Numbered from the stretch's first letter, positions 1 to 64,000 are shown. The stretch: DNA of 64,000 bases from an uncultured Synechococcaceae cyanobacterium (GCA_902578445.1 CACHDC010000004.1:1-64000); one strand, 5' to 3'. Numbers and translations are program-made. Notes: generated by a model from the sequence alone, not told the origin.

Positions 1-333
1 GAATGTAAACCATTAAGTATTGAAAAAAAAATACTTACTATTGTAGTAAATCATCCACAGTGGCGCCAAGCTTTAATCTACAACAAGCATAAATTAAAAG
101 AGAGAATAGAGAAAATCGGAATAACTTTGAATGAAATAAAAATAATCCAAAATTATGAAATTAAAAATAAAAATACTAAGGCTACTAATGCAAAGATAGT
201 TTGGGCAAAGCATCCAAGCAGAATAGACCAAAATAATATGTGCATTTGCACTCTCTGTAATTCTCCAACTCCTGAGGGCGAAATCAAAAGATGGGGAAAG
301 TGTTCTTTTTGTTGGAGAAAAATAAAAAACTAA
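1..333 (+). CDS. DUF721/DciA-like protein with C-terminal zinc-ribbon (5' end truncated by window)
   Basis: Frame 1 is open from base 1 (ECKPLSIEKKILTIVVNHPQWRQALIYNKHKLKERI...) through the listed 127..333 ORF; C-terminal CxxC...CxxC. Confidence 0.6.
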   Translation, partial: ECKPLSIEKKILTIVVNHPQWRQALIYNKHKLKERIEKIGITLNEIKIIQNYEIKNKNTKATNAKIVWAKHPSRIDQNNMCICTLCNSPTPEGEIKRWGKCSFCWRKIKN

Positions 334-338
334 ATTCT

Positions 339-1040
339 TTATTTAGTTAAAATTAGTATTCCCATTTGCCCCCCCAAAATAGTCCTATATTCAGCTTTTT
401 TAAATCCAACTCCCTTAGCAATATTTATAAGCTCATTTTTCTTTGGAAAATTACTAATACTTTTTTCAATGTATGCGTACTCTGGACCTAAATTAAAAAG
501 CCGCGAAATGGTTACTACAATTAATCTCAAATAAATTTTCTGAAAAATATTGGATAAAGAATTTCTCGTTGAGTGATTAAAATCCAAAAATCCTGCCCTC
601 CCATTATCCTTCAAAAGATCAAAAACTTTTTTGATTCCTTCTTCAACATTATTCAAGTTTCTAAGTCCATATGACATGCAAATTCCATCAAAACTTTTTG
701 AAAAATCATTAATTTCTAATACATCTTTAATTTTCCACTTAATAAATTTATTATTTTTAAGCTCTGATTTTTTTTTTGCAATATTTAAGATGTCCTCTGC
801 ACTGTCAATCCCAGTAATTGAACCCCTTGGACTAACTCTCTCAGAAATTAAGAATGCTAAATCTCCAGTTCCACAGCATAAATCTGCCCAATCTTCACCA
901 TTTAAAGGTTCCAACAAATTAACTAATTTCCTTTTCCATAATCTGTGCAACCCAAAACTTAATAAATTATTTAAAAAGTCATATTTGTAAGAGATTTTAT
1001 TAAATATATTTTTGACTTCGATAGTTTTTGTGAATTTCAT
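339..1040 (-). CDS. menG: Demethylmenaquinone / 2-phytyl-1,4-naphthoquinone methyltransferase (UbiE/MenG family)
   Basis: SAM-binding motif DLCCGTGDLAF and UbiE-type C-terminus (EYRTILGGQMGILILTK). Confidence 0.9.
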   Translation of the reverse strand: MKFTKTIEVKNIFNKISYKYDFLNNLLSFGLHRLWKRKLVNLLEPLNGEDWADLCCGTGDLAFLISERVSPRGSITGIDSAEDILNIAKKKSELKNNKFIKWKIKDVLEINDFSKSFDGICMSYGLRNLNNVEEGIKKVFDLLKDNGRAGFLDFNHSTRNSLSNIFQKIYLRLIVVTISRLFNLGPEYAYIEKSISNFPKKNELINIAKGVGFKKAEYRTILGGQMGILILTK

Positions 1041-1085
1041 TTTTTAATTTTTAACTTATTTCTTTTTGGTATTAAATTAAATTTT

Positions 1086-1856
1086 TTATTCATTTGGTCT
1101 AATTGGAAGTTTTTTTTCAAGGAGGAAAGTCTTTATTTCTCTTAAAGAAAGCTTCTTATCGTGAAGTAATGATGCTAAAAGTGCGGCAGATGCCCTGCTT
1201 TCATTGAAAACATCATAGATATCTTCTAAACAACCTGCTCCTCCAGAAGCAATCACTGGAATATTAACAATATTGGTAACAGATTCAGTCAGATGTAAAT
1301 CATACCCATTCTGAGTGCCATCACCATCCATTGAAGTAAGCAAAATTTCCCCTGCTCCTAACTCCTCAACTTTCTTTGCCCAACTTAATACATCTATTCC
1401 AGTATTTTCTCTCCCTCCTTTTACATATACCTCCCATTCATCAGTCTTATTAACTTTTCTTTTAGCATCAATTGCTATCACGATACATTGATTACCAAAT
1501 TCTCTAGAACTTTTGGAAATTAAATCTGGATTTCTAACAGCAGAAGAATTCAAACTTACTTTGTCCGCTCCAGCTCTTAAAAGATCATTAATTGAAGAAA
1601 CAGAATCTATTCCTCCACCTACTGTAAATGGGATTTTTACTGATTTTGCGGTCCTAGAGACAAGGTCAACTAATGTATTTCTATTTTCTACACTGGCTCT
1701 AATATCTAAGAATACTAATTCATCTGCGCCTTCATCAGAATACCTACAAGCCAATTCAACAGGATCACCAGAGTCTCTCAAGTTAACAAAATTTACACCT
1801 TTAACCACTCTGCCATGGGCGACATCTAAACAAGGAATTAAACGAAGAGCTACCAT
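1086..1856 (-). CDS. hisF: Imidazole glycerol phosphate synthase subunit HisF
   Basis: [23 protein letters not shown]..., full-length HisF barrel. Confidence 0.97.
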
Positions 1857-1915
1857 TTTAGTAAAAATTGTCCAAATGCTGTTAATCTTGCATAATAGCT
1901 TCCATTTTACCTCTT

Positions 1916-2140
1916 ATGGCTGAAACAAAATTATTACCCAAAATCGGTAGTAAAATCAAAATTAACATTAACAAAGTAAAAGATAGACTACCAGCTAAAT
2001 TAATCGATCAAATATCCTCGAATCCTAAAGCCATAATAACAGGCTATAAAATGACAGACGGCAGAAGTATTGGGATCACCGCAAAATTTCAGAATGGTGA
2101 GCAAAATTGGTTTTTCCCAGAAGAAATTGAGAAAGGTTAA
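1916..2140 (+). CDS. DUF2862 conserved cyanobacterial protein
   Basis: 74 aa, KIGSKIKI...GITAKFQNGEQNWFFPEEI. Confidence 0.65.
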   Translation: MAETKLLPKIGSKIKININKVKDRLPAKLIDQISSNPKAIITGYKMTDGRSIGITAKFQNGEQNWFFPEEIEKG

Positions 2141-2148
2141 AGAGTAAA

Positions 2149-3096
2149 GTGAATGATCCAAAACAACTATTAGGAATTAAGGGTGCCTCTGAAACATCAA
2201 GCATATGGAAACTCCGTATACAGTTAATGAAACCCATAACGTGGATCCCTTTGATATGGGGGGTTATTTGTGGAGCAGCTGCAAGTGGGAATTTTGAATG
2301 GACATTCAGTAATCTTCTAGCTTCATTGGCATGTATGTTGATGAGTGGACCACTTTTGGCTGGTTATACCCAAACCATAAATGATTTTTTTGATAAAGAA
2401 ATTGATGCAATTAATGAACCAAATAGACCAATTCCTTCTGGCAAAATTTCAATTAAAGATGTAAAAATACAAATCTGGGTATTACTTATAGCTGGTTTAA
2501 TAGTTGCTTTTCTATTAGATTTATATGCTAAGCATAGCTTCCCCTCCGTCTTACTTTTGGCATTAGGAGGTTCCTTTGTTAGTTATATATATTCTGCTCC
2601 ACCACTCAAATTAAAACAGAATGGTTGGCTTGGAAATTATGCATTAGGAGCATCTTATATAGCTTTACCTTGGTGGGCAGGACAAGCCTTGTTTGGGAAA
2701 TTAACTATCGTGACGGCGATACTAACACTTGCTTATAGCCTCTCAGGACTTGGAATTGCTGTTATTAATGATTTCAAAAGTGTTGAAGGAGACTCAAAGC
2801 TAGGCTTAAATTCTCTACCAGTAGTATTTGGAATTAAAAATGCAAGTAGAATAAGTGCAGGATTGATTGACATTTTTCAATTAGCAATGGTTGTAGTATT
2901 AGTCATTATTGGTCAACATTTAGCCTCTGTAATTTTGGTTTTATTGGTAATTCCACAAATTACATTTCAAGATATGTGGTTACTAAGAGATCCTCTAAAG
3001 TTTGATGTCAAATATCAAGCAAGTGCCCAACCCTTCCTTATAACTGGAATGTTAGTTACAGCTTTAGCGATAGGACATAGTTTTTTAGTTGCTTAA
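2149..3096 (+). CDS. chlG: Chlorophyll synthase ChlG (UbiA prenyltransferase family)
   Basis: NDFFDKEIDAINEPNRPIPSG and NDFKSVEGDSKLGLNSLPV motifs; GTG start. Confidence 0.95.
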   Translation: MNDPKQLLGIKGASETSSIWKLRIQLMKPITWIPLIWGVICGAAASGNFEWTFSNLLASLACMLMSGPLLAGYTQTINDFFDKEIDAINEPNRPIPSGKISIKDVKIQIWVLLIAGLIVAFLLDLYAKHSFPSVLLLALGGSFVSYIYSAPPLKLKQNGWLGNYALGASYIALPWWAGQALFGKLTIVTAILTLAYSLSGLGIAVINDFKSVEGDSKLGLNSLPVVFGIKNASRISAGLIDIFQLAMVVVLVIIGQHLASVILVLLVIPQITFQDMWLLRDPLKFDVKYQASAQPFLITGMLVTALAIGHSFLVA

Positions 3097-4867
3097 GGTG
3101 CAAAAGATTAAATTCAAATCTTTTGTTTTAATAATTCCAATATTAATTTTTTCTGGAATATCTTTTTATTTTTTTAGTCTAATATTTAGTACGTTAAAAT
3201 TTGACGTAGCTAAAAATAAAAAGTTTCAGGGAACCAAATATTCTTATGTAATATCATCTTCTGATAATAAAATACTAAGCAAATTAAGCCGCAAATTTGA
3301 AATAGATAATAGTTATCATAAGATTCCATTTTTTCTTAAATATTCTTTTATATCTTCTGAGGATAAAAGATTTTATAAACATAATGGAATAGATTTAAAA
3401 AGTATTTCTCGTGCCCTTATTCAAAATATTAGAAGTGGTTATGTTAAAGAGGGAGGAAGTACGATTACACAACAAGTTGCTAGATTACTTTTTCTAAATA
3501 ATGATTTAAGTTTTCAAAGAAAAATTAAAGAAATATTAATATCACTCATACTTGAATCTAGATATAACAAAAATCAAATTTTAAAATTATATTTAAATAA
3601 TATTTATCTAGGATCAGGTGCATACGGGGTAGACGAGGCTGCCCAAGTATATTTTGGAAAATTTATAGAAGAATTGACATTATCAGAGATCGCATTAATT
3701 ACAGGATTAGCTCCAGCGCCGTCAATTTTTTCACCTTATCAAAATTTAGAACTAGCTATTAAAAATAGAAATAAAGTTCTTGAATCAATGTATGTTGATG
3801 GATATATTTCTCTTGCAAATAAGAATAAGGCTATAAAAGAAAAAATAAAATTAAATTATCAAACAGGTGATAATTTTTTAGATGATAAATTACTAATAAA
3901 CTTTATTCTTAAGGAAACAGATAAAAAAATTGGAAGTAAAAATGATTATAAGTTTTTAAGAATTAAATCTTCTATCAACAAAGATTGGCAAGAAAAAGGG
4001 CAAAAAATATCAAGATATGCAGGGCCTAAAGAACTTGAATTTGGTCTTTTATCTATCGAATCAAACACAGGACTAATCAGGACAATGATAACAAGCAAAA
4101 ATCCATCAATTAATGAATACAATAGAGTGATTTCATCTATAAGACCATTGGGTTCTACTTTTAAAATAATCCCTTATGCTGCTGCATTAATAGAAGGAAT
4201 AAAATTAAGCGATAAATTTGAAGACTTACCATTATGCTGGGAAAGTTATTGCCCAAAAAATTTTTCAGAAGACTATAGAGGTTCGATATCTTTGATAGAA
4301 TCATTTAAAAGTTCATCAAATATAGTTCCAATATCAATAACAAAAAAAATTGGCTTAAAAAATATTATTAATTTAGCGAATTCATTTGGACTAGGTTACG
4401 AGCAAGAGCTTGAGGAATTCCCATCGTTAGCTATTGGCTCCTACGGAGATAATCTTTTAAACATCACAAATGCATATTCTGCAATAAACAATAATGGGAA
4501 GATTCAAAGCCCTGAAATCATAGAAAAAATAGAATCATTTAAAAAACAAACTATTTGGAAAAACAAATCTATTTCTAAGAAAATATTAGATTTAAAAATA
4601 AACAAGAAAATAAATAAACTTCTTGAAAAATCTGTAAAAGAAGGAACTTCAAAAGCAGCCTCTATAAAAGGAAAGAAAATTTTTGGGAAAACTGGAACAT
4701 CTGATGGAAATAAAGATCTCTGGTTTATTGGTTCTATTGATAATCTTACAACAGGGATCTGGATAGGTTACGACGATAACAAGGAATCTAAATTATCTAG
4801 TGGAAATGCAGCTTATTTATGGAAGAAATTCATATCTGAAATTTATAAAATTCCAATTAAAAAATAA
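3089..4867 (+). CDS. Class A penicillin-binding protein (transglycosylase/transpeptidase)
   Basis: SSEDKRFYKHNGID, EGGSTITQQVAR, SSIRPLGSTFKI, GKTGTSDGNKD motifs. Confidence 0.9.
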   Translation: MLKVQKIKFKSFVLIIPILIFSGISFYFFSLIFSTLKFDVAKNKKFQGTKYSYVISSSDNKILSKLSRKFEIDNSYHKIPFFLKYSFISSEDKRFYKHNGIDLKSISRALIQNIRSGYVKEGGSTITQQVARLLFLNNDLSFQRKIKEILISLILESRYNKNQILKLYLNNIYLGSGAYGVDEAAQVYFGKFIEELTLSEIALITGLAPAPSIFSPYQNLELAIKNRNKVLESMYVDGYISLANKNKAIKEKIKLNYQTGDNFLDDKLLINFILKETDKKIGSKNDYKFLRIKSSINKDWQEKGQKISRYAGPKELEFGLLSIESNTGLIRTMITSKNPSINEYNRVISSIRPLGSTFKIIPYAAALIEGIKLSDKFEDLPLCWESYCPKNFSEDYRGSISLIESFKSSSNIVPISITKKIGLKNIINLANSFGLGYEQELEEFPSLAIGSYGDNLLNITNAYSAINNNGKIQSPEIIEKIESFKKQTIWKNKSISKKILDLKINKKINKLLEKSVKEGTSKAASIKGKKIFGKTGTSDGNKDLWFIGSIDNLTTGIWIGYDDNKESKLSSGNAAYLWKKFISEIYKIPIKK

Positions 4868-4876
4868 ATTTTATTT

Positions 4877-6193
4877 TTAAGATTTATAAGAAATTATTGC
4901 AGAATAAAATCCATCACCAGGATAATCTAAGCTAGGTAAAATTTGCTTTTGACTAACCAATTTTATAGTTTTGTTTTTTTCAATAAATCGTTCAATTAAT
5001 AGATTATTTTCATCGGGACAAATAGTACAAGTTGAATAAACTAAAGTACCATCTTTTTTCAAAAGAGGAAAAATACTCTCCAAAAGTTTTTCCTGTAATA
5101 AAGTTAAAGATTTTATTTTTTCTTTACTTAAAGACCATCTAGAATCTGGATTCCTGGAAAGAGTTCCAATGCCTGAACATGGAGCATCTACTAAAATCTT
5201 ATCAAAATAAGAGATAAAATTAGGATTTAATTCAATCAAACTCGTAGCATCAGCCTTAAGGGTATTAACAGATTTTAAATTTAACCTTTCTAAATTTGAT
5301 TGAAGTATTTTCAATCTTTTTGCTGATCTATCTACAGCAACGATTTCAGCACTATCATTTGTTAATTCTGCAAGGTGTGTAGACTTACTTCCTGGAGCTG
5401 CACAAGCATCTAAAATCTTTTCACCTTCTTTTGGATTTAAAAGAGGTGCTATCCACTGAGAAGATCTGTCTTGAATTGTCCAAAGTCCATCACTATATCC
5501 TGGTAAATTTTTTATAGATCTTGGATTAGATTTTAAAGTAATTCCATTATGTAAATCTTTAATAATTTCAGCATCAATTTTATTTTCATGAAGTACTTTC
5601 AAAAAGTTATCTAAATTAGTTTTTAATTGGTTAATTCTCAAATCAATTGATGGTTTTTTATTAAATGCCTTAATGATATTTTCACCCTCGCAATTGCCTA
5701 CCCATTTATAAAGATCCTTAACAAGCCATAATGGAAATGATTCAAGATATGAAATTCTTTCTTTTCTATCAGAAGATAATTCCGGAAAGATTTTTTGTTC
5801 TAATTTTCTTGATGCATTTCTCAATATCGCATTTACAGTTCCCGCTAAACCATTTAAATCTGTTTTTTTAGCTACTTCAACAGTGGTAGAGATAGCAGCA
5901 GGAAATGGGATTTTATCCATTTTCAATAGTTGATACAAACCTATATGTAGAAGCCATCTTAACTTTGGAGGCTGCTTTTTATGAGTAATTTTTGATGTAT
6001 GATCCGTCCAAAGATCAAGAAATTTTCTATACCTTATGCATCCATAAGATAATTCCGTAATAAAAGCTATATCAAGAGGATTAAATTGATAATTTTTTAA
6101 AACCTTTTCAAGAGCATGATCAGAAAAATCACCAGAACTAACTTTTAGTAAAATTTCCCAAGCTGCCTTTCTTTGTAAATATCCTATGCTCAA
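4877..6193 (-). CDS. rsmB: 16S rRNA m5C967 methyltransferase RsmB (Sun)
   Basis: NusB-like N-terminus plus DACAAPGSKSTHLAEL and DAPCSGIGTLSRNPDSRW motifs. Confidence 0.93.
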   Translation of the reverse strand: MSIGYLQRKAAWEILLKVSSGDFSDHALEKVLKNYQFNPLDIAFITELSYGCIRYRKFLDLWTDHTSKITHKKQPPKLRWLLHIGLYQLLKMDKIPFPAAISTTVEVAKKTDLNGLAGTVNAILRNASRKLEQKIFPELSSDRKERISYLESFPLWLVKDLYKWVGNCEGENIIKAFNKKPSIDLRINQLKTNLDNFLKVLHENKIDAEIIKDLHNGITLKSNPRSIKNLPGYSDGLWTIQDRSSQWIAPLLNPKEGEKILDACAAPGSKSTHLAELTNDSAEIVAVDRSAKRLKILQSNLERLNLKSVNTLKADATSLIELNPNFISYFDKILVDAPCSGIGTLSRNPDSRWSLSKEKIKSLTLLQEKLLESIFPLLKKDGTLVYSTCTICPDENNLLIERFIEKNKTIKLVSQKQILPSLDYPGDGFYSAIISYKS

Positions 6194-6244
6194 AATATAA
6201 TTAATTTTTTAAAGATAACTTTAATATACAAAAAATTCAAAAAT

Positions 6245-6388
6245 TTAAACTACTTTTTCAATTGCAGAATTAAACCAAATAAAACCTAAGATAGAAGTAA
6301 GTGAAAGATTAAATCCTAAAAAAAGAAAGATATTTAAAGAATGGATTCTTTCCCGAAAAAATATTTTTTTCTCTTTTTGATACTTCAT
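6245..6388 (-). CDS. Small putative membrane protein (47 aa)
   Basis: Read manually: MKYQKEKKIFFRERIHSLNIFLFLGFNLSLTSILGFIWFNSAIEKVV; below ORF track cutoff. Confidence 0.35.
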   Translation of the reverse strand: MKYQKEKKIFFRERIHSLNIFLFLGFNLSLTSILGFIWFNSAIEKVV

Positions 6389-6407
6389 TATTAAAATAAA
6401 AACTTAT

Positions 6408-6587
6408 TCAGGATTGCAAACGGCAACCAATATTGATAGATCCTGCGTCAAGCATTCTGCCTAATTTAATTGCTATAGATTCCTCCAACCTAGTGAAATT
6501 AGATTGATGGGTAGTTATCCAATCTAATTCAGAAAAAGTGATAATTCCCGTCGAGTTACTTTTTAAAAAAAGTGTTCCAATTTCCAT
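6408..6587 (-). CDS. Small conserved-looking hypothetical protein (59 aa)
   Basis: Read manually: MEIGTLFLKSNSTGIITFSELDWITTHQSNFTRLEESIAIKLGRMLDAGSINIGCRLQS. Confidence 0.5.
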   Translation of the reverse strand: MEIGTLFLKSNSTGIITFSELDWITTHQSNFTRLEESIAIKLGRMLDAGSINIGCRLQS

Positions 6588-6693
6588 TAGATAAATCTAA
6601 TTTTTCCTAAGTTAACATCCGTACTTAATATTTTCTTCATAACATAATATTCTTTTAATTTTTCAAAGACAACTTTAGGTTATTACTCTTAAT

Positions 6694-8184
6694 TTATTGA
6701 ATATCTCTTAAAAATTTATCGGCCGTTTTTAGGTGATTATTTAATTTTTCCTCTGACATTTTATCGAGATTTCTCGTTAACATTGCCAGACGATATTGCT
6801 TTCTAAAAAAGCTTTCATTATCTTTAATAAATTTCCAGAATAAGCCATCCCATATTTCACACCATGGGCCAGTTTTAAAATTAGACATTTTTTTTACATA
6901 ATTAGAGCTTGATATATATGGCTTTGTTGAAAAGATACCACCATCACTAAACTGACTCATTCCGTAAACATTTGGGACCATAACCCAATCATAGGAATCA
7001 ATAAACATTTCCATAAACCATTTATAAACTTGGTTGGGGTGAATTCTACATAGAAGCATAAAGTTGCCAACAATCATTAGCCGCTCAATATGATGACAAT
7101 AACCAAATTTAATAATATTTTTTATAACAACGTCTACTGGTTCAATTCCTGTATTTCCTTGATAAAAAGATTTTGGAATTGGCTTATCTTCAAAATTCCA
7201 AAAATTACTATTTCGCATCTTTGTTCCGTACTTTTTATAGACGAGGCAAATAAATTCTCTCCATCCAATAATTTGACGAATAAAACCCTCTAAAGAGTTA
7301 ATAGGAACATTATTATTTTTTGCGAAAAGTAATGCTTTATTTACTACCACATCTGGGGTTAATAAACCGCTATTTAAAAGAGGAGAAAGTAAACTGTGCC
7401 ATAAAAAAGAATTTCCTTTAGAAATAGCATCCTCATAATCTCCAAATAAGAAAAATCTATGTTTAAAAAAATCATTTAACCATTCATCTGCCTCTTTAAA
7501 ATTAGTTGGATATAAAAAGTTATTACTTTCTCCAATAAACTCAACATCAAAATTGGCTAATGACTTTTCTGCATTAACTACAAATTTATTTTTTTTTAAT
7601 TTAGGTATATCAGGTATATTTATTTTTTTTGGTAATTTTTTTCTGTTCATTTCATCGAAACTCCATTTACCACCTTCAGGAGTATCATCAGGATTAACTA
7701 ATATCTTTTGGCTCTTTCTTTGATTCTCATAAAATCTCCCCATAAGAGGTTTTTTTGCATTTGATGCAAATAAATCTTTTAAATCTTCACTGCTCATGAA
7801 CATAGGAGAAGGCAAAATATTTAAAGCTAAATTATTACTTTCTACAAAATTATTAATCCTCTTCATTATTAAAAAATCATGAGGGTCAATGAGATTTATT
7901 TTCTGATATTTATTTTTAATGAATTCAGATAAGTAATCAACTGTAGAAACATTATTCTTATTTTCGATATATAAAACTTTAAAGCCAGATATTTCTAAAT
8001 AATTTTTATAAGCGAGCATAGATGCTCTATGAAAAACTAACTTATTTTTATGGTTAATTAATTTATGAAATTTATCATTTCCAAAAAATAATGAGTCTTC
8101 CAAAATCAAAACTTCACAATTTATTTTTAAGATTGGGCTTTCTCTAAAAAGTTGATTCGGGAAAATAATTGATACTTGTTTCAT
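6694..8184 (-). CDS. Deoxyribodipyrimidine photolyase-related protein (FeS-BCP/cryptochrome-like)
   Basis: Full-length fold incl. [14 protein letters not shown] and [31 protein letters not shown]. Confidence 0.88.
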
Positions 8185-8312
8185 CTTTGCGACTTCCTGT
8201 TACTGCATCTTTTTGAACAATAGATAACATCATCCCAACAGTTTTTCCATTTTTTACGCCACTCAAACGGCCTATTGCAAACAGGACAAGTTTTAGTAGA
8301 AAGATTTTTCAA
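8181..8312 (-). CDS. DUF2256 zinc-ribbon small protein (TTG start)
   Basis: Read manually: [43 protein letters not shown]; CxxC...C..C pattern typical of DUF2256. Confidence 0.75.
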
Positions 8313-8315
8313 AAT

Positions 8316-8552
8316 TTATAATTTTCTTTTATGAGTAGATTTAAATCTAGTTGAATCTTTAAGGGCCATATGTTTTGTATTTCTTCCCGAAACTCTCTTT
8401 CTCCAGACTTTGAAAGATTTTGGTTTAAGATTTTGACGCATAATTTTTATCGCATCTTCCTCTTTTAAACCAAATTGATACTCGATAGCTTCAAAGGGTG
8501 TTCTATCTTCCCAACACATTTCTATTATTCTGTCTATATCAATACTTTCCAT
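8316..8552 (-). CDS. TIGR03643-family conserved protein
   Basis: IDRIIEMCWEDRTPFEAIEYQFGLKEEDAIKIMRQNLKPKSFKVWRKRVSGRNTKH. Confidence 0.8.
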   Translation of the reverse strand: MESIDIDRIIEMCWEDRTPFEAIEYQFGLKEEDAIKIMRQNLKPKSFKVWRKRVSGRNTKHMALKDSTRFKSTHKRKL

Positions 8553-8554
8553 AT

Positions 8555-8959
8555 TTATTGTTCACATTGTGAGGTACAAAGTTTTTCAATATCTGATCTA
8601 CCTGTAATTTGAAGTCTATATTTTGCCCAATATCTGTACATCAATCTCAATAATGGAGATAAGAGCTTAATCTTCAAGGGATAATAAACCCAACCTAAAC
8701 CAACTAATTCATAAGAATATGCAAGTACATCTAGTCCCCTAATAATTTCACCATTTTCAATAATCCCATGAAGGTTTGACATAGCTTCTGAATATGAGAT
8801 GTCATTAAAAAGCCTGTTATCATAATCCTTACTATTAATATCTACAAATGAAATTTGATTTAAGGTATCTCTTTTTTTAAGAAAATTTGTTTCTCTCAAA
8901 CAAAGTGGACAACCACCATCGAATAAAAAGGTTAATTTATTTTTCATATTTTTATTCAA
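8555..8959 (-). CDS. DCC-family (DUF393) thiol-disulfide oxidoreductase
   Basis: LFDGGCPLCLRETNFL motif. Confidence 0.8.
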   Translation of the reverse strand: MNKNMKNKLTFLFDGGCPLCLRETNFLKKRDTLNQISFVDINSKDYDNRLFNDISYSEAMSNLHGIIENGEIIRGLDVLAYSYELVGLGWVYYPLKIKLLSPLLRLMYRYWAKYRLQITGRSDIEKLCTSQCEQ

Positions 8960-9081
8960 ATATAGAAATTAAATAACTTTTTTGTGGAATAAAAATTTTT
9001 TTTTAGAGTACAAGCTTTATAAAGCCTTAATAATTGCCAGTTCTAATTTAGTGAAATTATATTATCTTATTAATTAATAAG

Positions 9082-9107
9082 CCATTGATTAAGGGATACA
9101 TCAATGG
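9082..9107. terminator. Possible hairpin terminator
   Basis: CCATTGAT...ATCAATGG 8-bp stem between the 9125 and 8555 genes. Confidence 0.35.
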
Positions 9108-9124
9108 TTTAAAAATATTTATGA

Positions 9125-9328
9125 TCAGTCATCTAGAAGATGAACTCCTTCTCCTACGTCAGGAGTAAATTTACAATATTTTTCAAAAATAAGTCCAACA
9201 CCTCTCATCTTTTCTCCTAATTCATCGTTAAATCTATTCCATTCTTCCGATTCACGATCAGGTAAATCCCACCCTTGTTTTTCTACCATACTTGTTATTA
9301 ATGTATAGTCCCATTCTATGTATGCCAT
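9125..9328 (-). CDS. Conserved hypothetical protein (67 aa)
   Basis: Intact ORF in an otherwise non-coding interval, plausible composition. Confidence 0.6.
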   Translation of the reverse strand: MAYIEWDYTLITSMVEKQGWDLPDRESEEWNRFNDELGEKMRGVGLIFEKYCKFTPDVGEGVHLLDD

Positions 9329-9423
9329 TGAGTTAATTTAAACTACCAAATATTATAAACCAAGAGATTTAATAGGTAATCAATATTTTTTGAATATAAT
9401 TTAAAAGTGTGAAAAAATTATAA

Positions 9424-10095
9424 ATGTCAATTTTGCCAAGAAGATTTGAACGAATCAAAAGTGTTTTAGATTGTAGAATGAAAAACTTGACTGTTTTAGT
9501 TGAGGATGTCAATAAACCACATAATTTATCTGCGATATTAAGGTCATGTGATGCAGCAGGAGTTTTCGAAGCAAATTTTATTAGCAAAACGAATGCCGTT
9601 AAGACTTTTAATAGTACTGCTCAAGGAAGTCAAAAATGGGTAAAACTGAATAATCATGAAAACACTATCACGGCAATATCTGATTTAAAGAATAAAGGTT
9701 TTAAATTATATGGAACGACTCTTAATAGTGAATCAGAAGATTATAGAAATTTTGATTATTCTCAAAATACATGTTTTGTTTTAGGAGCAGAAAAATGGGG
9801 ACTAAGTAATGAACTTATATCAATGGTTGATCAATCAATTTTTATACCTATGAGAGGTATGGTTCAATCGCTGAATGTTTCAGTTGCTGCCTCTATATTA
9901 TTATTTGAAGCTGTTCGCCAAAGAAAAAATAAAGGTATATTGCCCACTAATGGAGAAGGGTTAAATATGGATGAATATCAAAAAACACTTTTTGAATGGT
10001 GTTACCCAGAATTAGCTGCGGTGTATAAAAAATCAGCTAAAGAATATCCAAAGTTGGATGATCAAGGAGAACTTGATCCTATTACAGATAACTAA
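9424..10095 (+). CDS. trmH: tRNA (guanosine-2'-O-)-methyltransferase, SpoU/TrmH family
   Basis: VLVEDVNKPHNLSAILRSCDAAGV, GAEKWGLS, SLNVSVAASILLFEA motifs. Confidence 0.88.
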   Translation: MSILPRRFERIKSVLDCRMKNLTVLVEDVNKPHNLSAILRSCDAAGVFEANFISKTNAVKTFNSTAQGSQKWVKLNNHENTITAISDLKNKGFKLYGTTLNSESEDYRNFDYSQNTCFVLGAEKWGLSNELISMVDQSIFIPMRGMVQSLNVSVAASILLFEAVRQRKNKGILPTNGEGLNMDEYQKTLFEWCYPELAAVYKKSAKEYPKLDDQGELDPITDN

Positions 10096-10097
10096 AT

Positions 10098-10943
10098 TTA
10101 TTCAGAATTTTGACTATCAAAAATTTCTTCAAGGTCCTCTCCTATAAAAGAAAGACCTAAAACTAAAAAAAACATTGCCAAACCTGGGAACAAAGCCGTC
10201 CACCAGATACCTGTAGGTAAAGCGGCAAGAGCCAGATTTAAATCACTTCCCCACTCTGGGACATCTGCAGGAACGCCAAGGCCTAAAAATCCTAAACTTC
10301 CTAATACCAAAACTGCATCTGCAGCATTTAGGGTAAGCAGAATAGGCAATGGTGTTATTACATTTGGGAGAATATATTTAAAAATAATTTTTTTTACATC
10401 AGCTCCTGCAACTTGAGCTGCCTCCACATAAGTTTCGGATTTAACCAATATTGTCTGATTTCTGATTAATCTAAAATATTGAGGAGAGTAAACAATACAC
10501 AATGCCAAAGCGGCGTTAAGGATACCCTTACCCAATACAAAAGCCACAACAACTGAAAGCAAAATTACAGGTATTGAAAAAATAGTATCCATTATTAGTG
10601 ATAAGCATTTATCAAAAAAACCACCAAAATATCCACTTAATAATCCCAATGGCAAACCCAAACTTAATGAAAAAAGAATAGCTAATAATACAACTTCTAT
10701 CGCTAATGATGATCCTTGCAAAGTTCTTAAGCAAACATCTCTTCCTAATCTATCTGTGCCACAAAAATGATTAAGAGAAGGAGGGGCAAAGATATCATTG
10801 CTTAACATTGAAAATGAATAGCCAAAAAAATTATTGGCCTCTAAAAATTTCATTATTAAAACAACAAGAAGATAAAAAAGTACAATTAAAAATCCAGCTT
10901 TTCTGATATTTGAGCCGACACGATTAAATGAGTTAATATCCAA
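10098..10943 (-). CDS. ABC transporter permease, DppC/OppC-like
   Basis: GTDRLGRDVCLRTLQG, EAAQVAGADVKKIIFKYILPNVITPLP. Confidence 0.85.
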   Translation of the reverse strand: MDINSFNRVGSNIRKAGFLIVLFYLLVVLIMKFLEANNFFGYSFSMLSNDIFAPPSLNHFCGTDRLGRDVCLRTLQGSSLAIEVVLLAILFSLSLGLPLGLLSGYFGGFFDKCLSLIMDTIFSIPVILLSVVVAFVLGKGILNAALALCIVYSPQYFRLIRNQTILVKSETYVEAAQVAGADVKKIIFKYILPNVITPLPILLTLNAADAVLVLGSLGFLGLGVPADVPEWGSDLNLALAALPTGIWWTALFPGLAMFFLVLGLSFIGEDLEEIFDSQNSE

Positions 10944-11022
10944 AATCTTTTTTTAAAGATATAAATGAAATATACCCAATTCTTTTAAAAATAAATAGCT
11001 ATAAATTTTAAATTAAAAGAAA

Positions 11023-12831
11023 TTACTGGTTTAATTTCAAGACTGCCATAAAAGCTTCTTGAGGGACTTCAACTTTACCCATTGCCTTCATCCTCTTTTT
11101 ACCTTTGGCTTGTTTCTTTAAAAGTTTCTTTTTCCTAGAAATATCTCCTCCATAACATTTTGATAAAACATCTTTTCGTAAAGCACTTATGCTTTCACTT
11201 GCAATAATCCTGCTACCGATTGATGCTTGAATAGGAATTTTAAATTGTTGTTTTGGAATAAGTTCTTTTAATTTCTCAACTAAACTTCTGCCAATTCCAT
11301 AAGCCTTATCTTTATGAACAATAGAAGTTAATGGATCTGCTCTTTCTGAATTTATTAAAACATCTAATCTAACAAGGTCATTTTTTCTATAGCCAATCAA
11401 ATGATATTCCATTGATGCATAACCTTGGGTTCTACTTTTCATTTGATCAAAGAAATCTGTAACAACTTCTGCCAATGGAATTTCATAAATCAAGGTAACT
11501 CGATCTGTTGTTATGTATTTCATATCTATAAATACTCCCCTTCTTTCCTGACATAAACCCATTAATGTTCCATTAAATTCATTGGGAGCATAAATTTCCA
11601 TTTTCACATAAGGCTCTTCAATTGATTCTCTAAGTTGTGGATCAGGAATTGTAGAAGGATTATCAATAAAGATATGTTCCTGATGATTTAAATTAACTTT
11701 ATAAATAACTGATGGAGCCGTTACGATTAGATCCAAGTCATATTCTCTTTCTAATCTTTCTTGAACAATCTCCATATGAAGAAGTCCTAGGAATCCGCAC
11801 CTAAATCCGAAGCCCATTGCGCTACTGGTTTCGGGCTCATATTTTAAAGCTGCATCAGATAATTGTAATTTTTCTAGTGATACTCTTAAATCTGGGAATT
11901 GATCAGCATCAGTCGGGAATAAGCCACAAAAAACCATAGGATTTGCAGTCTTATATCCAGGCAAAGGATCATTGGCAGGTGAATTTAAAAGAGTAATCGT
12001 ATCTCCTACTCTTGCATCAGCAACTGATTTTATAGAAGCAGCTAAATAACCAACTTCTCCTGCATGTAATTCATCAACTTGCTGCTGATCAGGCGCCATT
12101 ATTCCTATCTCATCTAGTTCATAATTTTTCTTACTTGCCATTAATAATATTTTTTCTCTCTTATTTAGAGACCCAGATATCACTCTGAAATAAACAATAA
12201 CTCCCCTGTACGGATCATAATAAGAATCAAAAATCAGTGCCTTTGTAGGTAGTTTAATTTCATCTTGAGGAGGAGGTACTCTTCTTACGATTGCTTCCAA
12301 AATATCTTTAATACCAACTCCAGTTTTTGCTGAACAATTTATTGCATTAGATGTATCAAGTCCAATAATTTCCTCTATTTCTTGTTTTATTTTTTCAGCA
12401 TCAGCCCCTGGCAAATCAACTTTATTTAAAACAGGAATTATTTCAAGATTATTTTCTAAGGCAAGATAAACATTAGCTAATGTTTGAGCTTCTACTCCTT
12501 GACTTGCATCAACAACAAGTAAGGCGCCTTCACAAGCTTGAAGAGATCTACTAACCTCATAAGAAAAATCAACATGCCCTGGAGTATCTATTAAGTTCAA
12601 AACATATTCTTGGGAATCGTCAGCTTTATATTTCATCCTGGCGGCCTGTAACTTGATAGTAATTCCTCTCTCTCTTTCAAGATCCATACTGTCCAAAAAT
12701 TGTTCTTGCATATCCCTTTGCTGCACAGTCCCAGTATCCTGAAGCAACCTATCTGCAAGGGTAGATTTACCATGATCAATATGAGCGATTATGCAGAAAT
12801 TTCTAATTTTTGAAACCGATATATCAGTCAT
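11023..12831 (-). CDS. lepA: Elongation factor 4 (LepA)
   Basis: GTPase motifs [31 protein letters not shown] and LepA C-terminus. Confidence 0.98.
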
Positions 12832-12886
12832 ATAGAAAGAAAAATTCTCCTCTTATTACATCTTGATTAATATTAGCTAATTAGCA

Positions 12887-14383
12887 TTATGGATGGAAAC
12901 CAAAAATGGAATTATTTCTTTTTTTAATTTCTTTTATGAAGGTACTATAATTTTCAGAGAATGATAGTTCTGGATAAATTAAGTCATTTATTTTTTTCTG
13001 AAGATTATGCTTATCGTTTAAAAATAAAACAGATTTTTCTAGAACCTCAACCATAATTGAAACCGCAGTACTTGCTCCCGGAGAGGCTCCCAACAAAGCA
13101 GATAATGATCCATCAGATGAATTTACAATCTCAGTTCCAAATTTCAAAGAACCACCACCTTCAGTTTTTTTAATGATTTGGACTCTTTGACCAGCATTCT
13201 TTAAATACCAATCAGAAGGATTAGCTGATGGCATCATATTCTTTAAATTCTCAACTCTTGAGTTATGGTTCTTTAATGATTGTGATATTAGGTAATTAAT
13301 TAAATCGTTGTTCTTGAAGCCAACGTCTAACATAGAAAAAATATTATTCTTTTTAATTGAACTAAATAAGTCAAAATATGAACTTTGTTTTAGAAATTTT
13401 GTTGTAAATCCAGCAAAAGGTCCATATAAAAGAAGTTTTTTATTATCAATCCATCTTGTGTCTAAATGAGGTACAGACATTGGTGGCGATCCAATATCAG
13501 CTTTACCATAAACTTTTGAGTTATGTTTTTCTGTTAGATCTTTTTTCTCGCAAATAAGCCATTTCCCACTAACAGGAAATCCACCATAACTTTTTGCTTC
13601 TGGAATTTTTGATTTTTGCAAATAATTAATTGTTTTTCCACCAGCACCAAGAAAAACGTAGCCAGTTCTAATTGAAGTTTTTCTACCTTCAGAACTGATT
13701 TCTAGTTCCCATTGTTTTTTATCAATTTTCTTTAAATCTATTAATTCTGTTTTGTATCTAATTTCAACATTTTTGTTTAAAGAAACTAATGACAAATACT
13801 CTTTAGTTAAAGCCTCAAAATTAATATCAGTTCCTCTACCTATTCTGGTAGCAGCAATTTGAGTAGATGGATTTCTATCTTTTGTTATTAGAGGAGCCCA
13901 TGATGAAATTTCATCAAAAGATGTAGAAAATTCCATATCGATAAATTCAGGATTTTCAGTCATTTTCTGAAATCTTTTTTTTAAAAAAGAAATATTATCC
14001 TGACCAGACACAAAGCTAATATGAGGAATAAATTTTAGAAACTTCTCAATATCAATTTTCCCTGCTTCATACAATGAGGCCCATAAAGACATGGATTTTT
14101 CAAAAGAACGATTTATTGAGAGCGCTTTATCTATTTTTAGATTCCCTTTTTCATCTAGAGGGGTATAGTTTAATTCGCAATTAGCCGCATGTCCTGTACC
14201 TGCGTTATTAAAAGCGCCAGTACTTTCACTTCCTGGAGCATTTAATTTTTCTACAATAAGAAATTTTATATCTGGTAAAACTTCTGAAATTAGGAGGGCT
14301 AAAGTACTACTCATTATCCCTGCTCCTACTAAGACTGCATCAAAGTAGCTATTGTCATTAGTGGGATTTTTAGATGAAGTCAC
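12887..14383 (-). CDS. mqo: Malate:quinone oxidoreductase
   Basis: [24 protein letters not shown]...; [23 protein letters not shown]. Confidence 0.95.
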
Positions 14384-14453
14384 AACAGAAAATTATCTTT
14401 TTTGCAATTAATCAGATTTCTTTCTAGGCTTATTATAAAGTTAATCCAAAATT

Positions 14454-14699
14454 ATGAGTACTGAAACACTCTCGCTGACAAACGACAATGTAGAAAAAGT
14501 CCTTGACGAGCTAAGACCTTTTTTGATTTCTGATGGAGGTAATGTAGAGATTGCAGAAATAGATGGCCCAATTGTCAAAGTCAGACTTCAAGGAGCATGT
14601 GGTAGTTGCCCAAGTAGCACTATGACTCTAAAAATGGGAATTGAAAGAAAGTTAAAAGAAATGATTCCTGAGATAAGCGAAGTTGTCCAGGTTTTATAA
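14454..14699 (+). CDS. NifU-like Fe-S scaffold protein
   Basis: [45 protein letters not shown]. Confidence 0.92.
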
Positions 14700-14721
14700 A
14701 AATTTTTAACTGAAATATATA

Positions 14722-14979
14722 TTATTTAGTTTTTAATTCCTTCAACAAAGATGATTCCATATCAAGGCAATCAATTGGAAGTCCTTGACCAATAGCGATT
14801 AAAAGGGGTGCAAGAATTCCTAAAGTAAAAACTAAATTTGATTGGCTTACATCATATTTACTCAAAGTAAACGTTATCAAATAAATAATTGAAAAATAAG
14901 CATGTAGTGAAAAAAATTCTTTTGGCTTTAACACTGGCCACCTTAAAGTATTTCCCAAGAAATATAAAAAACCTGTCAT
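14722..14979 (-). CDS. Small conserved membrane protein
   Basis: 85 aa ORF with two hydrophobic segments. Confidence 0.5.
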   Translation of the reverse strand: MTGFLYFLGNTLRWPVLKPKEFFSLHAYFSIIYLITFTLSKYDVSQSNLVFTLGILAPLLIAIGQGLPIDCLDMESSLLKELKTK

Positions 14980-15105
14980 AAATAAATAGTTACATGAAGA
15001 TTAAACCAAATATAAACATAAACCTTTTTAGAGACTATTTATAAAAAAATTTACCTATAATAATAATTAAAAAAATATTAAATCTTCGTTTCTATTTGTA
15101 AAAGC

Positions 15106-15135
15106 TAGACATGCAGCCAAAAATACGCTTATAAT
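15106..15135 (+). promoter_or_regulatory. Predicted promoter of DUF4278 gene
   Basis: TAGACA (15106-15111), 18-bp spacer, TATAAT (15130-15135). Confidence 0.55.
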
Positions 15136-15141
15136 TATTTT

Positions 15142-15155
15142 GTAGCAATAGCTAC
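15142..15155 (+). promoter_or_regulatory. NtcA binding site, GTAN8TAC
   Basis: GTAgcaatagcTAC, exact consensus, ~7 bp after the -10 hexamer (around the predicted TSS). Confidence 0.6.
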
Positions 15156-15160
15156 TTTTT

Positions 15161-15209
15161 CGTTCACCCTCATTTGAGGGCGCAGTTCGAGTCATACCAT
15201 GGAACGGGG
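15161..15209 (+). ncRNA. Downstream-peptide / glnA-type glutamine riboswitch candidate
   Basis: CGTTCaCCCTCatttGAGGGcgCAGTTCGAGTCATACCATGGAACGggg: P1 CGTTC/GAACG, P2 CCCTC/GAGGG, conserved-looking CAGTTCG...CATACCATGGAACG. Confidence 0.7.
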
Positions 15210-15234
15210 GATGGCCGTGTTGTCACATCGAAAC

Positions 15235-15408
15235 ATGACTACTTTAACTTACAGAGGTAAAAACTACGTTCAAAACAAAGAAGCTGCTAAAAAGCAACTC
15301 GTTGAACTTACCTACAGAAGAAACGTATACACCAACAGAATGGATGACGCTTCTTCAAGTAATGAAAAAGCAGAATTAAATTACAGAGGTGTTAATTACA
15401 CTAAATAA
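15235..15408 (+). CDS. DUF4278 small protein (PirA-like)
   Basis: MTTLTYRGKNYVQNKEAAKKQLVELTYRRNVY...LNYRGVNYTK with repeated TYRG/NYRG motifs; listed ORF begins upstream at 15199 inside the riboswitch. Confidence 0.75.
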   Translation: MTTLTYRGKNYVQNKEAAKKQLVELTYRRNVYTNRMDDASSSNEKAELNYRGVNYTK

Positions 15409-15425
15409 TTTAATTAAACAAATTA

Positions 15426-15454
15426 AAAGCCCCTTTTTCAGGGGCTTTTTTTTT
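15426..15454 (+). terminator. Rho-independent terminator
   Basis: AAGCCCCTttttcAGGGGCTTTTTTTT. Confidence 0.9.
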
Positions 15455-15485
15455 GGCTATATTTAATAAGAGTTCTTTAAAAAAT

Positions 15486-16280
15486 ATGTCTGAAAGTTGC
15501 TGTAATACAAACACATCGAATAAAGCACCTAATCAATTCGATCATAAAGATGCGATTCAAGAAAGATATGGCTCAGCAGCACAAGAAAAAGAAAGTTGTC
15601 TTTGTACACCAGTTGGGTTTAATCCCTTTTTACTTGAAGCAATTCCTCAAGAGGTTATAGAAAGAGACTATGGGTGTGGTGATCCAACAAAATATGTTCA
15701 AAAAAATGATATAGTTTTAGATCTTGGAAGTGGTAGCGGCAAAAATGCTTTCATTTGTGCCCAAATTGTTGGGAAAGAAGGGAAAGTTATTGGAGTTGAT
15801 CAGAATCCTGACATGCTTTCTTTATCAAGATCAGCCTCTAAAGAAGTTACAAAAAATATAGGTTTCAACAATACAAAATTTATAGAAGGTTCAATTGAAA
15901 AACTTGATGAATTAGATAAAGATTTAAATCCATTAATCGCAGATAAATCAGTTGATATTATTTTAAGTAATTGCGTTTTAAACTTGGTAAGTCCAGAATC
16001 TAGAAAAAACCTTCTAAATAACATAAAAAGAGTTTTAAACGATAATGGAAGAATTGCAATTAGCGATATCGTCTCTAACAAAAAAGTTCCTTTAAGATTG
16101 CAAAATGACCATGATTTATGGACAGGATGTATCAGTGGAGCATGGTATGAGCCAGAGTTTATAAGTGATTTTAAAGTACTAGGATTTAAAAATTTAAAAT
16201 TTGCAGAAAGGAGTGCTGAACCTTGGAAAATAATTGAGGATATTGAATTTAGAACAGTAACTTTAGTGGGTAATATTTAA
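15486..16280 (+). CDS. Arsenite methyltransferase (ArsM)-like SAM methyltransferase
   Basis: VLDLGSGSGKNAFICAQIVGKEGKVIGVDQNPDML, VDIILSNCVLNLVSPE, DLWTGCISGAWYEPEF, N-terminal ESCCN; ATG at 15486 preferred over track start 15453. Confidence 0.75.
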   Translation: MSESCCNTNTSNKAPNQFDHKDAIQERYGSAAQEKESCLCTPVGFNPFLLEAIPQEVIERDYGCGDPTKYVQKNDIVLDLGSGSGKNAFICAQIVGKEGKVIGVDQNPDMLSLSRSASKEVTKNIGFNNTKFIEGSIEKLDELDKDLNPLIADKSVDIILSNCVLNLVSPESRKNLLNNIKRVLNDNGRIAISDIVSNKKVPLRLQNDHDLWTGCISGAWYEPEFISDFKVLGFKNLKFAERSAEPWKIIEDIEFRTVTLVGNI

Positions 16281-16316
16281 AAAAATTCAAGAGTTGAAAA
16301 TATAATATAAATTTCC

Positions 16317-17492
16317 ATGAGAAATAATTTAAGAGATCAAATACCCGCATTAAAAAATAAGTATTATTTCAACTACGGCGGTCAAGGACCATTACCAAAA
16401 TCTTCTCTAGAAGCAATAGTTAAAACTTGGGAAATTATCCAAGATTTAGGACCATTTACCAATGATATGTGGCCTTTTATTTACAAAGAAATATTGACCA
16501 CAAAAAGAATCATTGCGCAAAAATTAGGTGTCAATTCAAAGAATGTAGCTTTTACCGAAAATATCTCTTCCGGTATGATTTTGCCCTTTTGGGGAATAAA
16601 AGTAGAAGAGGGAGAAGAGTTGTTAATAAGTGACTGTGAACATCCTGGAGTAGTGGCTGCAAGTCGAGAATTTTGCAGAAGAAATAAATTAATATTCAAA
16701 ATTTTGCCAATCCAAAAAATTAAAAATCTAAACGACGAAAATATAATTTTAGAGATTTTAAAAAATCTAAATAGTAAGACTAAGATCCTAATTATTTCTC
16801 ATATCTTATGGAACTTTGGATATAAAATTCCTTTAAAACAAATTTCTATCGAATTAAAAAATAATCGAGAAGATTCTTATTTACTTGTTGATGGTGCTCA
16901 AACCTTTGGGCACATAAATATTGAAAAAGAAGTTTTTTATTCTGATTTATATTCAATAACTTCTCATAAATGGGCATGTGGACCAGAAGGACTTGGAGCA
17001 ATTTATGTCTCAGATAGATTTATTTATGAAACAGATCCAACAATAATTGGTTGGAAATCATTAAAAAAAGAACAAGGCATTTATGAGCCTTCAGATAATC
17101 TTTTTCATGATGATGCAAGGAAATTTGAAATAGCTACCTCTTGTATTCCTTTACTTGCTGGGCTACGGAATTCTTTAGATCTTTTGGATAAAGACTGCAA
17201 TGAAAAAGAAAAAAACAAAAATATCAAAAAATTAAGTGGAAAACTTTGGGATGAATTAAATCAATCAAAGGGTGTTGAATTAGTTTTAGAAAAAAAATAT
17301 TTAAATGGCATAGTTAGTTTTAATATCGAAAATATTAAAGATAAGGATAAATTTGTAAAGAAACTTGGAGAAAAGAAAATTTGGATTAGAGTTTTAGAAG
17401 ATCCAAAATGGTTTAGAGCATGCATACATCAAATGACTACAGAAGCTGAGATTGATTTACTTGCTAGAGAAATAAAAAAAATATTGACTTAA
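16317..17492 (+). CDS. Class V aminotransferase / cysteine desulfurase-like
   Basis: YLLVDGAQTFGHI...SITSHKWACGPEGLGAIYV (PLP lysine). Confidence 0.85.
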   Translation: MRNNLRDQIPALKNKYYFNYGGQGPLPKSSLEAIVKTWEIIQDLGPFTNDMWPFIYKEILTTKRIIAQKLGVNSKNVAFTENISSGMILPFWGIKVEEGEELLISDCEHPGVVAASREFCRRNKLIFKILPIQKIKNLNDENIILEILKNLNSKTKILIISHILWNFGYKIPLKQISIELKNNREDSYLLVDGAQTFGHINIEKEVFYSDLYSITSHKWACGPEGLGAIYVSDRFIYETDPTIIGWKSLKKEQGIYEPSDNLFHDDARKFEIATSCIPLLAGLRNSLDLLDKDCNEKEKNKNIKKLSGKLWDELNQSKGVELVLEKKYLNGIVSFNIENIKDKDKFVKKLGEKKIWIRVLEDPKWFRACIHQMTTEAEIDLLAREIKKILT

Positions 17493-17519
17493 AGATCTAT
17501 TGATATAAAAAAATTTGGT

Positions 17520-18224
17520 TTACCAAGGTATCTCCGAGTTGTCCCATGCAATAAATTTTCCTGTAGATTCTGGTGATTGATTTTTAATAATATTGATCAG
17601 GAATTGGGAGGATTTTTCTTTACTAAATAATTTATGTTCTGGAACAAATTTATGAAAAGGTCTAGATAAATCAGTATCTACTGTTCCTGGATGAAGCAAT
17701 GTGATAGTAGCCTTTGGGAAACGTCTAGCCCATTCAATACTTAAAGATTTAAAAAACTGATTTTGCGCAGATTTTGCAGCTCTATATGAATACCAACCTC
17801 CAGTTTGATTATCTCCAATGCTACCAACTCTTGCACTTATACTTGCAAAATTAAAATCAAAATCTTTTGGTATAAATTCTTCAATCGCTTTAGCTAATAA
17901 AATGGGAGAAAAGGCATTTATTGAAAAACTTTCTATCATATTTTTTTTATCAAGATGTTGTAATCTTTTTTCTGGTTGAAGAGAATCACTATGAAGTCTA
18001 CCTGAAGCATTAACAACTAGCCTTAATTTTGAAGGATGATTTGATATTTTATTTTTCAACTGCAAAAGGGATTGAGAATCCTCTATATCTAATTCCCAAA
18101 AAGGATTAAATTCACTTTTTCTTCCACACAAAACAACATCTAAATCTTTTTCACTTTCATTCAGATCTTTAGCTAGTTGTGTTCCAATTCCACCTGCGCC
18201 TACAACTAAGGCTAAGCCTTTCAT
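17520..18224 (-). CDS. Short-chain dehydrogenase/reductase
   Basis: VVGAGGIGTQLAKDL, YSYRAAKSAQNQ, LHPGTVDTDLSRPF. Confidence 0.85.
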   Translation of the reverse strand: MKGLALVVGAGGIGTQLAKDLNESEKDLDVVLCGRKSEFNPFWELDIEDSQSLLQLKNKISNHPSKLRLVVNASGRLHSDSLQPEKRLQHLDKKNMIESFSINAFSPILLAKAIEEFIPKDFDFNFASISARVGSIGDNQTGGWYSYRAAKSAQNQFFKSLSIEWARRFPKATITLLHPGTVDTDLSRPFHKFVPEHKLFSKEKSSQFLINIIKNQSPESTGKFIAWDNSEIPW

Positions 18225-18305
18225 TTTATTAAAAATAACTCCATTGATTCTAAGAAACTTTTCTTGTGATTTGCGTAAAAATCTTTCTTATTTGATTAGG
18301 AAATC

Positions 18306-19841
18306 TTATTGAGATTTATTTTTTTCTTTTAATAATTTATAAGCTATTTTTCTATCATCAAAATTAATAACTTTATCATTGAGAATTTGGTAGTCTTCAT
18401 GTCCTTTTCCTGCAATTAAAACAATATCTTTTTTATTGGCAAATTTAATAGATTCATTTATTGCTTTAAATCTATCAATTTCAATTGTTATTTTTTCTCT
18501 TTTTTTTATACCCATCAAAATATCATTTACTATCTTTTGGGGTTCTTCTGATCTTGGATTATCTGAAGTTATAAAAAGTTGATCAGACAACTCTTCAGCT
18601 ATTGATCCCATTAAAGGCCTTTTACTACGATCTCGATCTCCACCACAGCCAAAAACAGTTATAAGTTTCCCCGTACAAAGTTTTTTAATTGATTGCAAAA
18701 CTTTTTTTAATCCATCAGGAGTGTGGGCATAATCAACAATTACTGTTGGAAGAGATCTTGAAACGTCATTATTATCAATTTGTATTTTCTCCATTCTGCC
18801 AGGAGCACCAGGGAAAGATTGTATTAACTTTGATAGATCTTTTAAAGAAAAATTAAGTTTATACAAAATTGTTATTGCTTGAATCGCATTCATTAAATTA
18901 AATTCACCGACAAGTGGAACAAAAAGTTGAATTTTTTCCCTAGGTGTATGAAAAATACAGGTGGAACCACTTTCAGTAAATTTTTTATCTGTTACGAAAA
19001 AAAAATCATCATTTTCAAATTCACTTTCAGTAATCTTTGTAGAGACTAATGAAGATCTTTTTTCAGGATCAGATGATAATTTAGATATCCAATGGTCATC
19101 ATGATTTAAAACACAAATTCCATCTTTTTCTTTTAAGTAAGGTGGGAAAAATAATTTTCTTTTTGTTTGAAAATATGATTCCATATCTAAATGATAATCA
19201 AGATGATCTTGAGTTAAATTAGTAAAAATAGCCGCCTCGAATTCGCAGCCTGATATCCTGTTTTGAGCAATAGAATGTGAACTTACCTCTAATATCGCGA
19301 ATTCAGATTCTACCTCAACAGCAGCATTTAATTTCTTTTGAAGCTTATCGGCAAAATCAGTTGTATGAGAAGCCACCTCAGAGAAGCCAGGCCATCTATT
19401 GAACAAGGTCCCAAACAATGCAGTCTTTTTCCCTAATTTTTTTAAAAGATATTCCAATAAAAAAGTAATTGTCGTTTTTCCATTTGTACCGGTAACACCA
19501 ATAAGTTTTAGTTTTCTTGAGGGCCTATTCCAAAACTCAGCGACTATTTGACCAAAAATGTAATCTAAATTATCCTCGATAACCAAAATCCTTTCTCGAT
19601 CAATAGATCCAATTTTCTCTTTTGCAACAGGTCCAATAATGGCAGCCTCCGCGCCATTTTCAATTGCCTCAATACAATATTTTCCTCCATCAACATTTAA
19701 ACCAGGCATACCTAAAAATAAAGTTCCTTTTTGTACTTCTTTAGAATTAAAAGAAATATTATTGATTTCATGATCGATTAAATCTAATGAAGGAATAATT
19801 CCTACCAAATCTAAAAGTTTATGTAATTTTATAGATCTCAT
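18306..19841 (-). CDS. murE: UDP-N-acetylmuramyl tripeptide synthase MurE
   Basis: GVTGTNGKTTITFLLEYLL, DYAHTPDGLKKVL, TSDNPRSEEPQKI, DPR-type signature. Confidence 0.95.
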   Translation of the reverse strand: MRSIKLHKLLDLVGIIPSLDLIDHEINNISFNSKEVQKGTLFLGMPGLNVDGGKYCIEAIENGAEAAIIGPVAKEKIGSIDRERILVIEDNLDYIFGQIVAEFWNRPSRKLKLIGVTGTNGKTTITFLLEYLLKKLGKKTALFGTLFNRWPGFSEVASHTTDFADKLQKKLNAAVEVESEFAILEVSSHSIAQNRISGCEFEAAIFTNLTQDHLDYHLDMESYFQTKRKLFFPPYLKEKDGICVLNHDDHWISKLSSDPEKRSSLVSTKITESEFENDDFFFVTDKKFTESGSTCIFHTPREKIQLFVPLVGEFNLMNAIQAITILYKLNFSLKDLSKLIQSFPGAPGRMEKIQIDNNDVSRSLPTVIVDYAHTPDGLKKVLQSIKKLCTGKLITVFGCGGDRDRSKRPLMGSIAEELSDQLFITSDNPRSEEPQKIVNDILMGIKKREKITIEIDRFKAINESIKFANKKDIVLIAGKGHEDYQILNDKVINFDDRKIAYKLLKEKNKSQ

Positions 19842-19849
19842 AAAAAAAA

Positions 19850-20182
19850 TTATTTCTCCAGAATGGTACTAATATTTTTTTGAAACCAACTCTTTAATTG
19901 ATCATCTTTTAATCTCGGAGAAATGCGAGGCAATTCTATAATTTCCTCGGACTTAATTCCTTCAATAGCAACAACGGGCACTTCATAATCATATTTTTTA
20001 TATTTATCTTTATATAAATCCACCCTATCAATATCAATTTCTTTAAGCTCCTCTAGATTAGGGAATAACTCATTAAGATTTATTTTTGCCAGTTTGTTTT
20101 TTAATGAATCACAAAGGCAACATCCCTGTCTAACAAAAATAAATATTTTCATTAATTTAGTCAGGCACAGGGTCACATCCAC
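19850..20182 (-). CDS. Glutaredoxin-like (DUF836) protein
   Basis: IFVRQGCCLCDSLKNKL, EVPVVAIEG. Confidence 0.75.
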   Translation of the reverse strand: MDVTLCLTKLMKIFIFVRQGCCLCDSLKNKLAKINLNELFPNLEELKEIDIDRVDLYKDKYKKYDYEVPVVAIEGIKSEEIIELPRISPRLKDDQLKSWFQKNISTILEK

Positions 20183-20393
20183 AGGGAGTGAAAGGATGAC
20201 ATCTGCTTAATCTTCTTAAAGTTAACCACCCTCCCTTCCAAGGACCATGTCTAGTAATTGCCTCATATCCATAAGAGCTGCAACTTGGAATAAATCTGCA
20301 TCTTGGTCCGAAAAAAGGAGAAAACCACCTTTGATAAAACGAAATCATTAAAAGAAGTATAGAAGTAATTGATTTATTAATAGTTTTAAACAC
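20157..20393 (-). CDS. yidD: Membrane protein insertion efficiency factor YidD
   Basis: YQRWFSPFFGPRCRFIPSCSSYGYEAITRHGPWKGGWLTLRRLSRCHPFTPCGCDPVPD. Confidence 0.95.
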   Translation of the reverse strand: MFKTINKSITSILLLMISFYQRWFSPFFGPRCRFIPSCSSYGYEAITRHGPWKGGWLTLRRLSRCHPFTPCGCDPVPD

Positions 20394-20489
20394 TTTAATG
20401 ATGTAAAATAATGTTTCTAGCGATATTTTAGCTTAATTGAATTTAATCAATTATCCAATTTATTGCAAATCTCTATTTAATTTAAAATT

Positions 20490-21098
20490 ATGTCAAGATA
20501 CCGCGGCCCCAGATTAAGGGTTACGCGTCGCTTGGGAGAACTACCAGGTCTCACCAGGAAAGCTTCAAAGAAGTCTAATCCTCCAGGTCAGCACGGCCAA
20601 GCCCGTCGCAAGCGATCAGAATATGCAATTCGTCTAGAAGAAAAGCAGAAACTTAGGTTTAATTATGGAGTTTCTGAAAAACAACTAGTACGTTATGTAA
20701 AAAAAGCTAGAGCTCAAGAAGGATCTACAGGAACTAACCTACTAAGACTTTTAGAAAACAGACTAGATAATGTTTGTTTTAGATTAGGTTTTGGAGGTAC
20801 CATTCCAGGCTCAAGACAATTAGTAAATCATGGCCATGTAACTGTTAATGGAAAGGTTCTTGATATTGCTGGTTATCAATGCAAATCAGGCGATGTAATC
20901 GGAATTAAAGAAAACAAAGCAAGCAAAAAACTTGTAGAAGGTAATATAGAATTCCCTGGTTTAGCAAATGTCCCACCTCATCTTGATTTAGACAAACCTA
21001 AATTAACGGGAAAAATAAATGGAAAATGCGATAGAGAGTGGGTGGCTCTTGAAATAAACGAACTACTAGTTGTTGAATATTATTCAAGAAAAGTTTAA
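20490..21098 (+). CDS. rpsD: 30S ribosomal protein S4
   Basis: [24 protein letters not shown]... full S4. Confidence 0.99.
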
Positions 21099-21171
21099 TA
21101 ATACTTTTCTTTGGATTATTAAATCTCTCTTTTAAAAGAGAGATTTTATTTTATTCTTATTTGTAAAAAAA

Positions 21172-22335
21172 ATGGGAAATAAGGAAAATAATATAAAAAA
21201 GCCAGGTTTCAAGACCCTATCTATTCACCATGGGGAAACATTTGCAGAAGAAACTGGATGCGTTATGCCTCCTATTTTTTCTACATCTACTTTCAAACAT
21301 GGAAATAAAGATAATTTCGACTACACCAGATCAGGCAATCCCAACTTTAGAATTCTAGAAAACATCCTTAAATCAATAGAAGATTCTAAATACTGTACAG
21401 TTTTTGGATCTGGAATTAGCGCGGTAACTGCAATTTCATCAACACTAAAATCAGGTGACAAGATACTCTGCGAGTCAAATCTCTATGGTTGTACAGTGAG
21501 GATGTTCGAAAAAGTTTTCAAGAAATTTGGAATAGAAGTTTTATACACAGATTTTACAAACGAAAATAATATCAAAAAGATTTCATTATTCGAGCCAACC
21601 TTAATATGGCTAGAAAGTCCAACTAATCCACTTTTGAAGGTACTTGATATTAAGGCGATTTGTGATGAAGCGAATAAACTACAAATCCCAGTAGTAGTGG
21701 ATAACACCTTTTCAACGGCACTTATTCAAAAACCATTGGACCTTGGTGCAACAATATCACTTGTAAGCACAACAAAATTCATTAATGGACATAGTGATGC
21801 ACTTGGTGGAGCAGTACTGACAAATAATGAGGTATGGAATAGTAAGATGCTTTTTTCTCAAAAAGCTCTAGGGCTTCAACCATCTCCTTTTGATAGTTGG
21901 CTCATTACAAGAGGAGTAAAAACTCTTCCTTTAAGAATCGAACAACAAACGCAAAGTGCAAAATTAATTTCTGAAGAATTAGACAATCATAAAATAATTA
22001 GTAAAGTAATTTATCCTTTTAATCAAAAACATCCGCAATTTAATTTAGCAAAATCGCAAATGAGATCTGGGGGTTCGATGATCACCATAAAATTAAATTT
22101 AAATAAAGAGGATACTTTTAAATTTTGCAAATCTCTCAAATATTTCTCTCTAGCAGAAAGCCTTGGAGGAGTTGAAAGTTTAATTTGTCACCCAGCAACA
22201 ATGACTCATGCTTCTGTTGATGATGAAACAAAAAATCTTTTAGGGATAGATGATGCTCTTGTCAGATTATCGATTGGATGTGAAGAAACAAACGATTTAA
22301 TCTCAGACATATTATTTGCTTTAAATAAATTCTGA
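21172..22335 (+). CDS. Cys/Met metabolism PLP enzyme (cystathionine gamma-synthase/lyase family)
   Basis: YTRSGNPNFRILE, VVDNTFSTALIQKPLDLGA, STTKFINGHSDALGG. Confidence 0.9.
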   Translation: MGNKENNIKKPGFKTLSIHHGETFAEETGCVMPPIFSTSTFKHGNKDNFDYTRSGNPNFRILENILKSIEDSKYCTVFGSGISAVTAISSTLKSGDKILCESNLYGCTVRMFEKVFKKFGIEVLYTDFTNENNIKKISLFEPTLIWLESPTNPLLKVLDIKAICDEANKLQIPVVVDNTFSTALIQKPLDLGATISLVSTTKFINGHSDALGGAVLTNNEVWNSKMLFSQKALGLQPSPFDSWLITRGVKTLPLRIEQQTQSAKLISEELDNHKIISKVIYPFNQKHPQFNLAKSQMRSGGSMITIKLNLNKEDTFKFCKSLKYFSLAESLGGVESLICHPATMTHASVDDETKNLLGIDDALVRLSIGCEETNDLISDILFALNKF

Positions 22336-22338
22336 AAA

Positions 22339-23808
22339 TTGAGAGATTTACTTAAAAACCCTATATGGAAAAATTTAGAGTTGGGATATTCTATTCCTGA
22401 TAGTATTCATGCTGTTTCTGTAGCATTACCAACTTGGAATGATGTAATAAATTACGAAGAAAAAAATCAAGAATGCATGAATTTATTGAAGTCCATTTAC
22501 CCAAGATTCGGGCTAAACCCCATAGTGAAAAGATTATGTGAAAAAGTAAAAAAGGAAAATTACTATAACAATAAAAGTATCTGGCCATATCCGAATGAAA
22601 GCATAGCTTTTAAAGCAAAAAAATACATTGATAGAAATACCTCTGAACAATTCTCATTAATAGAAAAAAGAGATAATTTAGCTTTCTTAATAACTGAAAA
22701 ACAAGGAAGTATTTATGCGAAATCTTTTTGGCAACATACTGGTCTTGGCATATCTTCAAGGGCTGCAGCTATAGAACTAGGTCTTGAAGATTGCCCTCCA
22801 AAATCTTACGTAAATGAATGTTCTCAAAGAATAAAAAATAGAATTTCTAAATCTACAAAAATTAACTCAAATGATATTCACTTAACTTCATCTGGAATGT
22901 CTGCATTGCATACATCATTAGAAATCATATATAAATTATTTCCAGCTAAACCAACACTCCAAATTGGTTTTCCATATGTAGATGTACTTAAATTACCAAT
23001 GAATATCTTTCATGGAGCCAAGTTAATTACAGAAGAAAATTGCGAAGATATTGAATTTGAAATCAAAAGCATAAATCCATCAGCATTAATTATTGAACTG
23101 CCGAGTAATCCAATGCTCAAATGTGTAAACATTAAAAAAATTTCAAAAATAGCAAAAAAGTTAAATATCCCCTTAATTGTTGACGATACAATTGGTTCAA
23201 ATTTAAATATAAATTCCCTAGAACATGCAGATATAGTTTTTACTTCACTTACAAAAATTTTTTCAGGTAGTGGTGATATTCTTGCCGGATCATTAATACT
23301 AAATCCAAAAAGCAAATGGATTGATCAATTTAGAAATGCATTTAACGAGATTAATCTTCCAACACTTTCCGATGGAGATACAGTTTATCTAGAGAAAGTT
23401 AGTAGAGATGTAAATCAAAGAGTTTTTGAACAAAATAAAGCATGTTTAGAATTAAAAAAAAGATTAGAGACCCATAGCGAGATTAAAAATATTTTCCATC
23501 CTGAAAATTGTCCAAATTTTAATTCTCTACTTACTTCTGATGGAGGATACGGCTGCTTATTATCATTTGAATTAAATGGAGGATTAAGCAAAGCTAAGAA
23601 ATTTTATGATTCTCTACAAGTATCTAAAGGACCTAGTTTGGGTACAAAATTTACTCTAGTTTGTCCTTATGTTTTATTGGCTCATTATGACGAGTTGGAT
23701 TGGGCTGAAAGTTTTGGTATACCCTCGCACCTTATTAGAGTATCAGTTGGATTAGAAGACCAAACTCAATTATGGGAAACCTTTTCTGAGGCACTAAATA
23801 ATTTCTAA
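22339..23808 (+). CDS. Cys/Met metabolism PLP enzyme, divergent (cystathionine gamma-synthase-like)
   Basis: LIVDDTIGSNLNI...FTSLTKIFSGSGDILAGSLI; tandem with 21172 gene. Confidence 0.8.
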   Translation: MRDLLKNPIWKNLELGYSIPDSIHAVSVALPTWNDVINYEEKNQECMNLLKSIYPRFGLNPIVKRLCEKVKKENYYNNKSIWPYPNESIAFKAKKYIDRNTSEQFSLIEKRDNLAFLITEKQGSIYAKSFWQHTGLGISSRAAAIELGLEDCPPKSYVNECSQRIKNRISKSTKINSNDIHLTSSGMSALHTSLEIIYKLFPAKPTLQIGFPYVDVLKLPMNIFHGAKLITEENCEDIEFEIKSINPSALIIELPSNPMLKCVNIKKISKIAKKLNIPLIVDDTIGSNLNINSLEHADIVFTSLTKIFSGSGDILAGSLILNPKSKWIDQFRNAFNEINLPTLSDGDTVYLEKVSRDVNQRVFEQNKACLELKKRLETHSEIKNIFHPENCPNFNSLLTSDGGYGCLLSFELNGGLSKAKKFYDSLQVSKGPSLGTKFTLVCPYVLLAHYDELDWAESFGIPSHLIRVSVGLEDQTQLWETFSEALNNF

Positions 23809-23893
23809 ATTCCTAGTATTTACCGAATAGAAACTTATATACTCTTTTTCTGAATAATAGTTAGTATTAAAATATATTTTCTCAATATATAAA

Positions 23894-24880
23894 ATGGCAA
23901 AAATTTATGAGGACAACAGTTTTGCTATTGGAAACACTCCATTAGTAAAATTAAAATCAGTAACTAAAAACGCGAAAGCTACAGTACTTGCAAAAATTGA
24001 AGGTAGAAACCCTGCTTATAGTGTCAAATGTAGGATTGGCGCCAACATGATCTGGGATGCAGAGAAAAGTGGGAAGCTTACAAAAGACAAAACTATTGTT
24101 GAGCCAACTTCTGGAAATACAGGAATTGCTCTAGCTTTTACTGCTTCAGCAAGAGGCTATAAACTCATCCTTACAATGCCAGAATCCATGTCAATTGAAA
24201 GAAGAAGGGTTATGGCAGTGTTGGGTGCTGAAATTGTTTTAACAGAAGCATCAAAAGGTATGCCTGGAGCAATAGCTAAGGCTAAAGAAATTGCAGAAAG
24301 TAATCCTTCTCAATATTTCATGCCAGGTCAATTTGATAATCCAGCAAACCCTGAAATTCATTTCAAAACTACCGGACCAGAAATCTGGGATGATTGCGAT
24401 GGTGAAATTGATGTCTTAGTTGCAGGGGTTGGAACTGGCGGCACAATTACAGGAGTTTCAAGATACATTAAGCAAGAGAAGGGTAAAAATATTACTTCTG
24501 TAGCTGTAGAACCCTCACATAGTCCTGTGATTACACAGACGATGAATGGAGAAGAGGTTAAATCTGGACCACATAAAATTCAAGGAATTGGAGCAGGATT
24601 TATACCTAAGAACCTAGACTTGTCAATTGTTGATAAGGTTGAACAGGTAACAAATGACGAGTCAATAGAGATGGCTCTTAGATTAGCAAAAGAAGAAGGT
24701 CTACTAGTTGGAATATCTTGTGGAGCTGCTGCTGCTGCTGCTGTTAGATTAGCTGAACAAGATGAATATGCTGGGAAAACTATTGTAGTTGTTCTACCTG
24801 ATTTAGCAGAGAGATATTTATCATCAATTATGTTTACTGAAGTTCCAAGCGGAATCATTCAAGAACCAGTCAAAGCCTAA
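23894..24880 (+). CDS. cysK: Cysteine synthase A
   Basis: [35 protein letters not shown]. Confidence 0.97.
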
Positions 24881-24882
24881 AT

Positions 24883-26007
24883 CTATTTTTTCTCCAGTAA
24901 TGCATCTGGTGAAATATACATAGCATCGCCATAAGAGAAAAATCTAAATTTTTCTTTTATGGCTTTTTTATACAAATCTAATAATCTTTCTCTACCAATC
25001 ATTGCACTTACTAATAGTAATAATGAACTTTTAGGAAGATGAAAATTAGTTAATAATCCATCAACTACCTTAAATTTATAACCTGGCTTAATTACTAAAT
25101 CCACGTATTTCGCTATGGGGATAAAGTCATTAATTTCGTGAGAATAACAACTTTCAAGAGCTCTAACGCTAGTTGTCCCAATAGCAATTATTCTTCTATC
25201 TGTTTTCTTTATTTTTTTTATTTCCTCCACTACTTCCTTATTAACACTTACCCATTCTTTATGAAGTTTTAAGTCACTTAGATCTTCTTGATCAATTGGT
25301 TTGAATGTTCCATAGCCCACATGCAAAGTTATCGGCAAAATTATTACTCCTTTTTTTTTTAGATTGGAAATAAGATTTTTGCTTAAGTGTAAACCAGCAG
25401 TTGGTGCAGCAACCGCCCCCGGATTAGTTGCATACTCAGTTTGATAACTTTTCTCATGAAAAGATTCTTCTTCGGATTTTTTTATATAAGGAGGGAGTGG
25501 GACTTCCCCGTATTTATCAAGAAGGTTATTCATTGAATTGAGACAAGTTATATTTTCCGGAAATTTTATAAATCTCCCTCCAGTTTCTTCATCAACCCCA
25601 TCAACAATTAAATTAATATCTTTTGCTAAAGGAGATTTTAATTTTAATTTTCTATTTATTTTTAACTTTTTCGCTGGCTTTGCCACACATAACCAAACAC
25701 ATTCATGGGATCTTTCTAAAACTAATAATTCGACTAATGTCTTATTTTCTAATTCAACCTTTAACCTAGCTTTCATTACTTTAGTATTGTTTACAACTAC
25801 AAGATCGCCTTCTCTAAATTCATCTAAAAGATTCTTGGTAAATTTATTAGTTAAAAAGTCTTCGTCTAAAACACTATTTCTAACTATCATCAATCTTGAT
25901 TCATGCCTAATTGCAGAAGGTTTACTAGCGATTAATGAAGGATCAAGTAAATAATCATAAGCATCAAGCTTATAATCCCTTTCTTCATTATTAATTTGAG
26001 AAATCAA
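24883..26007 (-). CDS. queA: S-adenosylmethionine:tRNA ribosyltransferase-isomerase QueA
   Basis: AAPTAGLHLSKNLI, LHVGYGTFKPI, GTTSVRALESCY. Confidence 0.97.
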   Translation of the reverse strand: MISQINNEERDYKLDAYDYLLDPSLIASKPSAIRHESRLMIVRNSVLDEDFLTNKFTKNLLDEFREGDLVVVNNTKVMKARLKVELENKTLVELLVLERSHECVWLCVAKPAKKLKINRKLKLKSPLAKDINLIVDGVDEETGGRFIKFPENITCLNSMNNLLDKYGEVPLPPYIKKSEEESFHEKSYQTEYATNPGAVAAPTAGLHLSKNLISNLKKKGVIILPITLHVGYGTFKPIDQEDLSDLKLHKEWVSVNKEVVEEIKKIKKTDRRIIAIGTTSVRALESCYSHEINDFIPIAKYVDLVIKPGYKFKVVDGLLTNFHLPKSSLLLLVSAMIGRERLLDLYKKAIKEKFRFFSYGDAMYISPDALLEKK

Positions 26008-26013
26008 TTAAAC

Positions 26014-27381
26014 TTAGGAGACAAGTGTCTCTGGCTCATTTTCAATTAGGGAAGCCAAGTCTTTTAAGAATGAAGCTCCATCAGCTCCATAGATCACTCT
26101 ATGATCAGCTGTTAGATTTACTTGCATTATTTTTTTAACAGATATTGAACCATCACTATTAGCGACAACAGTTGGTTTCGATGATGCTATGGCTAAAATA
26201 GCACCGGTACCTGGAGGGAGAATTGCGTCAAATCTATCAACTCCAAACATCCCAAGGTTAGATAAAGTGAAGGTTCCCGTTGAGTATTCATCAGGTTCTA
26301 ATTGTTTTGATCTTGATCTTTTTACGAGATCTTTCCATTCCCTAGATAATTCAAATAAATCGGTATTGCATGGTTCTTTTAAAACTGGAGTTATCAGTCC
26401 CCCATCTTCCATTGCAACAGCAACAGCAATATTTATATTTTCTGGATAAGAAATTCCATTTTCTGAAAAACTTGAATTAACTTGCGGATGTTTCTTTAGT
26501 GTCTTTGCAACTGCCTTTACAAGTAAAGCAGTCATTGTAACTCCGTTCTGTTTTACCTTTTTATAGAAATTATCTAATTTATCTGTATTGATAGAGTAAC
26601 CCACCCTAAAACATGGAACTTCTAAACTAGATTCCATATTTTTATTTACCGCTTTTTGAAGAGTATTAAATTGAACTGTTTCTCCAGGATTACCAAAACT
26701 ATTTCCTGAAGTTTCTGGTTTACTTTCAACTCCCAAATTTGCACCAGGGATACTTGCAGGAGAACCACCTTCTCCTATCCATGGTATAGAAACAGGTTGG
26801 CCATTAGCTTTTAAAATATCATCAGCTTGAATCCTTCCGTGAGGGCCAGATCCATGAACCTTTGCTAAATCAACACCCATTTGTGAGGCTAGTTTTTTAG
26901 CTCTTGGGGATGCAATTATTCTCGAAGAAACATTACTTGTTGCGGCATTAATTTGATCGACTTTAAAAGATGGGACAGGCTTTTCTCTCTTTAAGACGAC
27001 TTCTTCAGCTTCTTTCTTGATATCTTCAGTCTGGACTACTGGTTTTTCTTCAGTTTTATTGCTTACCAACTCAAGTTGGTCTGAAGTTGAGACCTCGGGT
27101 TGATTTCCTTTATTTTGTTCTTGAACAGAAGCTATCTCATCCTCATTTTCTACAATAAGACCGATAGTCTCTCCTACTGGTGCAGTGCTGCCAGCAGGCA
27201 TTAAAACAGCTGCAAGATATCCATCTTGAAAAGATTCAACATCCATATCTGCCTTGTCAGATTCAACAACCAAGACAGATTCACCTCTTTCAACTTTATC
27301 TCCTGGATTTTTCAACCATTCCACAATCTTGCCCTCCGTCATAGTAGAACTCAAGGCAGGCATGAATATTTCGTGACTCAT
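26014..27381 (-). CDS. pdhC: Dihydrolipoamide acetyltransferase (pyruvate dehydrogenase E2); start codon lies at an element junction
   Basis: MSHEIFMPALSSTMTEGKIVEWLKNPGDKVERGESVLVVESDKADMDVESF lipoyl domain; C-terminal catalytic TADHRVIYGADGA. Confidence 0.96.
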   Translation of the reverse strand: MSHEIFMPALSSTMTEGKIVEWLKNPGDKVERGESVLVVESDKADMDVESFQDGYLAAVLMPAGSTAPVGETIGLIVENEDEIASVQEQNKGNQPEVSTSDQLELVSNKTEEKPVVQTEDIKKEAEEVVLKREKPVPSFKVDQINAATSNVSSRIIASPRAKKLASQMGVDLAKVHGSGPHGRIQADDILKANGQPVSIPWIGEGGSPASIPGANLGVESKPETSGNSFGNPGETVQFNTLQKAVNKNMESSLEVPCFRVGYSINTDKLDNFYKKVKQNGVTMTALLVKAVAKTLKKHPQVNSSFSENGISYPENINIAVAVAMEDGGLITPVLKEPCNTDLFELSREWKDLVKRSRSKQLEPDEYSTGTFTLSNLGMFGVDRFDAILPPGTGAILAIASSKPTVVANSDGSISVKKIMQVNLTADHRVIYGADGASFLKDLASLIENEPETLVS

Positions 27382-27383
27382 AA
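27367..27383 (+). repeat. att-like junction repeat, left
   Basis: TATTTCGTGACTCATAA; reverse complement encodes current pdhC start ATG AGT CAC GAA ATA. Confidence 0.8.
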
Positions 27384-27415
27384 TGGTTTAGTGATTGCAG
27401 TCGTTTTGATGGTGG

Positions 27416-27435
27416 TGTCTAACCAACTGTCTAAC
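27416..27435 (+). repeat. Putative integrase arm-type sites, left end
   Basis: TGTCTAAC at 27416-27423 and 27428-27435. Confidence 0.6.
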
Positions 27436-27706
27436 TTTTTTCATAGTCAGATGATGAAATTATCCTTCCAGATTCACAAATTTCATCAGTTAGATCACAA
27501 TCATCGTGATATACATATTCTACAAAAAAATAGATCACAAAGGAATATATCAAATGTTAAATGTTAAACAAGCAATAGTAGATGAGATTCAATACTTAAA
27601 AGTTTGAACTGGATGATAACGAAGAAGCCTACCGATCAAAGAAAGATACTATTCCACCAGCACTACTATTACTTGATTAACTGATCATTATTTAACAACA
27701 TATAAC

Positions 27707-27720
27707 TGGTTACGTAACCA
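27707..27720. promoter_or_regulatory. Palindromic operator candidate upstream of serine recombinase
   Basis: TGGTTACGTAACCA perfect 14-bp palindrome preceded by TATAAC; GTTACGTAAC core repeated at 32240. Confidence 0.6.
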
Positions 27721-27792
27721 CATTGCCATTTTTGGTATAACTCTTTAACGTAAATACTAGATTCTCAAACTAAACGCACTATTAACAATCTG

Positions 27793-28449
27793 ATGACTAC
27801 TAAATTTGTTATTTACAGACGAATCTCAGGAGGCACTAATCAAATCAAATCAGGATTAGGATTAGAAGCACAGATGACTGAGATAAATTGTTATCTACAA
27901 GGCATAGATGATCACGTTATAGTTGATCAATTTACAGAGATTGCATCTGGTAAAGATCATCAAAACAGACCCATATTGCAGTCTGCGATTGACAAGTCGA
28001 TACAAACTAATTCGATATTGTTGGTAAGTAGGATATGTAGACTTAGCAGAGACTTAGAGTTCACCGCCTCTTTAATGAAGTCAAATAAAGTTAAATTCAG
28101 AATTGCAACTATGCCTACTGCTGATAACTTTATAATCGCAATTTACGCAGCAATGGTTCAAAAAGATCGTGAGATGATATCAATTAGAACCAAAAATGCA
28201 TTAAGAGAGGCAAAGAAAAAAGGAAAAAAATTAGGAATTATGGGTAAAGAAAATATTAAACAGGCAAACCTTAAAAAGATTCAACAGGCAGATGAGTTTG
28301 CAGACAAAGTGAAAAAAGTAGTGATACCAATGAGAGAGGAGGGTAAAACATATCTACAAATCGCAAACATTTTATGTAACGTGAATTTTTTAACTCCAAG
28401 AGGCTGTAAGTTCACACCATCATCAGTTCAAAGATATTGTGTGAGGTAA
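27793..28449 (+). CDS. Serine recombinase, resolvase/invertase family
   Basis: VIYRRIS...GLGLEAQ, ASGKDHQNRPILQSAI, LLVSRICRLSRDLEF, AAMVQKDREMISIRTKNALREAKKKGKKLG, C-terminal HTH. Confidence 0.88.
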   Translation: MTTKFVIYRRISGGTNQIKSGLGLEAQMTEINCYLQGIDDHVIVDQFTEIASGKDHQNRPILQSAIDKSIQTNSILLVSRICRLSRDLEFTASLMKSNKVKFRIATMPTADNFIIAIYAAMVQKDREMISIRTKNALREAKKKGKKLGIMGKENIKQANLKKIQQADEFADKVKKVVIPMREEGKTYLQIANILCNVNFLTPRGCKFTPSSVQRYCVR

Positions 28450-28456
28450 TAATTAG

Positions 28457-28600
28457 ATGAAAGATTTTTTAATTGACATTCTGAAGATTTGGATCGGAGT
28501 TAACATTTATAAAAACTCGATGAGAGAACCAAAGTCTAAAGTCGGTAGAGTTTCAAATATGAAACAACAAGAAATAATCAATAATGGTGGTAAATAAATA
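28457..28600 (+). CDS. Tiny ORF (46 aa)
   Basis: Read manually: MKDFLIDILKIWIGVNIYKNSMREPKSKVGRVSNMKQQEIINNGGK, immediately after the recombinase. Confidence 0.4.
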
Positions 28601-28630
28601 AGCATAGGTGTGTAGAAACACCTGTTGGTG

Positions 28631-28674
28631 AAACACGTGATGGATTTACTGATTTCCTATCACGTGTTTTTTTA
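28631..28674 (+). terminator. Rho-independent terminator
   Basis: AAACACGTGAT / ATCACGTGTTT 11-bp stem followed by T-run. Confidence 0.85.
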
Positions 28675-28936
28675 TTGCTGGTTGATTGTTAGATAGTGAT
28701 GATACTTTTGTTACTAAATGTTAACAACGTGATCAAATTTGTAGAACAAACTTATAAATAACTCTGCCAGTTTTGATAAGGGATAAGAGACTATTAAGTG
28801 ATTATTTGAGTAACTTAAGGGCGAAAAGTTAATTTAAATATCATTTAAAACCAGTAGGCGTAATGTTCTTAGACTGTTAGTGCTGGCAAAAGTATAAATA
28901 GAGTTAACACACATTTACTACAATTATTAGAACAAA

Positions 28937-29089
28937 ATGAGATTTAAAGATGCAGTTTCATACAACAAGTATGAGGCAGAGACAGGTAAGAGAGTAATTA
29001 AAGATTTGATGGTTCATTTCAAATGTAACAAGAGTGATGTATATAAAAAATCAACAAAACACTTACACGAACTGGTTTTTACAAAATGA
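28937..29089 (+). CDS. Tiny ORF of element (50 aa)
   Basis: MRFKDAVSYNKYEAETGKRVIKDLMVHFKCNKSDVYKKSTKHLHELVFTK; ATGA overlap with next ORF. Confidence 0.55.
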   Translation: MRFKDAVSYNKYEAETGKRVIKDLMVHFKCNKSDVYKKSTKHLHELVFTK

Positions 29090-29214
29090 AGAATATTCAA
29101 ATATCTGACTTTGGTTATGAATCTGGAAAAGAGAAAGTTCGTGTTCAGATGAGGAAGCAAAACCCGACTGATCGTGATTTAAAAGAATTGATCGAAAAAT
29201 TTCTAAGAGAGTAA
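29086..29214 (+). CDS. Tiny ORF of element (42 aa)
   Basis: MKNIQISDFGYESGKEKVRVQMRKQNPTDRDLKELIEKFLRE; translationally coupled start. Confidence 0.5.
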   Translation: MKNIQISDFGYESGKEKVRVQMRKQNPTDRDLKELIEKFLRE

Positions 29215-29216
29215 CA

Positions 29217-29489
29217 ATGAAGAAGCTACGACAACCATTATCAGAATCAGTAAATAACAAGATCAATATGGTTAGAAATGTATTCAAGAAAAAACGATTT
29301 GATGAGTTACAGGATGAGATGTTTCATATACGTGTTCAAGACTCTCTGAGAGGTATCTCAGAGGGTTCTGAAGACGTTCAATTACTTATTGAGAGTAAAA
29401 GGATGTCTGACTATGTAAACACATTAAATTGGATGACAAAAAATGGAAATCAGACGAGACAACCTAAGAAGATGGAAAATCGAAATTGA
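29217..29489 (+). CDS. Hypothetical element protein (90 aa)
   Basis: ORF track; starts 2 bp after preceding stop. Confidence 0.55.
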   Translation: MKKLRQPLSESVNNKINMVRNVFKKKRFDELQDEMFHIRVQDSLRGISEGSEDVQLLIESKRMSDYVNTLNWMTKNGNQTRQPKKMENRN

Positions 29490-29646
29490 GATGGATGGAT
29501 TAAGTGAACCTGATGTAGCAGAAGTGTATGAATCAGTCAGGAAACATTTTCACTTAAAACGTGAAACTTATGGCACACACAGGTTAGATAAGAGATGGAT
29601 AACAGTTAAAGATGTATCAAACTCAGTCGAAAGATTTATGAGTTAA
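29443..29646 (+). CDS. Hypothetical element protein (67 aa)
   Basis: ORF track; overlaps previous ORF by 47 nt in another frame. Confidence 0.5.
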   Translation: MEIRRDNLRRWKIEIEMDGLSEPDVAEVYESVRKHFHLKRETYGTHRLDKRWITVKDVSNSVERFMS

Positions 29647-29667
29647 TTAACAATCAACAGGCCAGGA

Positions 29668-29817
29668 ATGATCAGAGATAAGAATTATTGGAAGCGGTTA
29701 AGTTACTTCAAACAGGCAGTTGATAGTTACTCAAGACGAACTAATCAATCATTGAATCGATATCAAGTCGCAGCACTGATATCAATCCTGATGGATAATT
29801 CATATCGAAAATCATAA
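29668..29817 (+). CDS. Tiny ORF of element (49 aa)
   Basis: Read manually: MIRDKNYWKRLSYFKQAVDSYSRRTNQSLNRYQVAALISILMDNSYRKS, followed by terminator. Confidence 0.45.
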   Translation: MIRDKNYWKRLSYFKQAVDSYSRRTNQSLNRYQVAALISILMDNSYRKS

Positions 29818-29830
29818 ACAATAAACCAAG

Positions 29831-29855
29831 AGGCAACAGTCATACGTTGCCTTTT
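29831..29855 (+). terminator. Terminator of small-ORF operon
   Basis: AGGCAACagtcatacGTTGCCTTTT. Confidence 0.7.
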
Positions 29856-29903
29856 CGACTATTTGGGATACAACTAATATTCAACCAGTGCTGGGATAGT
29901 ATT

Positions 29904-30248
29904 ATGAATCCAATCAAATTAAGTCTGTTAGTTGTTACTTTTGTGGCATCAGTTGTTGTTGATGTAAAGGCGATTGATAAAAACTCTGATGATGAGTTCT
30001 GGAATGAGATTAAACAAGTTAGGGAAAATGTAACTGGCAGAGTCGATATCGAGTTCAACAAGAAGATTGACTACTGTCGATGGTGGGGTGAATCTGTAGT
30101 CAAATCCAAGAAAGAAGAATGGAATCTATCTAACGTTGTGTCGTATTCGAGTAAGTGTATGAAACATCTGACTGATCTAACTAACAAAACTCTGAAAGAT
30201 GTTACTGGCACTGATCATCATAATTCTCACGTTTTTAATAATCAGTAA
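29904..30248 (+). CDS. Putative secreted protein with signal peptide
   Basis: MNPIKLSLLVVTFVASVVVDVKA|IDKNSDDEFW... two Cys residues; ATG 29904 preferred over track start 29847, which overlaps a terminator. Confidence 0.6.
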   Translation: MNPIKLSLLVVTFVASVVVDVKAIDKNSDDEFWNEIKQVRENVTGRVDIEFNKKIDYCRWWGESVVKSKKEEWNLSNVVSYSSKCMKHLTDLTNKTLKDVTGTDHHNSHVFNNQ

Positions 30249-30259
30249 GCTAGAAAATA

Positions 30260-30713
30260 AAAAATCGATAGTTGTAATCTATAGGTAAGCAGTTCCCAGT
30301 GATCGATATATTTTTCAAAATCGACTTTTTAAATGAAAATCTATAAAAAAATTTTCTGGGCAAAAATGATGTGAAAAGGTTTTATAAGATTTTCTTATCA
30401 AAATTGAAAGAACGATACGTGAAATCGTTGTGGCAGTAATACATCTTGAGAACACTGATTGTTACTAATTGTATCCAAATTTGAGTCTGAAAATCTCAAT
30501 CAGCATAACTAACTTTGTAGTGGTTATCCTAAATTGTCTTTAGGTTTACTACAACTACTGCTACTAACTTATCAAGTTTGACTTGAAGTTTATACTTTGA
30601 GTAACTCTTGAGGCGGTAACATTGGGAATACTGTATCAGTAAGATACCAACACTAAGTATAATCAAATACACTCAAGGATTGTAGTTGTAGTCTACATAC
30701 TTGAGTCTTTTTA
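30260..30713 (+). ncRNA. Candidate structured non-coding RNA
   Basis: ORF-free interval; stem GAAAATCTATAAAA/TTTTATAAGATTTTC (30335-30348/30380-30394), hairpin 30517-30552, and terminator ACTCAAGGATTGTAG...CTACATACTTGAGT+T-run (30671-30713). Confidence 0.4.
30671..30713 (+). terminator. Rho-independent terminator
   Basis: ACTCAAGGATTGTAGttgtagtCTACATACTTGAGTCTTTTT. Confidence 0.75.
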
Positions 30714-30877
30714 TTGCAACTAATTGTAAACAAATTGTTGCACTATCTAATAATTATGATTACAGTAACCTTTGTGGAGGTTCATAAGGATTTCTTTAGT
30801 AACTTCTTAGAGTTCACTAAGATTACTAAGAATTAACTCAAAGATTAGAAGCTGTGAGTAACTCAAGAGGCGATAGG

Positions 30878-32140
30878 TTATCTGACGTAATTGAAATTAG
30901 AATCTCTTAACTGATCATTCAATAATTCATATTCCAGAGGCACTGGTTGATCGAGGTAGTGTTTGTATTTTCTCATTCCCCAATCTTTTTTCTTGAATAC
31001 TTTTGATTTCCAGTAATCGAATAAGCAGTCAAGATTATTATTGTGATCAACGACAGGCACTGAGTTGTATAAGTTGTCATCCCAGTTCTCACAACCATAT
31101 GTTCCAACATATACTCTCTTTTTTTCAGTTCGATTCATAAGATCATCGATGGTGGTTGAAAATAACTTTCTCAACTTTGATACTGTCTTATCGTGTCGAT
31201 TCTGGAGCAGTGAATATTCAAGGAAGTGAATCAAATTTTTAAAAGTTTTATCTTCTTGTGATGATGAATTTTTAACAAATAGTGATCGACTTATTCCTCT
31301 TCGATCTAACCATTCCAGCAGTTGTTCTTTCTGTGGATTCTTCATTCTGATGGGGTGTTTCGACTCTGTAACACCGATGAACTTTATAAAACGATCTAAC
31401 TGATCATATTGACTAGAACTCTTTGTAGAACCGAATAGAGACATCGTGTAGAACAGAACAACATTCGACTTATACATCTTGTTGAAGAAATCTCTCAACT
31501 CATTTGATTGACTGATCAATGTTAATAATTTTCCACCTCTAAATTTTGAACCGAAAGGCTGTGTAGGCACTATGATTTTTGAATTTAGAATATGAGAATT
31601 TATAAAATTTGGTTCTAGTCGATCAATTCCCAAATACTGTTGTAGAGGTTTGTTCGACAGCACACCAGAATCAAGTCGTATGAATCCAAGTATGAATTCA
31701 TCGTATGGTGTTTGTTTCTCTTGAATAAACTGAATTGATCTATGTTTGTCAGTCAAAGTGACAATAAAATCAACACATCTGAATCCACCAAAGTTGATAT
31801 GTGATGAAGTTAAATCTAAAAATTTAATGTAATCAGGTTGTTTTCTTCTTCCACTTCCCTGTTTCGGATTTCCAACAAAATAAACATTGACTCCGAAGTC
31901 ACCACCATTGATCTCACCTTTCTGGGCAAATGGATAAGCATAACCATTCCATAGATTTTTCTCTTTCAAATCAACGATCTTTTGTTTCCTCATCAAATCT
32001 ATTGAAGAGGCGGTTGTTCCGAAGTATCCGATGAAAAAGTTAACAGCAAAGATCGTATCGGGAACATCTAAAAATCTAGAGTATGTTCTAAATTCTTCAC
32101 CATCATTTTTTTTATTGAGATAATTCGGATTTAGAACCAC
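30878..32140 (-). CDS. DUF4338/DruA-like protein (putative)
   Basis: 420 aa; RGGKLLTLISQSNELRDFFNKMYKSNVVLFYTMSLFGSTKSSSQYDQLDRFIKFIG resembles the GGKLL...TTSLYG.SSQYNRL block I associate with DUF4338; family call from memory only. Confidence 0.45.
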   Translation of the reverse strand: MVLNPNYLNKKNDGEEFRTYSRFLDVPDTIFAVNFFIGYFGTTASSIDLMRKQKIVDLKEKNLWNGYAYPFAQKGEINGGDFGVNVYFVGNPKQGSGRRKQPDYIKFLDLTSSHINFGGFRCVDFIVTLTDKHRSIQFIQEKQTPYDEFILGFIRLDSGVLSNKPLQQYLGIDRLEPNFINSHILNSKIIVPTQPFGSKFRGGKLLTLISQSNELRDFFNKMYKSNVVLFYTMSLFGSTKSSSQYDQLDRFIKFIGVTESKHPIRMKNPQKEQLLEWLDRRGISRSLFVKNSSSQEDKTFKNLIHFLEYSLLQNRHDKTVSKLRKLFSTTIDDLMNRTEKKRVYVGTYGCENWDDNLYNSVPVVDHNNNLDCLFDYWKSKVFKKKDWGMRKYKHYLDQPVPLEYELLNDQLRDSNFNYVR

Positions 32141-32239
32141 TAATTAACATTTTTTGAATCTAATTTATATTATTATTTTTAAAAAATTAGTGTAGATAAA
32201 TTATTATTATTTGTTAATCTATTACCAGAACTATAACTC

Positions 32240-32249
32240 GTTACGTAAC
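32240..32249. promoter_or_regulatory. Palindromic operator candidate upstream of RHH-like regulator
   Basis: GTTACGTAAC, preceded by TATAACT as at 27701-27719. Confidence 0.6.
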
Positions 32250-32250
32250 A

Positions 32251-32661
32251 GTGAAACGACCGAATGAATTACAAGTATCTTTTTACATAGATTCCAAAGA
32301 AAGACAGCAGTTCCAAGAACTTTGTAAGACATCAGGAGTCAGTGTTAGTAATACTTTACGAATGTGGATTCAAACAGCACTTCAAACACAGTCACTCAAT
32401 GTTGAAACACCACCTGATGGAAAAACAGTTACTAACACTGTTGTGGCTACAACATCATCTGAAACTAATCATCAACTAGCAGTGATAAAGAAGAGGCTAG
32501 ACAAGGTTGAACGTATATTTAATTTCATCAATGAAACAGAATTAGAGTTCATCAAGAATGAAGTCATAGGCGAAGAGTTCGGAACAATCAGAAACAGAGT
32601 TGGAGTCGTTGAGAGTCAACTACAACAAATGGGAGGTAGTATCAGTTGGAAAGAAGATTAG
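32251..32661 (+). CDS. Ribbon-helix-helix (CopG/Arc-like) DNA-binding protein with coiled coil
   Basis: LQVSFYIDSKERQQFQELCKTSGVSVSNTLRMWIQTAL then heptad-like C-terminus; GTG start. Confidence 0.65.
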   Translation: MKRPNELQVSFYIDSKERQQFQELCKTSGVSVSNTLRMWIQTALQTQSLNVETPPDGKTVTNTVVATTSSETNHQLAVIKKRLDKVERIFNFINETELEFIKNEVIGEEFGTIRNRVGVVESQLQQMGGSISWKED

Positions 32662-32736
32662 AACCACCTTACAGACGATTCTGAGAGGAGTAATTTTATT
32701 AAAATATTGATTTTTTGATGATTTTTGATGATTTTG

Positions 32737-34071
32737 TTAAAAATCCTCAGGCACACTAGTTCCCAACTCATCTATTGAATAACGAGCAGATAAACCATCA
32801 TATGTTTTTTGAATCATCTCCATTGATGTTCCTACGTTCTTTGCTACTTTGTTAACAGGAATTCCCTGTAAAAGTCTGTTTGAAATGTGAGTCGATCTAA
32901 GAGAGTAGAGAGTATATTTTCTATCAAACTTACAAGCTGTGACGATCTCACGATACCAATCTCGAATATGTTCACTATGGTAAATTTTTCGATCTTTTAA
33001 AAATGGATTCATTAACACCAGATCATCTTTATCACGAGGCGGTAGTAGTTGAATTGGTTCTTTAACTTTTTTCCGATACGTATCAATAATTGTTTTGTCA
33101 CCAGCACTCAAACGTCTGTTGATATCTTCGATCTGTCGATTTCTTAATTTGATTCCTTTATCAAGATGTGATTTTAATTTTAAAAAAGTATTTGAGTTAA
33201 TTGAACATTCTCTTCTTCCAGTTTTTGTATTCTCATCAATTTGAATTAAACAGGCAGTTTTATCATTTTTTGAAATAATCTCACAGTCACCAAATCTAAT
33301 TTTTCTTGATTCGTGGGGGCGGAATCCACCTTGATACATAAATCTGATGTAGTTAATAAACCATCTTCTTTTCCACGTTTCATACTCATCATCCCAACCT
33401 TGATCAAATTTATATAATTCATCATTAAATCTCTTCCAATCATTAGGTAAGTAAGCAGGATTAGATTCAACATTATATTTTTTTAAATCTTTAATTCTTT
33501 CAATTCTTGGTTGATTTCGAGGCAGTAAGAATTCTTTCTCCACCATCCATTTGAAAATCTCATTGAGTTGACTGATATCTTTGTTGATCGTGTTATGTGA
33601 TAAACCTTTTGTTTCTGTTTTCCATCTTCCTCTTGTTCTTCTATCTAACTGGAAACCAGCATAACCATCAAAAGTATCTTTTCTAATCTCAGTCATATTC
33701 TTGATATTTTTAAATTTAAGATATGGGATGAATCGTAAATCTATTCTCTGTTGATAAATCTTCTGAGTATTTGGTTTGATCAATCCTCGATTGAGTTTCT
33801 TATTTTTTTCCAGCATATAATTTTCAAACACACGTTGAATAGTTAATGTCGATTTACCTGATGTAGGAGGCGAAGATTGAATTTTTACATAAACATCTAA
33901 AGCAATACTGTGGGCAGTATTCATATCAGTTGTGTTCAATGAATGTTGTGTATATCTTTTTCCATCTCTTTTGACTCTTAAATACAAATATTTTCGATCT
34001 TTGTATTTACATATGACAGCACGATCGTTCAAAGTTGGTTCTGAAAAATCGAGTGTTGGTGACATAATCAA
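32737..34071 (-). CDS. Tyrosine recombinase / phage-type integrase
   Basis: Catalytic-region motifs GGFRPHESRKIRFGD, YTLYSLRSTHISNRLLQGIPVNKVAKNVGTSMEMIQKTYDGL. Confidence 0.9.
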   Translation of the reverse strand: MIMSPTLDFSEPTLNDRAVICKYKDRKYLYLRVKRDGKRYTQHSLNTTDMNTAHSIALDVYVKIQSSPPTSGKSTLTIQRVFENYMLEKNKKLNRGLIKPNTQKIYQQRIDLRFIPYLKFKNIKNMTEIRKDTFDGYAGFQLDRRTRGRWKTETKGLSHNTINKDISQLNEIFKWMVEKEFLLPRNQPRIERIKDLKKYNVESNPAYLPNDWKRFNDELYKFDQGWDDEYETWKRRWFINYIRFMYQGGFRPHESRKIRFGDCEIISKNDKTACLIQIDENTKTGRRECSINSNTFLKLKSHLDKGIKLRNRQIEDINRRLSAGDKTIIDTYRKKVKEPIQLLPPRDKDDLVLMNPFLKDRKIYHSEHIRDWYREIVTACKFDRKYTLYSLRSTHISNRLLQGIPVNKVAKNVGTSMEMIQKTYDGLSARYSIDELGTSVPEDF

Positions 34072-34074
34072 AAA

Positions 34075-34173
34075 TGTCTACGACTCTGTCTAACTCTTAG
34101 ATCAAGATCGTAGATATAAACTAAATTTGATTACATTATAATTAACTGTCTAACTGGTGTCTACCTGTCTAAC
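34075..34173 (+). repeat. Putative integrase arm-type sites, right end
   Basis: TGTCTAAC at 34087, 34147, 34166; variants TGTCTACG at 34075 and TGTCTACC at 34158. Confidence 0.6.
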
Positions 34174-34197
34174 CCACTAGTATCACTGAATCCTGAC

Positions 34198-34214
34198 TAT
34201 TTCGTGAGACATAA
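34198..34214 (+). repeat. att-like junction repeat, right, with displaced pdhC start
   Basis: TATTTCGTGAGACATAA; reverse complement gives ATG TCT CAC GAA ATA GTC ... then TGA after 9 codons. Confidence 0.8.
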
Positions 34215-34430
34215 GAAAATTGTTATTGCATAAGTTTCAAGGGATTTCTACCAAACTTCCTAAAGTTTTTATGATTAAGAACCCTTTAAACTCTTGTTTT
34301 AATTATACGAAATCATGTTCACAGTGGGAACTCTTAAAACTTAAGAAAGTAATAATTTAGATCGATTAGAATTTAAAACTTTTCGAAATTAAGATTTACT
34401 TATATTTATCAAAAATACTAAATCTTCTTT

Positions 34431-34874
34431 TTAATTATTATCTATAGATTGAATAACTCCATCTTTAACTGTAATCGAGACTTGCATTTTTTCAATAAGA
34501 TTGTCTCCCACAGTGACATCACAGAAACTATCCACTTGCCCTTGATCAACAATTTCGTCCATTTTTAATTCGCGAACTTGACTCTGTTGTTGAAGTAGAT
34601 TTCTTTTTTGTTCTTCAATTTCATTTCGTTTTGCTGCGACTTGTTGTTGCACCTGACTAACCTGTTCTTGAACCCTTGGATCAAGAGGATTAACCGATTG
34701 GGATCTAATATTATTTACTATTTGCTGACCCTCCTGCTCCAGTTGCGATAATTGCTGATCAATGTTTGAAATTGCTTTACTTAATTCTTTTTCAGCATCT
34801 TCCTTCCAAGTTGGTGTAACTACAGCTTTAATAGCTATTGAGCGCTTTATAGATATTGAGTTTTTTGTTTCCAT
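34431..34874 (-). CDS. YlqD-family protein
   Basis: SISIKRSIAIKAVVTPTWKEDAEKEL... long coiled coil ...VGDNLIEKMQVSITVKDGVIQSI. Confidence 0.7.
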   Translation of the reverse strand: METKNSISIKRSIAIKAVVTPTWKEDAEKELSKAISNIDQQLSQLEQEGQQIVNNIRSQSVNPLDPRVQEQVSQVQQQVAAKRNEIEEQKRNLLQQQSQVRELKMDEIVDQGQVDSFCDVTVGDNLIEKMQVSITVKDGVIQSIDNN

Positions 34875-34912
34875 AAAAAATTAAATTACCTTTTCAATAT
34901 AGATAGAAGAAA

Positions 34913-36856
34913 TCAAATTTTCTTACTAAATTTGTTTTCATACATATTTTCTATTGGTAATGAATACTTTTTTTCTATTTCTTTTCTTTTTTGTTTTAGA
35001 GTTTGTGTTAACAGCCCATTTTCTAGAGTAAAGGCATCAACAAAATAACAATCTAATATTTGTTCTTCTGATCTTGCTCCTAATCGACTTTTAAGCAAAT
35101 TATTAATTTGTGATTTGAAAAATGTACCAATTTTCTTATTCTGGTTTAATTTTGAAAGGTCTTCTTCCAAAAACTTGCTTTTAACCAATTCTACATTAGG
35201 AACTACAAGGGCTGTTAAACATTTCTTATCTTGTCCTACTAGTTGAATCTGATTAATAAATTCAGAACTAAGGATTTCAGTCTCTAGCGGATTCGGTTCT
35301 ATATTTTCACCACTTGATAGCACTATTGTATCCTTGGCTCTTCCTGTTATAAAGAGAGAACCATTTGATATTAGAAAACCTAAATCACCAGTATCAAACC
35401 AACCGTCCTTGGATAAAACATCATTTGTAGCTATTTGATTATTAAGATAACCTTTCATTACTTGAGGCCCCCTAACAAGAATTTTTCCGACTTCTCTGAA
35501 CTTCAGAATCTTTTTTTTATCATCATTCACTATTTTGATTTCAGTAAATGCTAAAGGCTGACCAGATGATCCTCTAACATTTAATTCTCTTCTCCTACAA
35601 GTTAATACTGGACAAGTTTCTGTGAGACCATATCCTACCAAAACATCTACACCTAAAGATTCAAAAAAAAGATCTACATGTTCTGGCAATGCACCTCCAC
35701 CGTTAATGGGAAATTTCAGTTTTTCACCGCATAGTTGTCTAAGAATATTCGGCCATAAAAAAATAGTAGACAATTTATGTAAAGGATATCGGCTAATAAC
35801 AGAACCCAGTAAGGGGATTTTTGATTTAAAAGTTATTTGATTTATATCTATATTTCTTATCTTTCTAAGACTTCTTTTGAAAACCGAACTATTACTTATC
35901 AAAAACTTAATAAGTTTTTGCTTTTTGGAAGGCATTTTTTTCAAAGCCTGAAAAAAGCCATCATGTATTGCTTCCCATAGTCTCGGTACAGTAGCCATGA
36001 CAACAGGTTTTATTTGTGTAATATCATCTTTAAGAAATTTTGGAATTGTATAGTATTGAGAACAACCACATGAAAAAAAGAAGTATTCAGCACTCCTCTC
36101 ATAAGAATGCCAGATAGGCAAAACGCTTAATACAGAGGTCCCTGGTTCTGGATCAGCGATATAGGCTAAATTGATTATTTGATGTAAAAAATTTGCATGA
36201 GTCAAAGGTACACCTTTAGGTTTTCCGGTCGTCCCTGAAGTGTAAAGAATAGTAGCGACGTCATCAATTTCTGGATTAAATTTTTCAAGATTATTATTTT
36301 GTGAATTTTCTTTTTCTGCTGACCTTGTAAATTGATTCCAACTTATTAAACTTTCAAATTGTTCATTTTCTAAATTGATTATAAATTTCAGTCTTTTTTT
36401 TAATTCTTCTTTGTTGTTTAACTTTAGCCAAATTTCTTTAGATTGAACTATTAGTCCTACAGAATTAGAGTGCTCAATAATATATTCTAATTCTACTGAA
36501 GGAGAATTAATACCTCTCACTGCATTTATAGCTCCTAAACGCATTAAGCCTTGATCTACTGCTAGCCATCTTGGAGAATTTTCAGATATTACAGTAACTA
36601 CATCCCCCTTTTTTAAACCATAATTTTTAAAAGAAAAAGAGACTTTTGTTATTAAATCAGCAAGCTCAGAATAAGAAAATTTTTCTTTGTATTTCCCTCT
36701 TAAATCACAAACAGCTAAAGTATCACCACATTTAATTTTTAATTTTTCCCAAATTTGATCTATATGATCAAGGTTCTTAATAAAATCTCTATTTTTGGCA
36801 AATTTATTTTTTTTAGAAAGAGGTTTGGCTGCAGGCCAATACGCTAAATCACTCAT
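34913..36856 (-). CDS. AMP-dependent long-chain fatty acid--CoA/ACP ligase
   Basis: TILYTSGTTGKPKGVPLTHANF, VGYGLTETCPVL, GWFDTGDLGF. Confidence 0.95.
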   Translation of the reverse strand: MSDLAYWPAAKPLSKKNKFAKNRDFIKNLDHIDQIWEKLKIKCGDTLAVCDLRGKYKEKFSYSELADLITKVSFSFKNYGLKKGDVVTVISENSPRWLAVDQGLMRLGAINAVRGINSPSVELEYIIEHSNSVGLIVQSKEIWLKLNNKEELKKRLKFIINLENEQFESLISWNQFTRSAEKENSQNNNLEKFNPEIDDVATILYTSGTTGKPKGVPLTHANFLHQIINLAYIADPEPGTSVLSVLPIWHSYERSAEYFFFSCGCSQYYTIPKFLKDDITQIKPVVMATVPRLWEAIHDGFFQALKKMPSKKQKLIKFLISNSSVFKRSLRKIRNIDINQITFKSKIPLLGSVISRYPLHKLSTIFLWPNILRQLCGEKLKFPINGGGALPEHVDLFFESLGVDVLVGYGLTETCPVLTCRRRELNVRGSSGQPLAFTEIKIVNDDKKKILKFREVGKILVRGPQVMKGYLNNQIATNDVLSKDGWFDTGDLGFLISNGSLFITGRAKDTIVLSSGENIEPNPLETEILSSEFINQIQLVGQDKKCLTALVVPNVELVKSKFLEEDLSKLNQNKKIGTFFKSQINNLLKSRLGARSEEQILDCYFVDAFTLENGLLTQTLKQKRKEIEKKYSLPIENMYENKFSKKI

Positions 36857-36887
36857 ATTAAATTAATTGATTTTGAAATTTTAATTT

Positions 36888-37538
36888 CTATTTTGATACA
36901 AAATCAAAATTAAATTCTTCCTGAATGATTTTTTTAACAATTCTCTTGACATCTTGAATATTTAAATTCTTGTTATAATCAATCATATTTGCCATAAGAC
37001 AATTTTCGATCCCGCAAGGAACAATTTTATTAAAGTTTTCTAATTCGCAGTCAATATTGATTGAAAATCCATTTATTGTAATCCATCTTTTGCAACCAAT
37101 TCCAATTGAAGCAATTTTCTTATTTTCTATCCAAACACCAGTGAAACCATCTCTTGAATGACAATTTATATTAAAAGTTCCAAGAATTTTTATAATAATT
37201 TCTTCAATTTTCCTCAAATACCAATTTAAATCTTTATTAAAATTTTTCAAATCTAAAACCAAGTAAGTTACTAATTGTCCAGGCATATGACAAGTAACCT
37301 CACCACCTCTATTAATATTAAAAACATCATATTTATCATCACCCAAAGAAAATAGTAAATTATCGTAATTAGATCCTCTACCTAACGTATAACAGAGTGG
37401 ATGCTCCCCTATCCAAATAAAGTCAGGATTAGAATTATCTAAAATCAATGCCTCCTGATATTCTTTTTGTAATTTATAAACATCATTAAAAGAAGAAATA
37501 TTATCAGGTTGTTTAATTATTGCTGTTCTATTTTCCAT
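36888..37538 (-). CDS. lipB: Lipoyl(octanoyl) transferase LipB
   Basis: [11 protein letters not shown]...[44 protein letters not shown]. Confidence 0.95.
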
Positions 37539-37582
37539 ATTTAAGTAGATTTAGAAAGTAAGTAAATATTTTTAGAATTGTT

Positions 37583-38167
37583 ATGAAAATTTTAATCCAT
37601 GGAAAGAATCTTGAGCTCACTGGAGCATTAAAAGAATATACTGAGGCAAAGATAGAAAAAGCAACGCATCACTATAAGGATATCGTTAAAGAAGCTGATA
37701 TACACCTTTCAATTGAAAAGAACCCAAGAGTCTCGTTCCAAACTGCAGAAGTTACTATTTTTGCAAACGGTACCGTAATTAGAGCTGAAGAAAAAACTGA
37801 AAATCTATACTCAAGCATTGATTTAGTTTCAAATAAACTTTGTAGAAAATTACGTAAATATAAAGAAAGAAACAATAAAACAATTCATAATAAACAATTT
37901 AAAAATAAAGATTCTTTACCAATTGAAAGTATGGAATCAAGTTTCCTAGATAAAGCTTTATTTGAAGAAGGAACTGAAGCTAGTCTGCCTGAACCATCTA
38001 TTAAAAATAAATACTTTGAAATGAATCCAATTTCATCAGAAGAAGCAAGAAAACAATTAGATCTAATTGATCATGATTTTTATGTTTTTCGAAACAAGAA
38101 AAATAATGAACTTCAAGTTTTATACAAAAGGAATCATGGAGGTTATGGACTGATTCAATCTAAATAA
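37583..38167 (+). CDS. hpf: Ribosome hibernation promoting factor (long HPF/LrtA)
   Basis: MKILIHGKNLELTGALKEYTEAKIEKATHHY; C-terminal domain. Confidence 0.92.
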   Translation: MKILIHGKNLELTGALKEYTEAKIEKATHHYKDIVKEADIHLSIEKNPRVSFQTAEVTIFANGTVIRAEEKTENLYSSIDLVSNKLCRKLRKYKERNNKTIHNKQFKNKDSLPIESMESSFLDKALFEEGTEASLPEPSIKNKYFEMNPISSEEARKQLDLIDHDFYVFRNKKNNELQVLYKRNHGGYGLIQSK

Positions 38168-38174
38168 GTTTTAA

Positions 38175-38834
38175 ATGCCCAATATTGAATATGAATTAAA
38201 CGACAAAATTCATGCAATTATTATTAACCCTTATCTATCCTGGGAAGATTTCTGTGTGAATTGCGATTTAATAAGAAAATACAATATAAAAAATATTTCT
38301 ACTTCAGTAAATTATTTAACTGATCTTAAAAACTGTTTGGGTAATTACAGTGCGGATATAAACGCACTTATTTCTTACCCTTTAGCAGATTTACCAGTTT
38401 CATTTATTGAAGAATTAGTTTGTTTTGCAAAAGATAAGGGTGCAAAAGGAATTGAATATATCCCAAACTTTATCAATTTATCAAAAAAAAATGTAGAAAC
38501 TTTCGCTGCTGAAATTGAGCAAATTAAATTATCTGGATTACCAGTTTCAATAATCGTAAATAAATCAAAACTAAAAGAAGAAGTTTTTATTAATGCGATA
38601 GAAATATGTTTGGAATTAGGAATAAAAAATTTTCAATTCGGGGACGGGTTTGGGCCTCCTCTTACATCTTATGATGTCCCCGAAATACTAAAAATAACAG
38701 GCTCACAAAATCAAATCAAAGTTGTAGGTGGCATAAAAAAACTGACGCAAGTCATTGATTTGTTTGATAATGGAATTAGTTGCGTGGGAACTTCTAATTT
38801 TTGTGAGATTTTTGAAGAAGTAAACGTTATTTAA
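38175..38834 (+). CDS. Deoxyribose-phosphate aldolase-like protein
   Basis: KNFQFGDGFGPPLTSYDVPEIL...IKVVGGIKKL. Confidence 0.75.
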   Translation: MPNIEYELNDKIHAIIINPYLSWEDFCVNCDLIRKYNIKNISTSVNYLTDLKNCLGNYSADINALISYPLADLPVSFIEELVCFAKDKGAKGIEYIPNFINLSKKNVETFAAEIEQIKLSGLPVSIIVNKSKLKEEVFINAIEICLELGIKNFQFGDGFGPPLTSYDVPEILKITGSQNQIKVVGGIKKLTQVIDLFDNGISCVGTSNFCEIFEEVNVI

Positions 38835-39620
38835 ATGTCTGGTTCAGGTGAGTGCCGACTAAAAGGTCTCTGTATTAAAGCTTCTCCATTAGGTGAGAAT
38901 GATAGATTAATAACTATCCTCACCGATGAGCAAGGGATAGTTAGATTAGCGGTACCTGGTGCTAGGCGTCCTAAAAGTAGTCTTGCTGCAGCTACTCCTA
39001 TTACATATTTAAGTCTTCAGATTTTTGGGAAAAGAAATCTTAAATCTGTACGTCAAATTCAAATATTAAAAAGCTATTCTGGTCTAGGGAAAAATATTGA
39101 ATGTCTTGCAGCCGCACAAGCAATAACTGAATTAACATTTTTATTAGTAGGTAATAATGACAAGCAACAAGACTATTTATCTTGCGTTCTAGCACATCTT
39201 GATAGGATTTATTTATATCAAGAGTCTCAAGAAGAAGATATTAAACTGCTCTCAATGAGTATTCAATCTTTAATCCATCTATTAGCCATCGGGGGTATTA
39301 ATTTACCAATTCATCATTGTTGTAAAACTGGAGAACCTATTATTCCACCTTTAGGAAATTGGGAATGGAGTTGTTATTATTTGCCAAGTGAAGGGTTTTC
39401 ATCCATAGAAGATCCTCAAAGTAATCTAAAAATAAATGCATCTGAAGTTGCTCTATTACAGAGACTTCTTTTCCCAGAATTACCAATAAAATCTAATGGA
39501 GAGTTATTGGGGCCTAAAAAAGTCTGGCTTAAAATATTATTTATTATTGAAACTTGGATTTCTACTCAACTAGAGAAAGATTTATCTTCACTAAAAATGT
39601 TGAGAGAAATATATAGTTAA
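38835..39620 (+). CDS. recO: DNA repair protein RecO
   Basis: LCIKASPLGENDRLITILTDEQGIVRLAVPGARRPKSSLAAATPITYLSLQIF. Confidence 0.93.
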   Translation: MSGSGECRLKGLCIKASPLGENDRLITILTDEQGIVRLAVPGARRPKSSLAAATPITYLSLQIFGKRNLKSVRQIQILKSYSGLGKNIECLAAAQAITELTFLLVGNNDKQQDYLSCVLAHLDRIYLYQESQEEDIKLLSMSIQSLIHLLAIGGINLPIHHCCKTGEPIIPPLGNWEWSCYYLPSEGFSSIEDPQSNLKINASEVALLQRLLFPELPIKSNGELLGPKKVWLKILFIIETWISTQLEKDLSSLKMLREIYS

Positions 39621-39705
39621 CATTTTCATAAACTATTAATAAATTATAAAATTATGATCTTGGGTGCTCTGACTGTTAATTTAATTAATAGTTAATTCAA
39701 TCAAT

Positions 39706-40872
39706 GTGGTTCATGTTGCCTGGTTGGGTAAGAAATCTCCTTTTTGTGGAAATGTAACATATGGTAATTCAACTACTGAGAAATTAAAGGCCAGAGGTCA
39801 TAAAATTAGTTTCATTCATTTCGACAATCCTTCTAGTTCAAATTCATCAAATCCATTATTTCTGGCAAATGATCCTGATGTAAGTCTTCCATATTTAATT
39901 AAGTCCCAAGTATATACAATACCCTCACCAAGAGCAGAAAAAGAGCTAAGGCTATCATTGGAAAGATTAAAGCCTGATTTAGTACATGCAAGCTTAACTT
40001 TATCTCCTTTAGACTTTAGACTTCCAGAGATTTGCAATGAAATTAATCTTCCACTCGTAGGGACATTTCACCCACCATTTGATGCAAAAAATAGAAATTT
40101 AACTGCTAGCACTCAACAGCTAACATATCAACTTTATGCTCCCTCTTTATCAAAGTTCGATAAAATAATCATTTTTTCCGAACTTCAAAAAAAAGTTCTT
40201 TACAAATTAGGAGTACCTAAAGAAAAACAAATAATTATTCCAAACGGTGTTGATGAGAATATTTGGAAACCTTTTTGTGAAAAAAATAAAAAATATACTC
40301 AAGTAAAAAACAAACTTGGAAATGACAGAATCTTTTTATATATGGGTAGGATTGCCAATGAGAAAAATATTGAGGCACTTTTACGTTCTTGGCGCCAAAC
40401 AAAAACTCAAAATTGCAAATTAGTTATCGTTGGAGATGGACCAATGAAGCCAACACTTGAAAATAGTTTTTTTAACCTTGGTAATGAGAAATTAATTTGG
40501 TGGGGTGCCGAATTAGATTTAGAAACTAGGGTAGCAATAATGCAAATAGCAGAAGTATTTTTCTTACCAAGCTTAGTAGAAGGTTTATCATTATCACTTT
40601 TAGAGGCAATGTCTGCTGGTACTGCTTGTGTAGCTACAGACGCTGGCGCTGATGGTGAAGTTTTAGATAACGGAGCAGGAATAGTAATTTCAACTGATAA
40701 TGTAGCTGCACAATTAAAAACTATAATCCCAATTCTTGTAGAACACCCTTCATTTACAAAAGATCTTGGAGAAAAAGCTAGAGAACGTATACTTGAGAGA
40801 TACACAATTACAAAAAATATAAATTCACTTGAAAAAGTTTATTTGAACTTAAAAGATAAATTAAAAACCTAA
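39706..40872 (+). CDS. Group 1 (GT4) glycosyltransferase
   Basis: YMGRIANEKNIEALLRSW, LVIVGDGPMKPTLE, FFLPSLVEGLSLSLLEAMSAG. Confidence 0.88.
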   Translation: MVHVAWLGKKSPFCGNVTYGNSTTEKLKARGHKISFIHFDNPSSSNSSNPLFLANDPDVSLPYLIKSQVYTIPSPRAEKELRLSLERLKPDLVHASLTLSPLDFRLPEICNEINLPLVGTFHPPFDAKNRNLTASTQQLTYQLYAPSLSKFDKIIIFSELQKKVLYKLGVPKEKQIIIPNGVDENIWKPFCEKNKKYTQVKNKLGNDRIFLYMGRIANEKNIEALLRSWRQTKTQNCKLVIVGDGPMKPTLENSFFNLGNEKLIWWGAELDLETRVAIMQIAEVFFLPSLVEGLSLSLLEAMSAGTACVATDAGADGEVLDNGAGIVISTDNVAAQLKTIIPILVEHPSFTKDLGEKARERILERYTITKNINSLEKVYLNLKDKLKT

Positions 40873-41681
40873 CGAAACTCTTTACTTCGATTACTCGCTG
40901 AAACTATTGATTCAATTAATGCTGACCTTACACTCTTTTTTTCTAAAACCCTTAAAGCAGAAATAGTTGTCCCACCTGGAGAGGTTACTAAATTTTTAAC
41001 CTCAGAAGTAGTAAGTTTATTTTCCTTTATTAGACAAATAGTCCCTAGTATCATTTCCATAACAAGTTCCTCTGAAATTATTTTTGGTAATCCCCCGCTT
41101 AATCCTCCATCACTTAATGCTTCTATAATTAAAGCAATAATTGCAGGACCTGATGAAGTTAAAGCTAAAAATATATCAAGGTAATCTTCAGTAAATTCAT
41201 AAATTTTACTAGTATTTTTAAATAATTTTTTTGTAAATTGTTTCTGATCTTCTGTAATTTCTTCTCCCCAAGAAATTCCTGTTAAACCTTTTCCAATAGT
41301 TATCGGAATATTTGTAACTACCCTAACACATTTATGATTAGGGAACTTTTGAGTAAGTCTATCAATTGAAACCCCCGCAAGAATTGAAACTATTAAATTA
41401 TGCTTGATTTTTATATTATCCGGCTCAATTATCTCTTTTAGATGCTGTGGCTTCACCGACAGAAGTTTAACTTTACAATCCCATATTTTTTTTGAATCTG
41501 TAGAATTTGAATGATAAGCATTAATATTGTATTTATAATTTTTTTTTAAATTTTCTAAGCTTTTCTCTGAATTGACAAGACAATATACATTATCCGGCCG
41601 AATTAATTTTTTGTCTAATAAGGGGGTTATTATAGCTTTTGCAATATTTCCAAAACCAATAATCGCAATTTCATCAGTCAC
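40869..41681 (-). CDS. proC: Pyrroline-5-carboxylate reductase
   Basis: IIGFGNIAKAII, LTSSGPAIIALIIEALSDGGLSGGL, VTSPGGTTISAL. Confidence 0.93.
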   Translation of the reverse strand: MTDEIAIIGFGNIAKAIITPLLDKKLIRPDNVYCLVNSEKSLENLKKNYKYNINAYHSNSTDSKKIWDCKVKLLSVKPQHLKEIIEPDNIKIKHNLIVSILAGVSIDRLTQKFPNHKCVRVVTNIPITIGKGLTGISWGEEITEDQKQFTKKLFKNTSKIYEFTEDYLDIFLALTSSGPAIIALIIEALSDGGLSGGLPKIISEELVMEMILGTICLIKENKLTTSEVKNLVTSPGGTTISALRVLEKKSVRSALIESIVSASNRSKEFR

Positions 41682-41688
41682 AGATTAA

Positions 41689-42258
41689 TCATGAAAAAGC
41701 ACTAAATTTAGGATCACCCCAAGCTGGTTTGGGTGTAGTGTTTTTTCCTGAAATATACTGAGAATTTCCTTCTTTATAAACATTTTTAGGTGAAGCCCCC
41801 TCTGAAGAAATGTTAGATACATTTACACAACTTGGTGCAAAAATAAAATGAGATTCTCCTATTTGTTCTTGATAACCATCGATAGCAAATGTCCCCCCTG
41901 CGACGCAATCAATAAATCTCTGAGCTTGTCTTGGTTCTAACATACTCAAATTAACAATGATTGTTTTTCTTTCTCTTATTGCTTGTATTGCCTTTGTCAT
42001 CTCTTCATAGTCTCTTGGCTCCATCAAGGCCACTTCTGAAACCCCGTTCGAGATGCCAGGCATACCAACCACTTTTGAAGATTGATTATTATTGTTAAAA
42101 GGATTTAGATTAGCTAATGCATTTGAATTCTTTGAGTCATTTACTTTTTGATTGATTTCATTGCTAAATTCCTCTTCATCTTGATAATCATCAAAACCAT
42201 CCTCAAACATGTCATCATCCATGCCTAAGATAGACTCAATTTTTGATCTAAATCCCAC
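41689..42258 (-). CDS. sepF: Cell division protein SepF
   Basis: TIIVNLSMLEPRQAQRFIDCVAGGTFAIDGYQEQIGESHFIFAPSCVNVS. Confidence 0.93.
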   Translation of the reverse strand: MGFRSKIESILGMDDDMFEDGFDDYQDEEEFSNEINQKVNDSKNSNALANLNPFNNNNQSSKVVGMPGISNGVSEVALMEPRDYEEMTKAIQAIRERKTIIVNLSMLEPRQAQRFIDCVAGGTFAIDGYQEQIGESHFIFAPSCVNVSNISSEGASPKNVYKEGNSQYISGKNTTPKPAWGDPKFSAFS

Positions 42259-42408
42259 CTTTAAAATCCTCTTGAAATTGATTACTAAGGTTTAAGAACC
42301 TTAAGCAATAGATTCATTCTTGAAATGAATAAACTACCTATACTTAGATAACGTTAGATTAACTTTACTGCAAGTTTATAGATGAGATTTTTATAAAAAA
42401 ATAACTAT

Positions 42409-43044
42409 TTAGGATCTTCCTCCAAAAATTAATGATCCTAATCTTAACCATGTTGATCCAGCGTCGATAGCTTGTTCCCAATCACCTGACATCCCCATGG
42501 AACAATCTGGTAATTGCAGTGAATCAGCGAGATCACGACATTTTTTGAACAACCCAAAATTTTCTGTAGGACTAAGTCCTTTGGGATTGATAGTCATCAA
42601 ACCAGTTAATGAAATATTTTTCAACTTTTGCATTTCTCTCCATTTCAATATTAAATATTCAGGATTAAAACCTCCTTTAGTAGGGTCATCACTCAACTTA
42701 ACCTGCAACATTATTAATGGATATTTCTTTTCTTCACGAGAAATATTAGAAATCTTTTGCAACTTTTCAAATGAATCTACTGAATGAATGTATTTAAAAT
42801 TTTGCACTATCTTTCTTACTTTATTACTTTGAATTCTTCCAATAAAGTGCCAATTTATTTGTTTAAGATCTTTTAAGATTAATTGTTTTTCAAACGCCTC
42901 TTGAACCTTACTTTCTCCAAAATCGTTCTGACCTATATTTTGGATAGTCTTGATTTCTTGACTTTTAAATCCTTTACTTACCGCAAGAATATTTACATTT
43001 GAAGGTATCTTATCTTTTATTTTTAAGTAATCTGCGGGGTTCAC
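42409..43044 (-). CDS. YggS-family pyridoxal phosphate homeostasis protein
   Basis: ILAVSKGF, NDFGESKVQEAFEK, WHFIGRIQSNKVRKIV, LRLGSLIFGGR. Confidence 0.92.
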   Translation of the reverse strand: MNPADYLKIKDKIPSNVNILAVSKGFKSQEIKTIQNIGQNDFGESKVQEAFEKQLILKDLKQINWHFIGRIQSNKVRKIVQNFKYIHSVDSFEKLQKISNISREEKKYPLIMLQVKLSDDPTKGGFNPEYLILKWREMQKLKNISLTGLMTINPKGLSPTENFGLFKKCRDLADSLQLPDCSMGMSGDWEQAIDAGSTWLRLGSLIFGGRS

Positions 43045-43047
43045 CTT

Positions 43048-43314
43048 TTATAAGAAAGTTTGCGTAAATAAATTCTCCCATTTAGATAGTTCTTCAGATC
43101 CTTTTCTTCTAGCTTTTTGAAGATTTAATTCGGCCTGATTACGGGCATCTAAATAAGGTATAACTTCAAAAAAAACTTCTCTCTGTCGAACTTCAACTAA
43201 GAAAAACATTTTTTGGGCGTATAAAGTCGCATAAATATCTCTACCATCATTTCCAGGAGAAACTTGGTATAACATGCCAAATGTTGGATGGTTTAAATAA
43301 CGCTCAGAGCTCAA
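43048..43314 (-). CDS. pipX: PII/NtcA-interacting protein PipX
   Basis: ERYLNHPTFGMLYQVSPGNDGRDIYATLYAQKMFFLV. Confidence 0.93.
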   Translation of the reverse strand: MSSERYLNHPTFGMLYQVSPGNDGRDIYATLYAQKMFFLVEVRQREVFFEVIPYLDARNQAELNLQKARRKGSEELSKWENLFTQTFL

Positions 43315-43333
43315 ACCTAAAATATTATGTTAT

Positions 43334-44248
43334 TTATAATGCACCATACAGTTTTCTAAGAAAAATTGCTATGCAAATAAAACAAATCGATAATGTATTA
43401 ACAATTACATTGAGAGATTTTGAAGGATAAGGAGTTCTAAATCTGTTGGTTTTTATAATAATTTTTTTCTTTGAGAGTAATGATTCTGCTCCATGATCAA
43501 TTCTCAGAAATATATTTTGAAATAACCTTTCCACTAAGATTAATAAAACATTAAAGGATTTCTTTAATCCTAAATTTCGAAAATTTATTGATCTAACTGA
43601 AACTGATTTAATGATATTTTGAAGTTCTTCCTGCACTAGAGGAATAAAACGTAATGCAAGTAACAACTGAAAAAGCCATTTACTAATTGGCAATCCAATC
43701 TTTCTTAATGGATACATAAACCAACTTAATCCCCATACAATGTCTTCCTGCAATGTGGTTAAAAGCATCAAATTCACACTATGAATAACGGTAAATATCA
43801 AAGTAGAGGTTTTAATTCCTATTTCAAAGGCTTTTCTTGATAAGTTGTAGGAACCAAAATTAATAAACCATATCTTATGCGAAGGAATTTGCAAAATATT
43901 CCATTCTTTTTGGCCTTCTAGTACTACTTGCAATTCATTGGGATTTCTTAAGTAGCCATCAAGAGATTGAATATCAGACGAGGCAAGTATTGATATACAT
44001 CCAATTAATAGTGATAAACATGAGAGAAAAAATAATGATCGCCACCATACTCTAGATGGCAATAAACTTAAAAAAGTAATTAATAGTAAAAAACCAACTA
44101 AACTCAATCTCCATATTGGACCTGCCCAAATTGGGGTGATTAAAAATATCATTACTATAATTATCTTTAATCTACTATCTATAATTCTTAGCCAACTTCT
44201 ATTACCATGAACGTATTGACCAATAGAAAATTTGGTTAGCAAATTCAT
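43334..44248 (-). CDS. CbiQ/EcfT-type energy-coupling transmembrane protein
   Basis: Multi-TM protein with CbiQ-like topology and EcfT-like ALRFIPLVQEELQNI. Confidence 0.85.
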   Translation of the reverse strand: MNLLTKFSIGQYVHGNRSWLRIIDSRLKIIIVMIFLITPIWAGPIWRLSLVGFLLLITFLSLLPSRVWWRSLFFLSCLSLLIGCISILASSDIQSLDGYLRNPNELQVVLEGQKEWNILQIPSHKIWFINFGSYNLSRKAFEIGIKTSTLIFTVIHSVNLMLLTTLQEDIVWGLSWFMYPLRKIGLPISKWLFQLLLALRFIPLVQEELQNIIKSVSVRSINFRNLGLKKSFNVLLILVERLFQNIFLRIDHGAESLLSKKKIIIKTNRFRTPYPSKSLNVIVNTLSICFICIAIFLRKLYGAL

Positions 44249-45621
44249 TAATCTTTTTGAATTAACTCAATATTTTGTCTTTCGACTTCTTTATTTAAAG
44301 CTCTTTGTTGTTTTCCTCTCCAAAGTAAAATGAGCGGTGTACCTTCAAAGCCTAAATTTATTCTAATTTGTTTTTCAATATATCTTCTATAAGTTATTCC
44401 GAATAATTTAGGGTCATTTACAAAAAGAGTAAAAGTGGGAGGTTGGTTCTTTACTTGAGTACCGTAATAAAGCCTGCCTTGCTTGCCGCTTCTCTTCGTT
44501 GGAGGACTTTTCCAACTGATTGATTCTTTAAGTACTTCATTAACTACAGATGTTGTAACTCTTCTTCTATGTTGATTTACAGCATTAAGAGCATGCTCAA
44601 AAATATTATCAACTCTTTGACCAGTTAGGGCAGATACAAAAATCATTTTTGACCAGTGCAAAAAATAAAGTTTAGATCTAAGTTCTTTTTCTACTTGATA
44701 AATTGTTGAACTATTTTTTTCTACAAGATCCCATTTATTAACGACAATTATACAAGCCCTGCCTTGTTCTTCTATGCGCCCAGCCAGCTTCTGGTCTTGA
44801 TCAGTTACTCCATCCATAGCATCTATAACTAAAACACAAACATCACTTCTATCTATAGATTTAAAAGCCCTATTAATACCAAAGAATTCAGTACCATACT
44901 TAACATTTTTCTTTCTCCTGATCCCAGCAGTATCAATAATTTTCCAATGATTATCACCTTTTTTAATAAGCGTATCTATTGAATCAGTTGTCGTACCACT
45001 AATATCACTAACTATTGCTCTTTTTTCTCCACAGATTGAATTTAACAAACTAGATTTACCAACATTAGGCCTGCCAATAATTGACATCATTATCTTTTCT
45101 TCATCATCCTGGATATTATTTTCAGGAAGTTCGCCGATAACGAGATCTAAAAGATCTCCAGTACCTGAACCATGAATAGCCGAAACAGGGTTAGGTTCGC
45201 CCAATCCTAATTTCCAGAACTCTGAAGCTAGGGAGATTCCGAGAGTCGTCGATTCGCATTTATTAACAGCAACAATTGTTTTACAGCTTGAGTTTCTTAA
45301 CCATTTTGCTATTGATAAATCACCATCAGTAACGCCTTGATTCCCATCTACGACCAGTAAAGCGAGTGAAGCCTCTTCTAGAGCCAAGAAAACTTGTGTT
45401 CTTATCTCTGGGAGAAATTCACTATCATCATCAAAAACTAAACCTCCAGTATCAACTATTTGAAATTCCTTACCTCCCCATGAAGCATTTTGATAAGTTC
45501 TATCTCTCGTAACACCAGGTTTATCAAATACTATTGCATCATTACTTTGGCAAAGACGATTAACTAAGGTAGATTTCCCAACGTTCGGTCTTCCGATAAT
45601 TGCTATTGTAGGAAGAATCAA
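44248..45621 (-). CDS. der: Ribosome biogenesis GTPase Der (EngA)
   Basis: Two GTPase domains: [16 protein letters not shown] and [16 protein letters not shown]. Confidence 0.98.
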
Positions 45622-45695
45622 TTCTTCTCTCCAAAGAAAGTAGTATCCATTACAACTATACCTTTAATAGAATCATTTACCTTTTTCAAAAAAAC

Positions 45696-46178
45696 TTATT
45701 TAATTTCTGGATCACCAAAATGTCCTTTAACTGGATTAACAGGGGGTGAACTAGGACTTGGCATAAGTCCACTATCTTTTGAAAAACAATCATTTTCAAT
45801 CGCCCAATAAATCAACCAATTTACTGCCGTCGCTCTTCTAGTTCTTCTTGGATAGAGTTCATTAATCTTATAACCTTTAAAATTAAGAAATTTTTTCAAT
45901 CCCTGTTTATAGTCTTTTGGAATTGATCGAGTCAAATGTACTGATGCTGGTCGCTCTGAAATGATTTGAGGAGCTTTTTCAAATTTTTCTGACCAATAAG
46001 TAGGAGTTAATGCGCTAAACACCCAATCAGTTACAGATAGTTTTTTAGTATAAAAAAGTCTTTCCCAAACTAATTCACAAACAAATACATCACTAACCTT
46101 ATCTTCAAGAATAAGAAATAATAGTTTTTTACATATTGGCCATGTAAATTGATTTTCAATTAATTTGTTTTTATGCAT
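45696..46178 (-). CDS. DUF1823 cyanobacterial protein
   Basis: LTPTYWSEKFEKAPQIISERPASVHLTRSIPKDYKQGLKKFLNFKGYKINELYPRRTRRATAVNWL. Confidence 0.8.
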   Translation of the reverse strand: MHKNKLIENQFTWPICKKLLFLILEDKVSDVFVCELVWERLFYTKKLSVTDWVFSALTPTYWSEKFEKAPQIISERPASVHLTRSIPKDYKQGLKKFLNFKGYKINELYPRRTRRATAVNWLIYWAIENDCFSKDSGLMPSPSSPPVNPVKGHFGDPEIK

Positions 46179-46933
46179 TAATCGAACCTTATCAAGATCA
46201 AAGAAAAATAAGGCATAAATTCCTTTTTATATTTGGATGCATATTGAATAATTTGATCAGGCATCCCAACACTTAAAGCTATTAATGATGTATTGATGAT
46301 ATCCTCTTTTTTTAAAATTTCCCTAACTAAATTCCATCTTTTGCCAACTTTCATAATGGCCAATACCGTTTTATTTGGCTTACTTTCCCTAATTAATGTT
46401 GTTAATTCAAATTCTGAAGAAGGGCATTCTTTGATAATCAAGGTCTCGCCTTTTTTTACTAAATCAAAATCATTAAAAGCTGCCGCTGCTGAAATAGAGG
46501 AAATACCAGGTATCGTTTTGGTAATAATTTCAGCATGATTATTTTTTATTAACCTCAAAATATTAGAAGAACTTGCAAATAGGGAAGTATCTCCAAGACA
46601 AAGTAAAACAACTGATTCTCCATTTTGTATAAATTTCACAATTTTTTCTACAGCATTAGACCATATTTCATCTGGATCAAAATCCTTTCTGGCCATTGGA
46701 AAAATGATAGGTATATTTTTTTTAAATTTGGTGTATTTCTTGACTATTTCTGCAGCGAAACTCTTTTTATTATCATCTGAAATTGGAAAAACTATAACTT
46801 TCGCCTTTTTGATTGCATCTACAGCAGCAATTGTTAAAAGCGATGGATCTCCAGGCCCAACACCAACGATAGTTAATGTTGGAAAATCAGTTTTATATCG
46901 ATTAAGTAAACTTAAAAACTTATTCTTTATCAT
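46178..46933 (-). CDS. cobI: Precorrin-2 C20-methyltransferase
   Basis: IVGVGPGDPSLLTIAAVDAIKKA, VVLLCLGDTSLFASSSNIL, PGISSISAAAA. Confidence 0.9.
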   Translation of the reverse strand: MIKNKFLSLLNRYKTDFPTLTIVGVGPGDPSLLTIAAVDAIKKAKVIVFPISDDNKKSFAAEIVKKYTKFKKNIPIIFPMARKDFDPDEIWSNAVEKIVKFIQNGESVVLLCLGDTSLFASSSNILRLIKNNHAEIITKTIPGISSISAAAAFNDFDLVKKGETLIIKECPSSEFELTTLIRESKPNKTVLAIMKVGKRWNLVREILKKEDIINTSLIALSVGMPDQIIQYASKYKKEFMPYFSLILIRFD

Positions 46934-46950
46934 TTTTAATTAAATTATTT

Positions 46951-47559
46951 CTAGCTATGGACCCTTGGCATTAAAAAAGTTTCAGCAAGAATTGTTGACT
47001 CAATTTTCGACAATTCTTCTAACCTTTTGAAAGTTTTATTTTTAGAGAATTTAGTTTGCGCTAGTTTCCAATAAACTCCAAAATGTCTTGCCTCACTCTC
47101 TAGCAGAGACTTATAAAGGGCTTGAAACGATTTATCTTCAGAATTCAGAGCAAGCAAGCTTAATCTTTCATGACTTCTCGCCTCAATAAGTCCTGCTATT
47201 AAGAAGCTATCAAGCATTCTATTGGGCTCATCCTTTCTTATATTCTTGGACAATTCGGCTCCATATGGAGGCGGTTTTAAGGACGCAAGAGAATGTCCAA
47301 GATCCTTTAAAAAATAAAGTATTTTTTCAAAATGCTCTAATTCCTCTCTTGCTATTGGGCTTAGAACTTCTGCCAGATTTGGTTCTGATGGATATCTAAA
47401 CATTAATTGAATAGCTACTCCTGCAGCTTTTCTTTCACAATGAGCATGGTCAATAAGAATATCAATTGGATTAGATAATGCGAGTTTGATCCACTCATCT
47501 GAGGTAAATGAAGATAAATATTTAATATGAGAAGTGGGCCTTTTAAAATCGACTAGCAT
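46951..47559 (-). CDS. miaE: tRNA-(ms[2]io[6]A)-hydroxylase MiaE-like
   Basis: LIDHAHCERKAAGVAIQLMFRYP, LSPIAREELEHFE, EARSHERLSLLA. Confidence 0.9.
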   Translation of the reverse strand: MLVDFKRPTSHIKYLSSFTSDEWIKLALSNPIDILIDHAHCERKAAGVAIQLMFRYPSEPNLAEVLSPIAREELEHFEKILYFLKDLGHSLASLKPPPYGAELSKNIRKDEPNRMLDSFLIAGLIEARSHERLSLLALNSEDKSFQALYKSLLESEARHFGVYWKLAQTKFSKNKTFKRLEELSKIESTILAETFLMPRVHS

Positions 47560-48000
47560 TTAATCTTTACTACTTAAATATCCAATAATTCCTTCAAGAG
47601 CCAAGGAATAACTTTCTATGCCGAATCCACTAATAATTCCTATAGCTTTATCTGTAAGAAAAGATTCTTTACGAAAATCTTCTCTACTGAAAATATTGGA
47701 AATATGTAACTCTACAAAAGGAATTTTTGATCCAATTAAAGCATCTCTAATGGAAATCGAGGTATGTGTAAAAGCTCCAGCATTTATAAGAATACCTCGG
47801 ATACTTTTTACAGACTCATGAATTTTATCTACTATTTCTCCTTCATGATTACTTTGAAAACATTCAAGATTAATACTTTTTTCTTTAGCAACTTTAATTA
47901 AATCTTTTTCTATATCACTCAATGTTTTATTACCATATATTTCAGGTTCTCTAGTGCCCAAAAGATTTAAATTTGGTCCATTTATCAATAAAATATTCAT
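47560..48000 (-). CDS. aroQ: 3-dehydroquinate dehydratase type II
   Basis: [23 protein letters not shown]; likely start at 48000, not 48066. Confidence 0.94.
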
Positions 48001-48102
48001 CATCAATAAAGTCTTTTCTTTACAAATGCTATCTAGAAAGGAACAAAAAAACCAAAACAATTTCACACAAAGTGTCCATTAACTGATAAGTTCAAATAGT
48101 GG

Positions 48103-48184
48103 GGGTCGGTGCCCGAGTGGTTAAAGGGGGCGGACTGTAAATCCGCTGGCTCTGCCTACGTTGGTTCAAATCCAACCCGGCCCA
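48103..48184 (+). tRNA. tRNA-Tyr(GTA)
   Basis: Acceptor GGGTCGG/CCGGCCC, anticodon loop ctGTAaa, long variable arm, TTC loop GGTTCAAATCC; CCA not encoded. Confidence 0.95.
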
Positions 48185-48194
48185 CTTTAAAATT

Positions 48195-48266
<72 letters not shown>

Positions 48267-48394
48267 TACCCAAAAGCCGAACTACCGCAAGGGTTTTAAA
48301 GAATTTAGAGAGAAGAAAATATACACTCCACTTCAAGTACTTATAAGTGAATATATGGACATATTGGGTAAATCGCACTAATAGCACTAATTAA

Positions 48395-48688
48395 ATGGCC
48401 AGTAGTAGTAATGGTTCTTGGGAAACAGACTTAAGAGATTCCGTTCGCACTAATTTTGGGCAAGGATGGCTTTTAAATGGCGAGACAAGTGGCAAGACTA
48501 AAATCCTATATGTTTACAACGAAGGGCTTGGTAAAGCCAACAAAAGAACCTCTGTGACACTTCCTATTAAATGGAAGAAATCTTCTGGTATAGATGTCCT
48601 CAATGCAATTAAATTTATAAAACCTTTAGTAGTTAAAGAAAACCTTCCACTTAGTGATGTGGTTAATCTCTTTAATCCTTTGATATGA
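48395..48688 (+). pseudogene. Possible truncated integrase N-terminal (arm-binding) domain remnant
   Basis: 97 aa directly downstream of tRNA-Thr; KRTSVTLPIKWKKSSGIDVLNAIKFIKPLVVKENLPLSDVVNLFN resembles N-terminal arm-binding domains; no catalytic domain. Confidence 0.4.
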
Positions 48689-48780
48689 ATTTACTTCTGA
48701 TCTTTCAGAAGCAAAATAGTGCGATAACTAGTGCACTATTGACAATTAATCTAAAATAAGGGGCAATTAGCTCCTTTTTT

Positions 48781-49176
48781 ATGAAGTTAAAAAATATTTT
48801 AAAAACTACTGGAGCGCTTCATATCCTGTTGGGGTTGTTAATTATTTCTCTACTAATTTTTTCAGTGGAAACTATTGCAGGCAACGCTTCAAGTGAAACA
48901 TTGCTTCTTGTTAGAGGTACTGCAGATGTTGTAGCTGCTAGTAATTTAGGAATAGGTTTTTTATTGATTATTTGTAGTTCCATTAAAGATAAAGCCTCCT
49001 TAAGAAAAGTTTTATCAGGTGAATTAGCTTTGATGTTTTGTTTTTTGGCAGTAGCTCTATTTAATACTTTTAACACTGGGACAATTGTTGATGGAGGACC
49101 CCCTCCTCCTTTCTGGATTGTTTTAATAGTGAATCCTCTTTTATGTATCTATGGATTAGTTAACAATAAAAATTGA
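48781..49176 (+). CDS. Conserved membrane protein
   Basis: Four hydrophobic segments, 131 aa. Confidence 0.6.
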   Translation: MKLKNILKTTGALHILLGLLIISLLIFSVETIAGNASSETLLLVRGTADVVAASNLGIGFLLIICSSIKDKASLRKVLSGELALMFCFLAVALFNTFNTGTIVDGGPPPPFWIVLIVNPLLCIYGLVNNKN

Positions 49177-49327
49177 AACGCTTACTAATTGCACCGCTAT
49201 ATTAAATACGATTGACAGTCGATATAGAAATTATAAAAATTAAATATTTCAGTAGATCGGAAGAAGAAAGCAAAAATATTACATGCTTTACTTACTTTTA
49301 ACCTTGATATGTTTTAAATAAATTTAA

Positions 49328-49744
49328 TTGATTATTTCTATGGAAAAATTTTCCCAAAATCTTCTTAGGCTTTCTCTTTCAATATTATTTTTAAGTTTTC
49401 CTATTGGTTTTTTATTCGCAGGTTTTGAATATTTAAATACCAAAAAGTTTTTATCATCAAAATATGATGAATTAAATGAAAAGATAGAAGACTATATTGA
49501 GGATATGGAAAAAACTTATCCTGAAACTATAAAATATTTTCCTTCAACTAAATTGGCAGATAAATCTCCTCTTGCAACATTACTTTTAACAAAATCAACT
49601 ATGAAATTATTTCAAGTTTCCGAATATCTAAAATATAAAAATTCTATTTTGAATACTACTGACGAGATATCAAAGACCGTTGATGCATTTATAGAAGAAT
49701 TAAGAATTGAATATCCCGAATTAAATAGAATACTTCCTAGATGA
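49328..49744 (+). CDS. Hypothetical membrane-anchored protein
   Basis: ORF track, N-terminal hydrophobic helix; track start GTG/ATT-like upstream, ATG near 49340 likely. Confidence 0.5.
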   Translation: MIISMEKFSQNLLRLSLSILFLSFPIGFLFAGFEYLNTKKFLSSKYDELNEKIEDYIEDMEKTYPETIKYFPSTKLADKSPLATLLLTKSTMKLFQVSEYLKYKNSILNTTDEISKTVDAFIEELRIEYPELNRILPR

Positions 49745-50310
49745 AACGCTTACTACTCCCATTACTAGCAGCCCTCGCTTTACCTACTGCTGTTAATGCT
49801 GGAATATCTGATGAATTACATAAGAAATGTTTAGAAGCACGAGATTATGCAGGTTGCGTGAATACTAATAAACAATTTTCTCGCAAAAAAGATAAAGAAA
49901 TATCTGGGATAGGAATAAGGCTTTTTCTTAATAGTGACACTGCTGAATTAACTATTCAATCTGTAATAAATAACTCTCCCGCCGCTACAGCTGACATTAA
50001 ACCAAATGATGTAATCATAAAAATAGATGGCAAATCAACTAAAGGAATGGGTATAAATGAAGCTGTTTCTCTCATAAAAGGACCAAAAGATAAGCCAATT
50101 AAATTAGTTTTATCAAGAATTAATGAGGCAGGTAAAAAGGAAAAAATAAATGTTCGATTAGTAAGAGATACTTTTAAAGTCTCAACAAAAGACTATTTAT
50201 ATGAAGGTGATTTAAGGAGGCAATTAGAGTTTTTCTTTCCAGAAAATATAAAACAGATTTTTCCAGAAAATGATTCCTCGTCAAAGCTCAAAAAAGGAAC
50301 TTCAATTTAA
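49741..50310 (+). CDS. Secreted PDZ-domain protein
   Basis: Signal peptide; GIGIRLFLNSDTAELTIQSVINNSPAATADIKPNDVIIKIDGKSTKGMGINEAVSLIKGPKDKPIKLVLSR. Confidence 0.8.
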   Translation: MKRLLLPLLAALALPTAVNAGISDELHKKCLEARDYAGCVNTNKQFSRKKDKEISGIGIRLFLNSDTAELTIQSVINNSPAATADIKPNDVIIKIDGKSTKGMGINEAVSLIKGPKDKPIKLVLSRINEAGKKEKINVRLVRDTFKVSTKDYLYEGDLRRQLEFFFPENIKQIFPENDSSSKLKKGTSI

Positions 50311-50318
50311 TTTTCTGA

Positions 50319-50531
50319 ATGAAACGCATACTCCTAGTTGAACTTTTATTAGTTTTAATTACCATAATTTATGTTTCTCAAAACCCAATTTCAAGAATTT
50401 ATATTGCTGATTATTTAGAAAAGATATCCTTATTTTTATTTAAAACAGTAAGTGAAGAAGATTTAAATAAGTGGTATGAGAAAAGAGATAAGTATGAATT
50501 ACTTGAGAAATTAGGAGGAACTGCTTATTGA
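50319..50531 (+). CDS. Hypothetical small membrane protein
   Basis: 70 aa, N-terminal TM. Confidence 0.5.
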   Translation: MKRILLVELLLVLITIIYVSQNPISRIYIADYLEKISLFLFKTVSEEDLNKWYEKRDKYELLEKLGGTAY

Positions 50532-50577
50532 TTGACAGTCGATCTAAAATTGGAGGGTATAAAAACCCTCTTTTTTT

Positions 50578-50886
50578 ATGACTGCTCAAAATTTCATGAA
50601 TGTTGTTCGATTTAAATTAAAGTCTGATTGTGTAGATAAGTATTTCGAAGTAATAGATAAAACAAGTTTTGAGGGGATGACTCAAAGATATATCGCTAAA
50701 ACTGGAGATTATGATTATTGTTTTGTTGGGATCTGGAAAAGTGCAGAAGCTATTTCAGCTCAAAGACCAGCTATGATTGCTCACCTTGATGAGGTTAGAG
50801 GATTTATGGAAGAGTTGTCTCCAGAACTTGGAGTTACTGACCCTGTTTCAGGAAATATTGTTTCTAAAGTTGGATATCACGATTGA
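50578..50886 (+). CDS. Antibiotic biosynthesis monooxygenase-like (ABM-fold) small protein
   Basis: NVVRFKLKSDCVDKYFEVIDKTSFEGM...YCFVGIWKSAEAISAQRPAMIAHLDEVRGFMEELSPELGVTDPVSG. Confidence 0.55.
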   Translation: MTAQNFMNVVRFKLKSDCVDKYFEVIDKTSFEGMTQRYIAKTGDYDYCFVGIWKSAEAISAQRPAMIAHLDEVRGFMEELSPELGVTDPVSGNIVSKVGYHD

Positions 50887-50921
50887 CAGTCGATCTACCA
50901 TAATTAGCATTTAGCTCCTTC

Positions 50922-51179
50922 TCAACCTCTTTGAGTTCCTCTCAATAATTCTCGTAATTTTAACCTAAGACTAAAAATGAAATCAGTTTCAGAAAACCAA
51001 CTATCTTTATCTGTTATTTCTACAGTTTCGTTTAAAAATTTAGCGGAAGAAGTCAAAGAATTTGCAATAATTACTTTTGATTTTGGACTTGAGTAAATAA
51101 ATCCAATAATTAACACAATTAAAAATATGGACCCTTTAACTTTAAGTGATTTAATAAATTCTTTTTTTAAGTAACCCAA
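50922..51179 (-). CDS. Hypothetical small membrane protein
   Basis: 85 aa ORF, TM segment. Confidence 0.45.
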   Translation of the reverse strand: MGYLKKEFIKSLKVKGSIFLIVLIIGFIYSSPKSKVIIANSLTSSAKFLNETVEITDKDSWFSETDFIFSLRLKLRELLRGTQRG

Positions 51180-51276
51180 AATAATTTAAAAATTAAATTT
51201 ATTTTAGGAGTTGATATTTAAAGACAGATTAAATTAACAGTCAATCTAAAATAAAAAAAGTGATAAGTTTTTAAAA

Positions 51277-51444
51277 ATGAGTAAATTTTCCTCTCAGGAA
51301 ATAGAAAGTCAATACAACTTGATAAAAACGCTTTTATCTAATCCTCAAAAGTATAAAGATGCGATAGATGCAGTTAAAAAAGATATTGCTTATATGCCAC
51401 TAGAACTAAAGAAAAAACTTGAAGAAGAAAATATTAATTTATAA
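51277..51444 (+). CDS. Small hypothetical protein (55 aa)
   Basis: Read manually: MSKFSSQEIESQYNLIKTLLSNPQKYKDAIDAVKKDIAYMPLELKKKLEEENINL. Confidence 0.5.
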   Translation: MSKFSSQEIESQYNLIKTLLSNPQKYKDAIDAVKKDIAYMPLELKKKLEEENINL

Positions 51445-52444
51445 ATAATATTTTGGAAGACTTCGAAATATTTACTAAATAAAGCATCAAAGGAACTTCT
51501 ACTAGTACCCCAACTATGGTAGCCAAAGCAGCTCCTGAATTAATACCAAAAAGAGTTATCGATACAGCTACTGCAAGTTCAAAAAAGTTTGAAGCGGCTA
51601 TCATCGAGCCTGGACAGGAAATAGAATACTTTTGCCTAAAAAACTTCATTGAAAAAGCAGTTAAATAAAAAATAAAAAGAGTCTGTATTATTAATGGAAT
51701 TGAAATTAAGATTATATGAATAGGATTTTGTAATATAGATTTTGATTGAACAAAGAATAATAAAAAGACTGTAAGAATTAAAAAAAATAACGAATAACTT
51801 TTACTTTTATTCAAAATACTTTTTATTTTTTTTTCGCTATAGATTTTATTTTTTAAAAATATTGCTAGAAAAAGTGGTACCAAAATAAAGATTATTACAG
51901 AACCGAAAACAGTATCTAACGGGATATCTATACTGTTAAATCCTAAAAGAATTTTTGACAATAATGGAAAGGCTAAAATTAATATTAGATCATTAATAGC
52001 TACTTGTATTAAAGTAAATAAAGGATCGCCTTTAGCAAGATTACTCCAGACAAAAACCATTGCTGTACATGGCGCTATTCCTAATAGAATCATTCCAGAA
52101 ACATATTCTTTAGCTAGTACAGGATCTATCAAATTACCATATAAAAAATATAAAAAAGAGGCTGCAATGATTGCCATTGAAACTGGTTTTATTAACCAAT
52201 TAATAAAAAGGACAATAGAAAATCCTTTAATCTTATATTTCAAATTTATTATTGACTTGAAATCTATTGATAACATCATTGGGAAAATCATGCCCCAGAT
52301 AAGAATTGCTATTGGAAGATTTATTCTTGAGAGTTCTAATCCGCCTATAAATTGAGATAAATTAGGAAATAAATAACCGGATAAAGATCCAATACACATT
52401 GCTAAGAAAACCCAAATACTTAGATATCTATCAGAAAATTGCAT
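51434..52444 (-). CDS. Arsenite efflux transporter, ACR3 family
   Basis: SDRYLSIWVFLAMCIGSLSGYLFP, ILLGIAPCTAMVFVWSNLAKGDP, AASNFFELAVAVSITLFGINSGAALATIVGVLVEVPLML. Confidence 0.92.
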   Translation of the reverse strand: MQFSDRYLSIWVFLAMCIGSLSGYLFPNLSQFIGGLELSRINLPIAILIWGMIFPMMLSIDFKSIINLKYKIKGFSIVLFINWLIKPVSMAIIAASFLYFLYGNLIDPVLAKEYVSGMILLGIAPCTAMVFVWSNLAKGDPLFTLIQVAINDLILILAFPLLSKILLGFNSIDIPLDTVFGSVIIFILVPLFLAIFLKNKIYSEKKIKSILNKSKSYSLFFLILTVFLLFFVQSKSILQNPIHIILISIPLIIQTLFIFYLTAFSMKFFRQKYSISCPGSMIAASNFFELAVAVSITLFGINSGAALATIVGVLVEVPLMLYLVNISKSSKILFIN

Positions 52445-52543
52445 TTAAAATTTTTTAATCAATCATTAAATTTAGCAAAATTTTTTGGCCTTAATCTTAA
52501 CTTAATTTACCCATAATAAGCTCTTAATAATAGCTATTTTTAT

Positions 52544-52945
52544 ATGTCAATTAAGGCGAAATATGTAGGTGAATTTCAGAGTGAAATTATCTTTGAAAAT
52601 CAATTAAAAATAAAAACAAATTCGAACAGAAATTTACATGATTCTTGCAAACAGACTAAACCCTCAAATCTTTTGTCTGCATCTTTAGCTTGTTGTATTT
52701 CAACAACTCTCGGAATAATTCTAGAAAAGAATAACATTGAATCAAAAAGTTTTTATGTTGATATTATCTCTAAAAGTGATGTTCAAAATAATAAAATTTC
52801 AACCTTGCATTGTAAAATATGCCTTCCACTTATTAAGAAATTAAAAATAAAGAACTTTATAAAAGAAAAAATTGAATCATCATTCATAAGCAATTCTCTT
52901 AAAGAATCTATAAATATAAGCTATGAATATATTTTTAATAGATAG
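52544..52945 (+). CDS. OsmC-like protein
   Basis: PSNLLSASLACCISTTLGIILEKNNIESKSFYVDI redox-Cys pattern of OsmC/Ohr superfamily. Confidence 0.65.
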   Translation: MSIKAKYVGEFQSEIIFENQLKIKTNSNRNLHDSCKQTKPSNLLSASLACCISTTLGIILEKNNIESKSFYVDIISKSDVQNNKISTLHCKICLPLIKKLKIKNFIKEKIESSFISNSLKESINISYEYIFNR

Positions 52946-53540
52946 CTAATCTTTCGGCAACAATCATTTTTTTATAAGTATCTAATTCTTCAACTTCTTT
53001 TAGAGAAACCTTTCCTCTATCATCCCATTTTCTTAATCGAACTGCATCTTTGAAGTATTTATTATTTTCTAGTTCATTAATCTCTTCTTTATTTAAAGCA
53101 CCACCTTGTACATGAAAACTATTTTTAGATGCTTTAGATAAACTTTCATAATAAGAATTATCGATTGAGCATAAATATCTTTTTGCTACAACGTGTAAGC
53201 GAATACTTTCTGTAATTTCTTCAGAGAAAAAATCTTTTAAAAAATTTGAAGCAATATTTTCATGGTTAAGATCTTTTTTTAAGAAATCATTTTTTGAGTC
53301 ATTTTCATCGATTAGAAGATGACCTATATCGTGTAATAAAGAAGCAATTACTATATGCCTTCTGCCATCTTCAATTCGGGCAAGTGATGCTGTTTGGAGA
53401 CTATGTTGTAATTGAGTGACTGATTCATCATAATTAGTTTTTCCTTCCTCCTTAATAAAATCAAATAATAAATCTACAAATTCATTGTTATCAGAATTTT
53501 GTAATTTGTTTTTGAAGTTTTTAATAGTTTTGTATTTCAT
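52935..53540 (-). CDS. phnZ: HD-domain mixed-valent diiron oxygenase, PhnZ-like
   Basis: QLQHSLQTASLARIEDGRRHIVIASLLHDIGHLL...; convergent context with phnY. Confidence 0.85.
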   Translation of the reverse strand: MKYKTIKNFKNKLQNSDNNEFVDLLFDFIKEEGKTNYDESVTQLQHSLQTASLARIEDGRRHIVIASLLHDIGHLLIDENDSKNDFLKKDLNHENIASNFLKDFFSEEITESIRLHVVAKRYLCSIDNSYYESLSKASKNSFHVQGGALNKEEINELENNKYFKDAVRLRKWDDRGKVSLKEVEELDTYKKMIVAERLAIY

Positions 53541-54262
53541 TTAATTGCTTCTCCTTCAAAGTGACCTATTAAACTTACATATCCATCTTTAAGAGATTTC
53601 TTTTTAAAGTCATAATAATCTTTTCTCAAATCGCCTTCAGATTTAGCATTATAAGTAACATAAAGCGCTCTTCTTGGACGACTAGATTTATTTGTTGAAC
53701 TTCTGTGAGGAACAAAAGAATCGAAAAATACTGCGCCTCCCTTTTTAAGAGGTATCTTCTCCCAAACAAATTTTTCTGCGGTTAGTGAATCTATACATCC
53801 TTTGTCATCAATATTTATTATGCCCTCATTATTTCTACCTCTTGCAAATTCCAAACATCCATTACTTATATCAGAATCATCTATAGCTAATAGCATTGTT
53901 ATGTGCTTTTTCCCAAAAGGATAAGCAGGAGCATCTTGATGAGGTGCATATCCAGCTCCCCCCGGGTATTTATAATTTATTTTTTCTTTGAATAATATTG
54001 GTTCATCATCAAATAGCATAGTTAAATAATCTTTTATTGATGAACTTAAAAGAAATTCCCTAAAAGATGTATGCGAGCTTACAAAGTTTTCTGTTCTTGA
54101 GAGCACTTTACCATTAACTGTTTTTTCATAATGATGGTTAACCTCTTTAGAGTCGTTAAGTTCACTAATCCATTTTTCAATGGCCTCTAAATCATTTTGA
54201 TTTATTAGGTTTTCATTAACTATAAATCCGTCATTATCGAATTTTAATTTTATATTATTCAA
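53537..54262 (-). CDS. phnY: Fe(II)/2OG-dependent phosphonate dioxygenase, PhnY-like
   Basis: PhyH-family: YPGGAGYAPHQDAPAYPFG, GCLEFARGRN, FVPHRSSTNKSSRPRRALYVTYNA; overlaps phnZ start. Confidence 0.85.
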   Translation of the reverse strand: MNNIKLKFDNDGFIVNENLINQNDLEAIEKWISELNDSKEVNHHYEKTVNGKVLSRTENFVSSHTSFREFLLSSSIKDYLTMLFDDEPILFKEKINYKYPGGAGYAPHQDAPAYPFGKKHITMLLAIDDSDISNGCLEFARGRNNEGIINIDDKGCIDSLTAEKFVWEKIPLKKGGAVFFDSFVPHRSSTNKSSRPRRALYVTYNAKSEGDLRKDYYDFKKKSLKDGYVSLIGHFEGEAIK

Positions 54263-54346
54263 AACTGATTCAACCTTAATACAAGTCTTAACAAGATTTT
54301 AAACATTTATGATTAAGATAAATTTAAGAAGAAATGATAATTAAGA

Positions 54347-54772
54347 ATGCCAATTTCAATTAGAAAAATATATTCTAATCAAACTGTTGATATAAGGCAT
54401 GAAGCTATTTGGCCAGATAAAAAAAAAGAATTTTGTATTCTTGAAGATGATAAAAATGGTACACATTTTGGTTTATATAAACAAGAGGAATTAATATCAA
54501 TAATTTCACTTTTCGTGAGAGAAAATAAAGCAAGAATCAGAAAAATGGCCACAAAACCTGCTTATCAAAACAAAGGATTTGGGTCTAAATTAATTTGTCA
54601 TTCAATTTCTTACTTAGAGTTAAGAAACATAAATTATATTTACTTATTTTCTAGAAAAAAAGCTCAAATGTTTTATGAAAAATTCGGTTTTTTATCTGAA
54701 GGTGATTATTTCAAAAAAGAAAATATCTCTTATATAAAAATGTATAAAACTATTAATGATATAAAAAGTTGA
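54347..54772 (+). CDS. GNAT-family N-acetyltransferase
   Basis: RIRKMATKPAYQNKGFGSKLICHSISYLE...FYEKFGFLSEGD. Confidence 0.8.
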   Translation: MPISIRKIYSNQTVDIRHEAIWPDKKKEFCILEDDKNGTHFGLYKQEELISIISLFVRENKARIRKMATKPAYQNKGFGSKLICHSISYLELRNINYIYLFSRKKAQMFYEKFGFLSEGDYFKKENISYIKMYKTINDIKS

Positions 54773-55709
54773 TAATATTTTGAGCAGCTTCTAATTCAAT
54801 AAAAAGTCTAACTTCATCAACTGCTGAGCCAAGATGAGGAGTAAAAAAAGTCTTATCTTTTAAATTTAATAATTCCTGATTAATTTTTTTTGGTCGATCT
54901 TTTATCGATAAATCTTCAAATTCAAAGACATCTGAAGCATATCCTCCTATGTGCCCAGAATTAATTGCTTGTGCAATTGCACTCTCATCTACTACAGAAC
55001 CTCTTGAAGTATTAATAAGTAAACAATTTTTTTTTATTTTTAAAATGTTTTCAAAGTTAATAAAATGGTAAGTATCGTTTTTTAAAGGTAAAAGAATAAC
55101 CAAATAATCAGCCTTCTCAAAAAGATCATTTAATTCCAGATATTTGGTGTTTAGTTGTTGTTCATCTATTGAATCTAATTTTTGTAAATCATGATAAAAA
55201 AGTTTTACATTAAAACCTTTAATCTTCCTAGCCACTTCAACCCCTAATTTACCCATACCTAGAAGACAAACATTTTTTCCTTCAATTCCATTTGAGAAGA
55301 ATTTTGGTTCCCAACCTTTAAACTTTTCAGACCTAACATATTCATCACCTATTAGTAGATTTCTTGATAAACCAATAAGAAGTCCCAATGTTAATTCTGC
55401 TGTTGGCGAAGCAAGTAAATCTGGGATCATTGTAAATTTAATATTTCTTTTTATGCACTCTTCCAAATCAATATTGTCAAATCCTCTTAGTGCTCCAGAG
55501 ATGATCTCTAAATTTTTTGAATTATCTAAAAAGTTCTTATTAATTCTATCTGGCATGAATACCATCACACCATGTGCATCTTTACATAAGAACTTTAATT
55601 TTTCATAAGTTAGAGGTTTATCATTTTGGTTACTAATTACTTCAAAATTTTTTTCTAATAACTCAATAACTTCAGTATGAACTTTATTGGAAATAACAAC
55701 CTTCTTCAT
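54753..55709 (-). CDS. ptxD: Phosphite dehydrogenase-like D-2-hydroxyacid dehydrogenase
   Basis: LLGMGKLGVEVARKIKGF, LLINTSRGSVVDESAIAQAINSGHIGGYASDVFEFED; adjacent to phosphonate/phosphite ABC genes. Confidence 0.8.
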   Translation of the reverse strand: MKKVVISNKVHTEVIELLEKNFEVISNQNDKPLTYEKLKFLCKDAHGVMVFMPDRINKNFLDNSKNLEIISGALRGFDNIDLEECIKRNIKFTMIPDLLASPTAELTLGLLIGLSRNLLIGDEYVRSEKFKGWEPKFFSNGIEGKNVCLLGMGKLGVEVARKIKGFNVKLFYHDLQKLDSIDEQQLNTKYLELNDLFEKADYLVILLPLKNDTYHFINFENILKIKKNCLLINTSRGSVVDESAIAQAINSGHIGGYASDVFEFEDLSIKDRPKKINQELLNLKDKTFFTPHLGSAVDEVRLFIELEAAQNIINFLYH

Positions 55710-55719
55710 TTAATGAGAA

Positions 55720-56517
55720 TTATTCAGATACTGATTTCCTGAGATAGTTACTCATGCTATCTAATACAGTTACTACGACTAAAACTACTATTAATAAAGC
55801 TGATACTTGAGCATAATCCATTATCCTCAAAGCACTTATGATCTCTAAACCTATACCACCAGCCCCTACCGCACCCACAACCATTGAAGCTCTAAAGTTG
55901 TATTCCCATCTATAAAAAGTAACATCAGCCATAGCAGGAAAAACTTGAGGAAGAATGCTATGCACAATAACTTGTAGATCACTTGCGCCAGAAGCTCTAG
56001 CTGCTTCTATAGGTTCCTTGTCACAAAGCTCAATAGCTTCAGCATAGAATTTACCTAACATTCCAACAGAATGAAGACCTAATGCCAATGTCCCCGGTAG
56101 AGCACCAAAGCCAATCATTGCAACTAGAATAATACCCAAAATTAATTCAGGAACAGCTCTTGTAACGTTTAAAATTAGTGTTGCTAAGTTGTAAAATATT
56201 GGATTTATCGTTGTATTTCTTGCAGCAAAAAAACATAGAAGTAAAGATAAAAAAACAGAAATCGAAGTTCCTGCGATACTCATTGCCAAAGAGTCTATTA
56301 AAGGTTTAAACCAAGTTCCAGCTCTTGAGAAATCAGGAGGGAACATTTCCGGCAGTAATTTTAAAACTGCCGGAATGCCTGTACTTATCCTTTCAAAATC
56401 GAAAAGACCTACAACTGCTAAAGAAGAAAATACAAATATCAAAATTATGAGAACCCTGAAAAATTGTTTTTTCCAAGTCCTCCTTTCGACTTCTAAAATT
56501 CTTTTAAATTTATCCAT
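55720..56517 (-). CDS. ptxC: Phosphite/phosphonate ABC transporter permease (PtxC/PhnE)
   Basis: EAARASGASDLQVIVHSILPQVFPAMADVTFYRWEYNFRASMVVGAVGAGGIGLEI. Confidence 0.85.
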   Translation of the reverse strand: MDKFKRILEVERRTWKKQFFRVLIILIFVFSSLAVVGLFDFERISTGIPAVLKLLPEMFPPDFSRAGTWFKPLIDSLAMSIAGTSISVFLSLLLCFFAARNTTINPIFYNLATLILNVTRAVPELILGIILVAMIGFGALPGTLALGLHSVGMLGKFYAEAIELCDKEPIEAARASGASDLQVIVHSILPQVFPAMADVTFYRWEYNFRASMVVGAVGAGGIGLEIISALRIMDYAQVSALLIVVLVVVTVLDSMSNYLRKSVSE

Positions 56518-56553
56518 TTAATAATTTTTTATTTGTATTTTTAATGTGATTTT

Positions 56554-57450
<897 letters not shown>

Positions 57451-57464
57451 TTAATGAAGTGGTT

Positions 57465-58250
57465 TTAAACCATTACCACTTCATTTGAGGTAAAATTTGC
57501 TTCTTCTGTTATTGGTGAAGATGAATAAATATTTTTTAAAATCTCGTCTGAAAGTTGATCTGATTTACCATTAAAAACTATTTTCCCATGACTTAAGCCA
57601 ATAATTCTATCTCCATATTCTTTAGCAAAATCAACTTGGTGAAGACTAGTTAATGCGGATATATTATCTTTCTTACAAATATCTTTCAGCATCGATAAAA
57701 CTTGATGGGAAGTTTTTGGGTCAAGACTAGCTATGGGTTCATCTGCCAAAATCAACGAAGGATTTTGAGCTAAAGCTCTAGCAATTCCTACTCTTTGTTG
57801 TTGTCCTCCGCTTAATTCTTTTACTTTTACAAGCGCTTTGTCTAAGAGGCTAACTCTATCTATGCAATCGAGAGCAAGTTCTTGATCAAATTTTGGAAGA
57901 GGTAAAATGCTTCTAAATAGTGAATGAAATCCAAGTCGACCAGTTAAAACATTTTGGAAAACAGTATTTCTCTCAATCAACTGATGTTGTTGAAATATCA
58001 TCCCAGTTTTTTTTCTTAAATTCTGAAGATCTTTTTTATTTCTTATTTTTCCTAAATCAAAAAAATCTAACTCTCCTGAAGTTAATGGATTCAATTGATT
58101 GATTGTTCTTAGCAAAGTTGATTTACCTGCCCCAGAAGACCCAAGAAGGACTACAAATTCACCTTTATAAATATCTAAGTTTACGGATTTTAAAGCTAGG
58201 CTCTCTCCATATTTGACATTAATATTTTTTAAGGAGAGCTTATTATTCAC
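57465..58250 (-). CDS. ptxA: Phosphite/phosphonate ABC transporter ATPase (PtxA/PhnC)
   Basis: [52 protein letters not shown]. Confidence 0.87.
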   Translation of the reverse strand: MNNKLSLKNINVKYGESLALKSVNLDIYKGEFVVLLGSSGAGKSTLLRTINQLNPLTSGELDFFDLGKIRNKKDLQNLRKKTGMIFQQHQLIERNTVFQNVLTGRLGFHSLFRSILPLPKFDQELALDCIDRVSLLDKALVKVKELSGGQQQRVGIARALAQNPSLILADEPIASLDPKTSHQVLSMLKDICKKDNISALTSLHQVDFAKEYGDRIIGLSHGKIVFNGKSDQLSDEILKNIYSSSPITEEANFTSNEVVMV

Positions 58251-58476
58251 TAAGATTTAATCAATTAAATCCATTTAATACTGATTTGATTATCTTTTTT
58301 TTAACTTTAAATTAATAAAAGGTTAAGAGAAATAAAGGTTGATTTAAATTGTAAAAACTATTAATTTTTCTTTTTTTTTGAAATGAGTCAGATATAAATT
58401 TGTAAAATTTGCTATGACTAATAAGATAAGTAAGAAAGTATTTAGCTCCATTAAACAAAATAGTATCGAGTCTATT

Positions 58477-59292
58477 CTATATAATACATCTCCTTATTTT
58501 TGCTGTAATCCATTCACTAAAAACAACCGCTACTACTATTGCTAATAAAATAACTGATACCTTAGCCCAAGCTAAGTCTCCTATTTGAGCATCTAATTCT
58601 ATCCCTATACCTCCTGCTCCAACTAAGCCAACAACAGTTGCTTCTCTAATATTTATATCCCACCTATAAATAGAAATACTCGTAAATGCTGGGAGAATTT
58701 GAGGCACTATGCCAAAGGTCATAATTTGTGCTTTATTTGCCCCTGTTGCCTCAATAGCTTCAATTTGGTTTTCATCAATTTCCTCTATAGCTTCATAAAG
58801 TAATTTTCCACAAAATCCAATCGATCTTAATCCGATAGCAATTATGCCAGCCAAGACTCCCGGACCGACAACTGCAACCAGAAGTAATGCCCAGATTACT
58901 GAATTAATTGATCTGCTTGAAACTATGCAAAATAAGGCTAAAGGTCTTAAAAACTTTTTACTTGGGGTAGTATTGTTTGCGGATAAAAAAGCTAATGGTA
59001 TTGCAATTAAAGTTCCAATCGTTGTACCAATAGTCGCGATATTTAAAGTGTCCCAAATAGGTTTTATTAAAGTGAAGAAATAATTAGTTTCTGGAGGAAA
59101 CATCCTACCTAAAAGATCTAAAGCCTCATTATGTGAATCAAAAACATAAAACCAGATTGTTTTACTACTAATCAGACCGAAACAAAAGCTAAAAATTAAA
59201 GTACCTAAGAACCAACAAAGCCAGTTTTGTAAATCTCTTTTTCGATCAAATTTTTTCCAGGTTTTGTAATCCTTTTGTTTTATTATTGGCAT
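58477..59292 (-). CDS. phnE: Phosphonate ABC transporter permease PhnE
   Basis: EAIEATGANKAQIMTFGIVPQILPAFTSISIYRWDINIREATVVGLVGAGGIGIEL. Confidence 0.88.
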   Translation of the reverse strand: MPIIKQKDYKTWKKFDRKRDLQNWLCWFLGTLIFSFCFGLISSKTIWFYVFDSHNEALDLLGRMFPPETNYFFTLIKPIWDTLNIATIGTTIGTLIAIPLAFLSANNTTPSKKFLRPLALFCIVSSRSINSVIWALLLVAVVGPGVLAGIIAIGLRSIGFCGKLLYEAIEEIDENQIEAIEATGANKAQIMTFGIVPQILPAFTSISIYRWDINIREATVVGLVGAGGIGIELDAQIGDLAWAKVSVILLAIVVAVVFSEWITAKIRRCII

Positions 59293-60089
59293 TACTTTAT
59301 TAATTTCCTGAGATGACTAGATGTATATTCAACAATCATCACGATAGAAATAATTACGATAAGAACAGCCGCTGCAGTCTCAAATTCATATCTATCAAAA
59401 GCTGTATTTAAGGTAGAACCAATACCTCCTCCCCCAACAATTCCAATTACCGCTGACTCTCTAAAATTAATATCCAATCTGTATAAAGATAATCCAATAA
59501 ATCTTGGCATAACTTGAGGCTGGACACCATAATTAACCCATTGAAACCAACTGCTGCCAGTAGATTTGATTGCTTCAGCTTGGGATTTATTTATGTCTTC
59601 AATATCTTCAGATAATAATTTAGCGAAAAACCCTATTGTCGATAAACTCAGAGTTACCATCCCAGCAAAAGGTCCAAAACCCATTAACTTAACAAAAAAT
59701 ATTGCTAGGATAACTTCCTGAAAACTCCTCGATAATGTGATAACTCCTCTTGATAAGAAATAAACAAATTTAGGGGCTATGTTTTTAGCTGCCCCTAAGG
59801 ATACAGGTATAGAAATAAGTATCCCCACAATAGTTGCAACAATAGTCATCCATAGACTTTCAAAAATACCTGCCAAAATCTCATCAGATCTAGTTATAAA
59901 ATCTGGAGGGAAAAAAGCAAATATAAAATTTTTACCCCTTGGGATCCCTTCAAGAATTCTTTGCCAATCAATTTCGGTAGTTAGGAAAACAGATAATAAG
60001 TAAGTACTAATTAGCAAAATTAATCCAATTCTTAATAACCTATTTTTTATTAACGGTTTTCTTTTCCAAATCACTTTCTTATCATTCAT
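59292..60089 (-). CDS. phnE: Phosphonate ABC transporter permease PhnE (second)
   Basis: EAIKSTGSSWFQWVNYGVQPQVMPRFIGLSLYRLDINFRESAVIGIVGGGGIGSTL. Confidence 0.88.
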   Translation of the reverse strand: MNDKKVIWKRKPLIKNRLLRIGLILLISTYLLSVFLTTEIDWQRILEGIPRGKNFIFAFFPPDFITRSDEILAGIFESLWMTIVATIVGILISIPVSLGAAKNIAPKFVYFLSRGVITLSRSFQEVILAIFFVKLMGFGPFAGMVTLSLSTIGFFAKLLSEDIEDINKSQAEAIKSTGSSWFQWVNYGVQPQVMPRFIGLSLYRLDINFRESAVIGIVGGGGIGSTLNTAFDRYEFETAAAVLIVIISIVMIVEYTSSHLRKLIK

Positions 60090-60100
60090 TTAATATATTC

Positions 60101-60868
60101 CTAATTTGCTACGGTTTTAGACCAGTCTTCTTCTCCATATATTTTTGTAAGTATTGTCTCTGATAAGCCACTTGGCTTGCCATCGTAAACAATTTCTCCA
60201 GCTTTTAAACCTATTATTCTTTCTGCAAAATTCTGAGCAAGAAAAACATCATGAATATTTATAATCGCAGCAAGATTTCTTTCCTTACATAACTCGCATA
60301 TTAATCGCATAATTTGCCTGGAATTTTTGGGATCTAAACTAGCTGTAGGTTCATCTACTAAAAGTAAGATTGGATTTTGTATCAAAGCTCTAGCAATTCC
60401 TACTCTTTGCCTCTGCCCTCCTGACAATTCATCGGCTCTTTTATCAAGCATATGCTCTAGTCCAATTCTTTGAAGCAGACGGAATGCTTCTTCAATATCT
60501 TTTTGAGGAAATTTCCTGAAAAAACTATTCCAAAATCCTACGTAACCTAATCTGCCGGAAAGGACATTTTCCATTACACTTAATCTTTCTACCAAAGCAA
60601 ATTCCTGGAAAATCATTCCAATTTGTCTTCTTATTTTTCTTAATTTAGATTTATTTAAAGAAGTAATGTCATTTTTTTCATTAGCGAAATAAACTTTCCC
60701 TGAAGTGGGCTCAACTAATCTATTTATTGTTCTAATAAAAGTACTTTTACCAGCACCTGAAGGACCGATAAGAGCAACTACTTGCCCATTAGGAATTTCT
60801 AGGTTTATTCCTTTAAGAGCCTCTTCTCCATTTGGATAAACCTTTTTGAGGTTTATTGTTTTAAGCAT
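60101..60868 (-). CDS. phnC: Phosphonate ABC transporter ATPase PhnC
   Basis: [54 protein letters not shown]. Confidence 0.9.
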
Positions 60869-60899
60869 TAAGTCTGATTTTATTTATGATTAAAAATTT

Positions 60900-61898
60900 T
60901 TATTTGCAATCATAAACAACACCATTAGCCTTATCTATTTTTCTAATAACATCCCAATCGTGCTTGTGACTTATTGAAATGAATCTATCAGCCTTTTTAA
61001 ATTCTTTATCTAATGTTGAATTATCCCAGTTATAGGTGTAAAAAGCTTGCTTTACTTTTGCAACTACAGCTGGATGTAGATTATGAGCATGAGCATAACC
61101 TGTAGTTGGGAAGGTTTGGGATTTATAAATAGTTCTTATTTTAGAAGAATCAACAACACCTCTTGCATCCATTCTTGTAAGAACTGAGTTAGCAATTGGT
61201 GCTACTTCATAATCTTTGTTTGCAACACCCATTATTGAATTTTGATGCTTGCCAGAAAAGACTGGGGTGAAATCTTTATTTGCCTCAAGACCAAATTCTC
61301 CTTTAAGAATGGCCGATGGTGCTTTAAATCCTGAATTAGATGTCTTAGATGTAAATGTAACTTTTTTACCTTTTAAATCTGCAGGAGAATTAATTGGACT
61401 ATCAGAAGGAACAATAATTTCCATTTCATAACCGTAAGATAAATCTTTTTTAGCCATCATTCCAAATGGAACTGCTCCTGCACATGCTGCTGCCACTGTA
61501 TTGCTTCCAGTATTAATTCCTGCTACATGAAGACGTCCAGATCTCATTGCCTCAACTTGAGCAGCATAAGATTGAACTGGTAAGAAAGTGACTTTTTTAC
61601 CAGTCACCTTAGACATATGTATTACAAAATCTTCCCAAACTTTTGCATAAACGGAGGGGTCTTCAACAGGTGTATATGAGAACACAATGGTTTCAGGATC
61701 TATCCATTCATCTTCGGAAAGGGGTAGATCTGCGAGAAAATCTCCATCTCGATCACAATATTTGCTGTCAACAGTATTATTTGGATTGCAATCAGATAAA
61801 TCTAAATCTCCAATTAAATCATTTGATTTATTTCCACAACTTGAAATACTTGCACTGATTATTGATAGCCCTAAGACTATCTTTAAAAAATTTCTCAT
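60900..61898 (-). CDS. phnD: Phosphonate-binding periplasmic protein PhnD
   Basis: Lipobox ISSC; VQSYAAQVEAMRSGRLHVAGINTGSNTVAAACAGAVPFG; DLKGKKVTFTSKTSNSGFKAPSAIL. Confidence 0.9.
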   Translation of the reverse strand: MRNFLKIVLGLSIISASISSCGNKSNDLIGDLDLSDCNPNNTVDSKYCDRDGDFLADLPLSEDEWIDPETIVFSYTPVEDPSVYAKVWEDFVIHMSKVTGKKVTFLPVQSYAAQVEAMRSGRLHVAGINTGSNTVAAACAGAVPFGMMAKKDLSYGYEMEIIVPSDSPINSPADLKGKKVTFTSKTSNSGFKAPSAILKGEFGLEANKDFTPVFSGKHQNSIMGVANKDYEVAPIANSVLTRMDARGVVDSSKIRTIYKSQTFPTTGYAHAHNLHPAVVAKVKQAFYTYNWDNSTLDKEFKKADRFISISHKHDWDVIRKIDKANGVVYDCK

Positions 61899-62089
61899 TA
61901 GTGTTGAATTTATTCTTCATATTTAACTTGCTCTAAAGAGATTAACTTTTTCCCAAAAAGAGTTTAAATTCTGATTAATTGTTTTATTTTGAGTTAGTCA
62001 ATTTTTAATCAGATTTATTATGGAATTAAATAATTTTTAATTTATTTTTAACTTTATAAATTTAGGGTGAAAGCATTTAAGAAATAAAT

Positions 62090-62626
62090 ATGATAATTCC
62101 TGAAAAGCAAAATATAGAATTTAAAGAAAATACAATTCTAGAAGTCAAATCAGGAATATTAATAATGCAATCAAAAATCAAGAATAAGAAAAATATTGTT
62201 GGGATAATAAATGAAAATGTTGTAATAAATTTGGAATTATGTAACTACGAAAATATTAAATTAATTGCGTTGACAAATTGCGAAATTAAAACAATTAAAA
62301 GAGGGCTATTTTTTTCATCTACAGACTTATTAACAAAAAGTCTAAAAAGAATTGATCAATTGGAAAAACTTTTATTAATAAGTAATATAAAAAAATCAGA
62401 AGAAAAACTAAAAGAATTTCTTTTATACTTATCTTCAATTATTGGCTTAAAAAAAGATAAACATATTTATCTAAATTTAAAAGAATTTAATTTTACCCAT
62501 AAAATTATTGGTAATTCAATTTCTTCAACAAGAGTAACCGTAACAAGAAATTTAAAAATACTAGCAAAAAAAGGTTGGCTCAAATTTGAAAAAAAAGGTA
62601 TTTTAATTCCGTTTAAAGATAATTAA
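62090..62626 (+). CDS. Crp/Fnr-family transcriptional regulator
   Basis: C-terminal HTH FNFTHKIIGNSISSTRVTVTRNLKILAKKGWLKFEKKGILI; short divergent N-terminal domain. Confidence 0.75.
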   Translation: MIIPEKQNIEFKENTILEVKSGILIMQSKIKNKKNIVGIINENVVINLELCNYENIKLIALTNCEIKTIKRGLFFSSTDLLTKSLKRIDQLEKLLLISNIKKSEEKLKEFLLYLSSIIGLKKDKHIYLNLKEFNFTHKIIGNSISSTRVTVTRNLKILAKKGWLKFEKKGILIPFKDN

Positions 62627-62654
62627 CCAAACCTTAATTAAACAGACTTATTTT

Positions 62655-62984
62655 ATGGCTACAAACAATATCTTTATTATGTCTTGTTCTATAACATCTG
62701 TTTTTACTTTTAGAATTGAAAGCACTTTCGATGAATGGGCAGCAATATTTGATAGTGAAGAAGCAGATAAAAGGCATTCAGAATTTGATATTAAGCCACT
62801 TTTTAGAGGAGTAAGTAAGAAAGATCCTCAAAAAGTTATTGTTATTCATCAAGCTCCAGAAGGTAATGTTCAAAAGTTTGTAGAAGCTAATGGTGACTGG
62901 ATGGCAACTCATAGAGTTGACTTATCAACAATGGAAGAATCATCTTGGACTTTTTCAGCAACAACGGAGAATTGTTGTGATTAA
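62655..62984 (+). CDS. DUF3764-family protein
   Basis: FDEWAAIFDSEEADKRHSEFDIKPLFRGVSKKDPQKVIVIHQAPEGNVQKFVE. Confidence 0.7.
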   Translation: MATNNIFIMSCSITSVFTFRIESTFDEWAAIFDSEEADKRHSEFDIKPLFRGVSKKDPQKVIVIHQAPEGNVQKFVEANGDWMATHRVDLSTMEESSWTFSATTENCCD

Positions 62985-62987
62985 CAA

Positions 62988-63236
62988 ATGAAAAGACTAC
63001 TATTCCCACTACTAGCTCTCTCAACTATTTTCCTTGCGAGTTGTACTAGTAACCCAAACAAAATAGGTACTCAAAAGGTTTCTGAAACCCAAAAGCAGAG
63101 AGAAGTTTGTCTAGATTGGTATGGCTACAGAATTGATACCAATAAAGCAATTAATGATTTAAATCTAAAAATTAAAACCGAATCAGAATTAATGGCTTAC
63201 TGTGATTTCTTCAAGAATGTAGCTGATACAAAATAG
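62988..63236 (+). CDS. Small putative lipoprotein
   Basis: MKRLLFPLLALSTIFLASCTSNP lipobox. Confidence 0.65.
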   Translation: MKRLLFPLLALSTIFLASCTSNPNKIGTQKVSETQKQREVCLDWYGYRIDTNKAINDLNLKIKTESELMAYCDFFKNVADTK

Positions 63237-63267
63237 ATTTTTACAAAAGAATTTATTTTTTGGTGTC

Positions 63268-63423
63268 TTACGATCTCATTTCTTTTTGTGCTTCCCTAAT
63301 TCTTTCTTCAAAGACTGATCTTCTATATGGAGTAACTTCTCCATTTTTAGTTGCCAAGATTTGGGCTTCATAAAGCCTCTTGGCTCTTGTAATTTTTTCT
63401 CTTATTTGAGAGAGCTCATTCAT
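63268..63423 (-). CDS. Small hypothetical protein (51 aa)
   Basis: Read manually: MNELSQIREKITRAKRLYEAQILATKNGEVTPYRRSVFEERIREAQKEMRS. Confidence 0.5.
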   Translation of the reverse strand: MNELSQIREKITRAKRLYEAQILATKNGEVTPYRRSVFEERIREAQKEMRS

Positions 63424-63575
63424 GATCTTATGCAGTTAATGAGAATCCCGTTCCCTATTCTCTTATCATGCGTCCAAATAAATTGGATGAACGTAGGAGT
63501 AAGCTAACATTAAAAAAAGAAGGTCGGATTTAAGATATATTTAAAAAATCTTTAAAAGTAGTTTTTAATAAAATT

Positions 63576-63830
63576 TTAAATAGAAATTTTATCTAGAGGT
63601 AAAATATTCTGGGCCTCAATTGAGTCCAAATGAATTTCATTCTCTGTATCTTTATACAATCTTCTTGATTGTGGTGATTTAAGGGCGTTATTGTAATTTT
63701 CAATAAATTCCGAATCATCCAAAATAGATTTATTTTCTCTTTTAAAACTTTCTTTATAAGAATATTTGATATGCCCTATTTCTTGGGCTTGATTTGAGTT
63801 TTTGGGAGAAGGTGAATTTTTTATAATCAT
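63576..63830 (-). CDS. Hypothetical protein (84 aa)
   Basis: ORF track only. Confidence 0.4.
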   Translation of the reverse strand: MIIKNSPSPKNSNQAQEIGHIKYSYKESFKRENKSILDDSEFIENYNNALKSPQSRRLYKDTENEIHLDSIEAQNILPLDKISI

Positions 63831-63947
63831 TTATTATTTTTTTTATATGATTGTCTTCAATATTTAAGGCGTTAAAATATAGAAGACTTACATAAACTAA
63901 GATTATTGGATTAAGAAGTTATTAAGTAAAAAATAAATTTGTTTAAA

Positions 63948-63976
63948 AAATTTCTAAATTTCTAAATTTCTAAATT
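63948..63976. repeat. Short tandem repeat (AAATTTCT)3.6
   Basis: AAATTTCT x3 plus AAATT. Confidence 0.85.
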
Positions 63977-64000
63977 AAATATTTTTTCTAATAGTCAAAA

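Follow-up and report, generated by a model that had tools for sequence, protein, structure and literature searches.

Integration at the 5′ end of a protein-coding gene, with the start of that gene restored, has precedents in the dusA islands (PMC4482086, PMC8409611) and in SXT at prfC (PMC8409611). For IMEVchUSA3, which resides at dusA, the supply of a promoter to the 5′ target has been shown (PMC8409611), and ICEKp1 illustrates that integrase promoter switching occurs (PMC13023037). Among Prochlorococcus, integrative elements termed tycheposons are reportedly tRNA-linked (Hackl et al. 2023).

Here we analyze a 64-kb stretch of DNA (64,000 nucleotides, hereafter the window) from a Prochlorococcus genome (G000), in which an element measuring 6,831 bp from core to core lies between pdhC and a ylqD-like gene. 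The hallmark of the dusA and prfC events is present here: the element lies within the first codons, and its own sequence restores the reading frame. An earlier inspection of the window, called here the sequence-only reading, had considered a protein-coding 5′ target notable in comparison with the tRNA-linked tycheposons. That assessment holds, but the type of event has the dusA and prfC precedents. A site-specific integrative element with a pdhC-tied tyrosine recombinase is very likely the best explanation of the locus.

Results

The junction copies, TATTTCGTGACTCATAA from position 27367 and TATTTCGTGAGACATAA from 34198, are both present where the sequence-only reading had placed them, and the 64-kb window contains no copy of the 9-mer TATTTCGTG/CACGAAATA beyond these two. 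A pattern scan and a ylqD search were applied to 266 same-genus genomes. Pairing the coordinates from the two yielded at least about 110 empty sites. In these element-free genomes, ylqD and pdhC are separated by 210–235 bp containing a single site copy, in agreement with the predicted spacing of about 0.2 kb. Because about 110 same-genus genomes have this close spacing and one site copy, the repeat-flanked arrangement is not due to chance, and the 6.8-kb insertion at the pdhC start is real. When the window flanks are joined at the core and compared with L020 (genome G003, element-free), the alignment contains 796 identities, 16 mismatches, and 3 gap positions; pdhC orthologues within the genus are up to 99% identical. 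At the empty sites, pdhC starts with ATGTCTCACGAAATATT (ATGTCT), and the leader there matches the right flank of the window (34214–34430), as had also been predicted. Two observations would have refuted the sequence-only reading: AGT and the 27382–27440 sequence upstream of pdhC without an element, and a right flank that is not contiguous with pdhC in relatives. The former was not met in the empty sites examined, and contiguity was seen. Six same-genus sites are occupied, by insertions of 6.8 kb (G000), 7.6 kb (G117, AG-355-P16), 9.35 kb (G249, AG-349-G15), 1.8 kb (G224), 1.5 kb (G017), and 1.1 kb (G052). The exact element described here has one carrier only among the sampled same-genus genomes.

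Comparison of the occupied sites places the crossover within 7 bp, TCACGAA, which span codons 2–4 of pdhC. The gene beside the element begins ATG AGT CAC GAA ATA TTC, and the right copy reads ATG TCT CAC GAA ATA GTC AGG ATT CAG TGA, nine codons followed by a stop. Departures from the native sequence precede the core in left copies (AGT in G000 and G117) and follow it in right copies (GTATC in G117 and G249, GATTA in G017, ATAGTC in G000). Because the displaced copy diverges directly after CACGAA in G117, G249, and G017, the core is TCACGAA rather than CACGAAATA. The latter had been proposed as the crossover, a claim that held only in part, the shared core being shorter. An overlap of 7 bp is typical of tyrosine recombinases. 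The second codon AGT occurs at occupied sites only (G000 and G117) and at none of the empty sites examined. Replacement of the start is thereby shown: the earlier claim that the element supplies a new ATG and serine codon (AGT for TCT) held by comparison with empty sites, as did the claim of a displaced MSHEI copy that stops after nine codons. The displaced ORF has an early stop in 6/6 Prochlorococcus cases. This feature was dropped as evidence, because composition alone predicts a stop in the first 8 codons in about half of cases.

The displaced copy is TTGGCNACCCACGACATY in Synechococcus-type hosts, where the element-adjacent pdhC begins with ATG (G527, G449). Loci of other genera with a short ylqD–pdhC gap (74–82 bp, plus one of 122 bp at which the match was truncated) all have a TTG start (11/11), and those with a longer gap or without a nearby ylqD have an ATG start in 11 of 16 cases. 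The element can exchange a native TTG start for ATG in Synechococcus-type hosts. This swap is not universal, because the element in G347 supplies a TTG start.

The integrase has the R-K-(H/Y)xxR-H-Y set of tyrosine recombinases: R251, K283, R392, H395, and Y424 do not vary among 11 homologues. Residue 389 is Y in all three same-genus integrases and variable in the others. The three same-genus elements are independent, with integrases 59–62% identical to the G000 one and mostly different cargo. A profile of these three integrases, with close homologues defined by E at or below 2e-36, identifies 16 genomes of other picocyanobacterial genera, and the homologue lies in the ylqD–pdhC interval in all 16, as anticipated by the suggestion that relatives be sought next to pdhC elsewhere. 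In 15 of the 16, no more than about 0.7 kb separates it from the ylqD-like gene; in G542, the integrase is at the edge of its contig, and pdhC follows 5.7 kb downstream on that contig. Nine of the 16 genomes have pdhC on the same contig, at an interval of about 4.6–22 kb. The remaining homologues are at contig ends, or their pdhC is on a separate contig or absent from the draft assembly. The homologues are broken in G489 and G552 and contain a single stop in G579. As a control, 21 genomes were used in which the best match is a distant integrase (E 1e-8 to 1e-17), 16 of which have a ylqD match. The distant integrase is near ylqD in 0/16, the nearest being about 50 kb away. The chance probability of 16/16 versus 0/16 is about 2e-9 if genomes are treated as independent, which they are not fully. 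These data show site specificity: the integrase lineage, found in eight picocyanobacterial genera, is tied to the pdhC start. Its tree groups broadly by host genus.

A phage or plasmid origin is unsupported: the integrase has no match in 50,697 phage records or in IMG/VR (pattern search), and plasmids contain one distant match (26.5% identity). No credible solved relative was found with the single sequence or the profile, and the AlphaFold model (mean pLDDT 41.7) is too poor for use. In G544 (L177), the contig with the pdhC-type integrase also carries a second, distantly related integrase about 4–6 kb away, and pdhC is found on a different contig; a tandem or rearranged island is possible.

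Arm-type repeats (GTTRGACA; GTTAGACA/GTAGACA here) keep fixed distances from the core. In G000, the pdhC-side copies are at −59 and −47, and the integrase-side copies span about +34 to +126; the integrase-side arms of G117 and G249 are at +41, +52, and +112. All but one repeat copy in the three integrase-bearing Prochlorococcus elements lie within 130 bp of an end. The left-end pair occurs at −54 and −42 from the codon anchor in 12/12 left ends from six genera, with an exact pattern match at both positions in eight and one-base variants in G499, G527, G539, and G542. In Synechococcus-type hosts, the arm sequence is GTTGGACA or GTTGGAAC. This architecture is shown; the assignment of the repeats as integrase arm sites is inferred from sequence.

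Table 1. Positions of features at the G000 pdhC locus, numbered from the first nucleotide of the window
Feature	Position	Strand	Remarks
pdhC (dihydrolipoamide acetyltransferase, E2), target, intact	26014..27381	-	ORF 455 aa; element supplies ATG AGT
pdhC-side crossover core TTCGTGA (TCACGAA in pdhC sense)	27370..27376		junction comparison, six occupied sites
Element-supplied pdhC start codon	27379..27381	-	ATGAGT vs native ATGTCT of empty sites
pdhC-side arm-type repeat pair TGTCTAAC	27416..27435 (27416-27423, 27428-27435)		12-bp period
Candidate pdhC promoter region within element (TTTTTTTGTAGAATATG), diverged	27511..27555	-	marginal similarity to G022-type leader
Serine resolvase/invertase-like protein, 218 aa	27793..28449	+	PF00239 4.7e-18, phrog_125 9.2e-28
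Small ORFs, unknown function (46, 50, 42, 90, 67, 49, 114 aa)	28457..30248	+	no confident family, those scanned
DruA-like protein, 420 aa	30878..32140	-	PF14236 6.4e-5 (below gathering score), phrog_19197 5.5e-51
Putative ribbon-helix-helix (RHH) regulator, 136 aa	32251..32661	+	weak RelB/RHH and phrog_876 matches
Tyrosine recombinase (integrase), 444 aa, pdhC-specific lineage	32737..34071	-	phrog_1 2.6e-23
Integrase-side arm-type repeats	34087..34173 (34087-34094, 34147-34154, 34158-34164, 34166-34173)
Displaced native pdhC start, 9-codon ORF MSHEIVRIQ*	34183..34212	-	right junction copy
Integrase-side crossover core TTCGTGA	34201..34207		junction comparison
Native pdhC leader, TATAAT at 34302-34307 (complement)	34213..34430	-	matches empty-site leaders
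ylqD-like gene, conserved upstream neighbour of pdhC	34431..34874	-	147 aa; adjoins pdhC in empty genomes

Features of the locus are listed in Table 1. A resolvase-family member is present in nine pdhC-site elements. The G117 element shares the DruA-like cargo (homologue 51% identical) and encodes a homologue of the RHH protein at the same position. No relaxase or conjugation genes were recognized in the eight ORFs scanned, the RHH protein giving weak MobC/NikA-type matches below cut-off. The ORFs scanned gave no match to phage structural or packaging genes, no excisionase was identified in the element, and Rfam returned no RNA match. There is no tRNA at the pdhC site; the window's only two tRNAs are at 48.1 kb. 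For the DruA-like protein, PADLOC gave no match, no relatives were found in IMG/VR, and the AlphaFold model (mean pLDDT 31.6) is too poor for use. Window positions 30250–30880 (about 630 bp) contain no convincing gene; direct repeats of 24 and 37 bp, both imperfect, and an inverted repeat of 18 bp are found there, and this stretch could be a replication or packaging region. The words GAGGCG/CGCCTC are enriched in the element (27370–34207; 6 seen versus 0.2 expected), but neither the G117 nor the G249 element has them among its top words.

Cargo at other occupied sites includes type I restriction-modification (G347; G326 by homology), T5orf172 proteins (G052, PDC-S57 candidate defence family, 1.8e-78; G224 by homology), EEP nucleases (G224 and G017), a sulfotransferase (G542), and a ParB/methylase protein (G449). 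G249 encodes a DruA-domain protein (L053 5332–6312) with a PF14236 match of 7.7e-21, stronger than that in G000. The two proteins are unlike each other; DruA-related genes recur as cargo at the site. No transfer or virion genes were recognized among the proteins scanned from pdhC-site elements. Short integrase-less insertions with the same core and arms (L048 1761–2858, L052 2900–4666, L054 924–2437) carry T5orf172 (PDC-S57) or EEP nuclease genes. They are remnants, or passengers moved in trans.

The pdhC-proximal gene of the element is transcribed away from pdhC; therefore, a promoter for pdhC has to lie within about 410 bp of element sequence. The candidate promoter in G000 resembles the G022-type pdhC leader only marginally (score 36, shuffle maximum 32). 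Its comparison with main-clade leaders gave nothing above shuffles, nor did a consensus promoter scan of the G000 left end. Four left ends, those of G117, G249, G017, and G015, show clear similarity in the promoter region, and several left ends score 45–64 against the native main-clade leader L020 (shuffle maxima 29–35). In the occupied site, the native leader precedes the 9-codon ORF and the integrase.

Empty pdhC leaders were scored with a weight matrix of arm positions trained on integrase-bearing elements only. Short-gap TTG leaders and G022-type leaders score at shuffled background. Most main-clade Prochlorococcus empty leaders score above background, many with p values of 0.003–0.02, although the rows are related and the p values are not independent. 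The empty leaders L027 and L032 contain two intact GTAGACA copies with a 12-bp period. Main-clade leaders can be aligned with four left ends, those of G117, G249, G017, and G015 (scores 40–64, shuffle maxima 29–35); against the G022-type leader, the same four are not above shuffles. In G015 (L173, complete genome), 51 bp of native leader are identical to L089. The native −10 region, the displaced start, and the integrase end are absent, and the element left end is kept at pdhC. We read G015 as a deletion scar that fixed an element leader, the direction of change being inferred. The main-clade empty leader resembles an old element end, and a history of domestication is probable.

Discussion

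In the proposed mechanism, the tyrosine recombinase would insert the element at the TCACGAA core in codons 2–4 of pdhC; the recombination chemistry is inferred. The attP would have arm sites on both sides, its non-integrase side being a leader that ends in a start codon. Because this leader and start are on the non-integrase side, integration would be a reciprocal leader exchange, in which pdhC gains the element leader and start while its protein is almost unchanged. The native promoter and start would remain ahead of the integrase and read into a short ORF with an early stop. The native pdhC leader would read toward the integrase in the integrated state, and the element leader would read into it in the circle. 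Excision is likewise inferred, with no circle data, as are transcription of pdhC from the element leader and of the integrase from either leader, with no expression data.

A bolder joint reading is that element ends have been repeatedly domesticated as the pdhC promoter, leader, and start codon, a proposal for which we consider the evidence evenly balanced. Its second part, that the main-clade leader is a fossil end and that many Synechococcus-type TTG starts were replaced by element ATG, could as readily prove wrong as right. The same reading adds that integrase expression needs a pdhC-type leader, integrated and circular, via leader exchange, which we neither favor nor discount.

Of the alternatives, the one that survives best, though unlikely, is a decayed or immobile island whose integrase once worked and whose insert is now fixed. 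In its favor, a single sampled same-genus genome has this exact element, and integrase-less insertions (G052, G224, G017) and broken integrases (G489, G552) occur at the site. Against it, G000 encodes a full-length integrase in which the catalytic residues are conserved, retains intact cores and arm sets at both ends, and has flanks matching those of relatives without the element. It is very unlikely that the GTWAGACA repeats are host pdhC regulatory sites copied by elements rather than integrase arms. The repeats do occur in element-free main-clade Prochlorococcus pdhC leaders, but they are found on both sides of the core, the integrase side included, are not detected in short-gap Synechococcus-type or G022-group leaders, and differ in sequence with the elements across host groups (GTTAGACA versus GTTGGACA/GTTGGAAC). 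A transposase-made short target-site duplication without integrase-mediated recombination, consistent with the shortness of the identical core (7 bp), is all but excluded by the lack of a transposase family match in the main ORFs (apart from a weak phrog_9366 match within the resolvase), by the ordered arm sites flanking the core, and by one integrase lineage that is always at one site in many genera.

Site-specific integration by a pdhC-tied recombinase, the preferred explanation, means that an integrase lineage hands an essential carbon-metabolism gene a new leader each time, a natural promoter-replacement experiment in very abundant phototrophs. A new sequence-specific integrase with an attB conserved across picocyanobacteria is a possible genetic tool for poorly tractable organisms. 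Defence genes (type I restriction-modification, PDC-S57) are among the cargo that can be sought at this defined site.

Integration at pdhC is not described in the titles and abstracts of the literature searched, although coverage was partial and a prior description is not excluded. Like the tycheposons (PMC10872708), the element is a Prochlorococcus integrative element with a tyrosine recombinase and cargo; tycheposons are tRNA-linked, a criterion that the pdhC element, with no tRNA at its site, does not meet. As for ICEKp1 and ICEclc (PMC13023037), its anatomy suggests that a host promoter serves the integrase in the integrated state and that the opposite end does so in the circle. Those elements are conjugative and target a tRNA, whereas promoter use by the pdhC element is only inferred. 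SXT at prfC (PMC8409611) is similar in targeting a 5′ end and supplying a new promoter and N-terminus, promoter function being inferred here, but SXT is a large conjugative element and the pdhC element is 6.8 kb with no recognized transfer genes. In the dusA islands (PMC4482086; IMEVchUSA3, PMC8409611), too, a dedicated integrase family uses the 5′ end of a single conserved protein-coding gene, and the varied cargo includes restriction-modification. The pdhC element does not belong to the dusA integrase family by its target, which is the pdhC start in all cases. It differs further in that pdhC belongs to central carbon metabolism, the hosts are picocyanobacteria, the first few codons alone are replaced, no conjugative or phage genes are recognized, and there is evidence of old ends turned host leader. 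The integrase lineage and the target are new, and the kind of event is already known.
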